From the NCBI RefSeq assembly GCF_015354405.1, contig NZ_JADKYP010000032.1, forward strand, positions 17,753 to 81,752: a stretch of DNA of 64,000 nucleotides, in the 5' to 3' direction. Position numbers and translations under genes: made by a program. Below are positions 1 through 64,000 of this stretch, one piece after another (positions within the stretch are counted from its first letter, which is position 1; each line of letters begins with the position of its first letter). The DNA is from Nocardia sp. BSTN01 (GTDB lineage: Bacteria; Actinomycetota; Actinomycetes; Mycobacteriales; Mycobacteriaceae). The notes beneath the pieces were generated by a model, which was not told the DNA's origin, made no database searches, and saw nothing but the letters and a program-made list of their open reading frames with translations.

Positions 1-635
1 GGGATCCGGGCGGCGGCCGCCTTCTGGTAGTCCTCGAACGGCACGCCCACCCGCTCGGCGGTCGCGGCGGTCATATCGGTGACGATGAAGCCGGGCGCGA
101 TGGCATTGGCGGTGACGCCGAATTTGCCCAGTTCCAGCGCGAGGGTCTTGGTGAAGCCCTGCAGGCCGGCCTTGGCCGCGGAGTAGTTGACCTGGCCGCG
201 GTTGCCCTGCGCCGAACTGCTCGACATGTTCACGATGCGACCCCACTTGGCGTCGACCATGTACTTCTGCACCGCGCGGCTCATGAGGAACGCCCCGCGC
301 AGGTGCACGTTCATCACCGCGTCCCAGTCGTCGACGCTCATCTTGAACAGCAGGTTGTCGCGCAGGATGCCGGCGTTGTTGACCAGGACGGTCGGCGGTC
401 CGAGCTCGTCGGCCAGCTTCGTCACCGCGGCGGCGACCGAATCCTCGTTCGAGACATCGGCTCCCAGCGCGACGGCCCGGCCGCCGGCGTCGGTGATCGC
501 CTGGACCGTATCGGCGCAGTGCGCCGCGTCCAGGTCGAGTACGCCCACCTGCAGTCCATCCTGAGCCAGCCGGGTCGCGATCGCGGCTCCGATGCCTCGT
601 GCCGCGCCGGTGACGACGGCAACGCGTTCAGCCAT
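1..635 (-). CDS. fabG: FabG-type 3-oxoacyl-ACP reductase (SDR), 3' part outside window
   Basis: Classical short-chain dehydrogenase, probably an NAD(P)H-dependent 3-oxoacyl-ACP/CoA reductase of fatty acid metabolism. The visible 211 codons start MAERVAVVTGAARGIG, which carries the TGxxxGIG nucleotide-binding loop at about residues 9-16. NNAG follows near residue 90, then the catalytic Ser run (MSSSSAQGNRGQ) and the YSAAK active-site Tyr/Lys pair, then a PGFIVTDM segment typical of FabG. The family is usually about 245-250 residues, so some 35 residues lie beyond base 1. The start is fixed by AGGAGGAC a few bases upstream of the ATG. SDRs are hard to assign to a substrate from sequence, so FabG describes the family rather than a proven reaction. 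Confidence 0.9.
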   Translation of the reverse strand, partial: MAERVAVVTGAARGIGAAIATRLAQDGLQVGVLDLDAAHCADTVQAITDAGGRAVALGADVSNEDSVAAAVTKLADELGPPTVLVNNAGILRDNLLFKMSVDDWDAVMNVHLRGAFLMSRAVQKYMVDAKWGRIVNMSSSSAQGNRGQVNYSAAKAGLQGFTKTLALELGKFGVTANAIAPGFIVTDMTAATAERVGVPFEDYQKAAAARI

Positions 636-690
636 TGACGGTCCTCCTGTACCTCTCGGAACATTCGCTGTGAGAGAACGGTACGCGCCG

Positions 691-1554
691 CTATTCCACC
701 CACAGCGACCAGATACTGCTGCGTCCCTGTCCTTCGCAGACCAGGGCGTGCCCGTCCGGTGTGCGGGCCGTCTTGTCCAGACCGGGATCGCATTTCGCGC
801 CGCCCTCGTACACCGCCGTCGATACCGAATACGGCCCGGTCCAGCGATAGCCGCTGCTGCCGTGCAGGCACAGCAGGGTGGTGCCGTCGCTCGCGGACCC
901 GATCAATCCGGCCTGGGCCTGCGTGCACACTTCACCTTTGGCCGCCGAGACGGGCCCGGTGGGAGCGGCCGTGGTGGTTGCCGGTGGGGTGGGCGGCGGT
1001 GTCACCACCGTCGTCGGTGCGACGGTCCGGGAGGCTGCCGTATTCGAGGTGACGGTGTCGGTGCTGAGTGCGGCGGGAACCGTGCCCAGCGTGGTGTGCG
1101 GGAGGGTGACGCCCGAAAGCACCAGCGCCGCAGCCAGAACCAACACCTCGGCCAGGCCGAGCAACAGGGCCGACATCGCCATCACCCGCCCGCGCGGATG
1201 GCTGAAGGCGATCAGCCCGAATACTATTGCCACCGGGAACAATCCGAGCAGTGCGGCCACCAGCGCCACGATCGCGTACGGATTGACGATCGGCGGCACC
1301 TCGACCCGTAGCCGTCCGGTGCGGCGGCGATTGGGTGCGCTGTCCCAGCGATCGTCCTCGGCTTCGGCCGCCGGCCGGCGCCGGTTCGGTGTGGTTTCCC
1401 ACCGGTCGTCGGAAGGTTCGGCGACTCGGGGATTGGCGGCCCGTCGCGGCGGTGGCGGATCCCAGCGTTCGTCCGCGGGGACCGGCTCGTCGGCCCAGTA
1501 CTCCTCCTCGGGGACCTCGGGCCAGCGTTCGTCCGCGTACTGGTTGCGGGCCAT
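691..1554 (-). CDS. DUF4190-like membrane protein with acidic Arg/Trp-rich N-terminus
   Basis: Hypothetical protein of 287 residues. The first 85 residues are hydrophilic with three spaced copies of a D-(E/D)-R-W motif (DERWPEV, DERWDPP, DDRWETT and similar), so the cytoplasmic tail is a degenerate repeat. Two adjacent membrane helices follow (PYAIVALVAALLGLFPVAIVFGLI and a second around MSALLLGLAEVLVLAAAL) in the arrangement of DUF4190 proteins. A Thr/Pro-rich linker of about 40 residues then leads to a small external C-terminal domain with three Cys (EVCTQAQ, LLCLHG, KCDPG). Topology predicts N-in, C-out, with the Cys domain outside the cell. No function is recognised. It lies 55 bp upstream of the fabG start on the same strand, so the two may be co-transcribed. 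Confidence 0.75.
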   Translation of the reverse strand: MARNQYADERWPEVPEEEYWADEPVPADERWDPPPPRRAANPRVAEPSDDRWETTPNRRRPAAEAEDDRWDSAPNRRRTGRLRVEVPPIVNPYAIVALVAALLGLFPVAIVFGLIAFSHPRGRVMAMSALLLGLAEVLVLAAALVLSGVTLPHTTLGTVPAALSTDTVTSNTAASRTVAPTTVVTPPPTPPATTTAAPTGPVSAAKGEVCTQAQAGLIGSASDGTTLLCLHGSSGYRWTGPYSVSTAVYEGGAKCDPGLDKTARTPDGHALVCEGQGRSSIWSLWVE

Positions 1555-1715
1555 GTGGTTCCTCTCGGTCGTGCAGGAACCTGGACACGCGGACCCCGCC
1601 CGTTACCGAGAAGAATAGGTGGATCGGCGCGACCCGCAACCCCCGTCTGTTCAGGGCCGGGCGGCAGCGCGCCCGGAGGCGCCGGACGTCATCCCCGAGC
1701 GTCCGGCGCGCGCCA

Positions 1716-1936
1716 CTAGACCTCGTCGATCACATGCTCTCCGACGAAGGCGATCCGGATCGCCAGCAGCCAACCGGCAATCGCGAGAACGATGCGGTCG
1801 TACAGATCCGGTCCGCTGCGGCGCGCATGGCGTGGGCGGTGGGCGCCGCCGACGGGTAGTGGCCGGGTGTCGGGTAGATAGGCGGCCGCACGGTGTACCG
1901 ATTCGACTCGGTGCCGCGCACCTCGATGGGCCGCAT
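1716..1936 (-). pseudogene. Small conserved-looking gene with an apparent frameshift
   Basis: Two overlapping reading frames each look like half of one small protein. Starting at the ATG at 1936, one frame gives MRPIEVRGTESNRYTV... and runs through a Pro/Tyr-rich stretch to MRAAADR, then becomes low-quality before stopping at about 1730. The frame beginning near 1825 gives GPDLYDRIVLAIAGWLLAIR followed by IAFVGEHVIDEV and a stop at 1716, a convincing amphipathic/hydrophobic C-terminus. Joining them needs a one-base correction near 1815-1830. The upstream small gene ends 27 bp before this ATG, which suggests a two-gene unit. It may be a real mutation, a sequencing error, or two unrelated fragments. 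Confidence 0.45.
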
Positions 1937-1963
1937 GCCGGGCGCCTCCCCCGGCGAACGCGC

Positions 1964-2167
1964 TCACGGGATGGCCCGATCGTCGAGGACGCAGCGGCCC
2001 TGTTCGACCAGCACGGCCCGCGCCCGCCGCCTGACCACGCACGTATCGACGGTGCAGTCGAGGTGCAGTTGCATTGCGGCATGGGCTTGTTCGACGGTCA
2101 TGATGCCCGGATCGGCGCCGCAGCGCAGCAGCCCGGCGACCGGCATGTGCAGATTCGTCAGTTGCAT
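1964..2167 (-). CDS. Small conserved-type protein of unknown function
   Basis: A 67-residue ORF starting MQLTNLHMPVAGLLRCGADP and ending VLDDRAIP. It has three Cys (about residues 16, 35 and 39, the last two as CTVDTC) and an alternating charged/hydrophobic pattern that reads as a folded domain rather than antisense noise. GGGGGTGA lies upstream of the ATG at a workable distance. No family is recognised. It sits just ahead of the frameshifted small gene at 1716-1936 on the same strand, and both are bounded by short gaps, so they probably form one transcript. Confidence 0.55.
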   Translation of the reverse strand: MQLTNLHMPVAGLLRCGADPGIMTVEQAHAAMQLHLDCTVDTCVVRRRARAVLVEQGRCVLDDRAIP

Positions 2168-2298
2168 TCGGTCACCCCCGCCGCGTACCGGCGGCGCGGT
2201 GGAGCTGGTGGATCCTGTGGTCCGGTCGCGGCGCGGCCGGTCGAAGCGGACGAAAGTTCGCTGGTCATCAACGACGACCCGATGACATGAACAGCCAT
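2158..2298 (-). CDS. Possible 46-residue ORF overlapping the next small gene
   Basis: A short frame from ATG 2298 (MAVHVIGSSLMTSELSSAST...) ends in a TGA that overlaps the start of the 67-residue gene by 10 bases. GAGGAG sits only 2 bases before this ATG, which is too close. The same site is 12 bases from a second ATG at 2288 that opens a 6-codon ORF (MSSGRR) ending at a TGATG overlap with an internal Met of the longer frame. The arrangement would fit a translated leader that feeds ribosomes to the 67-residue gene, but the composition (Ala/Ser/Pro/Arg) is not informative. Confidence 0.25.
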   Translation of the reverse strand: MAVHVIGSSLMTSELSSASTGRAATGPQDPPAPPRRRYAAGVTECN

Positions 2299-2634
2299 GA
2301 CTCCTCGTTCCTGCATGCGATACCCGACTGTGCCCGGCGAGCCGACTCCGGGGCCCCGCTGCGAGCACACTCCCAGCATCCATCAGATCGGCGCTGCGCG
2401 GGGCGGAATCGCCGATCCCGTCCGATTCCCAGCGAATCGCCGGCATCGAAACAGCTTGGGAGAAAAGGACTTTTCGTATCCGCTCGAGCCTCGCTACCTG
2501 CGAACACGTCGGGCATGCCGCCGCATAGCGCCTCGGAGTTCGCGCCCCGCCCATTTGCCCGCAGATCACGAAACCACACCCGTTTCGCAACGAATGTATG
2601 TTTACCCCGGCGGTGATCGGGTAATCAGAACTAC
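2299..2634. other. Intergenic, 336 bp, nothing recognised
   Basis: The gap separates the minus-strand small genes from the plus-strand membrane protein at 2635. It must hold promoters in both directions. I see no convincing -35/-10 pair, repeat or ORF; frames through it lack coding character. Confidence 0.5.
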
Positions 2635-2832
2635 ATGGATCGCGGGCTGAGAAATACCTCACCTCGGTACCGCAAACTGCTTCCGGGCGATTGGGTCGAA
2701 CATCTGATCGTCGGAATGTTGTTCGTGGTATCGGCCGTCGGGGTTTACGTACTGACCGGGGCCATGCTCTCGTCACTGCTGGTAGGAGCACTGGTCGCGG
2801 TGGTCGCGATCGGCGTCGTGACAATGCTGTAG
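2635..2832 (+). CDS. Small two-helix membrane protein
   Basis: A 65-residue protein starting MDRGLRNTSPRYRKLLPGDW. The basic N-terminal 20 residues are followed by two membrane helices (LIVGMLFVVSAVGVYVLTGAML and LVGALVAVVAIGVVTML), with only a few residues after the second. Basic residues at the N-terminus predict both ends on the cytoplasmic side. The family and role are not recognised. The gene stands alone between a divergent neighbour and the convergent sdh operon, and a strong hairpin with a T-run starts inside its stop codon region. Confidence 0.65.
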   Translation: MDRGLRNTSPRYRKLLPGDWVEHLIVGMLFVVSAVGVYVLTGAMLSSLLVGALVAVVAIGVVTML

Positions 2833-2868
2833 CCGGTCGGCGAACCGACCGGCTACCTGATTTTTCTT
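2829..2868 (+). terminator. Rho-independent terminator after the small membrane protein
   Basis: A 12-bp perfect stem (GTAGCCGGTCGG / CCGACCGGCTAC) with loop CGAA at 2829-2856, followed by CTGATTTTTCTT. Confidence 0.85.
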
Positions 2869-2879
2869 ATTCGAAACGG

Positions 2880-2929
2880 GCGAAAACAACGGCGGAATCG
2901 GCGACTGATATCGTCACCGATTCCGCCGT
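2880..2929 (-). terminator. Terminator of the sdh1 operon
   Basis: A stem of about 17 bp with one mismatch (2889-2905 with 2913-2929) lies 5 bp after the sdhB stop. Read on the minus strand, it is followed by TTGTTTTCG. With the plus-strand hairpin at 2829 it insulates two convergent units. Confidence 0.85.
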
Positions 2930-2933
2930 CGAA

Positions 2934-3680
2934 TTATCGCCGGAACAATTTGTTACCCAACCAGACGATCGGATCGTATTTACGATCCACAACCCTTTCC
3001 TTCATCGGAATGAGGGCATTGTCGGTGATCTTGATGTGTTCCGGACACACTTCGGTGCAGCACTTGGTGATGTTGCAGTAGCCGAGCCCGAACTCCTCCT
3101 GCGCCATCTCGCGCCGGTCGGCCACATCCAGGGGATGCATCTCCAACTCGGCCACCCGCATCAGATACCGTGGCCCCGCGAAGGCGTTCTTGTTGTCCTC
3201 GTGGTCGCGCACGACGTGACAGGTGTTCTGGCACAGGAAACATTCGATGCACTTGCGGAACTCCTGCGAGCGTTCCACATCGCGCTGCTGCATCCGGTAC
3301 TCGCCGGGCTTCAGATCGGCCGGCGGCGTGAAAGATGGTATCTCCCTGGCCTTCTGATAGTTGAAGGAGACGTCCGTGACGAGGTCGCGGATCACCGGGA
3401 AGGTACGCATCGGCGTCACCGTCACCACCTCGTCGGCGGCGAAGGTCGACATTCGGGTCATACACATGAGGCGCGGGCGGCCGTTCACCTCCGCCGAACA
3501 CGAACCGCATTTACCGGCCTTGCAATTCCAGCGCACCGCCAGATCCGGAGCCTGGGTGGCCTGCAACCGGTGAATGATGTCGAGGACGACCTCGCCCTCG
3601 TTCACCTCCACGGTGTAGTCCTGCAGTTCACCCTTGTCGTCGTCACCGCGCCACACGCGGAAGTGGGCATCGTAACCCAT
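2934..3680 (-). CDS. sdhB: Succinate dehydrogenase/fumarate reductase iron-sulfur subunit (Sdh1 type)
   Basis: Electron-transfer subunit of a membrane succinate:quinone oxidoreductase, 248 residues, the same length as I recall for the mycobacterial Sdh1 subunit (Rv0247c). The N-terminal plant-ferredoxin domain carries the [2Fe-2S] ligands C53, C58, C61 and C73 (CKAGKCGSC...C). The C-terminal domain carries CIECFLCQNTC (C144, C147, C150, C154) and a second cluster motif around CCTEVCPEH for the [4Fe-4S] and [3Fe-4S] centres. The ATG is 2 bp after the sdhA stop, so translation is coupled. It is the last gene of the operon and is followed by a strong terminator. Confidence 0.95.
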   Translation of the reverse strand: MGYDAHFRVWRGDDDKGELQDYTVEVNEGEVVLDIIHRLQATQAPDLAVRWNCKAGKCGSCSAEVNGRPRLMCMTRMSTFAADEVVTVTPMRTFPVIRDLVTDVSFNYQKAREIPSFTPPADLKPGEYRMQQRDVERSQEFRKCIECFLCQNTCHVVRDHEDNKNAFAGPRYLMRVAELEMHPLDVADRREMAQEEFGLGYCNITKCCTEVCPEHIKITDNALIPMKERVVDRKYDPIVWLGNKLFRR

Positions 3681-3682
3681 TG

Positions 3683-5623
3683 CTACTCATCCCCTTTCGC
3701 GGATGATTCGGCGGCCGCGGGATGAGCGGCGGTCTCCGCCGGGGTGTAATACTTCTCCAGCTCGCTCAACTCGAACAGGGCGAGCAGATCCGGCCGCATC
3801 GGCGTCTGAGCCTCCGAGGTGACCGTCACCGGCGGCACGGTCTGGCCGGCACCGTCCGAGTCGGTCCGGCACACCAGCAGCCGATTGCGCCACTGCGCAT
3901 CCATCTGCGGATGGTCGTCGCGGGTGTGACCGCCGCGGCTCTCGGTGCGCAGCAGCGCCGCCTGTGCGACACATTCGCTGACCAGCAACATGTTTCGCAG
4001 GTCGAGTGCGAGATGCCAGCCGGGGTTGAATTGCCGGTGGCCCTCGACGGTCACACTGTCGTAGCGCTCACGCAACTCACCCAGGCGCCCGATGGCCTGT
4101 TCGAGCTCGTGCTCCTTGCGGATGATGCCGACCAGGTCGTTCATCGTCTGCTGCAGATCCGTGTGCAGGGTGTACGGGTTCTCCCCGGCCCCCGTGGCCG
4201 GCGGATCGAAGGGCGCCAGTGCGGATTTCGCGGCCGCGTCGATATCGGCATCGGCGACGGCCGGGCGTTGTGCCAGCTGTTCCACGTAGGTGGCCGCGCC
4301 CAAGCCGGCGCGTCGCCCGAAGACCAGCAGGTCCGACAGCGAGTTGCCGCCGAGCCGGTTGGAACCGTGCATACCGCCGGAACATTCACCGGCGGCGAAC
4401 AATCCGGGCACGGTGGCCGCGCCGGTGTCGGGATCGACCTCGATGCCGCCCATCACGTAGTGACAGGTCGGCCCGACCTCCATCGGCTCCTTGGTGATGT
4501 CGACATCGGCCAGCTCCTTGAACTGGTGATGCATCGACGGCAGCCGCCGCATGATCTCGGCGGTCGGCAGCCGGGAGGCGATGTCGAGGTAGACCCCGCC
4601 GTGCTCGGTGCCGCGCCCGTTCTTGACCTCTTCGTTGATCGCGCGGGCCACCTCGTCGCGCGGCAGCAGATCCGGGGTGCGACGCGCGGAATCGTTGTCG
4701 CGCAACCACTGATCGGCTTCGTCCTCGGTCTCGGCGTACTGGCCCTTGAACACCGCCGGGATGTACTCGAACATGAAGCGCTTGCCCTCGGTGTTCTTGA
4801 GCACGCCGCCGTCACCGCGCACACCCTCGGTGACCAGAATGCCCTTCACACTGGGCGGCCAGACCATACCGGTCGGATGGAACTGCAGGAATTCCATGTT
4901 GATCAGCGAGGCGCCGGCGCGCAGCGCGAGCGCGTGACCGTCGCCGGTGTACTCCCATGAATTCGAGGTGACCTTGTAGGATTTGCCCACCCCGCCCGTG
5001 GCCAGCACGACCGCAGGGGTCTCGAACAGGATGAACCGTCCGGACTCCCGCCAGTATCCGAACGCACCCGCGATGGCATCGCCCTCCTTCAGCAGATCGG
5101 TGATCGTGCATTCGGCGAACACCTTGATCCGGGCCTCGTAATCGCCGGTCTCGGCGTAATCCTCCTGCTGCAGCGAGACGATCTTCTGCTGCATGGTGCG
5201 GATGATCTCGAGGCCGGTGCGGTCGCCGACATGGGCGAGGCGGGGGTAGGTGTGCCCGCCGAAGTTGCGCTGGCTGATCCGTCCGTCGGGCGTCCGGTCG
5301 AACAGCGCCCCGTAGGTCTCCAGCTCCCACACCCGGTCGGGTGCTTCCTGGGCGTGTAGTTCGGCCATGCGCCAGTTGTTGAGGAATTTTCCGCCGCGCA
5401 TGGTGTCGCGGAAATGCGTCTGCCAGTTGTCCTTCTCGTTGGCATTGCCCATCGAGGCGGCGCATCCGCCTTCGGCCATGACCGTATGGGCCTTGCCGAA
5501 CAACGATTTACACACCACCGCCACCGAGAGGCCGTGTTCGCGCGCTTCGATCACCGCACGCAGGCCGGCGCCACCGGCACCGATCACGACGACGTCGTAC
5601 TTGTGCCGTTCGACTTCAGGCAT
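3683..5623 (-). CDS. sdhA: Succinate dehydrogenase flavoprotein subunit (Sdh1 type)
   Basis: Catalytic subunit that oxidises succinate to fumarate, 646 residues. The N-terminal FAD-binding motif is VVIGAGGAGLRA (about residues 12-23). The KAHTVMAEGG segment contains the expected covalent FAD-attachment His, H46. HPTGM and RGDGG-type active-site segments follow, then a late GGIEVDPDT/GLFAAGE motif and the helical C-terminal domain. The length and the flanking gene order match mycobacterial Sdh1 (Rv0248c) rather than the four-gene Sdh2. It lies 60 bp after sdhC and is coupled to sdhB. Confidence 0.96.
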   Translation of the reverse strand: MPEVERHKYDVVVIGAGGAGLRAVIEAREHGLSVAVVCKSLFGKAHTVMAEGGCAASMGNANEKDNWQTHFRDTMRGGKFLNNWRMAELHAQEAPDRVWELETYGALFDRTPDGRISQRNFGGHTYPRLAHVGDRTGLEIIRTMQQKIVSLQQEDYAETGDYEARIKVFAECTITDLLKEGDAIAGAFGYWRESGRFILFETPAVVLATGGVGKSYKVTSNSWEYTGDGHALALRAGASLINMEFLQFHPTGMVWPPSVKGILVTEGVRGDGGVLKNTEGKRFMFEYIPAVFKGQYAETEDEADQWLRDNDSARRTPDLLPRDEVARAINEEVKNGRGTEHGGVYLDIASRLPTAEIMRRLPSMHHQFKELADVDITKEPMEVGPTCHYVMGGIEVDPDTGAATVPGLFAAGECSGGMHGSNRLGGNSLSDLLVFGRRAGLGAATYVEQLAQRPAVADADIDAAAKSALAPFDPPATGAGENPYTLHTDLQQTMNDLVGIIRKEHELEQAIGRLGELRERYDSVTVEGHRQFNPGWHLALDLRNMLLVSECVAQAALLRTESRGGHTRDDHPQMDAQWRNRLLVCRTDSDGAGQTVPPVTVTSEAQTPMRPDLLALFELSELEKYYTPAETAAHPAAAESSAKGDE

Positions 5624-5683
5624 GAAACGAATACTCCTGGGACACTGAGGAATGGGGCTCTATGGCGTTGTCTGTCGCCGGAA

Positions 5684-6514
5684 TCAACCGATGAACCGCG
5701 GATCGGAGATGGTCCCGCTGGCGACCAGCATGATGTAGAAGTCGGTGATCGCCAGGGTGGCCAGCGTGGTCCATGCCAGTTGCATGTGCCGCGTGTTCAA
5801 CTTCGACACCTGCGTCCACATCCAGTAGCGCACCGGATGGGCGGAGAAGTGTTTGAGACGGCCGCCGGTGATATGCCGGCAGGAGTGGCACGAGATCGTA
5901 TATGCCCACAGCAGAACGACATTCACCACCAGGACGATGTTGCCCAGGCCGAAGCCGAAGCCGCCGTCCTTGCCGTGGAACGCCATGACCGCGTCGTAGG
6001 TGTTGACCACCGACACGACGACCGCGATATAGAAGAAGTAGCGGTGCACGTTCTGGATGATCAGCGGAAGCCGCGTCTCACCGGTGTATTTGCCGTGCGG
6101 TTCGGCGACCGCGCAGGCCGGCGGCGAGAACCACACCGCGCGGTAGTAGGCCTTGCGGTAGTAGTAACAGGTCAACCGGAACAGCAGGAGGAACGGCAGC
6201 ACCAGGAAACCGAGCGGAATCCACATCGGCAGGTTGCCGACCCAGTGCCCGAAGTGGCTCGAACCCTCGACGCACGACGTACTCACGCACGGTGAGTAGA
6301 ACGGCGTCAGATAGTGGTAGTCGGAGACCCAATATGCGGTTCGCACAAAGGCTCTCACGGTTGCGTAGATGATGAATGCGGCCAGTCCGAGCACCGTGAG
6401 CAGTGAGGGGACCCACCATCGGTCGGTACGCAGAGTGCGCGTGGAAATGGCCGCGCGGCCTTTGCTGAAAACTCCCGTGCCCGCCTCGGGGGCGCGTGTC
6501 GGTGCTGCGCTCAC
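5684..6514 (-). CDS. sdhC: Succinate dehydrogenase membrane anchor (Sdh1 type)
   Basis: Single-polypeptide membrane anchor of 276 residues that binds quinone and, by family analogy, haem. Several hydrophobic helices are visible, the first around LLTVLGLAAFIIYATVRAF. The conserved stretch TRLPLIIQNVHRYFFYIAVV and the CHSCRHITGGRLKHFSAHPV region carry His residues suited to haem/quinone binding. The GTG at 6514 is chosen because the product then starts SAAPTRAPEAG and ends in DPRFIG like mycobacterial Rv0249c (about 273 residues); an in-frame start at 6589 would add 25 unlikely residues. The GTG overlaps the stop of a 13-codon upstream ORF, so translation may be coupled to it. No separate sdhD is present. 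Confidence 0.92.
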   Translation of the reverse strand: MSAAPTRAPEAGTGVFSKGRAAISTRTLRTDRWWVPSLLTVLGLAAFIIYATVRAFVRTAYWVSDYHYLTPFYSPCVSTSCVEGSSHFGHWVGNLPMWIPLGFLVLPFLLLFRLTCYYYRKAYYRAVWFSPPACAVAEPHGKYTGETRLPLIIQNVHRYFFYIAVVVSVVNTYDAVMAFHGKDGGFGFGLGNIVLVVNVVLLWAYTISCHSCRHITGGRLKHFSAHPVRYWMWTQVSKLNTRHMQLAWTTLATLAITDFYIMLVASGTISDPRFIG

Positions 6515-6552
6515 TGCAAGCTGCCTCGCTGGTCTACCCCGTGGAACGTCAT
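6511..6552 (-). CDS. 13-codon leader ORF coupled to sdhC
   Basis: Reading ATG-ACG-TTC-CAC..., this encodes MTFHGVDQRGSLQ and stops with a TGA that shares bases with the sdhC GTG start (GTGA). The ORF has a far better ribosome site (GGAGG, 5 bases before the ATG) than sdhC itself. The arrangement predicts that ribosomes loading here reinitiate on sdhC. The peptide has no obvious run of one regulatory codon. Conservation of the frame in relatives would decide whether it is real. Confidence 0.5.
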   Translation of the reverse strand: MTFHGVDQRGSLQ

Positions 6553-6819
6553 CGTTACCTCCGGCGTCGAATGTGATGCTGAGCACCATACGACAACCGG
6601 GCTATGACTCGAGGCCGGTCCAGGCAAGATCTATCGCCGCCCCGTCCTATGATTTGCGCCACATTTTCTGTGCGCTCGACGGCGGCGGTACAACGAGTGA
6701 ATGACGAGCTACTTCGGACCTTCTTCGCGAATACGGGGGGTGGGAACCGACGGGCCGCAGCGCCGTCGCGGCGGAATGGACGGCCGCCGCGACGGCCCGT
6801 GCTGCTGGTGAATGTCGGG
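6553..6819. other. Upstream region of the sdh1 operon
   Basis: It lies between the small gene at 6820 and the sdh leader ORF, both on the minus strand. Together with the leader ORF the gene-free stretch exceeds 300 bp, so a separate sdh promoter is expected. Apart from the GGAGG at about 6558-6562 I cannot pick a defensible -10/-35 pair. Confidence 0.4.
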
Positions 6820-7110
6820 TTATTTGGTGCGCGGCCTCGAATGGAAGCCGAGACCCTCGTCCTGTGCGCCCATCCATGCCGCCTCGTCGGACTTGCTGTC
6901 CGGCACGTAGATGACCTCCTGCTGCCGACGGCTGTCCACCTCGGGCGGCGGGGTGTGCTCGAACTCCTCGGCGTCGATGGTGAGTCGTTCGAGATCGTTC
7001 TCCAGCCGGCGGACCGGGTTGGCATCTCCGTAATGGGTGCGCAACGCGCCGACGCATTGCCGGAGCTGTCCGACCGCGAAGCGCAGTTCGGCGATCTCAC
7101 TGCGTGTCAT
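6820..7110 (-). CDS. Conserved hypothetical protein adjacent to sdh1
   Basis: A 96-residue soluble protein starting MTRSEIAELRFAVGQLRQCV. The N-terminal half is predicted helical with a Cys at about residue 19. The C-terminal half has an acidic/Pro segment (EEFEHTPPPEVD), then IYVPDSKSDEAAWMGAQDEG and a short basic tail. A small gene at this position, directly upstream of the sdh1 anchor gene, is also found in mycobacteria (Rv0250c as I recall), so it may belong functionally with Sdh1. GGAGG precedes the ATG. No catalytic motif is visible and the role is unknown. Confidence 0.7.
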   Translation of the reverse strand: MTRSEIAELRFAVGQLRQCVGALRTHYGDANPVRRLENDLERLTIDAEEFEHTPPPEVDSRRQQEVIYVPDSKSDEAAWMGAQDEGLGFHSRPRTK

Positions 7111-7289
7111 CGAAACCTCCTGGTGCTTCCGGGCCGATCACCGGATCGGATCCCGCCCGTGGGGCAAGATCAAACCTGTGACGGACCGCACATCGTGATC
7201 TACAACACATTACGTGATCATTCGCGTTCTGGCTCGTCGCCGCTGGAAAAACATCTCGCCACCTGCGCGCCCGGCGCGGTATGTGAACC

Positions 7290-8306
7290 TCATCCGGCGG
7301 CCGGCAGGGTCGCCGCGGCCGCCGGGGACTCCATCCCGACGAGTGTCGCGGGAACCGGAAGCGCGGCGGTGTCGGCTCCACGACCTTCGGGGGTGACGGC
7401 CGGCGTTCCGGTCGCGCGGTCCACGAGTGCCGCGACGGCCACCGCCACCTCCTCGGCCCGCTCCAGGATCACGCTGTGGCCGGCGCCGTCGAGCCGGACC
7501 AGTTCGGCGCGGCCGAGTTGCGCGGCGAGTACCACCGAATGCGCGAACGGAATCATGATGTCGGCCGATCCACCGAGAACCAGGGCCGGGAGATCGGACA
7601 GCAGGCGCAGTGTGGGCGTCTCGTCGAAGCGGATGAGTGAATCCAGGAAGTAGGCCATGGTCGGCAGCGGGGTGTCATTGAGCATGGCGGTGGCGAGTGC
7701 GGCCATGCGCGGATTCACCCGTCGCGAGCCGAAACTCGCCTCTCGCACCATCGGCTCGAAAACGCGGCGGCCCAACCGTTTCGACACCTGCAGCGCCCGC
7801 GGCGCCCGCTGGACGGCGACCCGCAGCGAGGTCGCGGTGTGCCGGTTCAGCAGTCGCCCCAGTCCCACCGCCGTGATGCCGGCGGCCGCCCCGGCGATCA
7901 GCCCGACGCCGACCACCCGGGTGCCGATCGTGGCCGGGAACAGGCGGGCGTAGGCCAGCACCACCATCGCGCCCATGGAATGGCCGACCAGCACCACCGG
8001 TCCCGTCGGCGCTACCGCTCGCAGGACCGCGTCGAGGTCGTGGCCCAGCTGGTCGATGGTGTAGGTCATCGGATCGGCGCCGGCGGAATCGCCATGACCG
8101 CGGTGGTCGTAGAACACCATCCGGGCGCCGGAGCCCCAGTGTCGCAGCAGCTGATCTCGCAGGAACCACCAGGATTCGGTCCGCAGGCAGTGACCGTGGA
8201 CGAAGACCACCGTCACCGAGGCTGTGGGCGGGCCGAAGGTCCAGGCCGCCAGGGGGGTGCCGTCGTCGGCGCAGACGGTGACGCGGGTGGCGATCGTCGT
8301 GGACAT
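7290..8306 (-). CDS. Alpha/beta-fold hydrolase
   Basis: Serine hydrolase of 338 residues. VVFVHGHCL gives the oxyanion-hole HG. VVLVGHSMGAMVVLAYARL carries the nucleophile elbow GHSMG. LVLGGSADIMIP supplies the acid region and DGAGHSVILE the catalytic His. The C-terminal 45 residues after VDRATGTP are Ala/Val/Pro-rich and outside the fold. The length suits lysophospholipase/monoacylglycerol-lipase-like or esterase relatives, but the substrate cannot be read. Its stop is 180 bp upstream of the small gene at 6820-7110. It is divergent from the epoxide hydrolase at 8556. GGAGGACGTC precedes the ATG. Confidence 0.85.
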   Translation of the reverse strand: MSTTIATRVTVCADDGTPLAAWTFGPPTASVTVVFVHGHCLRTESWWFLRDQLLRHWGSGARMVFYDHRGHGDSAGADPMTYTIDQLGHDLDAVLRAVAPTGPVVLVGHSMGAMVVLAYARLFPATIGTRVVGVGLIAGAAAGITAVGLGRLLNRHTATSLRVAVQRAPRALQVSKRLGRRVFEPMVREASFGSRRVNPRMAALATAMLNDTPLPTMAYFLDSLIRFDETPTLRLLSDLPALVLGGSADIMIPFAHSVVLAAQLGRAELVRLDGAGHSVILERAEEVAVAVAALVDRATGTPAVTPEGRGADTAALPVPATLVGMESPAAAATLPAAG

Positions 8307-8387
8307 GACGTCCTCCTGCAGAGTCCGTACCTGCCCGGATGTCGGAATTGATTGCCGTCGCGTTAACGGCCCTAACCTGGTGTTATG

Positions 8388-8407
8388 CAGAAGTTGTACA
8401 ACTGCTG
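8388..8407. promoter_or_regulatory. Palindrome between divergent hydrolases
   Basis: CAGaAGTTGTACAACTgCTG has a perfect 12-bp core and flanking arms with one mismatch. It sits 81 bp from the alpha/beta hydrolase start and about 150 bp from the epoxide hydrolase start. It looks like a binding site for a dimeric (TetR-like) repressor. Two direct copies of CCTAGAAAG follow at about 8474-8491. Confidence 0.45.
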
Positions 8408-8555
8408 CCGCTCGTTCGCCGGCGATCCGGCGCGAGGGGAATCGTCAGAATATCTCCGTATCTACAGCACTTCCTAGAAAGCCCTAGAAAGAACTCGAAA
8501 CCGGCTCTCGGTACTAGGACCGAAACTGGCCTATATTGCCCTTAGCGTGGTGTTC

Positions 8556-9686
8556 ATGAGCGCAGAGATCCGCAGCTTCCGCATCGACATTCCCCAGTCC
8601 GATATCGATGATCTGCACGATCGGCTCGAGCGGACGCGGTGGGCGCCGCACCTGCCCGGCGCGGAGGGCAGCCGGGGTGTCCCGCTGACTCGGCTCCGCG
8701 AACTGGCCGACTACTGGCGCACCGACTACGACTGGCGGACACAGGAAGCCCGGCTCAATCGCTTCCCGCAGTACCGCACCGAGATCGACGGTCTCGATGT
8801 GCACTTCCTGCACGTGCGCTCGCCCGAGCCGGAGGCGCTGCCCTTGGTTCTCAATCACGGCTGGCCCAATACCTTCGCCGAATTCGCCGGCCTCGTCGAC
8901 CTTCTCGTCGATCCCCGGGCGCACGGTGGCGATCCCGCGCGGGCCTTCCACGTGGTCATACCGTCGGTGCCGGGGTATGGCTTCTCGGCCGCGCCTGCCG
9001 AAACCGGCTGGAGCACAGACCGTGTCGGCCGGATGTGGGTGGAACTGATGGCCCGGCTCGGCTACGAGCGGTACGGCGTACAGGGCGGCGACCTGGGCAC
9101 CTACGTCGGCACCGCGATGGCCGAGGCGGCGCCCGACCGGGTGGCCGGGCTCTACATCACCGCCGGTCTCGGCTTCCCCACCGAGGCCGATGTGCCGATC
9201 CTGACCGATGCCGAACGAGCCGGCTACGAGGCGATGATGTCGGCGGACTGGGTCAACGGCGTGGATCATCACGGTCTGCTGCGTGCGGCGCCGCAGACCT
9301 TCTCGATCGGATGGAACGATTCACCCGCCGCCGCGCTGGCCTGGATGGTGCAGAAGTACACCGACTTCAGCGCCGCCGGCGCGCTCGATGCGGCGATCGA
9401 CCGCGACGCGCTGCTGACCACCGTCGGCATCTACTGGTTCACCCAGAGCTTCGGGACCTCGGCGTGGTCGTACTACGACAGCACCGGCTTCGCCTGGCCG
9501 ACCGGTTCGGCGCAGGTCCCGACCGGGGTGTACAGCGGTGCACCAGGCATCCGCCGGCTCGCCGAGCGCACCGCGAAGATCGTGCACTGGCCGGAGGACA
9601 ACCCGGCGGGACACCATTTCATCGCGATGGATCAGCCCCAGGCATATGCGGCCGACCTGCGCAGATTCTTCGGCGATCTCGGCTGA
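8556..9686 (+). CDS. Epoxide hydrolase (EHN-domain alpha/beta hydrolase)
   Basis: Microsomal-type epoxide hydrolase that opens epoxides to diols, 376 residues. The N-terminal EHN region (RSFRIDIPQSDIDDLHDRL...) wraps the core. HGWP at residues 101-104 is the oxyanion motif. GVQGGDLGTYVG places the nucleophilic Asp at about D179. A C-terminal GHHFIAMDQP segment supplies the catalytic His. EHN-family proteins are about 370-390 residues, so it is complete. The ATG at 8556 is taken as the start; an in-frame GTG at 8547 would add three residues, and neither has a clear ribosome site. Confidence 0.88.
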   Translation: MSAEIRSFRIDIPQSDIDDLHDRLERTRWAPHLPGAEGSRGVPLTRLRELADYWRTDYDWRTQEARLNRFPQYRTEIDGLDVHFLHVRSPEPEALPLVLNHGWPNTFAEFAGLVDLLVDPRAHGGDPARAFHVVIPSVPGYGFSAAPAETGWSTDRVGRMWVELMARLGYERYGVQGGDLGTYVGTAMAEAAPDRVAGLYITAGLGFPTEADVPILTDAERAGYEAMMSADWVNGVDHHGLLRAAPQTFSIGWNDSPAAALAWMVQKYTDFSAAGALDAAIDRDALLTTVGIYWFTQSFGTSAWSYYDSTGFAWPTGSAQVPTGVYSGAPGIRRLAERTAKIVHWPEDNPAGHHFIAMDQPQAYAADLRRFFGDLG

Positions 9687-9694
9687 GTGACGCG

Positions 9695-9754
9695 CCATCG
9701 GGAAATCTGAGACTCCCTACCGGAAATCCTAGATAGCGCTAGATTTCCCGATGG
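9695..9754. terminator. Long inverted repeat between convergent genes
   Basis: A perfect 14-bp inverted repeat (CCATCGGGAAATCT at 9695-9708, its complement at 9741-9754) encloses 32 bp. The enclosed sequence contains a further partial copy (GGAAATCCTAG), so two alternative stems are possible. It lies between the epoxide hydrolase and the acyl-CoA dehydrogenase stops and probably acts as a bidirectional terminator, although no T-run follows. Confidence 0.55.
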
Positions 9755-9758
9755 ATCG

Positions 9759-11714
9759 CTACACGTCGGCCGCCGTGCGCGTGGACGGCAGGAACGGGGT
9801 GAGCAGATTCTGCTCGGTGGACGGCCCGAATTCCCACTCCGCGATCCACGGGCCGGTGCCCTCGCTCTGGTCGAGCACGCCCGACTCCAGCCATTCGTAG
9901 CGGCCCTCGAGCACCTGCCGGGTCAGCGCGGTGTCGGCGTCGTCGGTGTTGTCCCACAGCGCGGCGAAGGCGGCCTCGACCCGCAACCGGGACTGGCGGC
10001 AGAAGGTGTCGGCCAGTTCCGTCGCCGCGGCCGCGTCCCGGTGGTCCTCGGCGCGCATGGCCTGGGCCCGCACGCACGCCGCCGACATGGCGAACAGTTC
10101 CGCGCCGATATCGACGAGGCGGCCCAGGAACCCCTGCCGGTATTCGAGTTTCGCCTGCCAGCGCGCCATCGCGTACATCAGTTCGCGCGCCTGCTTGCGT
10201 GACATCCGCTCGACGAAGCGCAGATGCGTTGCCAGCGGCCCGAATTCGGTATAGCCGGCGGGGAGCGTGCCCCGGCCGACCGCCAACTGCGGGAACCATT
10301 TCGCGTAGAAGCCGCTCGCCCCGACCGCCGCGGTGGCCTTGTCCTTCAGCGCCGCATGACGGTCCACGAGCGCGCCCGCGGCGGCCATATGCGCATCGGC
10401 CATCTCCCGGGCGATCAGCAGCCGCATGATCTCGCTGGAGCCTTCGAAGATCCGATTGATCCGCAGATCGCGCACCAGCTGTTCGGCCGGTACCGCGCGC
10501 TCACCCCGATCGCGCAGGGAGGCGGCGGTCTCGTAGCCGCGGCCGCCGCGGATCTGCACCAGTTCGTCGGCGATGCGACAGCTCATCTCGGAGGCCCACA
10601 GTTTGGCCAGCGCGGCTTCGATGCGGATGTCGTTGCGCGCCTCGTCACACATGGTCCCGGACAGTTCGAGCACCGCCTCCAGCGCGAAAGCCGTTGCGGC
10701 GACGAAGGATATCTTCGACGCGACCGCCGCGTGTTCACCGACCGGGCGGCCCCACTGCACGCGCGCCGCCGACCAGCCGCGGCTGATCCTCAGCGACCAC
10801 TTCGCCGCCGCGGTGCACAGTGCGGGGATGGCCAGCCGTCCCGCGTTGAGCGTGGTGAGCGCGATCTTCAGGCCGTCGCCCTCGCGTCCGATCAGATTGC
10901 GCGCCGGCACCCGGACCTTGTGCATGCGGGTGACGCCGTTCTCGATCCCGCGCAAACCCATGAAGGCGTTGCGGCGCTCGACGGTGATGCCGGGGGTATC
11001 GGCCTCCACCACGAAGGCGGATATCCCGCCGCGATGGCCGGGTCCCTTCGGCACTCGCGCCATCACCACCAGCAGTTCCGCGACCACGCCGTTGGTCGTC
11101 CACAACTTCACGCCGTCGAGTTCGTAGGCCTCGCCGTCGGCGGTCGGGGTCGCGGTACTCGCCATCCGGGCGGGATCCGATCCGACATCCGGTTCGGTCA
11201 GCAGGAAGGCGCTGACCGCGCCCCGCGCGCACCGGGGCAGGAATTCGCGCTTCTGCTCCTCGGTGCCGGCCAGCTTCAGCGGTTCCGGCACGCCGATCGA
11301 CTGATGCGCCGACAGCAGCACGCCCAAACTCGCGTGCACCGAGCCGACCATCATCAGCGCCCGGTTGTAGCCGACCTGCGACAGGCCCTGCCCGCCGTAT
11401 TCCGGCGGGATCTTGAGCCCGAAGCAGCCGAGTTCGGCCAGGCCGCGGACGTAGTCGTCGGGGATCTTCGATTCGGCCTCGATGACCGATCCGTCCAAGG
11501 TCTCGCAGAAGGCCCGCAGCCGTTCCAGGAAGGCCTCGGTCCGCGCCGCGTCGTCGGGAGCGGGCTGTGGATACGGATGGATCAGGTCGAGCCGGAACCG
11601 GCCGAGGAACATCTGCTTGGCGAACGATGGTTTGGCCCAGGTGCTTTCGCGCGATTCCTCGACCAGTGCGCGGGCCTGTTCTTCGGTGGCGTGAACTTTC
11701 GCGGCTGTCGCCAT
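9759..11714 (-). CDS. Acyl-CoA dehydrogenase, long form
   Basis: FAD-dependent enzyme that introduces the alpha-beta double bond in acyl-CoA for beta-oxidation, 651 residues. Standard domains are ordered: N-terminal helical (from about 60 to 190, GLAELGCFGLKIPPEYGG), the beta-domain with FLLTEPDVGSDPA (190-300), and the C-terminal helical domain ending near residue 440 (INRIFEGSSEIMRLLIAREM). Some 210 further helical residues follow, which puts it among large actinobacterial FadE proteins rather than the 380-residue short-chain type. The start MATAAKVHATEE is preceded by GGAGG. A Crp-like palindrome lies 18 bp upstream of the start. Confidence 0.9.
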   Translation of the reverse strand: MATAAKVHATEEQARALVEESRESTWAKPSFAKQMFLGRFRLDLIHPYPQPAPDDAARTEAFLERLRAFCETLDGSVIEAESKIPDDYVRGLAELGCFGLKIPPEYGGQGLSQVGYNRALMMVGSVHASLGVLLSAHQSIGVPEPLKLAGTEEQKREFLPRCARGAVSAFLLTEPDVGSDPARMASTATPTADGEAYELDGVKLWTTNGVVAELLVVMARVPKGPGHRGGISAFVVEADTPGITVERRNAFMGLRGIENGVTRMHKVRVPARNLIGREGDGLKIALTTLNAGRLAIPALCTAAAKWSLRISRGWSAARVQWGRPVGEHAAVASKISFVAATAFALEAVLELSGTMCDEARNDIRIEAALAKLWASEMSCRIADELVQIRGGRGYETAASLRDRGERAVPAEQLVRDLRINRIFEGSSEIMRLLIAREMADAHMAAAGALVDRHAALKDKATAAVGASGFYAKWFPQLAVGRGTLPAGYTEFGPLATHLRFVERMSRKQARELMYAMARWQAKLEYRQGFLGRLVDIGAELFAMSAACVRAQAMRAEDHRDAAAATELADTFCRQSRLRVEAAFAALWDNTDDADTALTRQVLEGRYEWLESGVLDQSEGTGPWIAEWEFGPSTEQNLLTPFLPSTRTAADV

Positions 11715-11731
11715 GGGATCCTCCCTCGAAA

Positions 11732-11747
11732 CGTGATCAGGATCACA
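11732..11747 (-). promoter_or_regulatory. Crp-like palindrome upstream of the acyl-CoA dehydrogenase
   Basis: CGTGA-TCAGGA-TCACA matches the TGTGA-N6-TCACA consensus at 9 of 10 arm positions. It is only about 18 bp upstream of the acyl-CoA dehydrogenase ATG, so bound protein would more likely repress. Inference from the motif only. Confidence 0.4.
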
Positions 11748-11808
11748 TTCGAGTGTAGGAGGGTTGGTTACTCGCCGGTAGGCCTCCGGCGAAATCGGGG
11801 TCGAAGAA

Positions 11809-12993
11809 TTACTGCACGCCGCGCAGATACCGTCCGAAATGCGGCACCGTGAAGCCGATGGTGCCTCGCTCGGCGGAATAGATCAGCCCCTTCTTGATGA
11901 GTCCGTCCCGGGCCGGAGACAGGGATGCGGGTTTGCGGCCCAGTTCCTTGGCGACCGCCGCGGTCGGTACCGGCCCGTCGTCGCCGGCCAGATCGGCCAT
12001 CGCCCGCATGTACTCGCGCTCGGCGGGCGTTGCCCGTTCATAGCGGGAGCCGAAGAAGCCGACCGCCAGTTCTTCCTCCGCCGCCGGGGCCGCCAGTTCC
12101 ACATCCTCGGCGCCGATCGGGCTGCGGGCGGCCACATCCCAGGTGGCCTTGCCGTAGGCCTGAACGAAATAGGGATATCCATCAGCCTTGTCGTACAAGG
12201 CTTTCAGCGCCTCCTCGGTGAACTCCACCGCCTCGCGCTCAGCGGGCGCGATCAGCGCGCGATCCGCGGAATCGCGATCGAGCCGGTCTATGCGGTGGTA
12301 GCCGAAAAGTCGCTCCGAGTAACTCTTGGAGGCCGAGAGCACGGCCGGCAGATGTGGCAGACCCGCGCCCACCACGATCAACGGCGCTGTCTCCTGGCTG
12401 AGTTCGTGGCAGGCGCCGCAGATGGCGGAGATGTCGGCCGGTCCCAGATCCTGCATCTCGTCGATGAACACGGCGATGCCGACACCGATATCGCGGGCCA
12501 GGTGAGCCGCTTCGAGGAGCAACTCCACCAGATCGATCTCGATGTCACCGGAATCCGCGCGCCCGGTGACGGCCGGGACGTCGATACCGGGTTGCCAGCG
12601 TTCGCGCATCCCCTTGTCGGCGGTCGCGCGCAGGGCGAAGGCCTTGAGGATGCCCAGGAAATCGTCGACCATCTCGGGATTGCGGTGGGCGACCGCGATC
12701 TGGCGCACCGCCATATGCAGCGCCGAGGCCAGCGGCCGCCGCAATTCCTGATCCGGGCGGGCCTCCAGTTTGCCGGTCCCCCATCCGCGCGAGCGGGCCG
12801 TGGACCGAAGTTGATTGAGCAGCACGGTCTTTCCCACGCCGCGCAGGCCGGTGAGCATCACACTGCGTTCGGGACGGCCGCGCGAGATGCGTTCGAGCAC
12901 GATGTCGAACGCGTCGAGCTGTTTGTCGCGCCCGGCGAGTTCGGGCGGGCGCTGGCCGGCGCCCGGGGCATACGGATTCCGCACGGGGTCCAT
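11809..12993 (-). CDS. AAA+/archaeal-type ATPase with C-terminal winged-helix domain
   Basis: P-loop ATPase of 394 residues. The N-terminal NPYAPG...ELAGRDKQLDAF motif is typical of ORC1/Cdc6-like and ATPase_2 proteins. Walker A is GLRGVGKT (about residues 49-56) and Walker B is VFIDEMQDL. The LFGYHRIDRLDRD segment and AYGKATWDVA precede a winged-helix domain (PVPTAAVAKELGRKPASLSP...LIKKGLIY). This architecture occurs in housekeeping hypothetical proteins and in some phage/defence settings; no defence neighbour is visible here. It is 94 bp upstream of the acyl-CoA dehydrogenase on the same strand. Confidence 0.8.
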   Translation of the reverse strand: MDPVRNPYAPGAGQRPPELAGRDKQLDAFDIVLERISRGRPERSVMLTGLRGVGKTVLLNQLRSTARSRGWGTGKLEARPDQELRRPLASALHMAVRQIAVAHRNPEMVDDFLGILKAFALRATADKGMRERWQPGIDVPAVTGRADSGDIEIDLVELLLEAAHLARDIGVGIAVFIDEMQDLGPADISAICGACHELSQETAPLIVVGAGLPHLPAVLSASKSYSERLFGYHRIDRLDRDSADRALIAPAEREAVEFTEEALKALYDKADGYPYFVQAYGKATWDVAARSPIGAEDVELAAPAAEEELAVGFFGSRYERATPAEREYMRAMADLAGDDGPVPTAAVAKELGRKPASLSPARDGLIKKGLIYSAERGTIGFTVPHFGRYLRGVQ

Positions 12994-13156
12994 GCCCCGA
13001 CACCGTAGCGCGTTCGTACCGAAATCTCGGGATATATACGGGATGTCCTAGATTGCGCTATCCAACCGAATGGCGGCCGCCGCGCGGGGTGACCGGGCGC
13101 GGTGCGCTCTCTACGCTGGGGGCTGATCGAGGTCCGAAATGTCCGCAGGAGGGGTC

Positions 13157-13444
13157 ATGTCCACCGATTCGGAAGATCAGCAGTCCGGCGATCGGCCGAA
13201 CCCTACGGTGGCCGAGGTGGTCGGATCCTGGGACGTGCCCGCCGGGGCGGGCGTGGCGCGCCAGATTCGCGACAACATCCTGCACGCGATCGCGCAGGGG
13301 TACGACGATCCGCAACTGGTGGCCGATCTCGCGGTCGGTCCGCTCGTGATCGCTCTGGGCCGGCTGGAAACCGAACTGGCGGACGCGCGAGATCGCATCG
13401 CGGAACTGGAGCGCGCGGTCCGTCCGCGCGGAGAGGTCGAGTGA
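13157..13444 (+). CDS. Hypothetical protein with C-terminal coiled coil
   Basis: A 95-residue protein starting MSTDSEDQQSGDRPNPTVAE. A central segment (VARQIRDNILHAIAQGYDDPQLVADLAVG) could form helices, and the C-terminal 30 residues (ALGRLETELADARDRIAELERAV) are a clear heptad coiled coil. It is acidic and soluble. The ATG at 13157 is chosen over one 18 bases upstream because AGGAGG sits 4 bases before it. No family is recognised. Confidence 0.6.
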   Translation: MSTDSEDQQSGDRPNPTVAEVVGSWDVPAGAGVARQIRDNILHAIAQGYDDPQLVADLAVGPLVIALGRLETELADARDRIAELERAVRPRGEVE

Positions 13445-13684
13445 CTCGGTCGCCGGTGTAACGCGCGGGCAACTCGATTCGATAACGAGCACAGGGCCGT
13501 GGATACCGTGTCGTGATCTCCATAGCAGATCGATTCGCCGGGCTGTAATCGGGGGTGGTCCTGGCGATTTGGCGACACGCGGGCAGACACGCCGTCGTGT
13601 GGGGTGGACAACAACACCGAGCCGTCGTAATCTCTTCGTGACTTCGCGGAGTATGTCGCTTCATTAGAGGGGCGGCCCGCCTAG

Positions 13685-13845
13685 TCACCGCCTAATCAGC
13701 AGTCGAGTGGGCAGCTCGATCGCTGAACCGGGGACCCAGGTTACTGGGGTGAATCCTCTTCGGTCGCAAGGTCGATGGGGTAGGGCCGAATCTTCCCGGT
13801 CCGAACCCGTCAGCTAACCCGGTCGGCGCGTGGGCAAGGAAGAAA
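13685..13845 (+). promoter_or_regulatory. ydaO-type c-di-AMP riboswitch
   Basis: The leader of the NlpC/P60 gene carries the conserved cores of the ydaO/yuaA riboswitch in order: CGCTGAACCGGGGACCCA (13721-13738), TGGGGTGAATCC (13745-13756), and CCGAACCCGTCAGCTAACCC (13801-13820), then GGAAGAAACAGG. Actinobacterial copies of this class usually control cell-wall hydrolases, which fits the gene that follows. Outer boundaries are approximate. By family knowledge, c-di-AMP binding turns expression off. Confidence 0.92.
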
Positions 13846-13861
13846 CAGGAGACTCAGCTCG

Positions 13862-14539
13862 GTGGGTAAACACAGTCTGCAACGGGAATCTCGGCTGCCG
13901 AATTCCGTCAAGGGTGCGCTGGTCTGCGGCGCAGTAGCGGCCACAACCGGTGCGATTCCGGCGATTCCGGCCATGGCGGCCACGATCAACGTTCCCGGCG
14001 TCGGCAACTTCGACGTTCCGCTGGGTTCGGAATTCGACCAGCAGGTCAGCCAGGCGAACCAGGTGCTCGCCGATCACGCGGATCAGATCAAGGGAGTTCA
14101 GCAGGCGCTGAGCTCGCAGGCGATCGCGCCCAGCATCCCCAACGCCGCGCAGAACCCGATGGGTAGCATGTTCGGCCAGCCGCAGCAGCAGCACGGCGTC
14201 GGCGACGTCGCCCTCGACGCTGCGCGCAGCAAGATCGGCGCCGACTACGTGTGGGGCGCCTCCGGTCCTTCGAACTTCGACTGCTCCGGTCTGGTGCAGT
14301 GGGCGTACAAGCAAGCCGGAATTCAACTGCCGCGTACCAGCTTCGAACAGTCGCATGTCGGCAAGCCGGTCGCCTTCCAGGACCTGAAGCCGGGCGACCT
14401 GGTGATTCAGAACGGTGGCGGCCACGTGTCCATGTACGCCGGGGATGGCAAGATCCTTCAGGCGCCGCAGTCGGGTGAGACCGTCAGCTACGCGCATCTG
14501 GACCCCGACTCGATCGTCACCGCACGCCGCGTCGCCTAG
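13862..14539 (+). CDS. Secreted NlpC/P60 peptidoglycan hydrolase
   Basis: Cell-wall endopeptidase of 225 residues. The signal peptide has basic residues up to position 17, then a hydrophobic core (ALVCGAVAATTGAIPAIPAM) and a likely AMA cleavage site near residue 39. A helical spacer (60-85) and a Gln-rich linker lead to the NlpC/P60 domain from about residue 113. The catalytic Cys is C141 in NFDCSGLVQWAY and the His is H188 in GGGHVSMYAG. It should cleave D-glutamyl-diaminopimelate-type peptide bonds outside the membrane. The start is GTG with AGGAG 10 bases upstream. Expression is probably set by the c-di-AMP riboswitch in its leader. Confidence 0.93.
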   Translation: MGKHSLQRESRLPNSVKGALVCGAVAATTGAIPAIPAMAATINVPGVGNFDVPLGSEFDQQVSQANQVLADHADQIKGVQQALSSQAIAPSIPNAAQNPMGSMFGQPQQQHGVGDVALDAARSKIGADYVWGASGPSNFDCSGLVQWAYKQAGIQLPRTSFEQSHVGKPVAFQDLKPGDLVIQNGGGHVSMYAGDGKILQAPQSGETVSYAHLDPDSIVTARRVA

Positions 14540-14558
14540 TCGTTCCGCTCGACAGCAC

Positions 14559-14582
14559 GGCCCGGCGGTGATCCGCCGGGCC
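14559..14582 (+). terminator. Hairpin after the NlpC/P60 gene
   Basis: A 10-bp perfect stem (GGCCCGGCGG / CCGCCGGGCC) with loop TGAT, 20 bp after the stop. There is no T-run, and it overlaps the leader of the next gene. Confidence 0.6.
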
Positions 14583-14599
14583 TACTGTGAGGAGCGAAA

Positions 14600-14986
14600 C
14601 TGGAACGGGCACAACCAGCTACAGCACGGGTCGACTCCTGGATCTGGGCTGTCCGGCTGTTCAAAACACGATCCGCTGCGGCCACCGCGTGCCGCGGCGG
14701 TCACGTGCGTGTCAACGGGACGGCCGTCAAACCCGCTCATCAGATCAAGTCCGGTGATGAGGTGCGGGTCCGCAATGCCGGAGTCGAACGCATCGTCGTC
14801 GTGGTCCGGCTTGTCGTCAAACGCGTCGGCGCTTCGATCGCCACGCAGTGCTATATCGACAAGAGCCCTCCGCCGCCCGCACCCGAAATCGTCGCCGCGC
14901 TGCCCAAGCGCGACCGCGGTGCCGGACGGCCCACCAAACGCGAACGCCGCGACACCGATCGGCTACTCGGCCGCGATTCGTCCTGA
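14600..14986 (+). CDS. S4-domain RNA-binding protein (Hsp15-like), probable CTG start
   Basis: A small S4-family protein of about 128 residues. The S4 core is complete: RVDSWIWAVRLFKTRSAATAACR, then GGHVRVNG, then VKPAHQIKSGDEVRV. The basic C-terminus (KRDRGAGRPTKRERRDTDRLLGR) is typical of Hsp15/RqcP-like proteins that bind rRNA or stalled 50S subunits. The frame upstream of the S4 core has no ATG, GTG or TTG before an in-frame TGA at 14588. The best start is CTG 14600 with GAGGAG 5 bases upstream. A GTG at 14705 would delete half of the S4 fold. The 3' end overlaps the convergent FAAL gene by 24 bp. Confidence 0.78.
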   Translation: MERAQPATARVDSWIWAVRLFKTRSAAATACRGGHVRVNGTAVKPAHQIKSGDEVRVRNAGVERIVVVVRLVVKRVGASIATQCYIDKSPPPPAPEIVAALPKRDRGAGRPTKRERRDTDRLLGRDSS

Positions 14987-16717
14987 AGTCGCGCGGAGGG
15001 TGGCCGCTTCGGTGCCGAAACCCCTGCCGAACTCTCCTGCCCGATAGAGAGTGCGGCATTCGCCGCGGCGGACCTTTCCGCTCGAGGTCTTCGGAATCGC
15101 GCCGCGTGGCACCAGCAGAACCTCGGTCGGCGAAATGCCGTGCACCATCGTTACCGCGACCCGGACCCGCCGGGCGATATCGCTCGCGTCCGCCGGGGGT
15201 TTCCTCGCTTCCGCAACTACAACCAGGTCCTCGCGTTCACCGGTGTCGAGCCCGAACGCGACGATATGTCCGGGGCGCAGTTCGGGTGCGGAGTCGGCGG
15301 CGGTGGCTTCGATATCGGCGGGAAAATGGTTGCGGCCGTCGATGACGATGGTGTCGCGCAAGCGGCCCGCTATGTAGAGACCCCCGTCGTGGACGAAGCC
15401 GAGATCACCGGTGCGCAACCACGTTCCGGGCTCACCGGGCAGCACCGCGCCGAAGGTGGCCGCGGTGCGGTCGAGCAGTCCCGCATATCCGGCGCCGACA
15501 TTCGGTCCCTGCACCCAGATCTCGCCGACGGCACCGTCGTCGCGGGGGATGAGAGTGATCGGGTCGACGATGCGCACGGTTTGCCCGGCGGGACGGCCAC
15601 AGTCGACCAGGGCGAGACCATCCGCCCGGCCGCCGAGCGCACGGCGCGCGGACGCGACAGTCGCCCGGCCCGAGCTGAGGGCGGCGCGGTCGAATTCGAC
15701 GCATACCGGTTCCGCATCCGGGCGCGAGATGGTGACCGGAAGGGTCGCCTCCGCCAAGCCGTAACCCGCGGTGTGGGCACGGTGGCGAAATCCGTGCGGC
15801 GCGAAGGTACGAGTGAAGGCGCCCAGCGCGGTGGCGCGGATCGGTTCGGCCCCGTTGAGCAGCAGATCCAGTGGCGACAGGTCGAGACCGTCACGTTCCC
15901 GCACGTCGGTGCCCGAAACCGCCAGCGTCAGACCGAAATTCGGGCTCGCGGTCGCGACTGCGCGAAAGTCGCTACACGCGCGCAACCATCGGATCGGGCG
16001 TTTGGCGAAGTCGGCCGGTGGCAGCGTGATCGCATGAACGCCGAGATACAGCGGCAGCGCCAGGGCGAACACCAGGCCCATATCGTGGAAGAACGGCAAC
16101 CAGTTCACCATCGGGCCATCGTCGGCCGGTGCCAGGGCGCCATGCAGCTGATCCAGTGCCGCCGCGAGGTTCGCATGGGAAACACACACTCCCGCAGGCG
16201 AAGTGGTGGACCCCGAGGTGTACTGGAGGTAGGCGGGATGCGCCCTGACCGTATCCACTCGGACATCGTCCGTGCGAGCGTGCGCGTCGACGGTGAGGAG
16301 TTCACCGTGCGGCCGGCGATCGGCATCCGGACCTCGGGCGCCGGGCACCGGCTGCGCTGAACCAGGCGAGACGAGACGCAGCCTCGGCTCGGCATCGCCG
16401 AGGATCGTTCGCAACCGGCCGGCATTGGGGCGCACCGTGTCCGGGAACAGCGGCACGGCGGTGCGTGCGCTGTAGAGACAGCCGAGGAAGGCGACGACAT
16501 AGTCCAGGCCGTGTTCGCACTGAATCGCGACGCGATCACCGGGCGCCGTCCGTTCGCGGATGGCGGCTGCCAGTGCGCCCGCCGCGCGGTGCAATTCCGA
16601 GGTCGTCACGGTGTCCGCCACCTGTCGGCCACCGGGATGAGACAGGGCGGTGAAGGCCGGATCGTCCGGTGCTTCCGCTGCCCGCGCCGCAACGGCCGCC
16701 GCCAATCGGTCGGTCAT
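14963..16717 (-). CDS. Fatty-acyl-AMP ligase (FAAL) of the PKS operon
   Basis: Adenylating enzyme of 584 residues that should activate a fatty acid as acyl-AMP and pass it to an ACP, priming the neighbouring PKS. Visible motifs are LQYTSGSTTSPAGVCVSH (A3), WLPFFHDMGLV, AGYGLAEATL, TGDLGFVHDGGLYIAGR and RDTIVIDGRNHFPADIE. The GRNHxPxDIE sequence and the HDMGL segment are FAAL hallmarks, distinguishing it from CoA ligases. SSGKVRRGECRTLY holds the late catalytic Lys. No ACP is fused. It is the last gene of the operon and starts 7 bp after the PKS stop with a GGAG inside the PKS end. Confidence 0.9.
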   Translation of the reverse strand: MTDRLAAAVAARAAEAPDDPAFTALSHPGGRQVADTVTTSELHRAAGALAAAIRERTAPGDRVAIQCEHGLDYVVAFLGCLYSARTAVPLFPDTVRPNAGRLRTILGDAEPRLRLVSPGSAQPVPGARGPDADRRPHGELLTVDAHARTDDVRVDTVRAHPAYLQYTSGSTTSPAGVCVSHANLAAALDQLHGALAPADDGPMVNWLPFFHDMGLVFALALPLYLGVHAITLPPADFAKRPIRWLRACSDFRAVATASPNFGLTLAVSGTDVRERDGLDLSPLDLLLNGAEPIRATALGAFTRTFAPHGFRHRAHTAGYGLAEATLPVTISRPDAEPVCVEFDRAALSSGRATVASARRALGGRADGLALVDCGRPAGQTVRIVDPITLIPRDDGAVGEIWVQGPNVGAGYAGLLDRTAATFGAVLPGEPGTWLRTGDLGFVHDGGLYIAGRLRDTIVIDGRNHFPADIEATAADSAPELRPGHIVAFGLDTGEREDLVVVAEARKPPADASDIARRVRVAVTMVHGISPTEVLLVPRGAIPKTSSGKVRRGECRTLYRAGEFGRGFGTEAATLRATSGRIAAE

Positions 16718-16724
16718 ATCGTGC

Positions 16725-19700
16725 TCACTCCTGCCGCGGCAACCGCGCCGCCAATGCCGCCGACAAGGCTGTGACGGAGGGGTTGTCGAACAGCTCGGCC
16801 GTTGCGATACGAATTCCCAGCCCGGCCTCCAAACGGCGTCGCAGATCGATCGCCAGAAGTGAGGAGAGGTTCAGCGTCGCGAAGTCGGCGTCGGAATCGA
16901 TGGATTCGACCGGGCGCGACAGCGCGCCGGCGACTGCGGCGCGAACGATGCGTCGAACCTCCTCCGCGTTCGTGACGGTATCGGCCGGTGCCGCTTCGCG
17001 TGCCGGACCGACTGGCAGTGATCCGGTCCTCTGCGGTGGTCGTCCAGGCACGGCGAGAACCTGCCGGTCCGGCGGCGGCGGAGAAACATGGTGCGGCGCG
17101 GCAGGAATCAGCGCGTCGCGGAGCCGGGCTGCGACCGGACCGGAGTCGTCGGTGGGCGTGTAATCCAGCGCGAGCACCACCGCTTGCGGGCGGCCGAGGA
17201 CCGCGGAGAGCACGGACATGCCGCGGGCGACATCGAAGGGCGTGATGCCGGCCGTTCGCAGATGCGCGGCGCCCCCGGCCGAGCGGGCGAGTCCGGTGTC
17301 CCAGCTGCCCCAGGCGATGCTGGTCACCGATCGGCCGGTGGCGCCGAGCGCCAGCGCGTCCAGAGCCGCATTGGCCGCGGCGTACGCGGCCTGTCCGGGG
17401 GCGCCGAAAAGCCCGGTGGCGGAGGAGAACAGGACCGTGAAGTCGACTGGATCGTTCGCCGTCAGTTCGATCAGTGAGATGGCGGCGGTCACTTTGGGCT
17501 CGAAGTGCAAGGCCAGCGATTCGCCTGTCACCCGGTCGAATTCGGCGTCGCGCAACATGCCCGCGGCGTGCACCAGGCCGCGAATCGTCGATCCGCATGC
17601 CCGGATGTCGTCGAGCGCGTTGGCCAGGTCCGCGCGATCGGCGGCATCACAGCGCACGACCACCACCCGGTCCTCGGCGCCGTCGAGTAGCGGCGGCAGC
17701 GGCCTGGGACGTCTGGTCAGGACGACGACATCGCGCGCTCCCTGTTCGAGCAGCCACCGAACCGCGGCGGCCCCCAGCGCGCCGAGCCCGCCGGTGACCA
17801 CGTAGGTCCCGTCGGCGCAGAGCGGAACCGCGGAGCCGGTTCCGCCGAGCCGTCGGAACCGCCGCACCAGCGTTCGCGCACCTTCGACACGCACTTCCGC
17901 GGGCCCACCCGAACGGAGCACGAGGTCGCGTACGGCATCGGCGCCCGATTCGTCGGACCAGATCAGGCGCACCGGTCGGCCGGATTCCAACTGCAGGGTC
18001 CGTACCAGTGCGGCGACGGCGTTGTGTGCGACGGACGCCGGATGACGCAGCACCACGGTGAGGCTCGCCGTCGTTTCCGCGGCGATCACCCGCTGCAGGA
18101 CGCGCAAGGCTTGGCCGAGGCCGGGGACGAGCGGACTCGTGTCGGCTCCTTCCGGCCAGACCAGGACGACAGCCGTGGGGGCCGATCGTCCAGCCGCCGC
18201 CGACAAGGCCGTCGACTCACAGGGATCCCGGGCGATCCGCTCGGCGGGGATATGCCGGTCCACGGCGCGGGTGATCGCCTTCGCGAGGCGGGATTCTCCG
18301 ACGACCGCAACCCGCTCGATGGCCGAATTCACCGCCTCCGCACCTCCGGCGGACAACGGCGAGACGATCCACTGTTCCTCGCGCAGTACGGAGTTCGCCC
18401 ACTCGGGTGCAGTGGCGACCGTCGCGTCGTACTCGGCTCGTCCGCGCACGGCGGTGCGCCCGCGTAGCACGTGCATCCCCGCACTCGCGATGCCGACATC
18501 GGCACCGGCACCGCGTGATTCGCGCGGCGGATCCAGGACCGGCGTGCGAGTTCTCTCCGGCTGTGTGTCGGGGCTGTCGTCATCGGCAGCGCCGGAACGG
18601 TCGCCGCCGAACTCGGCGTCTCCGGAAGGGCGGTAGGCAACGGTGTGTCCGGACGGGAAGCCCGGCGCTGGCTCCGAGGCGAAGCCCGTGCCCGAGAATG
18701 CGATCCGCACACCGATCAACGCAACTGCCGGGGCGTCGTCCTGGTCCAGCGCGATGACATCGCACAGTAGGCCATCCGGCCCGTGCTCGCGCACGAACGC
18801 ATGCGCCTCGGTCAGCAGCACGCGGTGCGCGTCGGAAAGCCACACCGACGCGATGGCCACGGGCACCGCGAGTCCGGTCGCGGGCAGCACCTCCCGGCCG
18901 GCGGCGGCGATCAGCTGCAGACAGCCGTCGAGCGCGGCGGTGGACAGCGGAATCGAATCGAAGACGCCGACCGCGGTACGGCTTCCGGCATGAACGGCCG
19001 CCAGCGGGCGAAAGCGCGGACCGTACCGGAGTCCGCGGTGGCGAAGGGACGCGTAGAACTCGTCGATATCGAGTTCGTCCGCTGCCGCAACGGAAGTTCT
19101 ATGGTCGTCCACCGTGCGCATCCAGCCGAGAATGTCGACTGGCGCGGCGGCGCTTTCGGCACGTGCCGAGGCGAGCAACACCGGCCCCAGCAGTACGCGC
19201 AGATCCGAACCGCTGCGATAGCCGACCGTCGCGAGATCCGCGATATCCGTGCGCTCGTGCACCGTGAAGTCGGCCAGCCGAATCGGGCCGGGCGCCGAAT
19301 CCAGCAGGCGCCGAATCCAATACGCGGCGGGCACGGTCGGCACGCCGTCCACCACGTGATCGTCCAGCCGCTCGCGCCCGGGATCGGTCGCGCTGCGGGT
19401 GAGCAGTGGGAAAGTCCTTCGCCGCCACCGCCGTTCGATCACCGGACCGGCAGCCGGGCCCTGGATCGACCAGTCGACGTGACGCCCCCGCACAAACATC
19501 GCCCCGACGGTCCGCAGCAGTGCGGCGACCTCGCCGTCGCGCTGCGCGGCCGCGAAGACGGAGTCGGCCAGTTCGGGATGATCCCGGACGGCCGGCGCCA
19601 GCACCGGATGCGGCGAGATCTCCACGATCGAGGTGTATCCCCGGCCCACGGCCGATTCGATAGCAGCGTCCAGATCGACAGTGCCACAGAGGTTGTCGAT

Positions 19701-21935
19701 CCAGTACCCGGTATCCATCGCGGCGGAATCGATGACCCGGCCCGACCGTGCCGTGGAGAACACCGGCACCCGGGGGGCGCGCGGCACCGGCGCCCGGAGC
19801 GCGGTGCTGAGTTCGCCGGCCAGCCCGCGAACCTGCGGGCTGTGCGCCGCGAAGTCCACCGGCACCGGCCGTACGTAGTACCGGCGCCGCCGCGCTCGCC
19901 GCAGCAGCGTCTCCATGTACCGCGTGGTGCCGGACACCACCACCGTCCGGGGGCCGTTCACCGCCGCGACGGCGACCTCCGCGCGCAGCGGTTCGACCAG
20001 CCGCCGCGCCTGGTCCGGTGTCGCCTCGAGCATCGCCATCATGCCCTGTCCGGCCAGCCGGCCCAGCGCCCGGGAGCGCACGGTGACCAGATGTGCGGCA
20101 TCCTCGAGGGACAACGCCCCCGCGACCACGGCGGCCGCGATTTCCCCCAGGCTGTGCCCCGCCACCGCATCCGGCTCGATTCCCCATGTCGCGAGCAATC
20201 GGGCCAGCGCCACCTGGTAGACGAACAGCGCCGGTTGCACCGTCTCGGTGGAGCCGACGCTGTCGGCGAAGCCGTGGCGGGACGTCCACACTCGGGGCCC
20301 GCCCGCATCCGCCACGGCGTCGGCCGCTTCGGCCACGGCGTGGGCGAATTCGGGATACCGGGCCGCCAGTTCGCGCCCCATTCGCGGATGCTGACCGCCC
20401 TGTCCGGAGAACAGGAACAGCACGCGCCCGCGCCGGCGGCCACCGGCTCCGAGCAGGGCCGGCGAGTGAGAGCCGCTCGCCAGGGCGCGCAGTGCGTCGG
20501 CGGCATCGTCGGCCTCGTCCGCGACGATCGCGGCCCGAATCGACTGGGGCAGTGCGCGTCCGGCCGCGGCCAAGCCCGACAGTGACAGCTCTCCGGCACC
20601 CGCCAGCCGGGCCGCGGTCTCGCGCAGTTCGTCCTCGTCGCGGCCGGTGAGTCCGATGAGCACCGGAGCCCGCACCTCACGTACCGGTTCCGGCTCCGCC
20701 TCCCGCACGACCACATGCGCATTGGTCCCGCCGAATCCGAACGAGCTGACTCCCGCGCAACGCCGATCGCCGGAGTCCGCGGCCCAGCCGACCACTTCGC
20801 CCGGCACCCGGAGCCCGCGTTCGGCCAACCGCAACAGCGGATTCTCGCGCTGGAAGTTGATGGTGGGCACGATGGTTCCGTGGTGCAGGCACAGCGCCAC
20901 CTTGGCCAGCCCGGTCACCCCGGCAGCCGCCTCGAGATGGCCGATATTCGATTTGATCGATCCGACATACGGTTTCGCCGCACCGCGCGGCGCGTCGAGG
21001 ACGGCGGCCAGCGCCTCGATTTCCACCGCATCGCCGACCGGTGTTCCGGTACCGTGACATTCGAAATACCCGGCCGAGCGCACGTCCAGGCCGGCGCGTG
21101 CCCACGCCGTCCGGATCACCTGTTGTTGCGCGCGTCCGTTCGGCGCGTACAGACCGTTCGAGCGTCCGTCCGAACCCACTGCGGCACCGGCGATCTCGGC
21201 ATAGCGACGATTACCCTCACGCTGGGCGTCGGCCGTGCGCTGCAACACCAGCACCATGGCGCCGTCACCGCGCACGTATCCGTCGGCGGCCGCGTCGAAC
21301 GGTTTGCACCGCCCGTCCGGCGCCAGGAAGCCGCCCTGTTCCAGATACCGCGAAGTATGTGGCAGCAGTGCGAGATTCACGCCGCCGACGATGGCGTACG
21401 GCACCGCGTCGTCGGTCAGCAGCCGCAGCGCGAGGTCCACGGCGGCGAGCGAGGACGAACACGCGCTGTCGAGCACCACACTCGGTCCGTGCAGATCCAG
21501 CGCATAGGAGATCCGATTGGCGATGATGCTGAGCGCGGATCCCGTCACCGCGTAGGGCGCGTCCTGCCCGCCGTCGCCGAGGACGACCGCTCCGTGGTCG
21601 AAACCGCACGCGCCGAACAGCACCGCGGTATTCGATCCGCCCAGCCGATAGCCGATCCCGGCATCGTCGATCGCCTCGACCGCGACCTCCAGCGCCAGTC
21701 GCTGTTGCGGATCCATCAGTGCGGCTTCACGTTCGGAGATCGCGAAGCGCTCGTTGTCGAATTCCGCGATCGAATCCAGATAGCCGCCGCGGCCCGCGCC
21801 GTCGCGATCCGGCGGCGGATCGCCGACCCCGCTGCGGCTCTCGATCAGCAAGCGCCACAGGTCGTTCGCGCTGGACGCCCCCGGCACTCGGCAGCCGATA
21901 CCGATGATCGATATCGGTGGCGTGGCGGGTGTCAT
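16725..21935 (-). CDS. Type I polyketide synthase, one module KS-AT-DH-KR-ACP
   Basis: A 1736-residue module. KS (7-415) has C159 in DSACSSS, H294 in CHGTGT and H333 in NIGHLE. AT (500-820) has GQGGQ at 511-515 and S595 in GHSLG; its specificity motif is FAAHS (695-699), neither the malonyl HAFH nor the methylmalonyl YASH. DH (855-1080) has HVVDGVPTVP starting at H860 and D1003xxxQ. A KR structural subdomain precedes the NADPH motif GGLGALG (1382-1388) with Y1518 and N1522. The LRD at about 1461-1463 replaces the LDD signature. The ACP (1657-1735) has LNLSSL with S1692 as phosphopantetheine site. There is no ER or thioesterase, so release is external. The start is the ATG in an ATGA overlap with the ACP gene; a longer frame to 22211 is not credible. 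Confidence 0.95.
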   Translation of the reverse strand: MTPATPPISIIGIGCRVPGASSANDLWRLLIESRSGVGDPPPDRDGAGRGGYLDSIAEFDNERFAISEREAALMDPQQRLALEVAVEAIDDAGIGYRLGGSNTAVLFGACGFDHGAVVLGDGGQDAPYAVTGSALSIIANRISYALDLHGPSVVLDSACSSSLAAVDLALRLLTDDAVPYAIVGGVNLALLPHTSRYLEQGGFLAPDGRCKPFDAAADGYVRGDGAMVLVLQRTADAQREGNRRYAEIAGAAVGSDGRSNGLYAPNGRAQQQVIRTAWARAGLDVRSAGYFECHGTGTPVGDAVEIEALAAVLDAPRGAAKPYVGSIKSNIGHLEAAAGVTGLAKVALCLHHGTIVPTINFQRENPLLRLAERGLRVPGEVVGWAADSGDRRCAGVSSFGFGGTNAHVVVREAEPEPVREVRAPVLIGLTGRDEDELRETAARLAGAGELSLSGLAAAGRALPQSIRAAIVADEADDAADALRALASGSHSPALLGAGGRRRGRVLFLFSGQGGQHPRMGRELAARYPEFAHAVAEAADAVADAGGPRVWTSRHGFADSVGSTETVQPALFVYQVALARLLATWGIEPDAVAGHSLGEIAAAVVAGALSLEDAAHLVTVRSRALGRLAGQGMMAMLEATPDQARRLVEPLRAEVAVAAVNGPRTVVVSGTTRYMETLLRRARRRRYYVRPVPVDFAAHSPQVRGLAGELSTALRAPVPRAPRVPVFSTARSGRVIDSAAMDTGYWIDNLCGTVDLDAAIESAVGRGYTSIVEISPHPVLAPAVRDHPELADSVFAAAQRDGEVAALLRTVGAMFVRGRHVDWSIQGPAAGPVIERRWRRRTFPLLTRSATDPGRERLDDHVVDGVPTVPAAYWIRRLLDSAPGPIRLADFTVHERTDIADLATVGYRSGSDLRVLLGPVLLASARAESAAAPVDILGWMRTVDDHRTSVAAADELDIDEFYASLRHRGLRYGPRFRPLAAVHAGSRTAVGVFDSIPLSTAALDGCLQLIAAAGREVLPATGLAVPVAIASVWLSDAHRVLLTEAHAFVREHGPDGLLCDVIALDQDDAPAVALIGVRIAFSGTGFASEPAPGFPSGHTVAYRPSGDAEFGGDRSGAADDDSPDTQPERTRTPVLDPPRESRGAGADVGIASAGMHVLRGRTAVRGRAEYDATVATAPEWANSVLREEQWIVSPLSAGGAEAVNSAIERVAVVGESRLAKAITRAVDRHIPAERIARDPCESTALSAAAGRSAPTAVVLVWPEGADTSPLVPGLGQALRVLQRVIAAETTASLTVVLRHPASVAHNAVAALVRTLQLESGRPVRLIWSDESGADAVRDLVLRSGGPAEVRVEGARTLVRRFRRLGGTGSAVPLCADGTYVVTGGLGALGAAAVRWLLEQGARDVVVLTRRPRPLPPLLDGAEDRVVVVRCDAADRADLANALDDIRACGSTIRGLVHAAGMLRDAEFDRVTGESLALHFEPKVTAAISLIELTANDPVDFTVLFSSATGLFGAPGQAAYAAANAALDALALGATGRSVTSIAWGSWDTGLARSAGGAAHLRTAGITPFDVARGMSVLSAVLGRPQAVVLALDYTPTDDSGPVAARLRDALIPAAPHHVSPPPPDRQVLAVPGRPPQRTGSLPVGPAREAAPADTVTNAEEVRRIVRAAVAGALSRPVESIDSDADFATLNLSSLLAIDLRRRLEAGLGIRIATAELFDNPSVTALSAALAARLPRQE

Positions 21936-22177
21936 CGGCCCTCGAGATGGTCGACGAGCCGCTCGATATCCGGGTTGTCGTAGAGATCGGTGAGCGAGAT
22001 CTCCACGCCCAGCGCGTCTTCCAGCACACCGGTGAGGCGGGCGAGCTGCGCGGAGGTCAAACCCAGATCGGTGAAAGGCAGTGTGGTCGAGACGGATTCG
22101 GGTTCGGCGCCCAGCATGTGCGCGATCGCCGCGATCGCCGCGTCCGCCATGGTGTCGATCCGCTCCCGCTGCCCCAC
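21932..22177 (-). CDS. Free-standing acyl carrier protein
   Basis: An 81-residue ACP. The phosphopantetheine Ser is in DLGLTSAQLARLTGVLED, with T in place of the usual D before the Ser, and the C-terminal LTDLYDNPDIERLVDHL helix is typical of PKS carrier proteins. It is the first gene of the FAAL-PKS unit, and its TGA overlaps the PKS ATG. The GTG at 22177 is preferred because GGAGGA lies 7 bases upstream; ATG 22150 and ATG 22228 are alternatives. It most likely receives the acyl chain from the FAAL and hands it to the KS. Confidence 0.85.
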   Translation of the reverse strand: MGQRERIDTMADAAIAAIAHMLGAEPESVSTTLPFTDLGLTSAQLARLTGVLEDALGVEISLTDLYDNPDIERLVDHLEGR

Positions 22178-22311
22178 CGCCACTTCCTCCCCATATCCGG
22201 CGCCGTCGCACGACGGTCTCGAGGCCACGTGCCCGATCGATTATGCCGACAAGTCGGGGCCCGGTGAAGAGGTCGAGACAGCTGAGGCCACAGGGACGAG
22301 AGTGACGGAAA

Positions 22312-22340
22312 CGAGCCGCGACCGTGGCGGTCGCGGCTCG
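22312..22340 (-). terminator. Terminator after nitronate monooxygenase
   Basis: A 13-bp perfect stem (CGAGCCGCGACCG and complement) with a 3-base loop, 15 bp after the minus-strand stop and followed by TTTCCGTC. It separates this gene from the ACP-PKS-FAAL operon. Confidence 0.85.
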
Positions 22341-22355
22341 CGCCGCATGCCGGAA

Positions 22356-23640
<1,285 letters not shown>

Positions 23641-23670
23641 TTGTCACGGCAAAAAGTTAGTTGCTATTCT
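23641..23670 (+). promoter_or_regulatory. Candidate sigma-A promoter of fadD
   Basis: TTGTCA at 23641-23646, an 18-bp spacer with an A-run, and TATTCT at 23665-23670 give a good housekeeping-type promoter, about 74 bp ahead of the ATG. Confidence 0.55.
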
Positions 23671-23743
23671 CGCTGTTGGTTCAGCCGTCGACGCCGCCGG
23701 GCCATTCGGTGGCGAACTCTGACGGGCCGAGAGGAGTTCCTGC

Positions 23744-25309
23744 ATGACCACCGGTGTCCAGACCGACGAACCGATCCGGTCGCGTCGCAACCACTGGAAC
23801 AACCAGATCGCCACGCATGCGCTGATGCGCCCGGACGCGGTGGCGATCCGGTTCCGCGGGCAGGACACCACCTGGAAACAGCTGCACGAGCGGTCACTGA
23901 AATTCGCCGATGCCCTGGCTCGGCGCGGTGTCGGCTTCGGCGACCGGGTGCTGATCCTGGCGCTCAACTACACCGAGTACCTGGAGGCCGTGTTCGGTAT
24001 CAACGCGCTGGGCGCGATCGCGGTACCGGTGAACTTCCGGCTCACCCCGCCCGAGGTCGCCTACATCGTGGCCGATTCCGGGGCCGCGGCGATCGTCACC
24101 GACTCGCTGCTGCAGCCGCTGGCCACCGGTGTGATGGCGCAGAGCGAGGCGCTGCGCACCTGCGTCGTCATCGGCGGCACCACCGGCGAGGGCGTCATCG
24201 GCTACGACGACTTCCTCGCCGAAACCGGCGAACCCCATGTGCCGCAAGACATTCCGGAGGACACTCCGGCGTTGATCATGTACACCTCGGGCACCACCGG
24301 CAGCCCCAAGGGCGCGATCCTGTCCTACGCCAACCTGAATGCCCAGGCCCTGACCTGCATCCGGGCGATGAACTCGACCCCCGACAGCATCGGCTTCTGC
24401 ACCTCGCCGCTGTTCCACATCGCCGGACTGGGAGCTCTCGCGCCGGCGTTCATGCTCGGTTCCACGACCGTGCTGCATCCGCTCGGCGCGTTCGACGCGA
24501 CCGAATTCCTCGACGCCATCGAGGCCGAACAGGCCACCACCGCGTTCTGTGTCCCCGCCCAGTGGCAGCTGATCTGTGAGGATCCGACGGTCAAGGAGCG
24601 CAAGCTCGCGTTGGAGACGTTGAGCTGGGGGGCGGCGCCGGCCTCGGAGACCGTGCTGCGGGCGATGGCCGAATGCTTCCCGAACGCGCAGAACGTCGCC
24701 GTCTTCGGTCAGACCGAGATGTCGCCGATCACCTGCGTGCTCGAGGGCAAGGACGCGCTGCGCAAACTCGGCTCGGTCGGCAAGCCGATCCCGACCATCC
24801 AGAGCCGCGTCGTCGACGACGAGATGAACGACGTCGCGCCGGGCGAGATCGGTGAGATCGTCTACCGCGGGCCGACCATGATGCAGGGCTACTGGAACAA
24901 GCCCGAGGCGACCGCGGAAGCCTTCGCCGGCGGCTGGTTCCACTCCGGCGACCTGGTTCGCCAGGACGAGGAGGGCTTCGTCTGGGTGGTCGACCGCAAG
25001 AAGGACATGATCATCTCCGGCGGCGAGAACATCTACTGTGCCGAAGTCGAGAATGTGCTGTTCGCGCATCCGAAGATCCACGAGGCCGCGGTGGTCGGCC
25101 GGGCCCACGAGAAGTGGGGCGAGGTGCCGGTGGCCGTGGTGGCGCTGCTCGACGGCGAAACGCTGACCCTCGAGGAGCTGACCCCGTTCCTCAACGACAA
25201 CCTCGCCCGATACAAGCATCCGAAGGATCTGGTGATCGTGCCGGAGCTGCCGCGCAACGCCAGCGGCAAGGTCGTGAAGGTGCAACTGCGTAAGGACTAC
25301 GCGGGCTGA
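23744..25309 (+). CDS. fadD: Long-chain fatty-acid--CoA ligase (FadD type)
   Basis: Acyl-CoA synthetase of 521 residues that activates fatty acids through acyl-AMP to acyl-CoA. Motifs in order: LIMYTSGTTGSPKGAILSY (P-loop, about residues 177-195), VFGQTEMSP, FHSGDLVRQDEEGFVWVVDRKKDMIISGGENIY, and RNASGKVVK with the catalytic Lys near the C-terminus. It lacks FAAL features. The sequence resembles FadD5-like enzymes of the mce1 region in mycobacteria, but no mce gene is here. The ATG follows GAGAGGAG, and a strong terminator follows the gene. Confidence 0.92.
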   Translation: MTTGVQTDEPIRSRRNHWNNQIATHALMRPDAVAIRFRGQDTTWKQLHERSLKFADALARRGVGFGDRVLILALNYTEYLEAVFGINALGAIAVPVNFRLTPPEVAYIVADSGAAAIVTDSLLQPLATGVMAQSEALRTCVVIGGTTGEGVIGYDDFLAETGEPHVPQDIPEDTPALIMYTSGTTGSPKGAILSYANLNAQALTCIRAMNSTPDSIGFCTSPLFHIAGLGALAPAFMLGSTTVLHPLGAFDATEFLDAIEAEQATTAFCVPAQWQLICEDPTVKERKLALETLSWGAAPASETVLRAMAECFPNAQNVAVFGQTEMSPITCVLEGKDALRKLGSVGKPIPTIQSRVVDDEMNDVAPGEIGEIVYRGPTMMQGYWNKPEATAEAFAGGWFHSGDLVRQDEEGFVWVVDRKKDMIISGGENIYCAEVENVLFAHPKIHEAAVVGRAHEKWGEVPVAVVALLDGETLTLEELTPFLNDNLARYKHPKDLVIVPELPRNASGKVVKVQLRKDYAG

Positions 25310-25360
25310 CCTTCGGCACCGGCCGAGGATGGGCATGCGCCGCCCGCATACCCGGTCGTG

Positions 25361-25395
25361 AACGAGCCGCCGAGTCGAGCACTCGGCGGCTCGTT
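25361..25395 (+). terminator. Terminator after fadD
   Basis: A 15-bp perfect stem (AACGAGCCGCCGAGT and complement) with a 5-base loop, between convergent genes; probably works on both strands. Confidence 0.8.
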
Positions 25396-25433
25396 GCCGT
25401 ATCGGCGCGCGACGCGCCGGAACGGCCTGCGGC

Positions 25434-27806
25434 TCAGATCATGTCGTGCCTGGTGAGCCAGTTCATCAGCGGCCAGCCGCAGAAGACCGGCAACCAGCAG
25501 GTCAGCACGCGGTACAGCAGCACCGCCGGCACGCCGATCGCGGCAGGCACACCGAAGGCGGCCAGACCACCGATCAGCGCCGCCTCCACCGCGCCCACAC
25601 CGCCGGGCGTGGGTGCCGCCGATGCCAGTGTGCCGCCGATCATCGTCACGACCGTCACGGTCACGAATGTCGTCGCGCCGCCGAAGGCTTCGATGGCGGC
25701 CCACAGCGCGCCCGCCGCGCCGAGCGTGGTGGTCGCGCAGCCGCCGACGATCATCAGCAGGCGTTTCGGTTCACGTGCCAGCGTCCGCAGTTCGGCGACC
25801 ACTTCCGCCAGCTGCGGCCGCACCTCGTTGCGCAGCCAGCGCCGCACCGTCGGGACGAACATGGCCGCCCCGACCGCACCCAGCAGACCACCGGCCAGCA
25901 GGTACAGCACGGTCGCACTCGGCACGAAATGTTCCAGGTTCGCCGAGACACCGGCGGCCACACTGAAGATGATCAGCAGCACCACGTGGGTGATCACCTG
26001 CACCGCCTGGTTCAACGCCACCGCCGCGGTCGCCTTCACCGTGCCCAGGCCGCTCTTCTGCAAAAACCGCACACTCAGCGCCAGCCCGCCGACCCCGGCG
26101 GGTGTGGTGGTCGCGGCGAAGGTGTTGGCGACCTGCATGCCCAGCAGCTTGCGGAAATCCACCGACGTTCCCGCGCACCCCCACAGCGCCATCGCCGCGC
26201 CCACGTAGGTGGCGCCCGAAATCGTCAGCCCCAGCAGCGCCCACCACCAGTTCGCGGTGCGCAATTCGGTGAAGAAGGTCGGCACCTGGCTGATGAACGG
26301 GTAGGCCACGTACACCAGCGCGATGAGCAGCACCAGCTGCACGATCTGGTTGCGCGAGTACCGGGTGATCCGCGCGGCCTCGATCCGATCCTTACCGGTC
26401 TGCTGAAGTACCTGAGCGCGGACGGTTTTCATCAGTTCACCGCTGTTGGGCACCGATTTGCGGACCTGGGCGCCGATTCCGTTCTTGGTGAGCCGTCGGG
26501 ACGCGTCGAGCACCGCCTGTTCCCCCAGCACGTGAATGGCGGTCGCCACCACCGTGTCCGCCCCGAACAGCGAGCTCGTGGTGAGCAGCAACTGCGCGAT
26601 ATCCGCGGAGAAGCGGGAGTCGAAGGCGCCGAATTCCGCGGCCATGAAGCCGCCGAACAGCACCCGCCCCTCGGCGATGCGGATTTCCTCGACCCGCAGA
26701 TCGCCATGGGTGATCTGGGCCCGGTGCATGTTCTGCAGCGACCGCCAGACGTTGGTCAGCACCACCTCGCTGTCGGTGGCGGCCAGCTGCCGGCCCCGAG
26801 GCGCGGTGTGCGCGTACAGGGTCCAGCCGCGGCTCAGGGCGGCCACCGTCAGCGGTTTATTGCTGGCCAGGCCCAGGTCGCCGAGCGCGATACCCATCAG
26901 TGCGCGGTGTTCGACCGCGCGGCGCATCGAGGCGAAGGCGGGGGTGCGTTCGCTGCTGCGGAAGGTCAGCCAGCGCCGCACCTGCCGCAACATTCCCCAG
27001 CTGCGCTGATTCTGTCCGTACATCTCCACGACCAACTGGCGATGCGGTCCGGTGTCGGCGCTCAGCAGCAGTGGTCCCGGACCGGCCGGACGCAGCACGG
27101 TGAAACCGGTGACGGTGTATCCGCGTCCGGCCAGTACCCGCACGGCGGCCTCGAGCGGCACCTCCAACGCGGGAGTGCCGACGACCAGCACGATCACCGC
27201 GCCGACGAACCAGCCCACGGCCAGCCCGAACATCGCCCGCGACGGCACCACCAGACTGACGAACAGATGCAGCGGCACGAACGCGATCAGCAACGCCCAC
27301 CACAACCGCCGCCAGGATGCCGGAAGCCACGGGCTGGCCACGGTCAAACCGGCGGCCAGCATCGCGATCCAGCGCGGATCGTCGAGAAATTGCGACAGGA
27401 AGGTGTCGAGCTGACGTGGCACCGCCAGATGCCACTGCGGCGCCGAGATCCCGGATTCGGTGATCGACAGCAACAGCACCGCGATCAGACCCGCGGCGAC
27501 GTAACCGCTGAGCAGTTTGAACTGCATCCGGAAGATCAGGCGGACCAGGATCGCGAAGGGCAACGCCAGAATCGCGATGCCGTAGAGCAGATAGACCAGG
27601 TTGGACTGTTCGGGCGTGAGGAAGCCGACGATATCGGAGACCGACCGTTCCAGGGCCTCCCAGCGCGGGCGGGTGATGAGCGATCCGGCGACCACCACCG
27701 CCACCAGCAGGGCGGACAGCACCACGCGAATGATGTCGCTGGTCCGCCTGATCCGCGGCTGCAGCAGACTGCCGGAGACGGGGATCTCCCGCCCGTCTAC
27801 TCGCAT
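25434..27806 (-). CDS. Integral membrane protein: kinase-like domain plus YbhN/LPG-synthase-type domain
   Basis: A 790-residue polytopic protein. Several N-terminal helices come first (IIRVVLSALLVAVVVAGSL; LVYLLYGIAILALPFAILV; further helices to about residue 240). A soluble region of about 280 residues follows with MHRAQITHGDLRVEEIRI, which resembles the HGDL catalytic loop of aminoglycoside/Ser-Thr kinase-like folds. The C-terminal 330 residues contain eight or so helices of the lysylphosphatidylglycerol synthase TM/YbhN family, ending GWPLMNWLTRHDMI. This suggests a lipid or cell-envelope transferase/flippase with an embedded pseudokinase, but the substrate is unknown. ATG 27806 (MRVDGREIPVSG) is the credible start; the ribosome site is weak. 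Confidence 0.82.
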   Translation of the reverse strand: MRVDGREIPVSGSLLQPRIRRTSDIIRVVLSALLVAVVVAGSLITRPRWEALERSVSDIVGFLTPEQSNLVYLLYGIAILALPFAILVRLIFRMQFKLLSGYVAAGLIAVLLLSITESGISAPQWHLAVPRQLDTFLSQFLDDPRWIAMLAAGLTVASPWLPASWRRLWWALLIAFVPLHLFVSLVVPSRAMFGLAVGWFVGAVIVLVVGTPALEVPLEAAVRVLAGRGYTVTGFTVLRPAGPGPLLLSADTGPHRQLVVEMYGQNQRSWGMLRQVRRWLTFRSSERTPAFASMRRAVEHRALMGIALGDLGLASNKPLTVAALSRGWTLYAHTAPRGRQLAATDSEVVLTNVWRSLQNMHRAQITHGDLRVEEIRIAEGRVLFGGFMAAEFGAFDSRFSADIAQLLLTTSSLFGADTVVATAIHVLGEQAVLDASRRLTKNGIGAQVRKSVPNSGELMKTVRAQVLQQTGKDRIEAARITRYSRNQIVQLVLLIALVYVAYPFISQVPTFFTELRTANWWWALLGLTISGATYVGAAMALWGCAGTSVDFRKLLGMQVANTFAATTTPAGVGGLALSVRFLQKSGLGTVKATAAVALNQAVQVITHVVLLIIFSVAAGVSANLEHFVPSATVLYLLAGGLLGAVGAAMFVPTVRRWLRNEVRPQLAEVVAELRTLAREPKRLLMIVGGCATTTLGAAGALWAAIEAFGGATTFVTVTVVTMIGGTLASAAPTPGGVGAVEAALIGGLAAFGVPAAIGVPAVLLYRVLTCWLPVFCGWPLMNWLTRHDMI

Positions 27807-28054
27807 GTCGTATCGAAACTTTCGGATCGAGGGAGCTGCGTCTGTCCCAGGGTCGGCTCGGGTGTGAGTATGCAGGAGGCGCTCCGAGCGCCCGTCGGCA
27901 ACACGCCGTTCCCCGGGTTCGCGCAGGTGGGCGTGCGCGTACTCCACACGAGCCGCTCGGACTCGGGCGGATGCTCCGCGTCCGGATCTCCGCTCGCTCG
28001 TGCCGAGGCCACCGCGCGAGCGCCCGGGTCTTCGCGGACCGGCCGGGCGCAGCG

Positions 28055-28825
28055 TCACCCGGGCGGTCCCGGACTGACCGTGACGGGTTCGGGTGCGTCG
28101 GTGTCGCCGACGCTGAAGATGCCACCGGTCATGGTGCCGGTGTCGAGTTCGGCGATCGCGGCCGCGACCAGCTCGGTCGGCACCAGCGCGGGAAAGGAAT
28201 TGGGGGCGACGGCATTCGCGCGGACCCCGAATTCGGCGAATTCCGCGGCGATATGCCTGGTCAGATGGTCGAGTGCGGCCTTGGTCGCGGAGTAGACGGC
28301 CTGCCCGCCGGAATAGACCCGCGATCCGGACAAGCTCGAGACGTTGACGATATTGCGATTGCGCGCCCGATTCTCGTCACCACGATGCAACCAGCAGCGC
28401 TGCGCGAGCCGCGTCGCCAATCGCAGCGGCACCTCGACGTTCATCGCGAACTGCGGCGCGAGCGCGTCCAGGGCGGTGTCGCCGTCGACCAGTCCGTTCG
28501 GCTGTAGATCCAGCTGCGCCGCATTGTTGACCAGCAGATCGACCGCGCCGAATTTCGCCAGTGCCAGATCCACCACGCGCTCGGCCTCGCCCTCCCGGCG
28601 CAGATCGGCGCGCACGACGAAGATGCGGGATTCGTTCTCCGGAACCGGCTGCCACGGCTCCAGCGGATCGATGAACCATTCCTCCTGCGAGGGCGCGGCC
28701 GGAACCCGACTGCGGCAGACCGCCACGATGTCGTAGTTGCGGTAATACGCGCGGCAGAACGCATCACCCAATCGCCCACCCGCTCCGGTGAGCAGGCACA
28801 CTCGGCGGGCGTCACCAGTTGACAA
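28055..28825 (-). CDS. Short-chain dehydrogenase/reductase, TTG start
   Basis: SDR oxidoreductase of 256 residues. LLTGAGGRLGDAF is the nucleotide-binding loop (a variant of TGxxxGIG), then LLVNNAAQ. NIVNVSSLSGSRVYSGGQAVYSATKAAL contains the catalytic Ser and YSATK. An insertion after the second strand (PSQEEWFIDPLEPWQPVPENES) is longer than usual. The start is TTG with GGGGAGGGG 6 bases upstream; the first 14 bases overlap the end of the 2OG-Fe(II) oxygenase gene, so the two are co-translated. The substrate is unknown. Confidence 0.82.
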   Translation of the reverse strand: MSTGDARRVCLLTGAGGRLGDAFCRAYYRNYDIVAVCRSRVPAAPSQEEWFIDPLEPWQPVPENESRIFVVRADLRREGEAERVVDLALAKFGAVDLLVNNAAQLDLQPNGLVDGDTALDALAPQFAMNVEVPLRLATRLAQRCWLHRGDENRARNRNIVNVSSLSGSRVYSGGQAVYSATKAALDHLTRHIAAEFAEFGVRANAVAPNSFPALVPTELVAAAIAELDTGTMTGGIFSVGDTDAPEPVTVSPGPPG

Positions 28826-29585
28826 TGCGATCCCCTCCCCAGCGGCTCGCCGCCTGCTCCTTCGGCCGATGCAACCACATCACCACACTGTTGCGGGCCG
28901 CGGTGTTGGCGCCGAGGAAGGTGTGCCAGGACCGCGGCGTGCATTCGAAGACGACCATCGAATTGTCCAGCGGCGGAACGACCACCGTCGGCGTCGGGTC
29001 CGCGGTGCCGATATCGGCGAACAGTCCCGTCTCGCCGCCGTCGCCCGGCTGCCATTCGCCGTTGCCGAGATAGAACAGGACCGCGACGGCGCGCACCATC
29101 TCGCGGGCCGGCACCCCGGCGGGCCGCGCGCCGGACTTCAGATCGATCTCGTCCGCCGGCAGACCGACCGCCTCCGGGCCCGGTTCCGCACCCGGGAACC
29201 AGGCCGGGGTGAGGTCGTGATGCGGCCAGCCGCGCGGACTCCCCGGCGGATGATGGTGCAGGGAGCCTTCCACATCGCCGCTGGCCGAGACGCCCGCGAC
29301 CCGTTCGATCAGGTCGTGCCAGGCCCGCGACAGGAAGACCTCGAGCGGGCCGTTGCGCATCCGGGTCAGGCTCGCCCCCGAGGCGCCGTATCCCGTGGCG
29401 ACCGGACCGAACAGATCCGGGCGCTCGGTGCGCACCCGATCGAATTCGGCCGCGAGCCGCTGATAGAACTCGGCGACGAAGACGTCACGAACGTAGACGT
29501 GGGGGAAGGGGCGGGTGCGGCGAATCCATCGCCGATGGGCCAGCAGATCGATGAACCAGCGCGGCAACGGCGCCTCGGACAACAT
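28812..29585 (-). CDS. 2-oxoglutarate/Fe(II)-dependent oxygenase
   Basis: A 257-residue protein with the jelly-roll dioxygenase layout. GWPHHDLTPAWFPG supplies the HxD iron ligands (H122, D124). NSMVVFECTPRSWHTFLG supplies the distal His (H221), and R231 in ARNSVVMWLHR fits the 2-oxoglutarate carboxylate. VRAVAVLFYLGNGEWQPGDGGETGLF matches the core strands of prolyl-hydroxylase-like 2OG-FeII_Oxy_3 proteins. The start ATG 29585 has GGGAGGGAG 5 bases upstream. The partner is the overlapping SDR, pointing to a hydroxylation-then-oxidation/reduction sequence on an unknown small molecule or peptide. Confidence 0.78.
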   Translation of the reverse strand: MLSEAPLPRWFIDLLAHRRWIRRTRPFPHVYVRDVFVAEFYQRLAAEFDRVRTERPDLFGPVATGYGASGASLTRMRNGPLEVFLSRAWHDLIERVAGVSASGDVEGSLHHHPPGSPRGWPHHDLTPAWFPGAEPGPEAVGLPADEIDLKSGARPAGVPAREMVRAVAVLFYLGNGEWQPGDGGETGLFADIGTADPTPTVVVPPLDNSMVVFECTPRSWHTFLGANTAARNSVVMWLHRPKEQAASRWGGDRIVNW

Positions 29586-29672
29586 ACAAACTCCCTCCCG
29601 GACTACCCCGCCGATCTTATTGCCTTCCCGGTACCGCGCCGAGTTCGTCCCGGTTTGTGCAACCATCACCCG

Positions 29673-30299
29673 GTGGTGCGCGACGTTCGGGTCTGTTTCG
29701 TGGGGGATTCTCTGGTTGCGGGGCTGGGAGATCCGCAGTGCCTCGGCTGGGCCGGCCGCCTCGCCGGCCGTGCGACAGCGGCCGGAATACCGCTGACCTA
29801 TTACAACCTCGGGGTGCGACGCCAGACCTCCTCCGATATCGCCGCCCGCTGGGAGGCCGAATGCGGGCAGCGATTATCCGGCGAGGTCGACGCGCGAGTC
29901 GTCTTCTCCTTCGGCGTCAACGACACGCTCTGGGAGAACGAGGCGATCCGGGTGCCGGCCGAGGAGTCCGCGGCCAATCTCCGCCGCATGCTGCGCCGCT
30001 GCGCCGAACTCGGCTGGACCGTCCTGGTGGTCGCGCCGCCGCCCTGTATCGACGACGAACAGAACACGCGCACAATCGAATTGGATGATCGATTCACCGA
30101 CATGTGCGCTCGCGAACAGGTTCAGTACCTTCGCGTTCACCAACCGCTGCGCCACAACGACATCTGGATGCGCGAATTGCGCGACGGTGACGGCTACCAT
30201 CCCGGCGCACCGGGCTACGAGCAACTGGCCGCGATGATCGGCCCGCACTGGCTGCAATGGCTGACCGAACCCCGCACCCGCTTGCCGACGGTGAGCTGA
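29673..30299 (+). CDS. GDSL/SGNH-family esterase
   Basis: A 208-residue serine esterase/lipase. Block I is CFVGDSLVAG near the N-terminus with the catalytic Ser. Block III is SFGVNDTLW (GxND). Block V, DGDGYHPGAPGYEQLA, carries the catalytic Asp/His. No signal peptide is seen, so it is probably cytoplasmic. The start is one of two tandem GTG codons (29673 or 29676); no strong ribosome site decides. It is divergent from the 2OG oxygenase, with only 87 bp between the starts. Confidence 0.85.
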   Translation: MVRDVRVCFVGDSLVAGLGDPQCLGWAGRLAGRATAAGIPLTYYNLGVRRQTSSDIAARWEAECGQRLSGEVDARVVFSFGVNDTLWENEAIRVPAEESAANLRRMLRRCAELGWTVLVVAPPPCIDDEQNTRTIELDDRFTDMCAREQVQYLRVHQPLRHNDIWMRELRDGDGYHPGAPGYEQLAAMIGPHWLQWLTEPRTRLPTVS

Positions 30300-30406
30300 T
30301 TCGCGGTTTTTGCCCGCACCGATTAATCAGCGTTGTCCGTCCCGTCTTCGGTTCGAACGCATCGGCCGACCGGGCCGGTGACAGGTTGCAGAGGAGCAGG
30401 TCAATC

Positions 30407-30967
30407 ATGGGGAAGATCGTTGTCGCCGAATTCGTTTCGCTGGACGGATTCATCCAGGATCCGCTGTGGACCGCACCGTTCTGGTGCGACGGCATCGCGA
30501 ACTACAAATCCGGTGAGCTGGAGGCGGTCGACGCCTTGCTGCTGGGTCGCACCACCTACCAGATGTTCGCCGCGTCCTGGCCGGACCACCCGGAGGAGGG
30601 TGCGTACAAGGACAAGATGAACAGCATGCCCAAGTATGTGGCGACCGATTCGCTGCGCGATCTGGACTGGAACGCTCAGCGCATCGAGGGCGATCTCGCC
30701 GCCGGCATCGCGAAACTGCGGACCGAGCAGAACCTGCTCGTCTTCGGCAGCGCCTCGCTGGTGAAGTACCTGCGCGAACACGAACTGGTCGACGAGTACC
30801 GCCTGGTCGTCTACCCCGTCCTGCTGGGCAGCGGGCTGCGGCTGTTCGAGGCCGTGGAGCCCGAAGCCACCCTCGCCCTCGCCGACTCCGAGGTGCTCGA
30901 CAACGGGGTCGTCCTGACCACCTACCGGGTCACCGCCAATTCGGTGGTGCGACCGAGTTTCGGCTGA
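30407..30967 (+). CDS. RibD C-terminal/dihydrofolate-reductase-like protein
   Basis: A 186-residue reductase-fold protein of the RibD_C (YyaP/YwjB-like) family. MGKIVVAEFVSLDGFIQDP is the family N-terminus. DALLLGRTTYQMFAASWP and NLLVFGSASLVKYLREHELVDEYRLVVYPVLLGSGLRLF mark the NADPH-binding and C-terminal regions. These proteins are related to DHFR, but most have no proven substrate. The ATG is preceded by GAGGAG. Confidence 0.88.
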   Translation: MGKIVVAEFVSLDGFIQDPLWTAPFWCDGIANYKSGELEAVDALLLGRTTYQMFAASWPDHPEEGAYKDKMNSMPKYVATDSLRDLDWNAQRIEGDLAAGIAKLRTEQNLLVFGSASLVKYLREHELVDEYRLVVYPVLLGSGLRLFEAVEPEATLALADSEVLDNGVVLTTYRVTANSVVRPSFG

Positions 30968-30979
30968 CCGGTCCGCGGG

Positions 30980-31333
30980 TCACTCGCGGTGGCGGACGAT
31001 ATTCAGCACGTTGCCGTCCGGGGCGCGAACCAGGAACCGGCGAACTCCCCACGGTTCGGTGGTCAGCGGATGGACGATCTCGTAGCCGAGCCGCCGCGCC
31101 TGCGCATAGGCGGCGTCGACATCGTCCACCAGCGCCGAGGCGACGGAGTCGGCGGGCGCGGCCGCGTCCCGGGTGACGAGCTGGATGTTGGCGCCGCTGT
31201 CCGGCGAGGTGTATCGGGCGACCCAGCCCATATTGAATTCCTCGGTGCTCAGACCGAGGAAATCGGTGTAGAAGCCGCGGGCGGCCTCGATATCGGCCAC
31301 TCGAAGGTTGGTGATGATGCGATGGGTGCGCAT
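30980..31333 (-). CDS. VOC (glyoxalase/bleomycin-resistance) family protein
   Basis: A 117-residue single VOC unit. The first beta-alpha-beta-beta-beta module starts ITNLRVADIEAARGFYTDFLGL, and the second contains DDVDAAYAQARRLGYEIVHPLTTEPWGVRRFLVRAPDGNVLNIV. The metal ligand pattern (early His, late Glu) is not clearly met, so it may be a binding protein or a dimeric enzyme. It ends 12 bp from the convergent RibD-like gene. GGAGG precedes the ATG. Confidence 0.85.
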   Translation of the reverse strand: MRTHRIITNLRVADIEAARGFYTDFLGLSTEEFNMGWVARYTSPDSGANIQLVTRDAAAPADSVASALVDDVDAAYAQARRLGYEIVHPLTTEPWGVRRFLVRAPDGNVLNIVRHRE

Positions 31334-31362
31334 GCGGTCCTCCTGTCCGCCGGGCGGTGATA

Positions 31363-32925
31363 CTAATTCGCTGTCGAGGTGGTGCGGCCCGTGATCTCCA
31401 GGACCGCCATGGCCGCATTGTGGCCGCCGATTCCGCTCACTCCACCGCCGCGGACCGCGCCGGCGCCGCACCGGAAAATGTTGTGATGGCCCGTGCGGAC
31501 ACCCCAGCGCGCGGCGGGTGAGGCATCGTCGTCGGTGCGATACGGAAAATCCAAGTCGCCGTGGAAGATATGGCCGCGCGGCAGGCCGAGTTCGGCTTCC
31601 AGTTCCAGCGGCGTTCGGGCTTCGATACACGGATCGCCGTTCGCGTCCGCGGCGAGACAGCCGGAAATCGGCTCGGCCAGTAAGGAATCCAGCTCACGCA
31701 GTGTCGACGCCAGCAGCTCGTCGCGTGAGCCGTGCTCGAAAAGCGCCGCAGGCGTGTGCAATCCGAACAGGGTCAGTGTATGCATGCCCCGTTCGGCGGC
31801 CTCGGAACCCAGAATCGACGGGTCCGTCAACGTATGGCAGTAGATTTCCGACGGCGGGGCGCTCGGGAATCGCCCGGCGGCCGCCTCGCGATATGCCCGT
31901 TCCAGCCGGCCGTATCCCTCCGCGATATGGAACGTGCCCGCGAACGCCTCGCGCGGGTCGATATCGGTGCGCAGGCGGGGCAGCCGGCGCAGCAGCATGT
32001 TCACTTTGAACTGGCTGCCCTCGGGCATCGCGTCGACCGGCTCGCCCATCAGCCGGGCGAGGGTGGCCGGCGCGGCGTTGACCAGGACGTGGCGGGCGTC
32101 CGCCAGACCGGATTCGTCCGGTGTGTCGAACCGCACCTGTGCTGTATCGCCGTCGGTATCGATACCGGTCACCGTGCACGAGGTGCGCAGGTGCGCGCCT
32201 GCCCGCCGGGCCGCATCGGCGAGGGCATCGGTGAGCGCGCCCATGCCGCCGACCGGGACGTTCCACTCGCCGGTCCCGTTGCCGATCACGTGGTAGAGGA
32301 AACAGCGATTCTGCCGCAGCTGCGGATCGTGCGCGTGGGTGAATGTGCCGATCAGCGCATCGGTGAGGACCACCCCGCGCACGGCGTCGTCGCGGAATCG
32401 CGCCTCGACGGTTTCGCCGAGCGGCCGCTCGAACAGCATCTCCCAGCTATCCGGATCGTCGAGCGCTCGCTGCAGTTCGCCGCGGGTGGGCAGCGGCCGC
32501 AGCATTGTGGGGAAGATCCGCTGCGCGGCCCGCGTGGTCGTCGCGTAGAACTGTTGCCACGCTTCGTAATCCGCATCGGATCCGGTGACGCGGCGGAAGC
32601 TCTCGCGAGTTCGCCCGGCATCGGCGGTATCGACGAGCAGTCCGGTGTCGCCGACCGGCGTGTACGACGAGATCCGCCGCTCGCGGGTCCGGAATCGCAG
32701 TTCCAGATCCCGGACGATCCGATCGGGAAGCAGGCTCACCAGATACGAATAGCGCGACAGGCGCGCGTCGATCCCGGCGAACACCCGTTCCGATACCGCC
32801 GCGCCACCGGTGTGGTCCTGCCGCTCGAGAACCAGCACCGACAATCTGGCGCGCGCCAGATACGCCGCGGCCACCAGCCCGTTGTGCCCGCCGCCGACGA
32901 TGACGACGTCATAGGAGTCGCGCAT
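31363..32925 (-). CDS. FAD-dependent oxidoreductase (phytoene-dehydrogenase/PYROXD2-like)
   Basis: A 520-residue amine-oxidase/phytoene-desaturase-fold enzyme. YDVVIVGGGHNGLVAAAYLARA is the FAD motif with the GGHNGL variant common in CrtI/PYROXD2-like proteins. VLERQDHTGGAA follows, and C-terminal FRCGAGAVRGGGVSGIGGHNAAMAVLE closes the FAD site. No carotenoid genes are nearby, so carotenoid desaturation is not implied. It starts 12 bp after the upstream methyltransferase on the same strand, forming a two-gene unit. Confidence 0.85.
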   Translation of the reverse strand: MRDSYDVVIVGGGHNGLVAAAYLARARLSVLVLERQDHTGGAAVSERVFAGIDARLSRYSYLVSLLPDRIVRDLELRFRTRERRISSYTPVGDTGLLVDTADAGRTRESFRRVTGSDADYEAWQQFYATTTRAAQRIFPTMLRPLPTRGELQRALDDPDSWEMLFERPLGETVEARFRDDAVRGVVLTDALIGTFTHAHDPQLRQNRCFLYHVIGNGTGEWNVPVGGMGALTDALADAARRAGAHLRTSCTVTGIDTDGDTAQVRFDTPDESGLADARHVLVNAAPATLARLMGEPVDAMPEGSQFKVNMLLRRLPRLRTDIDPREAFAGTFHIAEGYGRLERAYREAAAGRFPSAPPSEIYCHTLTDPSILGSEAAERGMHTLTLFGLHTPAALFEHGSRDELLASTLRELDSLLAEPISGCLAADANGDPCIEARTPLELEAELGLPRGHIFHGDLDFPYRTDDDASPAARWGVRTGHHNIFRCGAGAVRGGGVSGIGGHNAAMAVLEITGRTTSTAN

Positions 32926-32937
32926 CAGCCCTGGATA

Positions 32938-33609
32938 TCACGAATTCGCGCGACCCGCGTCCGATCCGCCGGGTGTCGCGGACTTACGAACCAGCAGATA
33001 ACCGTGCGGACATCGCTCGTCGGGTTCCGGCGCCCGCACCGTCCGGGTCAGCGGGACGAACCCGTGCGGCCGTAACATCTCCGCCAGCGCCTCGGGCGAC
33101 CACCGCACCACCGGCGCCACCTTGTGGTCGTAGGGTTGCCGGTCGGCGCCGTCGTCGGCGGCCTGAAACGCCAGCATCAGATAGCCGTCCGCTGCCAGCG
33201 CCCGCGCGAATTCCGCGAACAGCTCCGGCAATTGCTCCGGCGGCATGTGAATGATGCTGTACCAGGCCACGATTGCGCCGAGACCGCCGTCGGCGACGTC
33301 CAGCTTCTCCATCGACCTGTGCTCGAAGCGCAGGTGCGGATGAACCTCGCGGGCCATCCGGATCATCTCCGCCGATGCGTCGAGGCCGAAGGCGTTCAGT
33401 CCCAACGCATCCAGATGTCCGGTGATCCGGCCCGGCCCGCATCCCAGATCCGCCACCGGCCCGCGGTCCTCGGCCCGCACCAACTCCGCGAACAATCCCA
33501 GCATCGCCCGATCGACCGGCGCGTTCACCATCGCATCCCGGAACAGGCCGGTATAGAGCTCCGCCACCTCGTCGTACGCCGCCGCCACCGCATCGGAATT
33601 CGCACTCAC
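32938..33609 (-). CDS. Class I SAM-dependent methyltransferase
   Basis: A 223-residue methyltransferase. Motif I is PVADLGCGPGRITGHL, motif II region LNAFGLDASAEMIRMAREV, and IVAWYSIIHMPPEQLPELFAEFARALAADGYLMLAFQA contains motifs III/IV. The C-terminal region (PHGFVPLTRTVRAPEPDERCPHGYLLVRK) resembles widespread small-molecule methyltransferases. The start is GTG. It is co-directional with and 12 bp upstream of the FAD oxidoreductase, and divergent from the NUDIX gene. Confidence 0.87.
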   Translation of the reverse strand: MSANSDAVAAAYDEVAELYTGLFRDAMVNAPVDRAMLGLFAELVRAEDRGPVADLGCGPGRITGHLDALGLNAFGLDASAEMIRMAREVHPHLRFEHRSMEKLDVADGGLGAIVAWYSIIHMPPEQLPELFAEFARALAADGYLMLAFQAADDGADRQPYDHKVAPVVRWSPEALAEMLRPHGFVPLTRTVRAPEPDERCPHGYLLVRKSATPGGSDAGRANS

Positions 33610-33706
33610 TCCGGCAGCCTACCGACGCCCATCCCCGGCCGCCGCGTGGTTTCGGCGCGTAGGGTCGCGGCATGGCCACCTCGACGCAGCACCGGGAGGC
33701 GGACGG

Positions 33707-34237
33707 ATGAGGACGCTCACCTCCCGCATCGTGTATCGCAATCCCTGGATCGTGGTCCGCGAGGACAGTATTCGCCGCGCCGACGGCTCCACCGGCATCT
33801 ACGGCGTGGTGCACCGCGCCGAATTCGCCGTGGTGGTACCGCTGGAGGGCGATCGGCTGCATTTGGTGGAACAGTTCAGATATCCGCTGGGACAACGGTG
33901 CTGGGAGTTCCCGGCGGGTGCGCTACCGGGCGGCGAGTCCGGCGACCCGGTGGAGATCGCCCGCCGGGAACTGCGCGAGGAGACCGGCCTGCGTGCCGCC
34001 GACCTGACCCACCTCGGCATCCTCGACGCCGCCCCGGCCACGCTCGCTCAGCGCGGCCACGCCTATCTGGCGACCGGCCTCACCGCGGGCGAACCCGAAC
34101 GTGAACCCGAGGAACAGGACATGCGCTCGCGGTGGTTCGACCGCGGCATCGTCGAACGGATGATCCGCACCGGCGAAATCACCGACTCGCAGACCATCGC
34201 CGCCTACGGCCTGCTCCTGCTCCACGAGCGCCGCTGA
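33707..34237 (+). CDS. NUDIX hydrolase (ADP-ribose-pyrophosphatase-like)
   Basis: A 176-residue NUDIX protein. The box is complete in GGESGDPVEIARRELREETGL (G-x5-E-x7-REU-x-EE-x-GU pattern around REL-REETGL). The upstream LVEQFRYPLGQRCWEFPAGALPGG is typical of ADP-ribose pyrophosphatases and relatives. The ATG follows GGGAGG. It probably cleaves nucleoside-diphosphate-linked compounds. Confidence 0.88.
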   Translation: MRTLTSRIVYRNPWIVVREDSIRRADGSTGIYGVVHRAEFAVVVPLEGDRLHLVEQFRYPLGQRCWEFPAGALPGGESGDPVEIARRELREETGLRAADLTHLGILDAAPATLAQRGHAYLATGLTAGEPEREPEEQDMRSRWFDRGIVERMIRTGEITDSQTIAAYGLLLLHERR

Positions 34238-34248
34238 CGCGGCGTCAC

Positions 34249-34920
34249 TCAACGCTTTCGGGCGCGGAACACACTGTCCCGCAGGGTGATCGACTCGCCG
34301 CTCGAACGAACGACGGACCGCGTCCGGCCCTCGACCAACTGGATATCCCAGCGATCCGGCGCCAGTCCGGCGGCGATCTCCGTCGCGGTGACGTGCACAT
34401 GGGCAGCGGAGGTGTGCGCGGCCGACTCGTGGTCACCGGGAGCGTGGCCGACGATGAACAGCGTTCCGCCCGGTGCCACCGCGGCGGCCAGGCGCTCGAA
34501 CAGGGCGTCGTTCGAATCGACCGGATGCACGTAGCATGCGCAGACCAGGTCGAAGCGGTTCACGCCCGCGTTCCACTCCGTCAGATCCGCTGCGTGCCAA
34601 TCGATCCGCTCGGCGATGTCGTGACCGGCCCGGTCGGCCTTCTCCCGCCCGCGTGCGACGGCCGCCGCCGCGATGTCGACGGCGGTGACGCGCCAGCCGC
34701 GTCCGGCCAGCCAGATCGCCTCCGCCCCGTCGCCGCAGCCGGCGTCCAGGGCCGTGCCGGGCGGCAGGTCGGCGAGTTCGCCGGTGAGGTGGGGATTGGG
34801 TTCGCTCGCGGAGGCGGAACCGGCGCCGTGGTAGCGCTGTTCCCAGTAGTGCCGGTCGAATTCACGTCCGCCGCAGCTGTGCTCGTGATGTGCGTGCCCG
34901 CCGGTATCACTGCCGTTCAT
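34249..34920 (-). CDS. Class I methyltransferase with His-rich N-terminus
   Basis: A 223-residue SAM methyltransferase. Residues 8-16 are His-rich (GGHAHHEHSCGG), a possible metal site. DRHYWEQRYHGAG leads into motif I, TALDAGCGDGAEAIWLAGRG, then WRVTAVDIAAAAVARGREKA, DLVCACYVHP (motif IV) and GGTLFIVGHAPGDH. The family includes thiopurine/tellurite-type methyltransferases, but the substrate is open. ATG 34920 has GAAGGAG 5 bases upstream. It lies 23 bp after the FAD oxidoreductase on the same strand, forming a unit divergent from the XRE-cupin regulator. Confidence 0.86.
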   Translation of the reverse strand: MNGSDTGGHAHHEHSCGGREFDRHYWEQRYHGAGSASASEPNPHLTGELADLPPGTALDAGCGDGAEAIWLAGRGWRVTAVDIAAAAVARGREKADRAGHDIAERIDWHAADLTEWNAGVNRFDLVCACYVHPVDSNDALFERLAAAVAPGGTLFIVGHAPGDHESAAHTSAAHVHVTATEIAAGLAPDRWDIQLVEGRTRSVVRSSGESITLRDSVFRARKR

Positions 34921-34943
34921 ATCGACTCCTTCGGGGTGCGAGT

Positions 34944-35966
34944 TCACAGGCCGTGCCGCCGATCGCCGAGGACGCGCTCGGTCACGGCGGCCTCATCGCC
35001 GGCGGAGAATCCGTGCCGATGGCGCTCCACGGCCCGGCGTGTCTCCTCCTCCACCAGGTCGGCATTGATCTGCGCGGCCGCGAACGCGCCCGCGGCGGCC
35101 GCCGCACCCACCTGCGCGCTCAGGTCGGTGACATTGCCCGCCGCCCATACGCCCGGAACGTCGGTGCGGCCCATCGCGTCCGTCGGAATGTATTCGCCTG
35201 CGCCCGAAGGATGTTCGAGAGGTTCGAGGCCGAGTTTGCGAAGGATGTCGCTCCGCGCGACCATGCGCGGGCCGACGGTGATCACCTCGCGCGCTACCAC
35301 CGTCCCGTCGGCGAGCCGCACGCCGCTGATGTTGTCCCCGGCGACCTCCAACGCCGCCACTTTCCCGGTTATCACCGGAATGCCGCGCGCGGCAAGCCTT
35401 TCCGCCGCGTCGGCGCCGGGTGCGTCCATGGTGTGGGTGAACAGGACGACATCGTCGGTCCACTGCCGGAACAGCAGCGCACCGTGAACGGACATCGGAC
35501 CGCCGGCGATCACGCCGATCCTGCGGTCGCGCACCTCCCAGCCGTGGCAGTACGGGCAGTGCACGACATCGCGACCCCAGCGTTCCCGCAGGCCCGCGAT
35601 ATCCGGGATCTCGTCGGCCAATCCGGTGGTCACCAGCAGCCGGCGCGCTCGCACGGTCCGCCCGTCGGCGAGTTCGAGCAGGAATTCATCGTCCTCGCGG
35701 ATCGCGCCGGTGATCTCACCCGGCACGATGTGCCCGCCGTAGCCGCGCACCTCGGTGCGGCCGCGGGCGAGCAGTTCCGCCGGCGGCATCCCCTCCCGGC
35801 CGAGCAGTCCGTGCACCCCGTCGGCCGGGGCGTTGCGGGGTGCGCCGGCGTCGACCACCGCCACCGATCGGCGGGCCCGTGCCAGCATCAACGCGCCGTT
35901 CAACCCGGCCGCCCCGCCGCCGACGATCACCACGTCGTAGTTGCTGTTCAGCTCATCGGTCACCAT
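34944..35966 (-). CDS. Thioredoxin-reductase-like FAD/NAD(P) disulfide oxidoreductase
   Basis: A 340-residue flavoprotein. VVIVGGGAAGLNGALMLARARRSVAV is the FAD fold, HCPYCHGWE carries a CxxC redox pair at the position of the thioredoxin reductase active site, and RIGVIAGGPMSVHGALLFRQW is the NAD(P) fold. VPGVWAAGNVTD closes the FAD site. In this family the CxxC proteins reduce small disulfides or dithiol products. The start ATG 35966 has AGGAGG 6 bases upstream. It is first in a unit with the methyltransferase and divergent from the XRE-cupin regulator 78 bp away. Confidence 0.88.
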   Translation of the reverse strand: MVTDELNSNYDVVIVGGGAAGLNGALMLARARRSVAVVDAGAPRNAPADGVHGLLGREGMPPAELLARGRTEVRGYGGHIVPGEITGAIREDDEFLLELADGRTVRARRLLVTTGLADEIPDIAGLRERWGRDVVHCPYCHGWEVRDRRIGVIAGGPMSVHGALLFRQWTDDVVLFTHTMDAPGADAAERLAARGIPVITGKVAALEVAGDNISGVRLADGTVVAREVITVGPRMVARSDILRKLGLEPLEHPSGAGEYIPTDAMGRTDVPGVWAAGNVTDLSAQVGAAAAAGAFAAAQINADLVEEETRRAVERHRHGFSAGDEAAVTERVLGDRRHGL

Positions 35967-36010
35967 GACCACCTCCTGGTGTCCACCGTGCCCCACAGAC
36001 CGGAAAACTG

Positions 36011-36024
36011 GCAAACATCTTTGC
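36011..36024. promoter_or_regulatory. GCAAA-N4-TTTGC palindrome, operator candidate
   Basis: GCAAACATCTTTGC lies between the divergent flavoprotein and XRE-cupin genes, 20 bp before the regulator ATG. An extra half-site GGCAAAC occurs at about 36031. The same palindrome with a different spacer precedes the paralogous regulator at 43073-43086. Confidence 0.65.
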
Positions 36025-36044
36025 TGAAATGGCAAACTGGGGTC

Positions 36045-36635
36045 ATGGACGACCACCTGGACCGCGCGCTCGACGCCGTGGGCCCCCGGCTGCGCGCGCT
36101 GCGACACCAACGCCAGACCACGCTCGCCGACCTGTCCGCGACGACCGGCATCTCGGTGAGCACCCTGTCCCGGCTGGAATCGGGCGCCCGCAAGCCGACC
36201 CTCGAACTGCTGCTGCCACTGGCCCGGGCCCACGGCGTCACCCTCGACGAACTCGTCGACGCCCCGCCCACCGGCGATCCGCGCATCCATCTGCGGCCGA
36301 TCACCCGGCACGGTATGACTATGCTGCCGCTGACCCGGCGCGCGGGTGGCATTCAGGCCTACAAGATGGTGATCCACCCCGAGAACCGCCGCGGTGAACC
36401 CGATCCGCAGACCCACGAGGGTTACGAGTGGCTGTACGTCCTCAACGGCCGACTCCGCCTGATCCTCGGCGAACACGACCTCGTGCTGGTTCCCGGCGAG
36501 GCGGCCGAATTCGATACCCGCGTCCCGCACTGGTTCGGCCCGGCCGACGAACGGTCCGTCGAATTCCTCAGCCTGTTCGGCAAACAGGGCGAGCGCGCCC
36601 ATGTGCGGGCCCGCCCCGGAACCGGCGGGGACTAG
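36045..36635 (+). CDS. XRE-family regulator with C-terminal cupin domain
   Basis: Transcription regulator of 196 residues. The N-terminal helix-turn-helix (RLRALRHQRQTTLADLSATTGISVSTLSRLESG, about residues 15-47) is followed by a double-stranded beta-helix cupin (about 110-190) with THEGYEWLYVLNGRLRLILGEHDLVL and VPHWFG. The cupin presumably senses a small ligand. It is divergent from the thioredoxin-reductase-like/methyltransferase unit and probably controls it and itself through the palindrome upstream. A paralogue at 43119-43703 shares the whole layout. Confidence 0.9.
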   Translation: MDDHLDRALDAVGPRLRALRHQRQTTLADLSATTGISVSTLSRLESGARKPTLELLLPLARAHGVTLDELVDAPPTGDPRIHLRPITRHGMTMLPLTRRAGGIQAYKMVIHPENRRGEPDPQTHEGYEWLYVLNGRLRLILGEHDLVLVPGEAAEFDTRVPHWFGPADERSVEFLSLFGKQGERAHVRARPGTGGD

Positions 36636-36638
36636 CGG

Positions 36639-38174
36639 TCAGCGTCCGGCCATATCCAGCGCGGCCAGATGGCTGAACAGCACCGACGCTCCGATCGGAT
36701 TGCCGCCGCCGGGGTAGACGGTGCCGCTCACCGCGGCCATGGTGTTGCCCGCGGCGTACAACCCGGGAATCGGTGTGCCGGATTCGTTCAGCACCCGCGC
36801 GGCCGTATCGGTGCGCAAACCGCCCTTGGTACCCAGATCGGAGATGCCGAAGGCCGCGGCGTGGAAAGGTCCCTTCCGAATCGGCACCAGCGGTGACCTG
36901 CCCTCCGAGAAGGCGCGGTCGTAGGCCTCGTCACCGCGGCCGAAATCCTCGTCGACGCCGCGGTCGGCGAAGCCGTTGAACCGGTCCACGGTGTCGGCCA
37001 GCGCCTGCGCCGGAATGCCGATCTGCTCGGCGAGTTCGTCCAGGGTCGCCGCACTGTGCCGCAGCCCCGCGCGCACGTACTCCTCGTGATCGACCATCGG
37101 GACGTTGCTGGCCTGCACCGGTGGCACCGGGCCGGCGCTGTCGTCGTAGATCATCCAGAACGGCAGCGTCATCGCACCCTCGTCCAGGCGCGTGATGATG
37201 TCGCGGCCCAGCCGGTCGTAGGGTGCGGATTCGTTGACGAAACGCTGCCCCGCCCCGTCGACGAAGATGCCTCCGGTGAACCACAGCGCGAAGGCCGCAC
37301 GGCCGTCGGGATGGATCATTCCCGGCGACCACCACGCCTGATCCATCAGATCGGTATCGGCGCCGACCGCCATCCCGGCCTCGTGCGCCTTGCCCTGATT
37401 TCCCCAGGGCCCCATGGTGTCGCGAGCCTCGCCGGGGACGCCGAAGCGCCGGCGCAGGTCGTCGTTGCCTTCGAAACCGCCGGCCGCCAGCAGAACTCCC
37501 TTGCGGGCCCGGATCGCGATCCGCGTGCCCTCACGTTCCACGATCGCGCCGACCACCGCGCCGTCCTCGGTGACCAGGTCGACGAGCGGGGTGTTCAGCC
37601 GCAACGAGACGTCGGGAAACTTCGACAGCGCGAGCAGGAACCGCCCCACCAGGGCGCGGCCGCCGATCAGATACTTCGGCTGCGGCTCGCCCAGCCGGTC
37701 GGTGCCCAGCGGGCCGCGCACGGCGGTGGCGAGGTCCCCGAGAGTCGCGGCGGGCAGCGGTGCGGGAACGATATGCCGCTTACCGTCGGTGCGAGCCTTG
37801 GGCGCCGCGCCGAAATAATCCGGCCACGGGAACATCTGGAATTCGAAACTGTCGTCGCTCTCCAGGTATTCGATCACCCGGGCGCCGTTGTGGATATAGG
37901 TCTCCTGCAGGTCGGCGGGCGTCCGATCGCCCACGACCGCGCGGAAATAGGTGAGCGCGTCCTCGAGGGTGTCGTCCACCCCGGCCCGTTGCAGCACCGG
38001 ATTGCACGGAAACCACACTCCGCCGCCGCCGGAATACGAGGTGGTGCCGCCGAACTTCTCGGTCGCCTCCACCACGGCCACCGAAAGTCCTTCCCGCGCC
38101 GCGGTATAGGCGCCGGCCAAGCCGCCACCCGAACCCGCGACCAGTACATCGACTTCTTCGTTCCAGTCCGTCAC
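36639..38174 (-). CDS. FAD-binding dehydrogenase, 3-ketosteroid-delta1-dehydrogenase-like
   Basis: A 511-residue flavoprotein of the fumarate-reductase/KstD family. VDVLVAGSGGGLAGAYTAAREGLSVAVVEA is the FAD site, FGGTTSYSGGGGVWFP is the GGT(T/S) motif conserved in KstD-type enzymes, and LYAAGNTMAAVSGTVYPGGGNPIGASVLFSHLAAL closes the domain. The family oxidises 3-ketosteroids or related compounds at C1-C2, and steroid use is common in nocardioform bacteria, but no other steroid gene is here. The start is GTG 38174 with GGGAG upstream; longer frames have no support. It faces the MFS exporter across a region with a palindrome. Confidence 0.86.
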   Translation of the reverse strand: MTDWNEEVDVLVAGSGGGLAGAYTAAREGLSVAVVEATEKFGGTTSYSGGGGVWFPCNPVLQRAGVDDTLEDALTYFRAVVGDRTPADLQETYIHNGARVIEYLESDDSFEFQMFPWPDYFGAAPKARTDGKRHIVPAPLPAATLGDLATAVRGPLGTDRLGEPQPKYLIGGRALVGRFLLALSKFPDVSLRLNTPLVDLVTEDGAVVGAIVEREGTRIAIRARKGVLLAAGGFEGNDDLRRRFGVPGEARDTMGPWGNQGKAHEAGMAVGADTDLMDQAWWSPGMIHPDGRAAFALWFTGGIFVDGAGQRFVNESAPYDRLGRDIITRLDEGAMTLPFWMIYDDSAGPVPPVQASNVPMVDHEEYVRAGLRHSAATLDELAEQIGIPAQALADTVDRFNGFADRGVDEDFGRGDEAYDRAFSEGRSPLVPIRKGPFHAAAFGISDLGTKGGLRTDTAARVLNESGTPIPGLYAAGNTMAAVSGTVYPGGGNPIGASVLFSHLAALDMAGR

Positions 38175-38290
38175 CGCACACTCCCAGCACTCGTCTGTGC
38201 TCACGGTAAGCGTTCGGCGCCCCTGCGTCACCGAAGATCCCGATGGGCAGGAACCCGGTGGCCACAGCCGCCGATCCGTGCCACCGCGAC

Positions 38291-38305
38291 ACAACCGGCG
38301 GTTGT
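38291..38305. promoter_or_regulatory. Palindrome between KstD-like gene and MFS gene
   Basis: ACAACCG-G-CGGTTGT is perfect, and a third half-site CGGTTGT lies 14 bp further on at 38320-38326. This looks like an operator for a dimeric repressor controlling both divergent genes. Confidence 0.5.
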
Positions 38306-38363
38306 GGCCGCCCGCGTGTCGGTTGTTTGCGGGCCGCCCGGGCCGATTGCTTCGATCTCCTCG

Positions 38364-39626
38364 ATGATGAATCGTTCGCTGGGCACCCCGTTCACCCGGC
38401 TCTGGTCCGCCTACGCGGTGAGCACCTTCGGCACCTGCCTGGCTCTGGATGCGCTACCCCTGATCGGGATACGCGTGCTGCACGTCGGACCGGGCGCGGT
38501 TTCGGCACTGGCCGCCGCCGGACTGGCGGTCGGCGTGGTGCTCGCCCTGCCGCTCGGCCCCTGGGTCGAGTACCGGCGGAAACGTCCGGTGATGGTCGGG
38601 ACCGATCTGCTGCGCTTCGCCGCCATGCTGAGTATTCCGGTCGCCTTCGCCTTCGGCGTGCTCGGTTACGCGCAACTGCTCATCGTCTCCGTCGTGGTGG
38701 CCGCGGCCGATATCGCCTTCCGCGCGGCGAGCGGCGCCTACCTGAAAAGCGTTGTCTCGCAGGAGGATCTACTCGCCGCCAACGGCAGATTCGAATCCAC
38801 CACCTGGACCGCGACCGCACTGGGACCGCCGCTGGGCGGTACAGCGATCGGGTTGTTCGGTCCGGTCACGACCGTCCTCGCGGACGCGTGCAGCTATCTG
38901 CTGTCCGCCGCGGCGCTCGGCTCGATCCGCGCCGACGAACCACGTCCGGATCGCGGGAAGGTCGGGCGCACCCGCGCCGCCGATCTGTTCGCGGGCTGGC
39001 GCTATCTGCTGGCCCATCCCGGTCTGCGGCCGCTGTTTCTCAACTCCGTCGCCGTGAACGGGCTCATCATGGCGACCGCGCCGGTGCTGACCGTGCTGAT
39101 GCTCGGCCGCCTCGGCTTTCCGACCTGGCAGTACGGGCTGGCATTCGGAATCCCCTGCCTGGCGGGCCTGCTCGGCTCCCGGCTGTCGCCGCGACTGGTC
39201 CGCCGGTACGGGGAACGTCGGATCGTCCTGGTCGCCGGCACGCTGCGGGCCTGCTGGCCGATCGGATTGGTGGGGATCACCGCGGGGCTCGGTGGTCTGG
39301 TGCTGGTGATCGTCGTCGAGGCCGGTCTCATCGCGAGCATCGGGATCTTCAATCCGGTGATGGCGACCTACCGCCTGCAGCGCACGGATCCGGGAGTGGT
39401 GGCACGCATGCTGACCGCCTGGTCGATCACCGGAAAGGCCACCACCGCGATACTGACCGCGCTCTGGGGCGTGCTGGCGCAGCTCACCGGCCCGCGCACC
39501 GCACTCGGCGTCGCGGGTGCGCTGTTGCTGGCCACGCCGTTGCTGCTGTTCCGAGGCGGATATGTCGACGTGGACGCCGCGGTGGAATCGCCGCATCCGG
39601 CGCCGGAGCCGATGCGGCAGGGCTGA
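38364..39626 (+). CDS. MFS transporter
   Basis: Major facilitator superfamily exporter of 420 residues with about 12 helices (first LWSAYAVSTFGTCLALDALPLI; a basic loop YRRKRPVMVGTD between helices 2 and 3; ARMLTAWSITGKATTAILTALWGVL late). The general layout fits the MFS_3/EntS-like exporter subgroup. Either of two tandem ATGs (38364, 38367) could be used. It is divergent from the KstD-like gene. The substrate is unknown. Confidence 0.88.
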   Translation: MMNRSLGTPFTRLWSAYAVSTFGTCLALDALPLIGIRVLHVGPGAVSALAAAGLAVGVVLALPLGPWVEYRRKRPVMVGTDLLRFAAMLSIPVAFAFGVLGYAQLLIVSVVVAAADIAFRAASGAYLKSVVSQEDLLAANGRFESTTWTATALGPPLGGTAIGLFGPVTTVLADACSYLLSAAALGSIRADEPRPDRGKVGRTRAADLFAGWRYLLAHPGLRPLFLNSVAVNGLIMATAPVLTVLMLGRLGFPTWQYGLAFGIPCLAGLLGSRLSPRLVRRYGERRIVLVAGTLRACWPIGLVGITAGLGGLVLVIVVEAGLIASIGIFNPVMATYRLQRTDPGVVARMLTAWSITGKATTAILTALWGVLAQLTGPRTALGVAGALLLATPLLLFRGGYVDVDAAVESPHPAPEPMRQG

Positions 39627-39680
39627 CCGGCGATCCGAGTGACCAGCGCCACAGTGCCGTGCCGCTGTTCGGCGCCTAAA

Positions 39681-39696
39681 TTCGTTAATTAGCGAA
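39681..39696. promoter_or_regulatory. ArsR-type operator palindrome
   Basis: TTCGtTAATTAgCGAA, a 16-bp palindrome with one mismatched pair, 10 bp upstream of the ArsR gene. The AT-rich centre flanked by TTCG/CGAA is the usual look of ArsR/SmtB operators. Confidence 0.6.
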
Positions 39697-39706
39697 ATGC
39701 CGAAGG

Positions 39707-40072
39707 ATGGTGGATGTGCGCGACAGCGGATCGGTTCGCGTGGAAGACCTCGCCGAGCTGAACGAGGCCGAATGCGAGATGCTCGAGGAATGCAAGGCCC
39801 TGGCCAACCGGACCAGGCTGCAGATCCTGCACTGGCTCAAGGAGCCGCACGCGAATTTCGCTGAGCTGGACGAGGATTCGGCCGAACTCGGTGTATGTGT
39901 CGGACTGATCCAGCGGCGGGCCGGAACATCGGCCTCGACCATCTCGGCCCATCTGGCGGTGCTGCAGCGCGCGGGATTCCTCATCGCCACCCGGCGCGGG
40001 CAGTGGACCTACTACCGCCGCGACGAGGCCCGCATCCGGCACTTCACCGACCGACTACACCGCGTGCTCTGA
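39707..40072 (+). CDS. ArsR-family transcriptional regulator
   Basis: A 121-residue winged-helix regulator: [20 protein letters not shown] is the N-terminal core, and [34 protein letters not shown] the recognition helix and wing. No CxC metal-binding motif (ELCVC-type) is visible, though one Cys occurs in [10 protein letters not shown], so it may sense a non-metal signal. The ATG is close downstream of the operator palindrome, predicting autorepression. The flavin monooxygenase begins 32 bp after its stop and is probably co-transcribed. Confidence 0.88.
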
Positions 40073-40104
40073 GCCACGCACCCCGAGTACGAAAGGCAGC
40101 GACC

Positions 40105-41124
40105 ATGCCTACCGCGACTGTGCCCACCGCCCTGTCCATCCTCGACCTGGCGTCGGTGGCACCCGGCGCGACCGCGCGCGAGAGCTTCGCCAACAGCGTC
40201 GCCCTCGCCCAGGCCGCCGAGCGCAGCGGATATCGGCGCGTCTGGTACGCCGAACACCACAACATGCGCTCGATCGCGTCGAGTGCCACCAGTGTGCTCA
40301 TCGGCCACGTCGCCGAACACACCGAGACCATCCGGCTCGGCGCGGGCGGCATCATGCTGCCCAACCATTCCCCGCTGGTCATCGCCGAACAGTTCGGCAC
40401 CCTCGAAACGCTCTTTCCCGGCCGCATCGATCTCGGCCTCGGCCGCGCGCCCGGCAGCGATCAGAAGACGATGCTCGCCCTGCGCCGCGATCCGCACTCG
40501 GCCGACTCGTTCCCGCAGGACGTCCTCGAACTGCAGGGATATCTGAGCGGGCAGTCGCGCATTCCCGGTGTGCAGGCGGTGCCGCGCGCGGAAGGCATCG
40601 TGCCGCTCTACATTCTGGGTTCCTCGCTGTTCGGCGCACAGCTCGCGGCGCATCTCGGCCTGCCGTACGCCTTCGCCTCGCACTTCGCGCCGGATGCGCT
40701 CCGCCAGGCGGTGGAGGTCTATCGCGAGAAGTTCCACGCCTCGGAACAACTCGCCGAACCGTATGTGATGGCCGGCATCAACGTCTTCGCCGCCGAGACC
40801 CGCGACGAGGCGATCGAGCAGAAGACCGTCTCCTACCGGGCCCGCGCCCGCATGATGATCTCCCGGGGCGCCGGCACGGCAACCTTCACCGACGCGGAGA
40901 TCGACGCCTTCCTCGCCTCGCCCAACGGAGCCCAGCTGGCCTCGATGACGCGCTACACCGCCGCCGGCACTCCGGACGAAGTACGCGACCATCTCGACGA
41001 ATTCGCCACCTCGATCGGCGCCGACGAGCTGATCCTCGTCCACCACGCCACCGATATCGCCGATCGGGTCCGATCCGTCGAACTGACCGCGGCCGCGATG
41101 CGCACCGAGCGAGCGGCCAACTGA
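40105..41124 (+). CDS. Luciferase-like (LLM class) flavin-dependent oxidoreductase
   Basis: A 339-residue TIM-barrel LLM protein. [72 protein letters not shown] contains the classic LLM core with the flavin-phosphate region. The start [18 protein letters not shown] fits the MsnO8-type subgroup. It uses reduced FMN/F420 and oxygen; the substrate is open. It is co-directional with the ArsR regulator and ends at a strong terminator. Confidence 0.9.
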
Positions 41125-41125
41125 A

Positions 41126-41159
41126 AACGGCCGGGCCCGTCGCTACGGGCCCGGCCGTT
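41126..41159 (+). terminator. Strong hairpin between convergent genes
   Basis: A 15-bp perfect stem (AACGGCCGGGCCCGT and complement) with loop CGCT, beginning just after the LLM stop, GC-rich with only two trailing T. Confidence 0.8.
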
Positions 41160-41194
41160 GCCGGCTCACCTGCGGTGATCACCGCCGCGGTCGT

Positions 41195-42865
41195 CTACTT
41201 CGTGGCCGTCGTGGTCGGTGCCGCCGACGTGGTGGTGGTCGGCTGCGTCGTCGTCGGCGCGGTCGTCGTCGGCTGGGTCGTGGTCGGTGCCGTGGTCTCG
41301 ACCGGGGCCGCGACCTGGGTGCGAGCCGGCGGTTCCGCCGGTGCGACGGTCGTGGTCGTGGTGGCCGGTGCCGGCGTCGTGGTGGTCGGCGCCGTGCCGG
41401 TGGTCGTCGGTGCCGGCTGGGTGGTGGTGGCCGCGGGGCTCGTCGTGGTGGCCGCCTTGGCGTCGGCCGTCTTGCTGTCCTGGACGGTCTTGTACGCCGC
41501 CTGGACGTCGGCCTGGGTCGGCTGCGACTTGGTGTCGATCTGCTGACCCGCCTGCGCTTGCTGCGCCAGGTGGGTGAGCCACGCCGCCGCATATTCCGCC
41601 GAGCTCATCGGCTTGCCGTTCGCGGCGTCGGAATCGCGCCAGTAATCGAAGTGGTGGCCGGTGCCGTTGGGGCCCAGGGTCAGCTGGTACGGATCACTCA
41701 TGATCACCGGAATCGTGTTCTGGTTGGTGACGATCAGGCCGATGATCTCGTTGAGAACCTTCTGCGGCAGATAGGCCAGCGGCGCCATCTGCTCGGTCGA
41801 AATCGACTGTGCCGGAGCGGGTGCGGGCGGATTGTCGCCCGGCTTGTAGCCCGGTTCGGACACCTTCAGCAACACCTGCAGGAAGGTTTCGTTACTGGCC
41901 ATCCAATTCGGCTGCGACGCGATGTAGGAGAAGGCGTTCATCGCGATCCGGCCGAGTGTGACCGCCACGTCCTGACCCGTCGCGGGCGTGAGCCCCTCGT
42001 TCTGCAAGTTGTCGACGTTCAATTGCCGGCCCACGTTCGCGGCCAGCTGCAGCAGTGAGATGTTCTGCGGCGCGGCACAAGTGAGGTCGCCTTCGGAGCA
42101 GAACGAGGCAACCTTGCCGTTCAGCGCCCCGAAGTCGCCGGCCTGGTCCGGCAGCGCGCCCTGCCCGGAGATCGGCTTGTTGCCGTTCTGGTAGTTCTGA
42201 CCGAAGCCGTCGGGATGGTTCGGGTCCTGGGCGCCGGGGAAGGGGCCGTCACCCGCGGTGCGACCGGCATCGGCCAGAATCACCACGCCCAGAACGCTTT
42301 TCGGGTCGACGACATCGTATTTGCCGTCGGCGCCGGGCTCGTCGTGGCCGATGCCCATGGCCACGCGGCGCGCGACGTCGGCGCCCTCGCTGTAACCGAC
42401 GATGGAGAACTTGGTGTCGGGGCAGGCCTGCGCGATGTCGTGCATGACCTTCTCGGCGTTGGCCACACCGGTGTCGACAGCCTGCTCGTAGGTGCTCATA
42501 TTCGCCGGATACGCGATGTACACCGCGGCGTAGGAACCCGGATCCACCTTGTCGGCGGGTGCGTTGACCACCGGATCGACCCAGTGGCTGCTGTAGTCAC
42601 CCGACAGCGCCGCCGGCAGCGCGTTGCCGTTCGCGTCGACCAGCATGGCCGTCTTGTTCGGGTCCGGGCTGTCGTTGCGACCGGCCACCGAGATGGTCAC
42701 CATGTCATGACATTCGGTGACCGACGAGGTGAGCCGCGTATCGCGGGTCTCGGGCGTCGCCATCAGGCCCCACGAGGCCGCGACAATGGCCGCCACCCCC
42801 AAAACTGCTGGTCCGGCGGCCGCGGAGGCGATGCGGTGCCGTTTGATGAACTCGCGAAGAGCCAT
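41195..42865 (-). CDS. Cutinase-family hydrolase with long Thr/Pro-rich C-terminal tail
   Basis: Secreted or surface-anchored esterase of 556 residues. A basic N-terminus and a hydrophobic helix (ASAAAGPAVLGVAAIVAASWGL, about 13-34) form a signal or signal-anchor. The alpha/beta core has TKFSIVGYSEGADVARRVA with the catalytic Ser in GYSEG, later SFCSEGDLTC, and a late GHHFDYW His. The last 95 residues (from about 460) are almost entirely Thr, Pro, Ala and Gln, giving low-complexity DNA from 41195 to about 41480. Actinobacterial cutinases act on lipid or cell-envelope esters. The gene is divergent from the second XRE-cupin regulator, 254 bp away. Confidence 0.85.
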   Translation of the reverse strand: MALREFIKRHRIASAAAGPAVLGVAAIVAASWGLMATPETRDTRLTSSVTECHDMVTISVAGRNDSPDPNKTAMLVDANGNALPAALSGDYSSHWVDPVVNAPADKVDPGSYAAVYIAYPANMSTYEQAVDTGVANAEKVMHDIAQACPDTKFSIVGYSEGADVARRVAMGIGHDEPGADGKYDVVDPKSVLGVVILADAGRTAGDGPFPGAQDPNHPDGFGQNYQNGNKPISGQGALPDQAGDFGALNGKVASFCSEGDLTCAAPQNISLLQLAANVGRQLNVDNLQNEGLTPATGQDVAVTLGRIAMNAFSYIASQPNWMASNETFLQVLLKVSEPGYKPGDNPPAPAPAQSISTEQMAPLAYLPQKVLNEIIGLIVTNQNTIPVIMSDPYQLTLGPNGTGHHFDYWRDSDAANGKPMSSAEYAAAWLTHLAQQAQAGQQIDTKSQPTQADVQAAYKTVQDSKTADAKAATTTSPAATTTQPAPTTTGTAPTTTTPAPATTTTTVAPAEPPARTQVAAPVETTAPTTTQPTTTAPTTTQPTTTTSAAPTTTATK

Positions 42866-43072
42866 GTCCTGATCCCCAATTCGATCCGACAAGAAAGCGG
42901 GACAGGCCCCCCGACGGGCCGTGTGTGTCACGAGAGGTGTCGGGAACCGCGGGGCGAGCGTTACCAGCCGGAACAGTTCTGTGATCTGAACCGCGGCGTG
43001 TAAACGCGGAGGCCGGCCGCAGCGATAACGCGTTTTCCGCCCCACGGCGAGCACCGCCGCTTTGACGATCCG

Positions 43073-43086
43073 GCAAATTTCTTTGC
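43073..43086. promoter_or_regulatory. GCAAA-N4-TTTGC palindrome, operator candidate (second copy)
   Basis: GCAAATTTCTTTGC, identical arms and spacing to 36011-36024, 32 bp before the GTG of the paralogous XRE-cupin gene. Confidence 0.65.
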
Positions 43087-43118
43087 GTCGAGGACGGTGC
43101 ACTGGGCACGGTGAACGC

Positions 43119-43703
43119 GTGGACGACGGGTTCGAACCGGTAGTGGCGGCGCTGGGACCACGGCTGCGCGAGTTGCGCCGCCGCAGCGGCCGGACGCTGA
43201 CCGAGCTCTCCGCCGGGACAGCGATTCCGGTCAGCACCCTCTCGCGGCTCGAGTCGGGGCAGCGCAAACCCGGCCTCGAACAGTTGCTGGCCCTGGCCCG
43301 GGCCTACCGGATTCCGCTGGACGAACTGGTCGGCGCCCCGGCGAGCGGTGACCCCCGGGTCTATCCACAACCGTTCACACGCGACGGCATGACCGTCATC
43401 CCGCTGACTCGCAACCCTGGTGGGCTGCAGGTATTCCGCCAGATCCTGCCCGCCGGAGGCAGCCACCGCGAACCGGCACCGCGCTCGCACGAGGGCTACC
43501 ACTGGCTGTATGTGCTCGACGGCCGGTTGCGCGTGGTGCTCGGCGATCAGAACCTGGTTCTCGGTACCGGTGAGGTAGCCGAATTCGACACCCACCTCCC
43601 GCACTGGTTCGGCAATGCCGACACCCGCGCGGTCGAATTCCTCAGCATCCTCGGTCCGCAGGGCGAACGCTTTCACCTACGAGCGCGGTACCGCCCGAAC
43701 TGA
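43119..43703 (+). CDS. XRE-family regulator with C-terminal cupin domain (paralogue)
   Basis: A 194-residue protein with the same layout as the regulator at 36045: helix-turn-helix RLRELRRRSGRTLTELSAGTAIPVSTLSRLESG, then a cupin with HEGYHWLYVLDGRLRVVLGDQNLVL and LPHWFGNADTRAVEFLSILGPQGERFH. The start GTG 43119 is chosen because the product then begins DDGFEP and aligns with the MDDHLD start of the paralogue. It is upstream of an AraC gene and divergent from the cutinase. The shared palindrome implies autoregulation or cross-regulation. Confidence 0.87.
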   Translation: MDDGFEPVVAALGPRLRELRRRSGRTLTELSAGTAIPVSTLSRLESGQRKPGLEQLLALARAYRIPLDELVGAPASGDPRVYPQPFTRDGMTVIPLTRNPGGLQVFRQILPAGGSHREPAPRSHEGYHWLYVLDGRLRVVLGDQNLVLGTGEVAEFDTHLPHWFGNADTRAVEFLSILGPQGERFHLRARYRPN

Positions 43704-43749
43704 ATTCGCCACATCGGGCTGCCGCTACGAATCGCCGTACCATGGCGGC

Positions 43750-44640
43750 ATGCCTGTGCAGCCGGTGGTGCTGGCCGGTGCCGTGATGGACCTCGCGGTC
43801 CCGGCGCGGCGCGGTATGCCGGGCGTGAGTGTGGCCGGATTCCGGGGACGAGCCGGCGAAACGGTCGCCTTGCAGATGATCCCGTATCCGGCGCTGACGG
43901 TTTTCGTCGATTTCGGTGACGCGCTGGTAGTCGACGGTGTGAGCGGTGAGCGCACGGGCGGCCCCCTCGTGGTCGGTCTGCCCCGCGGCGCACTGCGGGG
44001 TTCGGGCCGCGCGGTCGACCTGCTGCAGATCCGGCTCTCTCCCGTGGTCGCCCACGCGGTGCTCGGCGCGGGTGCGGAACTGGACGGGATGGTGGTCGGG
44101 CTCGGCGAACTCTGGGGTGGCGATGCCGTGCGCATCCAGGAGCGACTGCGTGCCGCGCGGTCGTGGGATGCGCGCTTCGCTATCGCGCACGACGCACTCG
44201 CTCGGCGCCTCGCCACCGGCCCCCAGGTGGATCCGGAGGTCGAATTCGTCTGGCGCCGACTGACGCACAGTCGTGGCAGTGCCCGGATCGAACCACTGGC
44301 GGCCGAGATCGGCTGGAGCCGTCAGCGGCTGTGGTCGCGCTTCCGCGCCCAGATCGGGATCACGCCCAAACAGAGCGCGCGGCTGGTGCGGTTCGACCAC
44401 GTGGCCCATCGACTCGCCGCCGGGCACCGCCCCGCTCGGGTCGCCGCCGAAACCGGTTTCGTCGATCAGTCCCATCTCCATCGCGACATCGTCGACTTCG
44501 CCGGAATGACCACCTCTGCCGTCGCCGCCGCCCCGTGGCTCTCGGTCGACCACATCGCCTGGCCGCGAATGATGCCGGCGCCGCGCAGGCCGGGCGCCGG
44601 CACCGCTGTGGACTACCGTCGGTCAGCCACCGTGCGGTAG
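43750..44640 (+). CDS. AraC-family transcriptional regulator
   Basis: A 296-residue protein. The N-terminal 180 residues form a ligand-binding region. The C-terminal part contains the two helix-turn-helix segments: RIEPLAAEIGWSRQRLWSRFRAQIGITPKQSARLVRF and VAAETGFVDQSHLHRDIVDFAGMT. The GF-x2-QSHLxR motif is characteristic of AraC members. Its last 28 bp overlap the convergent GNAT gene. Confidence 0.88.
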   Translation: MPVQPVVLAGAVMDLAVPARRGMPGVSVAGFRGRAGETVALQMIPYPALTVFVDFGDALVVDGVSGERTGGPLVVGLPRGALRGSGRAVDLLQIRLSPVVAHAVLGAGAELDGMVVGLGELWGGDAVRIQERLRAARSWDARFAIAHDALARRLATGPQVDPEVEFVWRRLTHSRGSARIEPLAAEIGWSRQRLWSRFRAQIGITPKQSARLVRFDHVAHRLAAGHRPARVAAETGFVDQSHLHRDIVDFAGMTTSAVAAAPWLSVDHIAWPRMMPAPRRPGAGTAVDYRRSATVR

Positions 44641-45134
44641 CAAGCCAGGTGCTCACCTTCGGGGCCACGGCTCTCGCCCACCAGGCCGAATCCGGCCTTC
44701 TCCAATACCCGCACCGATGCGGGATTCGCCGACTCGACATTGGCGAAGACGGTGTGCACTTCCGGTGCGGTCAATGCGAATTCGGTCAAGGCTCGAGTCG
44801 CTTCCGCGGCGTAGCCTCGGCCCCGCCGCGTAGCTACGACGCCGTAGCCGATCTCGAGTTGCCCGTCATCGGGCGGCCAGAACAATCCGATCCCGCCGAC
44901 CACCAGCCCGGTGGCGCGTTCGATGATCAGTCGTTGCCCGTAGGGCTCCAGCCAGGCGGGGTGCTCAGCGAAGAGGGAGGCGATCACCCTGTCCCCCTCG
45001 GAGGGAAAATCTTCCGCCCAGTCGGCCTGCCGGTGGTCGTCGCGCACGGCGGCGGCTTCCGCACTGGTCCATGAACGCAGCACGAGACGGGTGGTGGTCA
45101 GACTTGCGGGATCGTTCGTGAGAATGCGAGACAC
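44613..45134 (-). CDS. GNAT-family N-acetyltransferase
   Basis: A 173-residue RimJ/RimL-like acetyltransferase: LTTTRLVLRSWTSAEAAAV, then YGVVATRRGRGYAAEATRALTEFAL with the acetyl-CoA R/Q-x-x-G-x-G/A loop (RRGRGYA), then VFANVESANPASVRVLEKAGFGLVGES. GTG 45134 is taken as the start because AAGGA sits 7 bases upstream; a longer frame to 45206 would add an unlikely Gly/Ser/Pro head. The substrate is unknown. Confidence 0.82.
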   Translation of the reverse strand: MSRILTNDPASLTTTRLVLRSWTSAEAAAVRDDHRQADWAEDFPSEGDRVIASLFAEHPAWLEPYGQRLIIERATGLVVGGIGLFWPPDDGQLEIGYGVVATRRGRGYAAEATRALTEFALTAPEVHTVFANVESANPASVRVLEKAGFGLVGESRGPEGEHLACYRTVADRR

Positions 45135-45312
45135 GTTCGGGTCCTTGTCATTCGAAGTGTGACCCGGCCCGCGCGTTTCACCCTCGGGCGGACCGGAAGA
45201 AGACATGCTGAAGACGGCTCGGGCCAGCCATATTCATCAACCTCCGAACGCGTACGTGAGTGGCCGATCATTCCGAGATTCGGCCACGAGTGTCGAAACC
45301 CTACGCTGCCCG

Positions 45313-48300
45313 CTAGCCGCGCGCCATATCCACGAAGCGGCTGAGGTGGAGCTGGTGGGCGACGGTGATGGTCGCGGTGGGGCCGTTTCGGTGTTTGCCG
45401 AGGATCAGGTCGGCCTCGCCGCCGCGCGGGTCGTCGCGTTCGAACGCGTCGGGGCGGTGCAGCAGGATCACCATATCGGCGTCCTGTTCCAGACTGTTGT
45501 GAACCGAAACACCCTGCGCTATGAAGTTGTGTGTGCCGGGCACAGTGCCGTCGTAGACGTCCTGCTCGCCCAGGCTGGTGATTTCGACAATTCGATCCCA
45601 GAACACGTCATTGGTCGCGAACATCTCGATATCGACGTCCTCGAGGACCTCCGCCACGCGAGCCAGCCGAGACCGGCTTGGTGAGTGTTTCCACATGGTG
45701 GATCCACAGAAGCGCGAGCCCATCGCTGCCGAAAACTCGCGGTGTGTCATGTTCTTCGTTGCCAGGAGCGTTCGGACCTGAGACCAGATCTCCTTCGGCA
45801 CGGTGTCCACGTTCGTATTGCGGACTATCGGCTCGAGTTCGAGAAGTGCTGCTTTCGCGGCAACTCCACGACCACCGTGAACACCGATATCGCGGAGAAA
45901 GACGGTCTGATTCTCGGAGCCGTCTACGGTCAGATGCCAGCAATCGCGACAGCCGGGCTTGCGAACCCGCTTGATGCGTCCGTGTACACCGAGGCGCAGG
46001 AGCAGTTGAACGACATCATCGACAAGCCGCCGACTGGTCGACGCATAGTAGATGCGAGCTTGTTTCCCTTTCGCGTCCCAGCGCACGGACCCGTCGGTTG
46101 CCCAGAGGTGCCGCAGGAAAAGTGCGATCTGATCGTTCGGTAGAGCGAAAACTCGCTTCGGAACAAATTTTTCGTAGCTGCGAAGCCCGAATATTCCGAG
46201 TTCGTCGAGCCACGCGGCGATCGGATTGCGCTTGCCGCGTGCCAATCGATACGGCGCAGGTAGCCGCAAGGTCGTTACCTTGGCCGCGGCGTACTCGTCG
46301 CGAACCGCTGTCACACCGAAGTGTTGTGCCGCGGTAGTCACCGCTGTGAGGTTTTCCTCGTCGACGCTCGCATATCGGATCGGCTGTCGCCGCACGCACG
46401 ATCCGTCACCGATCATGTGAGCGAGCAGGACAACCTCTGCGTCGGCAAGGCGCTCCGTGCGCAACGGTTCAGGGACGATTCGCGGTGTCGCCAACTGATC
46501 GCCGATACCGAGCTTTTCGAGCGGAATCCACCCGTCGACGGTGAGGAAGGGGTGATTTCCCGTGGCATCGACCTCGCGCCCGGAGGCGAGCCGAAGTCGA
46601 AACACTTCATTTCGGCCGCTGGGGAAAACCTTCACCATCGGCCGTGGGACCATCCGCATGCGTTCGTCGAGCGACCAGACCACCGGTTGCTCATCGCTCG
46701 CCAACAATTCTCCCAGCGTGGTCTCACCACCCGTATCCGCGCGCAGGATGCGCGTCGAAGCCGGCATGCAGCCCGATTCGCGGAGGTCGGAGACCATGGG
46801 GCGCTTGTCCGTTCGCTGTTCCGGACCACGGTTCAGCTGACTGATCGCGACCACCGGAACTTCCAATTCCTTGGCCAGTAGTTTCAGGCTTCGGGAAAAT
46901 TCCGAGACTTCCTGCTGACGGGATTCGACCTTCTTACCGGAGGTCATCAGCTGCAGGTAGTCCACCACGACGAGCCGCAGATCGTGGCGCTGCTTGAGCC
47001 GCCGCGCCTTCGCCCGGATCTCCATCATCGTCAGGTTCGGTGAATCGTCGACGAACAGCGGCGCCTCACTGATCTCGCTCATCCGCCGCGCGAGCTTGGT
47101 CCAGTCGTCGTCGCTCATCCGCCCGGCACGCATATCCCCGAGCTTGATCTTCGCCTCCGCCGACAGCAGACGCATCACGATCTCGGTCTTACTCATTTCC
47201 AGCGAGAAGATAACGCTCGCCAAGCCGTGCTTGATCGAGCAACTCCGCATGAAGTCCATTCCGAGGGTGGAGTTGTGCGTGGGGACCATCGAACGCCCGG
47301 CCAGGTAAAGGTGGTCGGGATTGTCGACCTCGACGCAACGGACCGGGACGGTGGGGATCAGCCGGATGTCGACGATGAACCGGGAGTTCGATCGTGCGGT
47401 TCCGGACGCTCGCCGCCGCTGCTTGTGCAGCAGATTCTTTCGGCTCAGGCCGAATACCTCGTCGTCGGTGGCGAACGTGAGGGTGTATGCCACCGAACTG
47501 TCCCCGGTGCGTCCGCGAACCCTCTTGCTCGATCGGTGGCATCGATATCCGAGGCTGACGATCAGTTCTTCGACATCGGAGACCAGTCGTTCGTTCGTCA
47601 CGGTGAATTGCACCGAACCGCCGTGGGTCACCGTGCCGTCGGTGTCGAGCAAACCGGCCAGCAGCGCCCGTCGCTGTGCTTCGGAGGCTCGCAGATAGGC
47701 GGTCGGGATGTGCTTGTTCCCCAGAACACCGATGGTGCGCAACCGTGCTTGCACCGTGTCTGTGGCATTGCGGCAGCCCTGGCACGTCCGCAGACCCGTG
47801 GAAGGCCGGCCGCAGTGCGGACAAGTCGGCCGGGGCGAGCGGGAGGACACGAATCGCGACTTGCCACCGCAGGATCGGCCGCAGGTCTTCACCTCGGAGG
47901 TGAAGGGCACGAATTCGGCCCCGCACACGACGCAGTTGCGAGGAGAAATTGGATCGGGTTCGGGCAGTTGCAGGCTGTAGTGCAAATCGGCACTTGCCGA
48001 CGGCACCGCCACCAACCCCTCGTTCTCGATGCGCAGCACGATTTCCGGGTCTGCGGTTGTCAGCTGGGCTGAGGCGGAGGTGCCGTCGCCCAGCCAGGCG
48101 CCCAACGTATACGGCGGAACCAGCAGGTCACGCTCCGGCAGCTGAAGTGGCGCGGCGTTGGTGACCGAATGGTTGAGGCGCGCGTCCGCGGTCGCGCAGC
48201 GGAGGGTTCCGGCGATATCGGCGGTGGTCCGAATTTCGGCGAATGTCCGCTGATTTCGGTGCCGGTTGTAGCCCGCCGCGGCTTGCTGCGCCGAGCGCCG

Positions 48301-49218
48301 TGAGGCGCGAGTTTCGGTCAGCCATTGGTGTTCGGCGTCTGCGACGATCACCGTGCCGTCGGAGAATTCCACCTCGTAGCAGGGGCGTCCATGCATCGTC
48401 TCGGTTGCTGCTACGACGCGGGTCGGTCGTCCGTGCCCGTCGAGCAGTACGTCACCGACCGCCACCTCGCCCATCGTCGTCCAGCCGTCCGGGGTAGGTA
48501 GCGGAGTGTCGAGCGCGAGTGCCTTACCGACGCCGGGGCGGGCCGCGACGATGATCATCTGGCCGGGGTGCAGGCCGTTGGTGACCTCGTCGAGTTCGGT
48601 GAAGCCGGTCGGTACGCCGAGGGAGATGCCGCCACGGCTGGCGATGGAGTCGATCTCGTCCATCGTCGGCTGGAGGAGTTCCTCCAGGGGCAGGAAGTCC
48701 TCGGTGGATCGGCGTTCGGTGACCTCGTAGATCTCGGCCTGGGCGCGGTCGACGACCTCGGCGACGTCCTGGCCCTCGGAGCCGGCGTAGCCGAATTGGA
48801 CGATGCGCGTGCCGGCCTCGACCAGGCGACGCAGAATCGCCTTCTCCGCGACGATTTCGGCGTAGTAGGAGGCGTTGGCCGCCGTCGGGACGGTTTGGGT
48901 CAGGGTGACCAGATAGGGCGCGCCGCCGATGCGTTTGAGTTCGCCGCGGCGGTCCAGGGTGGCGGCGACGGTGACCGGGTCCGCGGGTTCGCCCCGGCCG
49001 TAGAGGTCGAGGATCGCGTCGTAGACGGCCTGGTGCGCGGGACGGTAGAAATCGCCGGGGCGGATGACCTCGACGACGTCGGCGATGGCGTCCTTACTGA
49101 GCAACATGCCACCGAGAACCGACTGTTCGGCGGCCATATCGTGCGGCGGCTGCCGACCGAAATCCTCGCCGGGCTGATCGTTGTAATCCGAGTGCCCGCG
49201 ATCGTCGACGACTGCCAC
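45313..49218 (-). CDS. dnaB: Replicative DNA helicase DnaB with two inteins
   Basis: Precursor of 1301 residues; after removal of both inteins the helicase would be 459 residues, the normal DnaB size. Extein 1 (1-232) holds the N-terminal domain and half of the P-loop, ending GVGK. Extein 2 (650-816) contains STLGMDF, Walker B and ISQLNRGPEQR and ends DLRESG. Extein 3 (the last 60 residues) starts SLEQDAD and ends SRFVDMARG. The GTG start at 49218 gives MAVVDDRG, the usual DnaB start in this group, with AGAGGA 7 bases upstream; an ATG at 49236 is the alternative. DnaB unwinds DNA ahead of the replisome. Because both inteins interrupt essential motifs, splicing is required for function. Confidence 0.96.
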   Translation of the reverse strand: MAVVDDRGHSDYNDQPGEDFGRQPPHDMAAEQSVLGGMLLSKDAIADVVEVIRPGDFYRPAHQAVYDAILDLYGRGEPADPVTVAATLDRRGELKRIGGAPYLVTLTQTVPTAANASYYAEIVAEKAILRRLVEAGTRIVQFGYAGSEGQDVAEVVDRAQAEIYEVTERRSTEDFLPLEELLQPTMDEIDSIASRGGISLGVPTGFTELDEVTNGLHPGQMIIVAARPGVGKALALDTPLPTPDGWTTMGEVAVGDVLLDGHGRPTRVVAATETMHGRPCYEVEFSDGTVIVADAEHQWLTETRASRRSAQQAAAGYNRHRNQRTFAEIRTTADIAGTLRCATADARLNHSVTNAAPLQLPERDLLVPPYTLGAWLGDGTSASAQLTTADPEIVLRIENEGLVAVPSASADLHYSLQLPEPDPISPRNCVVCGAEFVPFTSEVKTCGRSCGGKSRFVSSRSPRPTCPHCGRPSTGLRTCQGCRNATDTVQARLRTIGVLGNKHIPTAYLRASEAQRRALLAGLLDTDGTVTHGGSVQFTVTNERLVSDVEELIVSLGYRCHRSSKRVRGRTGDSSVAYTLTFATDDEVFGLSRKNLLHKQRRRASGTARSNSRFIVDIRLIPTVPVRCVEVDNPDHLYLAGRSMVPTHNSTLGMDFMRSCSIKHGLASVIFSLEMSKTEIVMRLLSAEAKIKLGDMRAGRMSDDDWTKLARRMSEISEAPLFVDDSPNLTMMEIRAKARRLKQRHDLRLVVVDYLQLMTSGKKVESRQQEVSEFSRSLKLLAKELEVPVVAISQLNRGPEQRTDKRPMVSDLRESGCMPASTRILRADTGGETTLGELLASDEQPVVWSLDERMRMVPRPMVKVFPSGRNEVFRLRLASGREVDATGNHPFLTVDGWIPLEKLGIGDQLATPRIVPEPLRTERLADAEVVLLAHMIGDGSCVRRQPIRYASVDEENLTAVTTAAQHFGVTAVRDEYAAAKVTTLRLPAPYRLARGKRNPIAAWLDELGIFGLRSYEKFVPKRVFALPNDQIALFLRHLWATDGSVRWDAKGKQARIYYASTSRRLVDDVVQLLLRLGVHGRIKRVRKPGCRDCWHLTVDGSENQTVFLRDIGVHGGRGVAAKAALLELEPIVRNTNVDTVPKEIWSQVRTLLATKNMTHREFSAAMGSRFCGSTMWKHSPSRSRLARVAEVLEDVDIEMFATNDVFWDRIVEITSLGEQDVYDGTVPGTHNFIAQGVSVHNSLEQDADMVILLHRPDAFERDDPRGGEADLILGKHRNGPTATITVAHQLHLSRFVDMARG
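45496..46770 (-). mobile_element. DnaB intein 2 (class 1) with LAGLIDADG endonuclease
   Basis: A 425-residue intein inserted between DLRESG and SLEQD, the site also used by the well-known Synechocystis DnaB intein. It starts with Cys1 (CMPASTRILRADTG), has block B TGNH with H73, and ends PGTHNFIAQGVSVHN with H424, N425 and Ser+1, so all class 1 splicing residues are present. LLAHMIGDG (D122) and LRHLWATDG (D226) are the two LAGLIDADG-type motifs with their acidic residues, so the homing endonuclease could be active. The DNA looks less GC-rich than the exteins. Confidence 0.93.
47272..48522 (-). mobile_element. DnaB intein 1 (class 3, Ala1) in the P-loop, with endonuclease and Cys-rich insert
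   Basis: A 417-residue intein inserted between GVGK and STLG, inside the Walker A motif. It starts with Ala (ALALDTPLPTPDGW), not Cys or Ser. The class 3 WCT triad is visible: W67 in EHQW, C396 in VRCVEV and T415 in PTHN, with terminal N417 and Ser+1. LAGLIDADG motifs LGAWLGDG (D146) and LLAGLLDTDG (D295) are intact. Between them are two Cys4 clusters: C197/C200/C214/C218 and C234/C237/C247/C250. The class 3 assignment rests on the same features described for mycobacterial and phage DnaB inteins. Confidence 0.92.
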
Positions 49219-49369
49219 TCGACCGTCCTCTCTCATCGCACCCGGCCTGATCCCACCCGGCTTCGACCCTATTGATGACTTGTTGTACGCCCGGGTACCG
49301 ACACGTCGGAACATGTCACACCGGCCGTCGCGGCGGCCGCCACATGATCGAAACCTGCCCGTAGCTAAC

Positions 49370-49720
49370 GAATTTCCCACAGCGAGAATCGCGGTGCTAC
49401 CGGCGCGTGACGACGGCGCCTGGAAGAACCTAAGGGACCGAGTTGGGGATCGCCAAACCGTCCTGTGGAAACAGCTGTGGATAAACTGGGCACAGTTCAC
49501 CCGCTGTTGTGTAGGCCTTGTGCATCAACTGGGGATAACCCGGTATGCGCAGCAGCTATGACCAGGTGGAAACGCGTTTTTTGGATTTCCCACATGTGGA
49601 TTGAAATAGCGTCGGCGTGTCATCCGAGATGAACAGCCGGGCGTGTTGGGTTAACACCGCTCTCCGAAGCTATGACGCAGATCACATTCGAGATGGTCGG
49701 TTTGGCTACTTGTCCACAAA
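49370..49720. promoter_or_regulatory. Cluster of DnaA-box-like sequences upstream of dnaB
   Basis: Perfect 9-mers of TT(A/G)TCCACA occur at 49476-49484 (minus orientation) and 49710-49718 (plus). One-mismatch TTATCCCCA (minus) is at 49530-49538. Two-mismatch forms are at 49464-49472, 49373-49381, 49586-49594 and 49595-49603. The 784-bp stretch from the dnaB start to rplI has no gene; a 10-bp CCACATGTGG palindrome lies at 49590-49599. Confidence 0.55.
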
Positions 49721-49889
49721 TCCCCAGGAGCTGGGTAAAAAGTGCGCAGAAGGTGTCGGCAGCAGGATCCGGTGTCTACCGTCACCATCTAGCAAATCTT
49801 TCGCAACTCTATCGTGTCGGATCCGATTCCGGTCCGAAACGCGACAAGAGCCGTATACGGGCCTGTCGGCCGGAGAAAGCCGCGCAGGC

Positions 49890-49926
49890 GAAGACCATCC
49901 CCGCGGCAACCACGGGGATGGTCTTC
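49890..49926 (-). terminator. Hairpin downstream of rplI
   Basis: A 14-bp stem (GAAGACCATCCCCG with CGGGGATGGTCTTC) enclosing 9 bp, some 77 bp after the rplI stop. There is no T-run. It probably ends the rpsF-ssb-rpsR-rplI transcript. Confidence 0.65.
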
Positions 49927-50002
49927 GATGAACTGTGACCCGTCGGCCGGATGGGACATATCGGCGAACCGATGGGTGCCGTACCGGCCAGCGGGGCGGA
50001 GA

Positions 50003-50458
50003 TCACTCCGCGGCAGCAACCTGCAGGTCGAACTTGGCGATCACGTCGGGGTGCAGGTGCACGGTGACGTTGTGCTTGCCGGTGCTCTTGATGTGCGACT
50101 TCGGCAGCTCGATGCTGCGCTTGTCGAGCACCGGGCCACCGGCGGCCTTGACCGCGCCGGCGACGTCGGCGGTGGTGACCGAACCGAACAGCTTGCCGGT
50201 GCCGGCGGTCTTCACCGACAGGGACACGCCCTCCAGGCCCTCGATCGCGGTCTTGAGCTCCTTGGCGTGGTCCAGGTCGCGCACGCGACGGGCGTCCTGC
50301 GCCCGGCGAATGCCCTCGACCTGCTTCTCCGCGCCGCGGGTGGCGACGATCGCCAGGCCGCGGGGCAGCAGGTAGTTACGGCCGTAGCCGTCCTTGACCT
50401 CCACGGTGTCGCCGGGCGCACCGAGGTTGTCCACATCAGCAGTCAGAATCAGCTTCAT
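50003..50458 (-). CDS. rplI: 50S ribosomal protein L9
   Basis: A 151-residue L9. The N-terminal rRNA-binding domain reads [36 protein letters not shown], followed by the long connecting helix and the C-terminal domain ([21 protein letters not shown]). Length is normal. It is last in the rpsF-ssb-rpsR-rplI operon, 16 bp after rpsR. Confidence 0.97.
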
Positions 50459-50474
50459 TGTCTGCCTCCCGTTC

Positions 50475-50747
50475 TCAGCGAGCCGTGGACACGTACGGCA
50501 GCAGCGCGACCTCGCGAGAGTTCTTCACCGCGACGGCGATGTCCCGCTGGTGCTGCACGCAGTTTCCGGTGACGCGGCGGGCGCGGATCTTGCCGCGGTC
50601 GCTGACGAACTTGCGCAGCAACGCCGTGTCCTTGTAGTCGATGACGGCGCCGGTGCCCGAGCCGTCCTTCTTCGCCTTCTTGTCGTCCTTGCAGAACGCG
50701 CAAGCCTTCTTCTTCAGCACCTTTTCGCGTGCCGGTGCTTTGGCCAT
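50475..50747 (-). CDS. rpsR: 30S ribosomal protein S18
   Basis: A 90-residue S18 that pairs with S6 on the 30S platform. The N-terminal extension [33 protein letters not shown] contains a CxxC pair, so this copy keeps Cys residues; Cys-lacking paralogues are often separate in actinobacteria. The core [41 protein letters not shown] is standard. It lies between ssb and rplI. Confidence 0.97.
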
Positions 50748-50805
50748 GGGTCTTCACTCCGTTTGCCTGGGAGCCGCGTACCGCGGGCCCCGATATGTGA
50801 GCCGT

Positions 50806-51345
50806 TCAGAACGGCGGTTCGTCGTCCATCTGGCCGCCTCCGAAGGAGCCGGCCGCGGGAGCGCTGCCCCACGGATCGTCGCCGGCGGAACTCTGTCCGC
50901 CGCGACTGCCACCGTTGGAGCCGCCGAAGCCCCCACCACTGCCGCCGGAATTGCCGCCGAACCCACCACCGCCACCGCCGCGCGAGGTCTTGTTGACCTT
51001 CGCGGTCGCATAGCGCAGGGAGGGACCGACCTCGTCGACCTCGAGTTCGACGACCGTGCGCTTCTCACCCTCGCGGGTTTCGTAGGAGCGCTGCTTCAGC
51101 CGTCCGCTCACGATGACGCGAGCGCCTCGGGTCAGGCTCTCGGCGACATTCTCCGCGGCCTCACGCCAAATGTTGCAGCGCAGGAACAGTGCCTCGCCGT
51201 CTTTCCATTCGTTGGCGTTACGGTCGAACACCCGGGGGGTCGAGGCGACGGTGAAATTGGCCACCGCCGCGCCCGCGGGCGTGAATCGAAGTTCCGGATC
51301 TGCCGTCAAATTGCCGATGACGGTGATTACGGTGTCGCCTGCCAT
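50806..51345 (-). CDS. ssb: Single-stranded DNA-binding protein
   Basis: A 179-residue SSB. The OB fold occupies about residues 1-120 ([35 protein letters not shown]...). A Gly/Ser-rich linker of about 45 residues follows, then the acidic protein-docking tip DDEPPF. It protects ssDNA and recruits partners during replication and repair. It is second in the operon, as in other actinobacteria. Confidence 0.97.
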
Positions 51346-51455
51346 GGTTCCTCCTGGTCTCCGGTGCGATCAGCTGTGCACTCGCCTGTTGCGCTAGAGC
51401 CTAAGGCCAGGCAACGACAAGTGCGGTTTGCTTTCCGGCAGGTATGCCAGGGGTC

Positions 51456-51746
51456 TTACTTCTTGTCCTGCCGCAGCACCTTGGTGCGCAACACCGACTC
51501 GTTCAGGCCCAGCTGACGGTCGAGCTCGCTGACCGTGGCCGGTTCGGCGGTCAGGTCGACGACGGCGTAGATGCCCTCGGCGCGCTTCTCGATTTCGTAG
51601 GCCAGCCGGCGGCGGCCCCAGAGGTCGACCTTGTCGATCTTGCCGCCCTGCTGCGAGACCACACTGAGCATCTTGTCCAAGTTCGGACCGACAGTGCGCT
51701 CGTCCAGGTTCGGATCGAGGATGACCATCACTTCGTAATGACGCAC
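51456..51746 (-). CDS. rpsF: 30S ribosomal protein S6
   Basis: A 96-residue S6 starting [21 protein letters not shown] and ending [11 protein letters not shown], the normal size. GTG is the first codon of the operon, and AGGAGGTGA sits some 9-15 bases upstream. The leader can fold so that this site is paired (see the leader entry). Confidence 0.96.
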
Positions 51747-51810
51747 GGGAACCCATCACCTCCTGTGGACTGTGAACGGCCACGGACTTTCCGTGGCAGG
51801 AGGGGTCGTT
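51747..51810 (-). promoter_or_regulatory. rpsF leader with Shine-Dalgarno-sequestering structure
   Basis: Reading on the minus strand, CCTCCTG (51797-51803) is followed by a 7-bp hairpin (CCACGGA/TCCGTGG, loop of 3, at 51780-51796), then GTTCACAGTCCA, then CAGGAGG (51759-51765), which includes the rpsF ribosome site and is a perfect complement of the first element. The layout fits the S6:S18-responsive leaders known from rpsF mRNAs. Confidence 0.55.
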
Positions 51811-52006
51811 GCGTCAGCAACCCGATAAGGCTACATGAACGGCCGGTCCGGACCCGAATCCGGGGCACCGGGTGCGAAATGGGTCTCCTTCCCGATGAAT
51901 ATCGCCGTCGGCGGGGTAGCCCACCTATCGTGGTGGACATGCCGATTCGATCCGCCGATCGTAGGAACTCCGGCGGTGGCGACGGCGTGGCTGCGGAGGT
52001 GGCCGC

Positions 52007-53374
52007 GTGGCCGATGCGGTAGTCCGGGCGCGCGCAACCGGCCGGGTCGCGGCCGCGGCCGCGGTGCTGGCCTGTGCGGTCACGTTGATCTTCGCCTATC
52101 TCAACAAGGCCCGATGCGCGGGCGCGCCGTTCGACGGCGACGGGCGCAGCCTGATCTTCGATCGCATCAAGGATGCCGAGGTCTGCTATTCCGATATCCA
52201 ATTCCTCTGGCTCGGCCGCGGCATCGACGAACATCTGTTTCCGTACGTCGGCGGCGGTATCACCCCGGACGGCACGCTGACCGGCGGCGCCGTGGAATAT
52301 CCGGTGCTCAGCGGGCTGCTGATGTGGCTCGGTGCGGCCGGCGTGCACGACGATGCCGGCTTTCTGCTGCATTCGGCACTGCTGCTGGCGCCGTTCGCCC
52401 TGCTGACCGCCTGGATGCTGGGACGAATGTCGGGTGCGGTCGCGCTGCTGTGGTCGGTGGGGCCGCCGCTGGTGCTCTACGCGTTCCACAATTGGGAACT
52501 TCCGGTGGTGTGCACGGCCGTCGGCGCGGTCTACGTGATGACCACCCTGACTCGATATTCGTTGCGCACCAGGGGAATTGTCGCGGCGGTCCTGCTGGGC
52601 ATCGGATTCTGCCTGAAGTTGTATCCGGGAATCTTCGTCCTGCCGCTGATGCTCTACATATTTCTCGGCGAGCCGGACCTCGGCGAGCGGGCGGACGTTC
52701 CCCGCCGCGGGTACGACCCGGCCGGCGCGTTCGCGGCCGCCGGTGCGGCGATCGTGACGGTGGCGGCGATCAATCTGCCCTTCGCTCTGCTCGGCTACGA
52801 CGGCTGGCGGGCCTCGTTCACCTTCCAGCAGATGCGGCAGGCCGACATCACCACCAACTCGATCTGGTACTGGGGTCTGCGGCCGATGTTCCCGCACGGA
52901 CAGAGCGGGGAAACGTCGTTCCAGGACGTCGTGACGACAGCCTCTCCGGTCCTGGTGGTCGTCTCGTTCGCCCTCGCTCTCTGGTTGGGGTGGAAGCGTT
53001 TTCCCGCGCTCGGCTACTACCCGTGGGTGGGTGTGAGCGCGGCGATGCTGTGTGGATTCCTGTTGTTCCACAAGGTGCACTCGCCGCAGTACACGCTGTG
53101 GGTGCTGCCGTTCTTCGTCCTGCTCGAGGTGCCGTGGGCGGCGGTCGGTGCCTATCTGCTGGCCGATCTGGCGCTCGGCATCGGGGTCTTCCGCTACTTC
53201 CACGCCCTGGGTAGTGGAACGGGTGCGGACTTCTACGAGAAGCTCGTGCAGTTCGGGGTGTGGGGACGCGCGATACTGCTGGTGTTCTTCTTCTTCGCGT
53301 TCCTCCGCGCCCGCCCGCGCGGGTACCGGCCGATGGTGTCGCCGGTAGCGCGCGAACTCGTGCCCGCTCGCTGA
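52007..53374 (+). CDS. GT87-family integral membrane glycosyltransferase (DUF2029)
   Basis: A 455-residue polytopic protein of the GT-C fold. An N-terminal helix (VAAAAAVLACAVTLIFAYL) is followed by a loop with YSDIQFLWLGRGI and [14 protein letters not shown], the typical acidic/aromatic outer-loop region, then about ten further helices, including FKVHSPQYTLWVLPFFVLLEVPW-like segments late (HKVHSPQYTLW is conserved in the family). GT87 enzymes such as PimE-like mannosyltransferases use polyprenyl-phosphate sugars to build envelope glycolipids. GTG 52007 has GGAGG 7 bases upstream. It is divergent from rpsF and paralogous to the gene at 57354. Confidence 0.88.
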   Translation: MADAVVRARATGRVAAAAAVLACAVTLIFAYLNKARCAGAPFDGDGRSLIFDRIKDAEVCYSDIQFLWLGRGIDEHLFPYVGGGITPDGTLTGGAVEYPVLSGLLMWLGAAGVHDDAGFLLHSALLLAPFALLTAWMLGRMSGAVALLWSVGPPLVLYAFHNWELPVVCTAVGAVYVMTTLTRYSLRTRGIVAAVLLGIGFCLKLYPGIFVLPLMLYIFLGEPDLGERADVPRRGYDPAGAFAAAGAAIVTVAAINLPFALLGYDGWRASFTFQQMRQADITTNSIWYWGLRPMFPHGQSGETSFQDVVTTASPVLVVVSFALALWLGWKRFPALGYYPWVGVSAAMLCGFLLFHKVHSPQYTLWVLPFFVLLEVPWAAVGAYLLADLALGIGVFRYFHALGSGTGADFYEKLVQFGVWGRAILLVFFFFAFLRARPRGYRPMVSPVARELVPAR

Positions 53375-53375
53375 A

Positions 53376-53915
53376 TCACGGCTTGCCGCGGCGAGCGCGG
53401 AACGACGCGCTCTTGGCGCGGTTGCCGCACAGCGTCATATCGCACCAGCGCCGCGAACCCGCGCGGGAGGTGTCGAGGTAGAGGCGTGTGCAGGAATCGC
53501 GGCCGCATTGTTTGATCCGATCGCGATCGGGTCCGCCGAGGAGTTCGATCGCGTCGGTCGCGATGCGCGCGAGGGCGTGATCGCAGTCGCCGCGGCGGGT
53601 CACGCCGGCATCGGCGCGCAGGGCGATCGAAGGCTTCGGACCGTCGGCGATCCGGTTGACCAGCACCCGGTCGGCATCGCGCCACGGTTCACCGGTGGTG
53701 GTGGCCAGGGCCAGGCGGTACACCGCTTCGCGCAGTTCGACCGCCCGGGCCAGGTCTGCCGCGTCGCATCGCGCCGCGGAATCCAGTAATCCGGCCGCGA
53801 TCAGCCATTCGTCGAGGGCGGCGGGAGCCGTCAGGAGATCGACGAAACCGGCATTGCGCTCCTGGACCGTCCCGGCGAAATCCAGGGCCGGGTTGCCGCT
53901 GACGAAGGTGAACAC
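53376..53915 (-). CDS. CGNR zinc-finger/ABATE-domain regulator-like protein
   Basis: A 179-residue protein of the DUF1470/CGNR family. The N-terminal SGNPALDFAGTVQERN...DLLTAPAALDEWLIAAGLL is the ABATE domain, and the C-terminus carries CGRDSCTRLYLDTSRAGSRRWCDMTLCGNRAKSASFRAR with four Cys and the CGNR motif. These proteins are probably ligand-responsive transcription regulators. GTG 53915 is the best start I see, but its ribosome site is weak. It ends 1 bp after the GT87 stop (convergent) and is divergent from the EamA exporter, a common regulator/transporter pairing. Confidence 0.82.
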   Translation of the reverse strand: MFTFVSGNPALDFAGTVQERNAGFVDLLTAPAALDEWLIAAGLLDSAARCDAADLARAVELREAVYRLALATTTGEPWRDADRVLVNRIADGPKPSIALRADAGVTRRGDCDHALARIATDAIELLGGPDRDRIKQCGRDSCTRLYLDTSRAGSRRWCDMTLCGNRAKSASFRARRGKP

Positions 53916-53933
53916 CTCGCCATCGTAACCCCC

Positions 53934-53959
53934 TTGACAGGTTAGTCGCACCGATGTCA
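53934..53959. promoter_or_regulatory. Inverted repeat between CGNR and EamA genes
   Basis: TTGACA at 53934-53939 is a good -35 for the EamA gene, and TGACA-N15-TGTCA (53935-53939, 53955-53959) is an inverted repeat that a dimeric regulator could bind. No clear -10 at the right distance. Confidence 0.35.
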
Positions 53960-53999
53960 GGGTTGATAACCAGTTGAAGCGGTTATTCGGGAGGCTGTC

Positions 54000-54989
54000 G
54001 TGCGGAAGCGACTGATGGAGACGGCCGCACCCGCGGCCTTCGTCGTGATGTGGAGCAGTGCGTTCATCGCCGGCATCATCGGCGTCGGCGCGGCGCCACC
54101 GATGGTGGTGTTGTTCGCCCGCTTCGCCTTCGCGGGGCTGGTCTTGGCGGTCTATGCCGTCCTCGTCGGGGCGCGGTGGCCGCGCGGCCGGCAATTGGCG
54201 CATGTCGCCGTCGCCGGATTGCTCATGCAGATGGTGCAGTTCGGCGCCTTCTACACCGCCATGGCCGACCATGTGTCCGCGGCGGTGATCTCACTGGTGC
54301 AGGGATTGAATCCGGTGGTGATCGCGCTGTTCGCCGGGACCGTGCTCGGGGAGTCGGTCAGCGTGCGGCAGTGGATCGGATTCGGTGTCGGCGGCCTCGG
54401 CGTCGGACTGGCCGTTGTCGACCAATCGCATTTCTCCGCAACGGGTTTGGTGCTGTGCGTGGTCGGTCTGCTGGGGCTGAGTCTCGGCACGGTCTATCAG
54501 AAGCGTTTCGTGCCGCGGGTCGACACCCGCACGAATACCGCTGTGCACGTTCTGATCAGCGCGCCGGTGGCGGGAATCTGCATGCTCGGGAGCGGGGATA
54601 CGCACGTCGCCGACCCGCTTCGATTCGCCGGCTCGCTGATGTGGATGGTGGCGATCAACGCCGTTGCCTGCTTCCTGCTCCTGAACGCGATGCTGCGCCG
54701 CTGGGACGCCACCCGCGTCGGCAAGTTGTTCTTCGTCACCCCGTTGGTCACGGCGGGGCTGGCCTGGCTGCTGATCGCACAACCGTTGCGGCCCTTCACG
54801 ATTGCCGGACTCGGCGTGGGTCTGCTCGGGATGGTGCTGGCCTCGCTCCGATCCGGAACCCGGCCGGATGCCGCGGTGGCCGGGGAGGCGACCTCGCCGA
54901 CACCGGGCGGCGTCCGGGCGCATCGGCCGGGCGTGGCCCGCCTGACGTGCGGATCGGGCGTTATCGCGGCTCGCCCTGCGCCGCGCTGA
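54000..54989 (+). CDS. EamA/DMT-family transporter (10-TM exporter)
   Basis: A 329-residue drug/metabolite transporter. Two EamA repeats are visible (AFVVMWSSAFIAGIIGVGAAPPMVVLFARFAFAGLVLAVYAVL near the N-terminus, and LVLCVVGLLGLSLGTVYQKRF starting the second), ten helices in all. The last 45 residues are hydrophilic. GTG 54000 follows GGGAGG. It faces the CGNR regulator and overlaps the convergent MerR gene by 29 bp. Confidence 0.88.
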   Translation: MRKRLMETAAPAAFVVMWSSAFIAGIIGVGAAPPMVVLFARFAFAGLVLAVYAVLVGARWPRGRQLAHVAVAGLLMQMVQFGAFYTAMADHVSAAVISLVQGLNPVVIALFAGTVLGESVSVRQWIGFGVGGLGVGLAVVDQSHFSATGLVLCVVGLLGLSLGTVYQKRFVPRVDTRTNTAVHVLISAPVAGICMLGSGDTHVADPLRFAGSLMWMVAINAVACFLLLNAMLRRWDATRVGKLFFVTPLVTAGLAWLLIAQPLRPFTIAGLGVGLLGMVLASLRSGTRPDAAVAGEATSPTPGGVRAHRPGVARLTCGSGVIAARPAPR

Positions 54990-55326
54990 TCACGCCGTCG
55001 AGCACGTCGCGGGTGCGCGCCAGATCCTTGAGACACGCGTCGATGCGCTTCCGTTCGGCGGCAAGAGTTTCCGTGAGCCACGGGGTCGCGGTCGCCGCGG
55101 GCGTGCCATCGGTGTCGTTGATGCACGGGAGCAGTTCGGCGATGGTACGGCTGTGCAGTCCCGCGGCGAACATCTCCTGAATGCGAACCACGCGGTCGAC
55201 GGCCTGCTCACGGTATTCGCGCTGACCGCCCGAGGTTCGGGACGAGGCCAGCAGGCCCTGGCTTTCGTAGTACCGCAACGACCGCACGCTGACGCCCGTG
55301 CGTCGTGCCAGTTCGCCGATGCGCAC
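54961..55326 (-). CDS. MerR-family transcriptional regulator
   Basis: A 121-residue protein: MRIGELARRTGVSVRSLRYYESQGLLASSRTSGGQREYREQAVDRVVRI is the DNA-binding helix-turn-helix plus wing, then a dimerisation helix (TLAAERKRIDACLKDLARTRDVLDGVI). One Cys occurs in LLPCINDTDGTP. It is divergent from the old yellow enzyme gene and probably activates it in response to an electrophile or drug, using the promoter between them. Confidence 0.9.
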   Translation of the reverse strand: MRIGELARRTGVSVRSLRYYESQGLLASSRTSGGQREYREQAVDRVVRIQEMFAAGLHSRTIAELLPCINDTDGTPAATATPWLTETLAAERKRIDACLKDLARTRDVLDGVISAAQGEPR

Positions 55327-55337
55327 CGGTTTCTCCC

Positions 55338-55369
55338 TTGCACCTCACATTGATGTCAGGTTCTACGGT
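55338..55369 (+). promoter_or_regulatory. MerR-type promoter with dyad in the spacer
   Basis: TTGCAC (55338-55343), then the dyad CCTcACATtgATGTcAGG (55343-55360), then TACGGT (55364-55369). A long -35/-10 spacer (20 bp) containing a dyad is the hallmark of promoters activated by MerR proteins. Confidence 0.65.
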
Positions 55370-55375
55370 ACGCGC

Positions 55376-56464
55376 ATGCTGTTGCTGACCGACTATCACG
55401 CAAGCCACCTGCACCTGCCCAATCGCGTCGTGATGGCGCCGATGACCCGGCTGCGCTCCCACCCCGACGGCTCGCCCACCGACGATGTGGCGACCTACTA
55501 TGCCCAGCGTGCCGACGCGGGACTCATTGTCACCGAAGGGATTTGGCCGCATTCCACCGGCCAGAGCGAGGCATGGGTGCCGGGCCTGGCCACCGAGGCG
55601 CACATCGCCGGTTGGCGGCGGGTCACCGAAGCCGTCCACGGCGCCGGCGGGCGGATCTTCGCGCAGCTCATGCACGGCGGGCGGTGGGGTCATCCGCTGG
55701 CCCGGATCGACGGCACCCTGCCGGCCGGTCCGTCGGCGGTACCGGCCGCCGATCCGGTCCACCTGATCGACGGCGGGAAGGCACCGGCGCCGCGACCTCG
55801 GGCCATGACGCGCGCCGAGATCGCGCGGGCCGTCGAGCATTACGCCGCTGCCGCCGCCAACGCGCTCGCTGCCGGCTTCGACGGTGTCGAGATCCACGGT
55901 GCGAACAGCTATCTCGTCCATCAGTTCCTGGCCGACAACACCAACCTGCGCACCGACGAATACGGCGGCACGATCGCCAACCGCATGCGATTCGCACTCG
56001 AGGTCACCGATGCCGTTGCCGCCGTGGCCGGTTCGCATCGAGTCGGGATCCGGTTGTCGCCGGGCAATCCGCAATTCGGCATGTACGAGGCGGATCCGGC
56101 GCCGCTCTACCGCGCCCTGGTCGGTGAACTCGCCGGACGGGATCTCGCCTATCTACACCTCACCGAAAACGACGACTATCCGGCACTCGCCGATCTGCGC
56201 CCGCGCTGGAACGGCACGCTGATCGCCAATATCGGTGAGAACCGCGCACCGACCGCACCGGCGGCGGCCGAGCGGGCGCTCGCCGACGGCCGGGCCGATC
56301 TGGTGTCCTTCGGGCGCGCTTTCATCGCCAATCCCGATCTGGTGTCGCGGATCCGGCACGATCGAGCGCTGGCGCCGGTGCGCGAGGACGGCCTCTACGG
56401 CCGGGGACCGGCCGGATATACCGACTACCCGGCGTGGATAGACCGCGACGAGCGGGTGGCCTGA
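55376..56464 (+). CDS. Old yellow enzyme-family NADH:flavin oxidoreductase
   Basis: A 362-residue FMN TIM-barrel alkene reductase. VVMAPMTRLRSH, FAQLMHGGRWGHP, DGVEIHGANSYLVHQFLADNTNLRTDEYGGTIANRMRF (with the substrate-binding His/Asn pair) and RADLVSFGRAFIANPDLVSRI are the standard OYE motifs. It reduces activated C=C bonds and detoxifies electrophiles. It is adjacent to and presumably under control of the MerR gene. Confidence 0.92.
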   Translation: MLLLTDYHASHLHLPNRVVMAPMTRLRSHPDGSPTDDVATYYAQRADAGLIVTEGIWPHSTGQSEAWVPGLATEAHIAGWRRVTEAVHGAGGRIFAQLMHGGRWGHPLARIDGTLPAGPSAVPAADPVHLIDGGKAPAPRPRAMTRAEIARAVEHYAAAAANALAAGFDGVEIHGANSYLVHQFLADNTNLRTDEYGGTIANRMRFALEVTDAVAAVAGSHRVGIRLSPGNPQFGMYEADPAPLYRALVGELAGRDLAYLHLTENDDYPALADLRPRWNGTLIANIGENRAPTAPAAAERALADGRADLVSFGRAFIANPDLVSRIRHDRALAPVREDGLYGRGPAGYTDYPAWIDRDERVA

Positions 56465-56604
56465 CCGGGAATCACAGCGCCGATGACCGCCCCGGTCGCA
56501 TACCGTCGGCTCGCTCATCTCGGGCTTCGAGGCATGCGTTGCGACGGGCATCGGCGGTTTCCATTGTCACAGAACCCGACCCGATTCGGTGCGGGGTTGC
56601 GGTA

Positions 56605-57357
56605 TCAGTGCCAGCGCTCCAGCAGCCGGTTCGCCTCGGTGCTCAGCGCGCGCTGCAGGAACGGCCCGAAACTGACTCGGGCAACGCCCACTTCGGCGAA
56701 CCAGGCGCGGTCGCCCTGATCGGGCAGGCCGATGGCGTTGACCGGCAACGGAAGTTCGGCACACAGCCGGCGCAGGATCTCCGGATCGCGCTGCCCGACG
56801 GGGTACAGCACGTCGGCGCCCGCTTCGGCCGCCAGCCGCATCCGCTCCAGCACCCGCTCGACCCGGTCCGGGGTGTTCTGGTCCTCGCGCAGGAACAGGT
56901 CGGTGCGGGCGTTGACCACCACGTGCACACCGGCGGCATCGGCCGCCTGCCGCAGTCCGGCGACGAAGTCGGCGTGCTCGCTCGGCTCGCGCAGGCGGCC
57001 GCCCTCGCTGTGCACCGAATCCTCGATGTTGAGGCCGACCGCGCCCGCCTCCAGCAGTCCGTCGATCAGCTGGGCGGGTTTCAGGCCGTAGCCGGATTCG
57101 ATGTCGACCGAGACGGGAATGTCGACCGCCGCGGTGATCTCGCGAACCCGGGCCATCGATTCGGGATAGGTCATCCCCTCCTGATCGGATTTGCCCAGCG
57201 AATCCGCCAGGGGATGGCTGCCGACGGTCAGCGCGGCGAAACCGGCCGCCTGCACCAGATTCGCCGACCACGCGTCCCAGACGGTCGGCAGGATCGCCGG
57301 ATCGCCGGGGCGGTGCAGCTCGAGGAAGGTGGTCGCCTGCTCGCTCAATGCGGTCAT
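56605..57357 (-). CDS. Isocitrate lyase/PEP-mutase superfamily protein
   Basis: A 250-residue TIM barrel. The phosphonopyruvate-mutase/2-methylisocitrate-lyase core is seen as [35 protein letters not shown] (metal-binding), GLNIEDSV and [11 protein letters not shown]. The KKCGH-type catalytic loop of true isocitrate lyase is absent and replaced by [14 protein letters not shown], so it is likely a carboxyphosphonoenolpyruvate/oxaloacetate-type member of unknown substrate. Its ATG overlaps the stop of the upstream GT87 gene (ATGA). Confidence 0.84.
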
Positions 57358-59087
57358 GTGTCGATCCTCGCCCATGATCGGGTGTTCGCGCCAGAGGCCG
57401 GATACGGCGGCCTGGGCTGCAGGGGCGACGGCAACCACGGCAGCGCCGGATCCTGTGCGCGGTCCAGAATTCCGCCTACCGGGTCGTCCACGCCGTCGGC
57501 TCGGACGAGGTCCTGATCGGGCCGGTAGATCCGGTGGACCACCAACGCGCACAGGCCCACGACCGCGAAGTCGCGGATCAGGACCGCGCTGGTGAACCAC
57601 TGTTCGGGGACGCCCTTGTCGTCGGTGCCGAGGTAGTAGTACATGCGCGGGAACCACACCAGCGCGTCGATCGTCATCCACGCCAACAGGATTCGCCGAT
57701 GCGGCAGGGCCAGTACCGCCAGCGGCACCAGCCACAGCGAATACTGCGGACTCCACACCTTGTTGGTCAGCAGGAACGCCGCCACCACCAGGAAGGCCAG
57801 CTGTGCCACGCGTGGCCGGCGGGCGGCGGTCAGCGCGATGTATCCGATCGCCGCGCAGGCGGCCGCGAACAGCACCAGCGACACCAGATTCAGCGCGGTC
57901 GGAGGATCGGAGGAGCCGAGTGGACCGTCGAAACCCTGCCAGCCGGTGAAGGAGGTGATCACGTTGTAGAGCGAATCCGGATCGGCATGGCGTTCGCTGT
58001 TGAGCCGGAAGAACTCCCACCAGCCCTCGGTGAACGGTATCGCGATGGGCAGATTCACCGCCAGCCAGGCCGCCACCGCCGACACCACCGTCACCAACGC
58101 CGCCCGCAGCGGGCTGATCCGGGCTCCGGCCAGGTAATCGCGCAGGGCACCGAACGCGTTGTTGCCGTTGCGCCGCAGCTGTTCTCGCAGGCCGGGCAAT
58201 CGGTCACGGCCGTCGACACGCAGGCAGAGCACCACGATCGGGCCCAGCAGCAACAGCGGATACAGCTTGGCCGCACCGCCCAGACCGAGCAGTATCCCGG
58301 CCAGGACCGGCCGCCGCCTGGCCCATGCCAGCAGGCCCGTGGCCGCGAAAGCCGTTGCCAACGCGTCGAAATTGGTGAAGATGTGCACGAGTACCAGCGG
58401 TGAGAGGGCCACCAGGGCGGCATCCCAGATCCGGCGGCCCGCCAGCATCGCCGACGCCCACACCGTCACCAGCCAGGCCAGCGCCAGCCCAACGGCGACG
58501 ACGTTGAAATACACCACCACCGACAGCGCCTTGGGCAACGGCAGCGACATCCAGATATTGGCGACCTCCATCGCCAGGTACTGATAGAGGCCCGACAGCA
58601 CCGGATATTCCATGTACCGCGTCTGCAGTTTGCCGTCGGGACCGACCTCGGTCCACTTCTTCTTGTAGGGGAACGCGCCCTCGTCGAGATGTTCGGCGCC
58701 GTAGAGCGGCACCGTATCCGAGTAGCACATGGCCACGTACTGGCGACCGTTGTTCCAGTCGAGGGTGAGATGGCCCTCCGAGGTGGTCGTCTGCTGAATA
58801 CAGCCGGCCTTCCCGGCCCAGCCGAGGGCGAGGAACACCACCGCGAAGGCCAGCAGAATGCGCAGCGGAGTCCAGAAGCGGGAGCGGCCGATCAGGGCAT
58901 GGTCGCCGACCGGGCCGCCGATCGTGCTGCTCAACTGAGCGGTCATCGAATCGGTGCGGCTGGGTTTGTCCCGGCGCACCGCCGATCTCCGATCCGCCGC
59001 GACGGGAGCCGCGGAAACGAAACCGGTGGCGGTCTCGACACCTTCGTCACCGAACGTCGAGGCCGCCACCGGCTGTTGTTCACTCAC
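57354..59087 (-). CDS. GT87-family integral membrane glycosyltransferase (Rv0051-like)
   Basis: A 577-residue GT-C protein. A hydrophilic N-terminus of about 70 residues precedes a helix ([22 protein letters not shown]). Then come the outer-loop motif [48 protein letters not shown], and about ten helices with [23 protein letters not shown] late. The C-terminal 60 residues are hydrophilic. The position next to ponA1 matches the mycobacterial gene Rv0051 as I recall. GTG 59087 is the start, 11 bp after ponA1. The substrate is presumably a polyprenyl-phosphate sugar for envelope assembly. Confidence 0.88.
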
Positions 59088-59098
59088 GCCACCCGAGG

Positions 59099-61996
59099 CT
59101 ACCGGTGACTGTTGGAGTACCCGTCTCCTGTCCCGTCGGTACTGTTGCCGACGCCGGCGCCCGGACGCTGGGACCGTGAATTGCCGTTGGTGTCACCGGA
59201 ATTCGACGTGCTCGGTGCGGATCCGTCGGCGGGTGCCACCGGTTGCCCGGGCAGCGGCCCCGTGTCCTGCGACTGCGGCTGGTTCTGCTGCGGCTGCGAG
59301 CGCGGATTCGGCTGGATGCCCGGCACCGGAATGGTGATGCCCGGCAGGATCTCGACCTGCGACGGCTTCACCACGACCGGCGGCTGATACTCCTGCTGCG
59401 TGGTGCTCGGCGCGGTGTACGGCGCCGAATAGGACGGCACACCGGCCTGGCCGCCGATCGCGGCCGGCTTCGGGAAGTTCTCCTTCGGCGTGCCCTCGAG
59501 CGCGCCGTCCATGGTGTCCTTCCAGATATCCGACGGCAGGCCGGAGCCGTACATGATCGACCCACCGGGTGTCTTCAGCGCGACACCGTCCGCGGTACCC
59601 ACCCAGACGGCTGTCGACAGCGACGGGGTGAAGCCGATCATCCACGCGTCCTTGTTCTGACCGGTGTCGCCGAGCTGGGTGGTACCGGTCTTGGAACCGG
59701 ACAGCCGGCCACCGGCCAGGCCGTGGTTGCGGGACGAGGCGGCGATCGGCTGCATCGCGGCCGACAGGTTGTCCGCGACGGCGGCGGAGATCCGCTGCTC
59801 GCCCGCGACCTGTCCGCGGTCGAGCAGCACCTGACCGTCGGCCGTCACGACCTTCTGCACGAAATGCGGCTTGTGATAGACACCCGAGGCCGCGATGGTC
59901 GCGTACGCGGAGGCCATATCCAGCGGTCGCACCTGGTACTGACCCAGGATGATGCCGTTGTTGGGCCCGGAACCATCGGGTTCGGTCAGGGTCTGGCCCA
60001 CGCCGGGAATCGTGTCGGGAATGCCCATGCGGTGCGCCATCGCGGCGATCTTCGCGGGCCCGTCCGGCATATCGAGTTCCATGCGGTAGAAGCTGGTGTT
60101 GAGCGACCGCTTGAGCGCCTCGGCGATGGTGCAGGTACCGCAGGTCTCGCCCTCGGCGTTGGTGATCTTGATGCCGTTGACTGTCAGATCCGAGCTGTCG
60201 TACATCGTCGACAGCGGCTTGCCGAGTTCGAGGTTCTCGGCCAGGCCGAAGACCTTGAAGGTCGAGCCGGACTGCAGACCGGCATTGGCGAAGTCCCAGC
60301 CGGTCGCGTTGTCGCCACCGTAATAGGCGCGCACCGCACCGGTTTTCGGATCGACCGAGACGACCGCGGTCCGGACCTCGTCGCGTTCACCCTGCATGTT
60401 CTTGTGCACCGAATCGATCGCCGCCTGCTGGGCCTTCTGATCGATGGTCGTGGTGATCTGCAGGCCCTCGGTGTTCAGCTGGGTATCGCTGATGCCGGCC
60501 TCGGACAGCTCGCTGAGCACCTGCCGCTTGATCAAGCCGTTGGGGCCCGCGGTCTTGTTCTCGCTGTCGTCGCTGTTGGCGCTGGACGGCAGGACCTTCG
60601 GGTACACCATCTTGGCGCGTTCGGCGGCGGGGACGGAACCGGCCTTGACCATGCCGTCGAGGACGTAGTTCCAGCGCTGTTCGGCACCCTTCGGGTTGTT
60701 CTCCGGGTCCAGGCCGTACGGCTGGTTGATGGTGGCGGCCAGCATCGCGCCCTCTTCGACGGTCAGCTGTTCGACCGACTTGCCGAAGTAGGCCTTGGCC
60801 GCGGCGTCGATACCGAAGGTGCCGCGACCGAACGGAATGGTGTTCAGATACGCGGTGAGGATGTCGTCCTTACTCCACTGCCGCGCCATCTTCGCCGATA
60901 TCACCAGCTCGCGCATCTTGCGGCTCAGTGAATGCTGATTGCCGACCATGGCGTTCTTGACGTACTGCTGGGTGATCGTCGAACCACCACCGGCGGTGTC
61001 CTTGCCCATCAGGTTGTCGCGCGCGGCGCGCGCGAAACCGCTGATGGAGAAGCCGGGGTTGGAGTAGAAGTCCCGGTCCTCGGCCGCGATCACCGCGTTG
61101 CGCACGTGCGGCGGGATCTGGTCGATGGTGACGTCGGTCCGGTTGCCTTCCGGCGGAACGATTCTGCTGATCTGCGTGGTGCCGTCGGAGGCCAGGATCG
61201 TGGCGACCTGAGGGGTTTTGAGATCGCCCGGCTGGGGTATCGAGACGGTCGTGTACGCGATCAGGAAGACCGCGCTCGGCACGACGATGGCCAATGCCAC
61301 CAGGACGTAGATCACTCGCCGCACGATGCGCCACGGCGATTTCTTCTTCGCCTTCGGGCCCCTGCCCGCCGACCCACCCGGACCGTCACCGCCGCCGTTG
61401 CCCTTGCGCGGCGGCGGACCCGACGGGGGAGTACCCCCGGCGACCGCGCGGCGTCCGCCGGTGCCCGGACCGGATCCGGGGCGCGTCCCCGTGCCACCGG
61501 GAGCCGACCGGTTGGCCGCAGTCGAGCGCGGGCCGCGCTGCGCCATCGCCTCACCGAGGGTTCCGGCCGCGATCTTCTGGGTGGCCTGAGATTTCTGCTC
61601 ACCGGGACGTGGTGCCGGGTTCGCGGCATTTCCGGGGCGCCGCGGCGGGCCGCCGGCCGGATTCGGCTGACCGCCGCGCACCGCGGGCTGCCCGCCCGTG
61701 CGTGGCGGGCCGCCGGCCGGGCCGCGCATCGGCGGCGTACGGTCACCACCCGGCGGCGGGCCGGGACGTCGCGGGGGGCCGCCGGCGGGATTCGGCGGAC
61801 CGCCCGGCTGGCCGCCGCGGGGACCGGCCGGTCCCGGGGGCGGTGCCTGGCGACGCGGCGGTAGCGGCCGGGCGCCGGGCGGGTTGCCGCCTGCCGGACG
61901 CGGTGGCTGACCACCGGGTCCGGATTGCGGGCCGCGCGGGGGCCGACCGCCGTTCGGTCCATCGTCGTAAGGCGAAGTCACAGCCTGGATCTCCAT
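59099..61996 (-). CDS. ponA1: Class A penicillin-binding protein PonA1-like, with long cytoplasmic tail
   Basis: Bifunctional peptidoglycan glycosyltransferase/transpeptidase of 965 residues. Residues 1-224 are an extremely Pro/Gly/Arg-rich cytoplasmic region, longer than in mycobacterial PonA1. One membrane helix follows ([21 protein letters not shown], about 228-248). The GT51 domain has [15 protein letters not shown] with E306 and [12 protein letters not shown]. The transpeptidase domain has the SxxK Ser in LQSGSTFK, a SLN motif (KRSLNTSF) and KTG in [12 protein letters not shown] Pro/Gln/Asn-rich tail of about 120 residues ends the protein. The start could also be GTG 61981; neither has a strong ribosome site. 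Confidence 0.93.
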
Positions 61997-62088
61997 AACT
62001 CGATACGGTCCGGATAGCTCGGTGCGGGCGTGCACGGCCGTCGCCGGCCGGTATGGGAGCCGCTCCACATATCAGTCGAGTGTGCCCG

Positions 62089-62502
62089 TCATTCGGCGGC
62101 AGTCCGACGAGCGCCGCCACCACGACGGCGCCGCGGTGCCGGGGTATGCCCCAGCACATACGACTGCACCAGATGATTCCAACTACAGGTCCGGCACACC
62201 TCGACCACGTGCACCGAGAACTCTTCCCGAGTTTCGGCCAGCCGCACCAGTTCCTCGGGGGTTCGGGCCGAACCCGCGATCGGTCCCAGTCCGTCGCCGT
62301 AGACCCACGATACGAGCGTGAGCTGCTCTTTCCGGCAGATCGGACATGTGACCTCGCTCCCCCGCCCGTGGAATTTCGCCGCACGCAGCAGGTACGGATT
62401 CGCATCACATACCTCGGCGACGTCCACACGGCCCGCATAGACATCGGCCAGCAGCGACCGGCGCCGGAGCGCATAGTCGACCACCTGCCGCTGAATTCGC
62501 AC
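62089..62502 (-). CDS. DUF5318-like zinc-ribbon protein (Rv0049-like)
   Basis: A 137-residue protein with two CxxC knuckles, TCPICRKEQLTLVSWVYGDG and VCRTCSWNHLVQSYVLGH, which should form one zinc ribbon; the C-terminal PAPRRRRGGGARRTAAE tail is basic. It starts at GTG (RIQRQVVDYALRRRSLLADVYAG). The order DUF5318 – ponA1 matches mycobacteria. The role is unknown; the basic tail suggests nucleic-acid contact. Confidence 0.85.
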   Translation of the reverse strand: MRIQRQVVDYALRRRSLLADVYAGRVDVAEVCDANPYLLRAAKFHGRGSEVTCPICRKEQLTLVSWVYGDGLGPIAGSARTPEELVRLAETREEFSVHVVEVCRTCSWNHLVQSYVLGHTPAPRRRRGGGARRTAAE

Positions 62503-62573
62503 GGGTCCCAGAGTACTTGCGTCGGCGGGGGCACGGCATGCCACCGAGAGAAGCCACACGTTCCTTTCCGCTC

Positions 62574-62594
62574 ACTATATCGGTCCGATATAGT
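62574..62594. promoter_or_regulatory. 21-bp palindrome at the padR-ino1 promoter
   Basis: ACTATATCGG-T-CCGATATAGT is perfect. The right arm contains TATAGT, a good -10, so a bound regulator would block the promoter. It sits 54 bp upstream of the PadR GTG. Confidence 0.65.
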
Positions 62595-62648
62595 TTGTAA
62601 TCGCATCCATCGGTTAGGTCTGTTCAATACAGTCAGGAGGTGAAGCCC

Positions 62649-63206
62649 GTGCTCGAACTCGCGATTCTCGGGCTGCTCCTGGAGTCACCCATGCACGGCT
62701 ACGAGCTGCGCAAACGGTTGACGGGCCTGTTGGGACCGTTCCGGGCCTTCTCCTACGGGTCGCTGTACCCGACGCTGCGGCGCATGCAGACCGACGGTCT
62801 GATCGCCGAGGAGAGTCCGGCCGGCGCGGTCACCCGCCGGGCCCGCCGGGTCTACCAACTGACCGAATCGGGTCGGGAGCGGTTCGGTGAACTGCTCGCC
62901 GACACCGGTCCGCAGAACTACACCGATGACGGCTTCGGCGTTCATCTCGCCTTCTTCAGCCGCACCCCCGCCGAGGCGCGGATGCGGATCCTCGAGGGCA
63001 GACGACGGCAGGTCGAGGAGCGCCGAGAAGGACTGCGGGAGGCGATCAAACGCGCCAGCGGAACACTGGATCGCTACACCCGCCAGCTCCATCAACTCGG
63101 TCTCGAATCAAGCGAGCGCGAAGTGCGCTGGCTCAACGAGTTGATTGCAGCGGAGCAATCAATGAAGGCGGCACCACAGAAAGAGGGAAATGTCGGCCAT
63201 GAGTGA
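62649..63206 (+). CDS. PadR-family transcriptional regulator (Rv0047c-like)
   Basis: A 185-residue winged-helix regulator: [46 protein letters not shown] and [17 protein letters not shown] are the PadR DNA-binding domain, and the rest is the helical dimerisation domain. GTG 62649 is the start because AGGAGG is 8 bases upstream; the in-frame GTG at 62640 overlaps that site. The stop overlaps the ino1 ATG, so the regulator is co-translated with inositol synthesis. In mycobacteria the same pair is adjacent. Confidence 0.9.
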
Positions 63207-64000
63207 TGTCAACCCGGCTGCCAATGAGATTCGCGTGGCCATCGTCGGCGTGGGCAACTGCGCCTCCTCGCTGGTCCAGGGCGTGCAGTACTACAAGGAC
63301 GCAGACGAGAACTCGACTGTGCCCGGCCTCATGCACGTCAAGTTCGGCCAGTACCACGTGCGCGATGTGAAGTTCGTCGCCGCATTCGACGTCGACGCGA
63401 AGAAGGTCGGATTCGACCTGTCCGATGCGATCTTCGCCAGCGAGAACAACACCATCAAGATCTCCGACGTGCCGCCGACCGGCGTCACCGTCCAGCGGGG
63501 CCCGACCCTCGACGGCATCGGCAAGTACTACGCGCAGACCATCGAGCTCTCCGAGGCCGAGCCGGTCGACGTCGTGCAGGCGCTGAAGGATGCCGAGGTC
63601 GACGTGCTGGTTTCGTACCTGCCCGTCGGTTCGGAAGACGCCGACAAGTTCTACGCGCAGTGTGCCATCGACGCCAACGTCGCATTCGTGAACGCGCTGC
63701 CCGTCTTCATCGCCTCCGACCCGGCCTGGGCGCAGAAGTTCGTCGACGCCGGCGTCCCGATCGTCGGTGACGACATCAAGTCCCAGGTCGGCGCGACCAT
63801 TACCCACCGCGTGATGGCCAAGCTGTTCGAGGACCGCGGCGTGCAGCTCGACCGCACCATGCAGCTCAACGTCGGCGGCAACATGGACTTCAAGAACATG
63901 CTCGAGCGCGAGCGCCTGGAGTCGAAGAAGATCTCCAAGACCCAGGCCGTCACCAGCAACTTGAAGAAGGAACTGGGCGCCAACGACGTGCACATCGGCC
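63200..64000 (+). CDS. ino1: Inositol-3-phosphate synthase, 3' end outside window
   Basis: Converts glucose-6-phosphate to inositol-3-phosphate, the first step toward phosphatidylinositol, mannosides and mycothiol. The visible 267 codons start [10 protein letters not shown], then [17 protein letters not shown] (NAD-binding). [28 protein letters not shown] and LNVGGNMDF follow, the conserved Ino1 core, nearly identical to the mycobacterial sequence as I remember it. The full protein is about 360 residues. The ATG at 63200 overlaps the PadR stop; an ATG at 63191 is in frame but too close to the GAGGG site. Confidence 0.96.

Follow-up and report, generated by a model that had tools for sequence, protein, structure and literature searches.

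The closest described system is DnaB of Mycobacterium smegmatis. Its P-loop (site b) holds DnaBi1, which belongs to class 3, and its H4 motif (site a) holds DnaBi2, which belongs to class 1; the need for two different splicing reactions has already been stated for it (PMC6195587; PMC7360933). With 139 aa, DnaBi1 is a mini-intein that has no endonuclease. The class 3 mini-intein DnaB-1 of M. chimaera (6rix, 6riy), whose solved chain has 145 aa, also lacks an endonuclease, and a 2016 survey treats the mycobacterial DnaB-b inteins studied there as endonuclease-free (PMC5050341). Class 3 inteins of phages, in terminases and DnaB-like proteins, have Ala1, the WCT residues and a LAGLIDADG endonuclease. 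In haloarchaea the gene of the replicative helicase MCM likewise carries a pair of inteins with endonucleases (MCM-a and MCM-d); the host protein is a different one and comes from another domain, the archaea (PMC10643990). The yeast elements WHO and HO are intein-derived endonucleases with CxxC zinc fingers. WHO genes, which lack exteins, lie directly behind the gene that they target, and a 2020 paper names WHO and HO as the only known intein-zinc finger fusions (PMC7282813).

The window analysed here is a stretch of 64,000 nucleotides from Nocardia sp. BSTN01 whose dnaB gene carries two inteins. The intein pair is not new because M. smegmatis DnaB, the same host protein, has the same two sites occupied by the same two classes, and in both genes the second intein bears an endonuclease (PMC6195587). 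What is less ordinary is a P-loop intein that retains its endonuclease together with a double-zinc-ribbon-like insert; the codon differences next to the P-loop site and, in relatives, the free-standing derivatives of the H4 intein described below are further such points. We hold with high confidence that the locus is the chromosomal dnaB of an N. nova-group Nocardia, in which two classical sites were invaded by two independent mobile inteins.

The dnaB gene and its two inteins

The open frame around dnaB spans positions 45,313-49,500 of the minus strand without interruption in the ORF listing. Its product matches the NCBIfam replicative DNA helicase model PRK07773 with 1427.7 bits, and Pfam finds the DnaB N and C domains. 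The GTG start chosen here corresponds in position to the ATG at MAVVDD in genome G178. Upstream on the same strand lie two genes that we take to be rplI (50,003-50,458) and rpsR (50,475-50,747), recognised from their L9 and S18 sequences; rplI and rpsR upstream (50,003-50,747) are the usual neighbourhood of chromosomal dnaB. The sequence-only reading had described a dnaB with a class 3 and a class 1 intein, and this description is correct to the base: one open frame, the junctions, both class assignments and the product length of 459 residues (computed from the GTG with both inteins removed) all hold. At the level of the sequence, residues and junctions are established (Table 1).

Table 1. Features of the intein-bearing dnaB gene, in window coordinates
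Feature	Position	Strand	Details and basis
dnaB with two inteins	45313..49218	-	GTG start at 49218; spliced product 459 aa
N-extein	48523..49218	-	232 aa, ends GVGK (Walker A); junctions read from translation
Intein 1, class 3, DnaB-b (P-loop site)	47272..48522	-	417 aa; sequence, PDB match, model
Intein 1 N-terminal splicing region	48307..48522	-	aa 1-72: A1, C48, D62xxH65, W67
Intein 1 endonuclease region	47383..48240	-	~aa 95-380, D146 + D295; approximate limits
Eight-Cys double-zinc-ribbon-like insert in intein 1	47773..47934	-	sequence; DZR_2 below cut-off
Intein 1 C-terminal splicing region	47272..47376	-	aa 383-417: C396 (F:4), T415 (G:5), H416, N417
Middle extein	46771..47271	-	167 aa, STLG...DLRESG; junctions read from translation
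Intein 2, class 1, DnaB-a (H4 site)	45496..46770	-	425 aa; sequence, Pfam
Intein 2 LAGLIDADG endonuclease	45871..46449	-	~aa 108-300, D122 + D226; Pfam, sequence
Intein 2 helix-turn-helix-like segment	45637..45819	-	~aa 318-378; label from sequence
C-extein	45313..45495	-	60 aa + stop, starts SLEQD; junctions read from translation

Intein 1 (ALALDTP...MVPTHN) lies between GVGK and STLG, thus between the Lys and the Ser of Walker A, the position of the DnaB-b allele. It has no nucleophile at position 1, which is Ala1, and its WCT triad (Trp B:12, Cys F:4, Thr G:5) consists of W67, C396 and T415, all present where they had been placed before; C48, D62, H65, H416 and N417 are found as well. An alignment of the class 3 motif positions had been proposed as a check; made to 6rix and 6riy, it places the motifs in register. 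The solved class 3 DnaB inteins of M. chimaera and M. smegmatis match intein 1 with E values of 4.2e-44 to 1.6e-42, the best PDB sequence match being M. chimaera DnaB-1 (E 4.2e-44), and C48, D62, H65 and W67 occupy identical positions in DnaBi1. Among 87 Nocardia P-loop inteins, counting that of the window and one that sits in a further DnaB-like gene, G026b, A1, C48, D62, H65, W67, C(F:4), T(G:5) and the final Asn are kept in 87/87 and the penultimate His in 86/87. A chance likeness is excluded because of the matches to solved inteins and this conservation. By the class 3 route C396 would attack the peptide bond preceding Ala1, Ser+1 of the rebuilt P-loop would then take over the chain, and cyclisation of N417 would be the closing step.

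In contrast to DnaBi1 and the solved M. chimaera chain, intein 1 has 417 aa and, as had been read before, keeps LAGLIDADG-type Asp residues, here placed at D146 and D295. Both inteins match LAGLIDADG_3 (PF14528) above the Pfam cut-off, with two motifs that have acidic residues. The AlphaFold model of intein 1 (mean pLDDT 91.3) has as top PDB match PI-SceI, a splicing and homing protein (TM 0.57-0.65), with an rmsd of about 7 to 11 in the Foldseek alignments. The phage inteins share Ala1, the WCT residues and the endonuclease with intein 1 at a distance: all 537 matching phage records have less than 60% identity, the best-ranked being the DnaB-like helicase of Brevibacterium phage Rousseau (37.6%).

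The insert within the endonuclease has eight cysteines in four pairs (C197, C200, C214, C218, C234, C237, C247, C250). Pfam DZR_2 reaches 17.9 bits there (E 0.0028), under its 27-bit cut-off. The complete pattern is found in 48 of the 58 Nocardia P-loop inteins longer than 200 aa and in 78 of 80 named loci, which are the best 80 of at least 582 by likeness to ribbon-bearing queries. It is found in none of 72 distinct viral-contig relatives aligned, a set apart from the 537 phage records and drawn from the best 80 of 411 by likeness. The insert most likely extends the endonuclease to contact DNA or in a structural role, and its cysteines may bind zinc. It differs in place from the WHO zinc finger, which follows the intein-like region (PMC7282813). 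This cysteine-rich insert had been overlooked in the sequence-only reading.

Intein 2 (CMPAST...GVSVHN) interrupts the H4 motif, with DLRESG before it and SLEQD after it, at the insertion site named DnaB-a in PMC6195587. It has the class 1 features C1, block B TGNH (70-73), a C-terminal HN pair and S+1. Intein_splicing (PF14890) is found in intein 2 only, with 79.7 bits for a cut-off of 35.8. Its LAGLIDADG-type Asp residues, reported earlier as kept, are D122 and D226. The helix-turn-helix-like segment has no Pfam match above cut-off, the best being DUF7726 (E 0.071). Intein 2 would leave by the class 1 route, beginning at C1. An intact P-loop and an intact H4 loop would come together only in the 459-aa protein left after both splicing events, and a working helicase would probably require the two different reactions. 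The endonucleases of inteins 1 and 2 should cut intein-free dnaB at the P-loop and at the H4 site, respectively, and repair would copy the intein in (homing).

Distribution and movement of the inteins in Nocardia

The dnaB gene could be parsed in 148 cases among 151 Nocardia genomes (G032, the main G105 copy and G157 being unparsed). The P-loop intein is found in 86 of the 148 genes and its site is empty in 62; 28 genes have a mini P-loop intein without endonuclease. Both inteins are present in 32/148, and in 10/148 the H4 intein accompanies a P-loop intein longer than 200 aa as in the window. Relatives of intein 1 are encoded by at least 582 stretches in a genome scan (tblastn, E <= 1e-3), part of which are established as DnaB; 7 of the 80 named loci were not parsable for exteins. 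The earlier remark, which spoke of a few examples of class 3 DnaB inteins, understated their abundance.

The population patterns indicate indirectly that both inteins are mobile. The inteinless alleles that were to be sought in sister strains exist, and all four intein states occur among nine genomes of the N. nova group (SH-aLRT 99): both inteins in G000, H4 only in G137, P-loop only in G002, G035, G037, G144 and G145, and neither in G056 and G141. The extein tree, built without G105b and G026b, is weakly resolved, 45 of its 145 inner branches being starred; G105b is present in the intein 2 tree and in the H4 codon comparison. Between G037 and G183, dS is 0.114 in intein 1 and 0.20-0.39 in the exteins, so intein 1 moved after these lineages split. 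Its first 72 codons have a higher dS than the exteins in 5/5 comparisons to close relatives (0.33-0.62 versus 0.12-0.36), which points to a mosaic history of the intein. Intein 2 is not private to the window genome, since G137 shares it at 96%, and its dS to G137 (0.156) is inside the extein range of 0.10-0.20, giving no sign of a recent arrival. Around the H4 site of the window genome only a few bases differ, and a long tract of co-conversion there was rejected.

Of 361 codons tested, the ten most closely tied to P-loop occupancy include nine that are no more than 6 codons away from the site. Lys-1 is AAG in 74/86 occupied and 12/62 empty genes. A tree built with the flanks left out gave 30 independent pairs on starred branches, of which on average 20.7 agree with this direction and 0.4 are opposite (median p 3e-6). 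The Lys codon was unparsable in 6 of 24 order-level intein-free loci. The codon difference fits a footprint of co-conversion on homing as well as the survival of cut-resistant AAA alleles.

The two inteins occur together with a raw Fisher p of 0.046, and attraction between them was rejected on independent pairs (median p 0.18). The H4 intein is found beside 22/28 mini P-loop inteins versus 10/58 of those longer than 200 aa (Fisher p 5e-8). Independent pairs give a median p of 0.02 (range 0.006-0.18), and this association is suggestive only.

Free-standing relatives of intein 2

Some relatives of the window genome, and not the window genome itself, have an endonuclease gene of the H4 intein, dead for splicing, directly downstream of dnaB. 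These copies nest inside the Nocardia H4 inteins with group support of 92 (not starred). Cys1 and the C-terminal HN pair are lost in 7 of the 8 near-complete ones. Two incomplete copies, G025 (running into the contig end) and G169 (stop inside), were excluded from the tree and the identity values. Mean identities among free-standing copies and among inteins are 0.48 and 0.89 in Hint N, 0.59 and 0.88 in Hint C, 0.79 and 0.82 in the endonuclease, and 0.63 and 0.82 in the helix-turn-helix segment. The copies combine intein descent with lost splicing residues and are WHO-like in this sense. They accompany 8/103 empty versus 0/45 occupied H4 sites, a difference that is not significant (p 0.11). For G140 and G187, with less than 600 nt behind dnaB, a whole-genome search covered such copies.

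These genes recall yeast WHO/HO by analogy, with two WHO hallmarks not found. Like WHO they lie directly downstream of a target gene without exteins, but they adjoin dnaB, whereas the WHO target is FBA1 and not the original host gene (PMC7282813). The dnaB 3' fragment that would match a WHO hallmark was not found: a search of as much as 2500 nt behind dnaB (686 nt for G025) gave no convincing C-extein match, the best having E 0.054 on the opposite strand. An extein relic precedes the copy in G024 only; for the five other copies tested, 53 to 487 of 500 shuffles were equally good. Replacement of the dnaB 3' end together with the element is rejected on present data, codons +12 to +60 giving 0.186 among carriers and 0.184 between carriers and non-carriers. 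Only over the 24 codons flanking H4 do carriers resemble one another somewhat more (0.146/0.183 and 0.188/0.233). Rare H4 codons are in excess in the 8 carriers versus the 95 other empty genes, with a p of 0.04 that is uncorrected for kinship, all eight falling within one clade of 18; recoding of the H4 site in carriers is not claimed from this.

Roles of the inteins

It is unlikely that the inteins are mainly host regulators rather than parasites, intein 1 using a C48-C396 disulfide to sense oxidation and C396 to sense zinc and thereby pausing helicase maturation. Reports of a C48-C118 disulfide (PMC6195587) and of zinc bound at C118 (PMC7360933) in DnaBi1 speak for such a role, as does C48 itself, which all 87 Nocardia P-loop inteins keep and which recurs in 63 of the 71 viral class 3 inteins with WCT residues that were retrieved by patterns leaving C48 out (best 80 of 411). 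However, many Nocardia dnaB genes have no P-loop intein and close relatives differ in its presence. Conservation of C48 is explained without sensing because splicing itself requires this residue (PMC6195587).

Somewhat less probable still is that the endonucleases are decaying relics and both inteins now simply inherited. Loss does occur: the complete double ribbon is missing in 10/58 Nocardia copies of intein 1 longer than 200 aa, a LAGLIDADG Asp is changed in 4/58, including G183 of the wider group of the window genome, and the mini P-loop inteins have no endonuclease at all. Against this, both Asp pairs are intact in the window and both Asp are kept in 54/58 copies, the G037 and G183 lineages testify to recent movement, and comparison with five close relatives reveals purifying selection on intein 1 (dN/dS 0.03-0.25 by region), with 0.11-0.14 in the endonuclease. 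An assembly or annotation artefact, conceivable in a draft genome of 206 contigs, is dismissed by the uninterrupted frame, by the matching inserts of G132 and G188, which have 417 and 425 aa and occupy the same two sites, and by the selection just described.

Two independent mobile inteins remain our preferred reading of the window locus. A wider interpretation, which we put forward as possible though doubtful, sees in Nocardia dnaB an arms race with inteins that is preserved in present-day genomes, including an escaped H4 endonuclease, recoded hosts and resistant AAA sites. The P-loop intein would be competent for splicing while its endonuclease incorporates zinc ribbons, and the free-standing H4 endonuclease behind dnaB in a related clade would still cut unprotected H4 sites, the carrier's own dnaB being shielded through synonymous recoding, in what might be a bacterial counterpart of yeast WHO/HO. 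Where P-loop sites have stayed empty, with Lys AAA, the allele would resist cutting, and a short gene conversion would have given G035, which is closely related to the window genome, its recoded H4 site.

The locus adds a class 3 DnaB P-loop intein with a retained endonuclease to the mycobacterial DnaB-b inteins treated as endonuclease-free in the 2016 survey (PMC5050341), and a zinc-ribbon-like insert in an intein with intact splicing residues to the fusions that the 2020 paper limits to WHO and HO (PMC7282813). Within a single genus, Nocardia dnaB displays empty, single, double, mini, degenerate and free-standing states, which makes intein invasion, loss and resistance directly testable.

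Two inteins of different class in DnaB

The sequence-only reading had described two full-size inteins of different classes in dnaB, one of them splitting the P-loop. This was right: the window gene carries a class 3 intein at the P-loop (intein 1, DnaB-b site) and a class 1 intein at the H4 site (intein 2, DnaB-a site), and the residue numbers given for the WCT triad of class 3 inteins (Trp B:12, Cys F:4, Thr G:5) are correct, W67, C396 and T415 being located in intein 1. Translation leaves exteins of 232, 167 and 60 residues, 459 aa in all. Upstream lie genes that, from their translations, we take to be rplI and rpsR, and this is therefore the chromosomal dnaB. A profile search gives a single weak DnaB_C match elsewhere in the genome (26.7 bits). 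PF14890 and PF14528 have no match in the genome at E 0.001 beyond the window dnaB, but PF14890 is blind to intein 1 as well, so other class 3 inteins could escape notice. Among the matches listed, the named loci closest to this dnaB are from N. africana, N. nova and N. veterana (extein identity 0.92-0.96), from which we infer that the strain is a putative member of the N. nova group.

Location of the window dnaB, its inteins and the free-standing relatives of intein 2 in other Nocardia loci
Feature	Position	Strand	Remarks
dnaB open frame	45313-49500	minus	single uninterrupted frame; start GTG 49218
Intein 1	48522-47272	minus	417 aa, between GVGK and STLG
Intein 2	46770-45496	minus	425 aa, between DLRESG and SLEQD
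Free-standing relative, directly downstream of dnaB	L267 4070-5419		LAGLIDADG motifs kept
Free-standing relative, directly downstream of dnaB	L269 2305-3612	(-)	LAGLIDADG motifs kept
Free-standing relative, directly downstream of dnaB	L270 4142-5497		LAGLIDADG motifs kept
Free-standing relative, directly downstream of dnaB	L272 2225-3616	(-)	LAGLIDADG motifs kept
Free-standing relative, directly downstream of dnaB	L273 2661-4058		LAGLIDADG motifs kept
Free-standing relative, directly downstream of dnaB	L274 1755-3077	(-)	LAGLIDADG motifs kept

Intein 1 has Ala1, C48, D62xxH65, W67, C396, T415, H416 and N417 and matches the solved class 3 DnaB inteins of M. chimaera and M. smegmatis with E 1.6e-42 or better. 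Intein 2 has C1, TGNH and HN and passes the PF14890 cut-off. We infer that they splice by the class 3 and the class 1 route, respectively, after passages of PMC6195587. The same passages describe M. smegmatis DnaB with identical sites and classes: the class 3 intein DnaBi1 in the P-loop and, at H4, the class 1 intein DnaBi2, which carries an endonuclease. C48, D62, H65 and W67 have the same numbering in DnaBi1 and intein 1. The double-intein pairing itself is therefore not new; it is already known and common. Neither Pfam Intein_splicing nor the intein end models of NCBIfam detect intein 1, and annotation can easily overlook class 3 inteins of its kind as a result.

C48, described as non-conserved in those passages of PMC6195587, is kept in 87/87 Nocardia P-loop inteins. 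The best 80 of 411 viral loci hold 71 distinct inteins with WCT, 63 of which have C48; its presence in 80/80 named loci (best 80 of 582) is a biased count because the genome scan pattern contained C48. The penultimate His is absent from only one of the 87, a 146-aa mini-intein with Arg at this position in a second DnaB-like gene of G026 (contig 18, L061).

The cysteine-rich insert of intein 1

In intein 1 an insert with eight cysteines (C197, C200, C214, C218, C234, C237, C247, C250) separates the two LAGLIDADG motifs. The pattern occurs in 48 of the 58 Nocardia P-loop inteins longer than 200 aa; the stretch is absent from the copies of G055 (329 aa) and G036 (360 aa). It is also found in named loci of Nocardia, Rhodococcus, mycobacteria and others (78 of the best 80 of 582; 30 of the 31 titled as mycobacterial), though 78/80 is no true frequency because these loci were chosen by likeness to insert-bearing queries. 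The best 80 of 411 viral loci gave 72 distinct relatives for alignment, all without the pattern; 71 of these carry WCT, and their insert region holds no CxxC in 51, one in 19 and two in 1. The insert scores 17.9 with Pfam DZR_2, below the cut-off of 27, so "zinc ribbon" denotes a likeness and not family membership. The AlphaFold model of intein 1 has a mean pLDDT of 91.3 (78-86 in the insert blocks); its top PDB match is PI-SceI (TM 0.57-0.65, rmsd about 7 to 11), followed by the M. smegmatis class 3 intein, and among viral proteins a phage DnaB matches it best. Judged from its sequence, intein 1 is a P-loop intein variant with a predicted endonuclease and a zinc-ribbon-like insert, of which our searches of open-licence literature, passages of PMC5050341, PMC7360933 and PMC7664689 included, found no description.

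Distribution and mobility in Nocardia

dnaB was parsed in 148 of 151 Nocardia genomes (all but G032, the main G105 copy and G157). It has no intein in 49, a P-loop intein longer than 200 aa alone in 48, a mini P-loop intein alone in 6, an H4 intein alone in 13, and mini P-loop and H4 inteins together in 22. The remaining 10, with a P-loop intein above 200 aa beside an H4 intein, are the window gene and those of G021, G039, G042, G055, G111, G116, G122, G132 and G188; four of the ten have a clearly shortened intein (P-loop in G021, G055 and G111, H4 in G122). An H4 intein thus accompanies 22/28 mini P-loop inteins versus 10/58 longer ones, an excess that is only suggestive when kinship is considered. 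It fits the mutual hindrance of homing between two inteins of a single archaeal helicase gene, as described in passages of PMC10643990.

All four intein states are represented in the nine genomes of the N. nova group (SH-aLRT 99). On an extein tree that omits 20 codons either side of each intein site, presence changes at least 53 times for the P-loop and 33 times for H4, counts inflated because only 45/145 inner branches are supported; 30 and 23 independent pairs, respectively, are left on supported branches. Intein 1 dS is 0.114 between G037 and G183 (exteins 0.20-0.39) and 0.332 between G035 and G002 (exteins 0.07-0.14), opposite contrasts which show that its history departs from that of the gene. 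Lys-1, the last residue before the P-loop site, is AAG in 74/86 occupied versus 12/62 empty genes and tops 361 codon positions for association with occupancy; 9 of the 10 most associated codons sit within 6 codons of the site. The association recurs across independent pairs (median p 3e-6), and eleven other lysine positions give p >= 0.085. In the order's other families, 17 of the 18 intein-free dnaB genes parsed (24 given) have AAG at this position, which makes AAA in empty Nocardia genes the exception. This footprint may reflect co-conversion or survival of resistant alleles; both explain it.

Intein 2 is common to the window genome and G137 (96% aa). Its dS of 0.156 lies inside the extein range (0.10-0.20) and is thus compatible both with shared descent and with transfer around the time of the split, either of which may have occurred. 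Ser+1, the first residue after the site, is AGT in these two genomes and TCN in 7/8 others compared. The eighth, G035 (L071), has AGT at an empty H4 site, within a short tract of synonymous changes: the 48 nt around the site have 9-13 differences from its own group and 3-4 from distant G001, G027, G178 and G025, versus 2-8% and 15-17% in the rest of dnaB (binomial 1e-6 against the window genome, 2e-12 against G002). These differences mark the tract as a gene conversion confined to the surroundings of the H4 site. In G033 (L069), a 318-aa frame about 7.5 kb downstream of dnaB encodes the latter half of an H4 intein, then a DnaB C-terminal piece; it looks like the remnant of a second dnaB copy.

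Free-standing relatives of intein 2

Eight Nocardia genomes have, on the dnaB strand and out of its frame, an intein 2 match that opens 44-130 nt past the first base of the dnaB stop codon (G019, G024, G101, G134, G178 and G179; incomplete in G025, at a contig end, and G169, by a stop). G122 and G190 have a free-standing relative away from dnaB. The copies of the tabulated loci are mostly splicing-dead, and Cys1 and the C-terminal HN pair are gone from seven of eight near-complete copies. These eight form one group nested in the Nocardia H4 inteins (support 92, below our threshold for a supported branch). Mean identity of the endonuclease is 0.79 among them versus 0.82 among inteins, that of the decayed splicing parts 0.48 and 0.59 versus 0.89 and 0.88, and that of the segment between endonuclease and last splicing part 0.63 versus 0.82. 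The G024 copy retains C1 and HN, and ahead of Cys1 an extein relic, PEQSMDIPHRGFDLRKSG (as good in 1/2000 shuffles), which is absent from five other copies tested. The nested position, the decayed splicing parts and the G024 relic suggest that the free-standing copies are most likely ex-inteins.

They recall the yeast WHO elements, intein-derived endonuclease elements described in passages of PMC7282813, although neither a target-gene fragment behind the Nocardia copies nor a replaced 3' end of the accompanying dnaB was found. As to a candidate recoding of the target site, the eight carriers, all from a single clade of 18, have more rare H4 codons than 95 other empty genes (p 0.04 when kinship is ignored). 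The H4 inteins of G190 (L278) and G122 (L279) are shortened to 345 and 344 aa, with LAGLIDADG motifs changed or unrecognised, and coexist with the free-standing endonuclease copy elsewhere in the genome. No free-standing relative was found in the window genome; the probable ex-inteins behind dnaB, which lie outside the window, are the most interesting lead.
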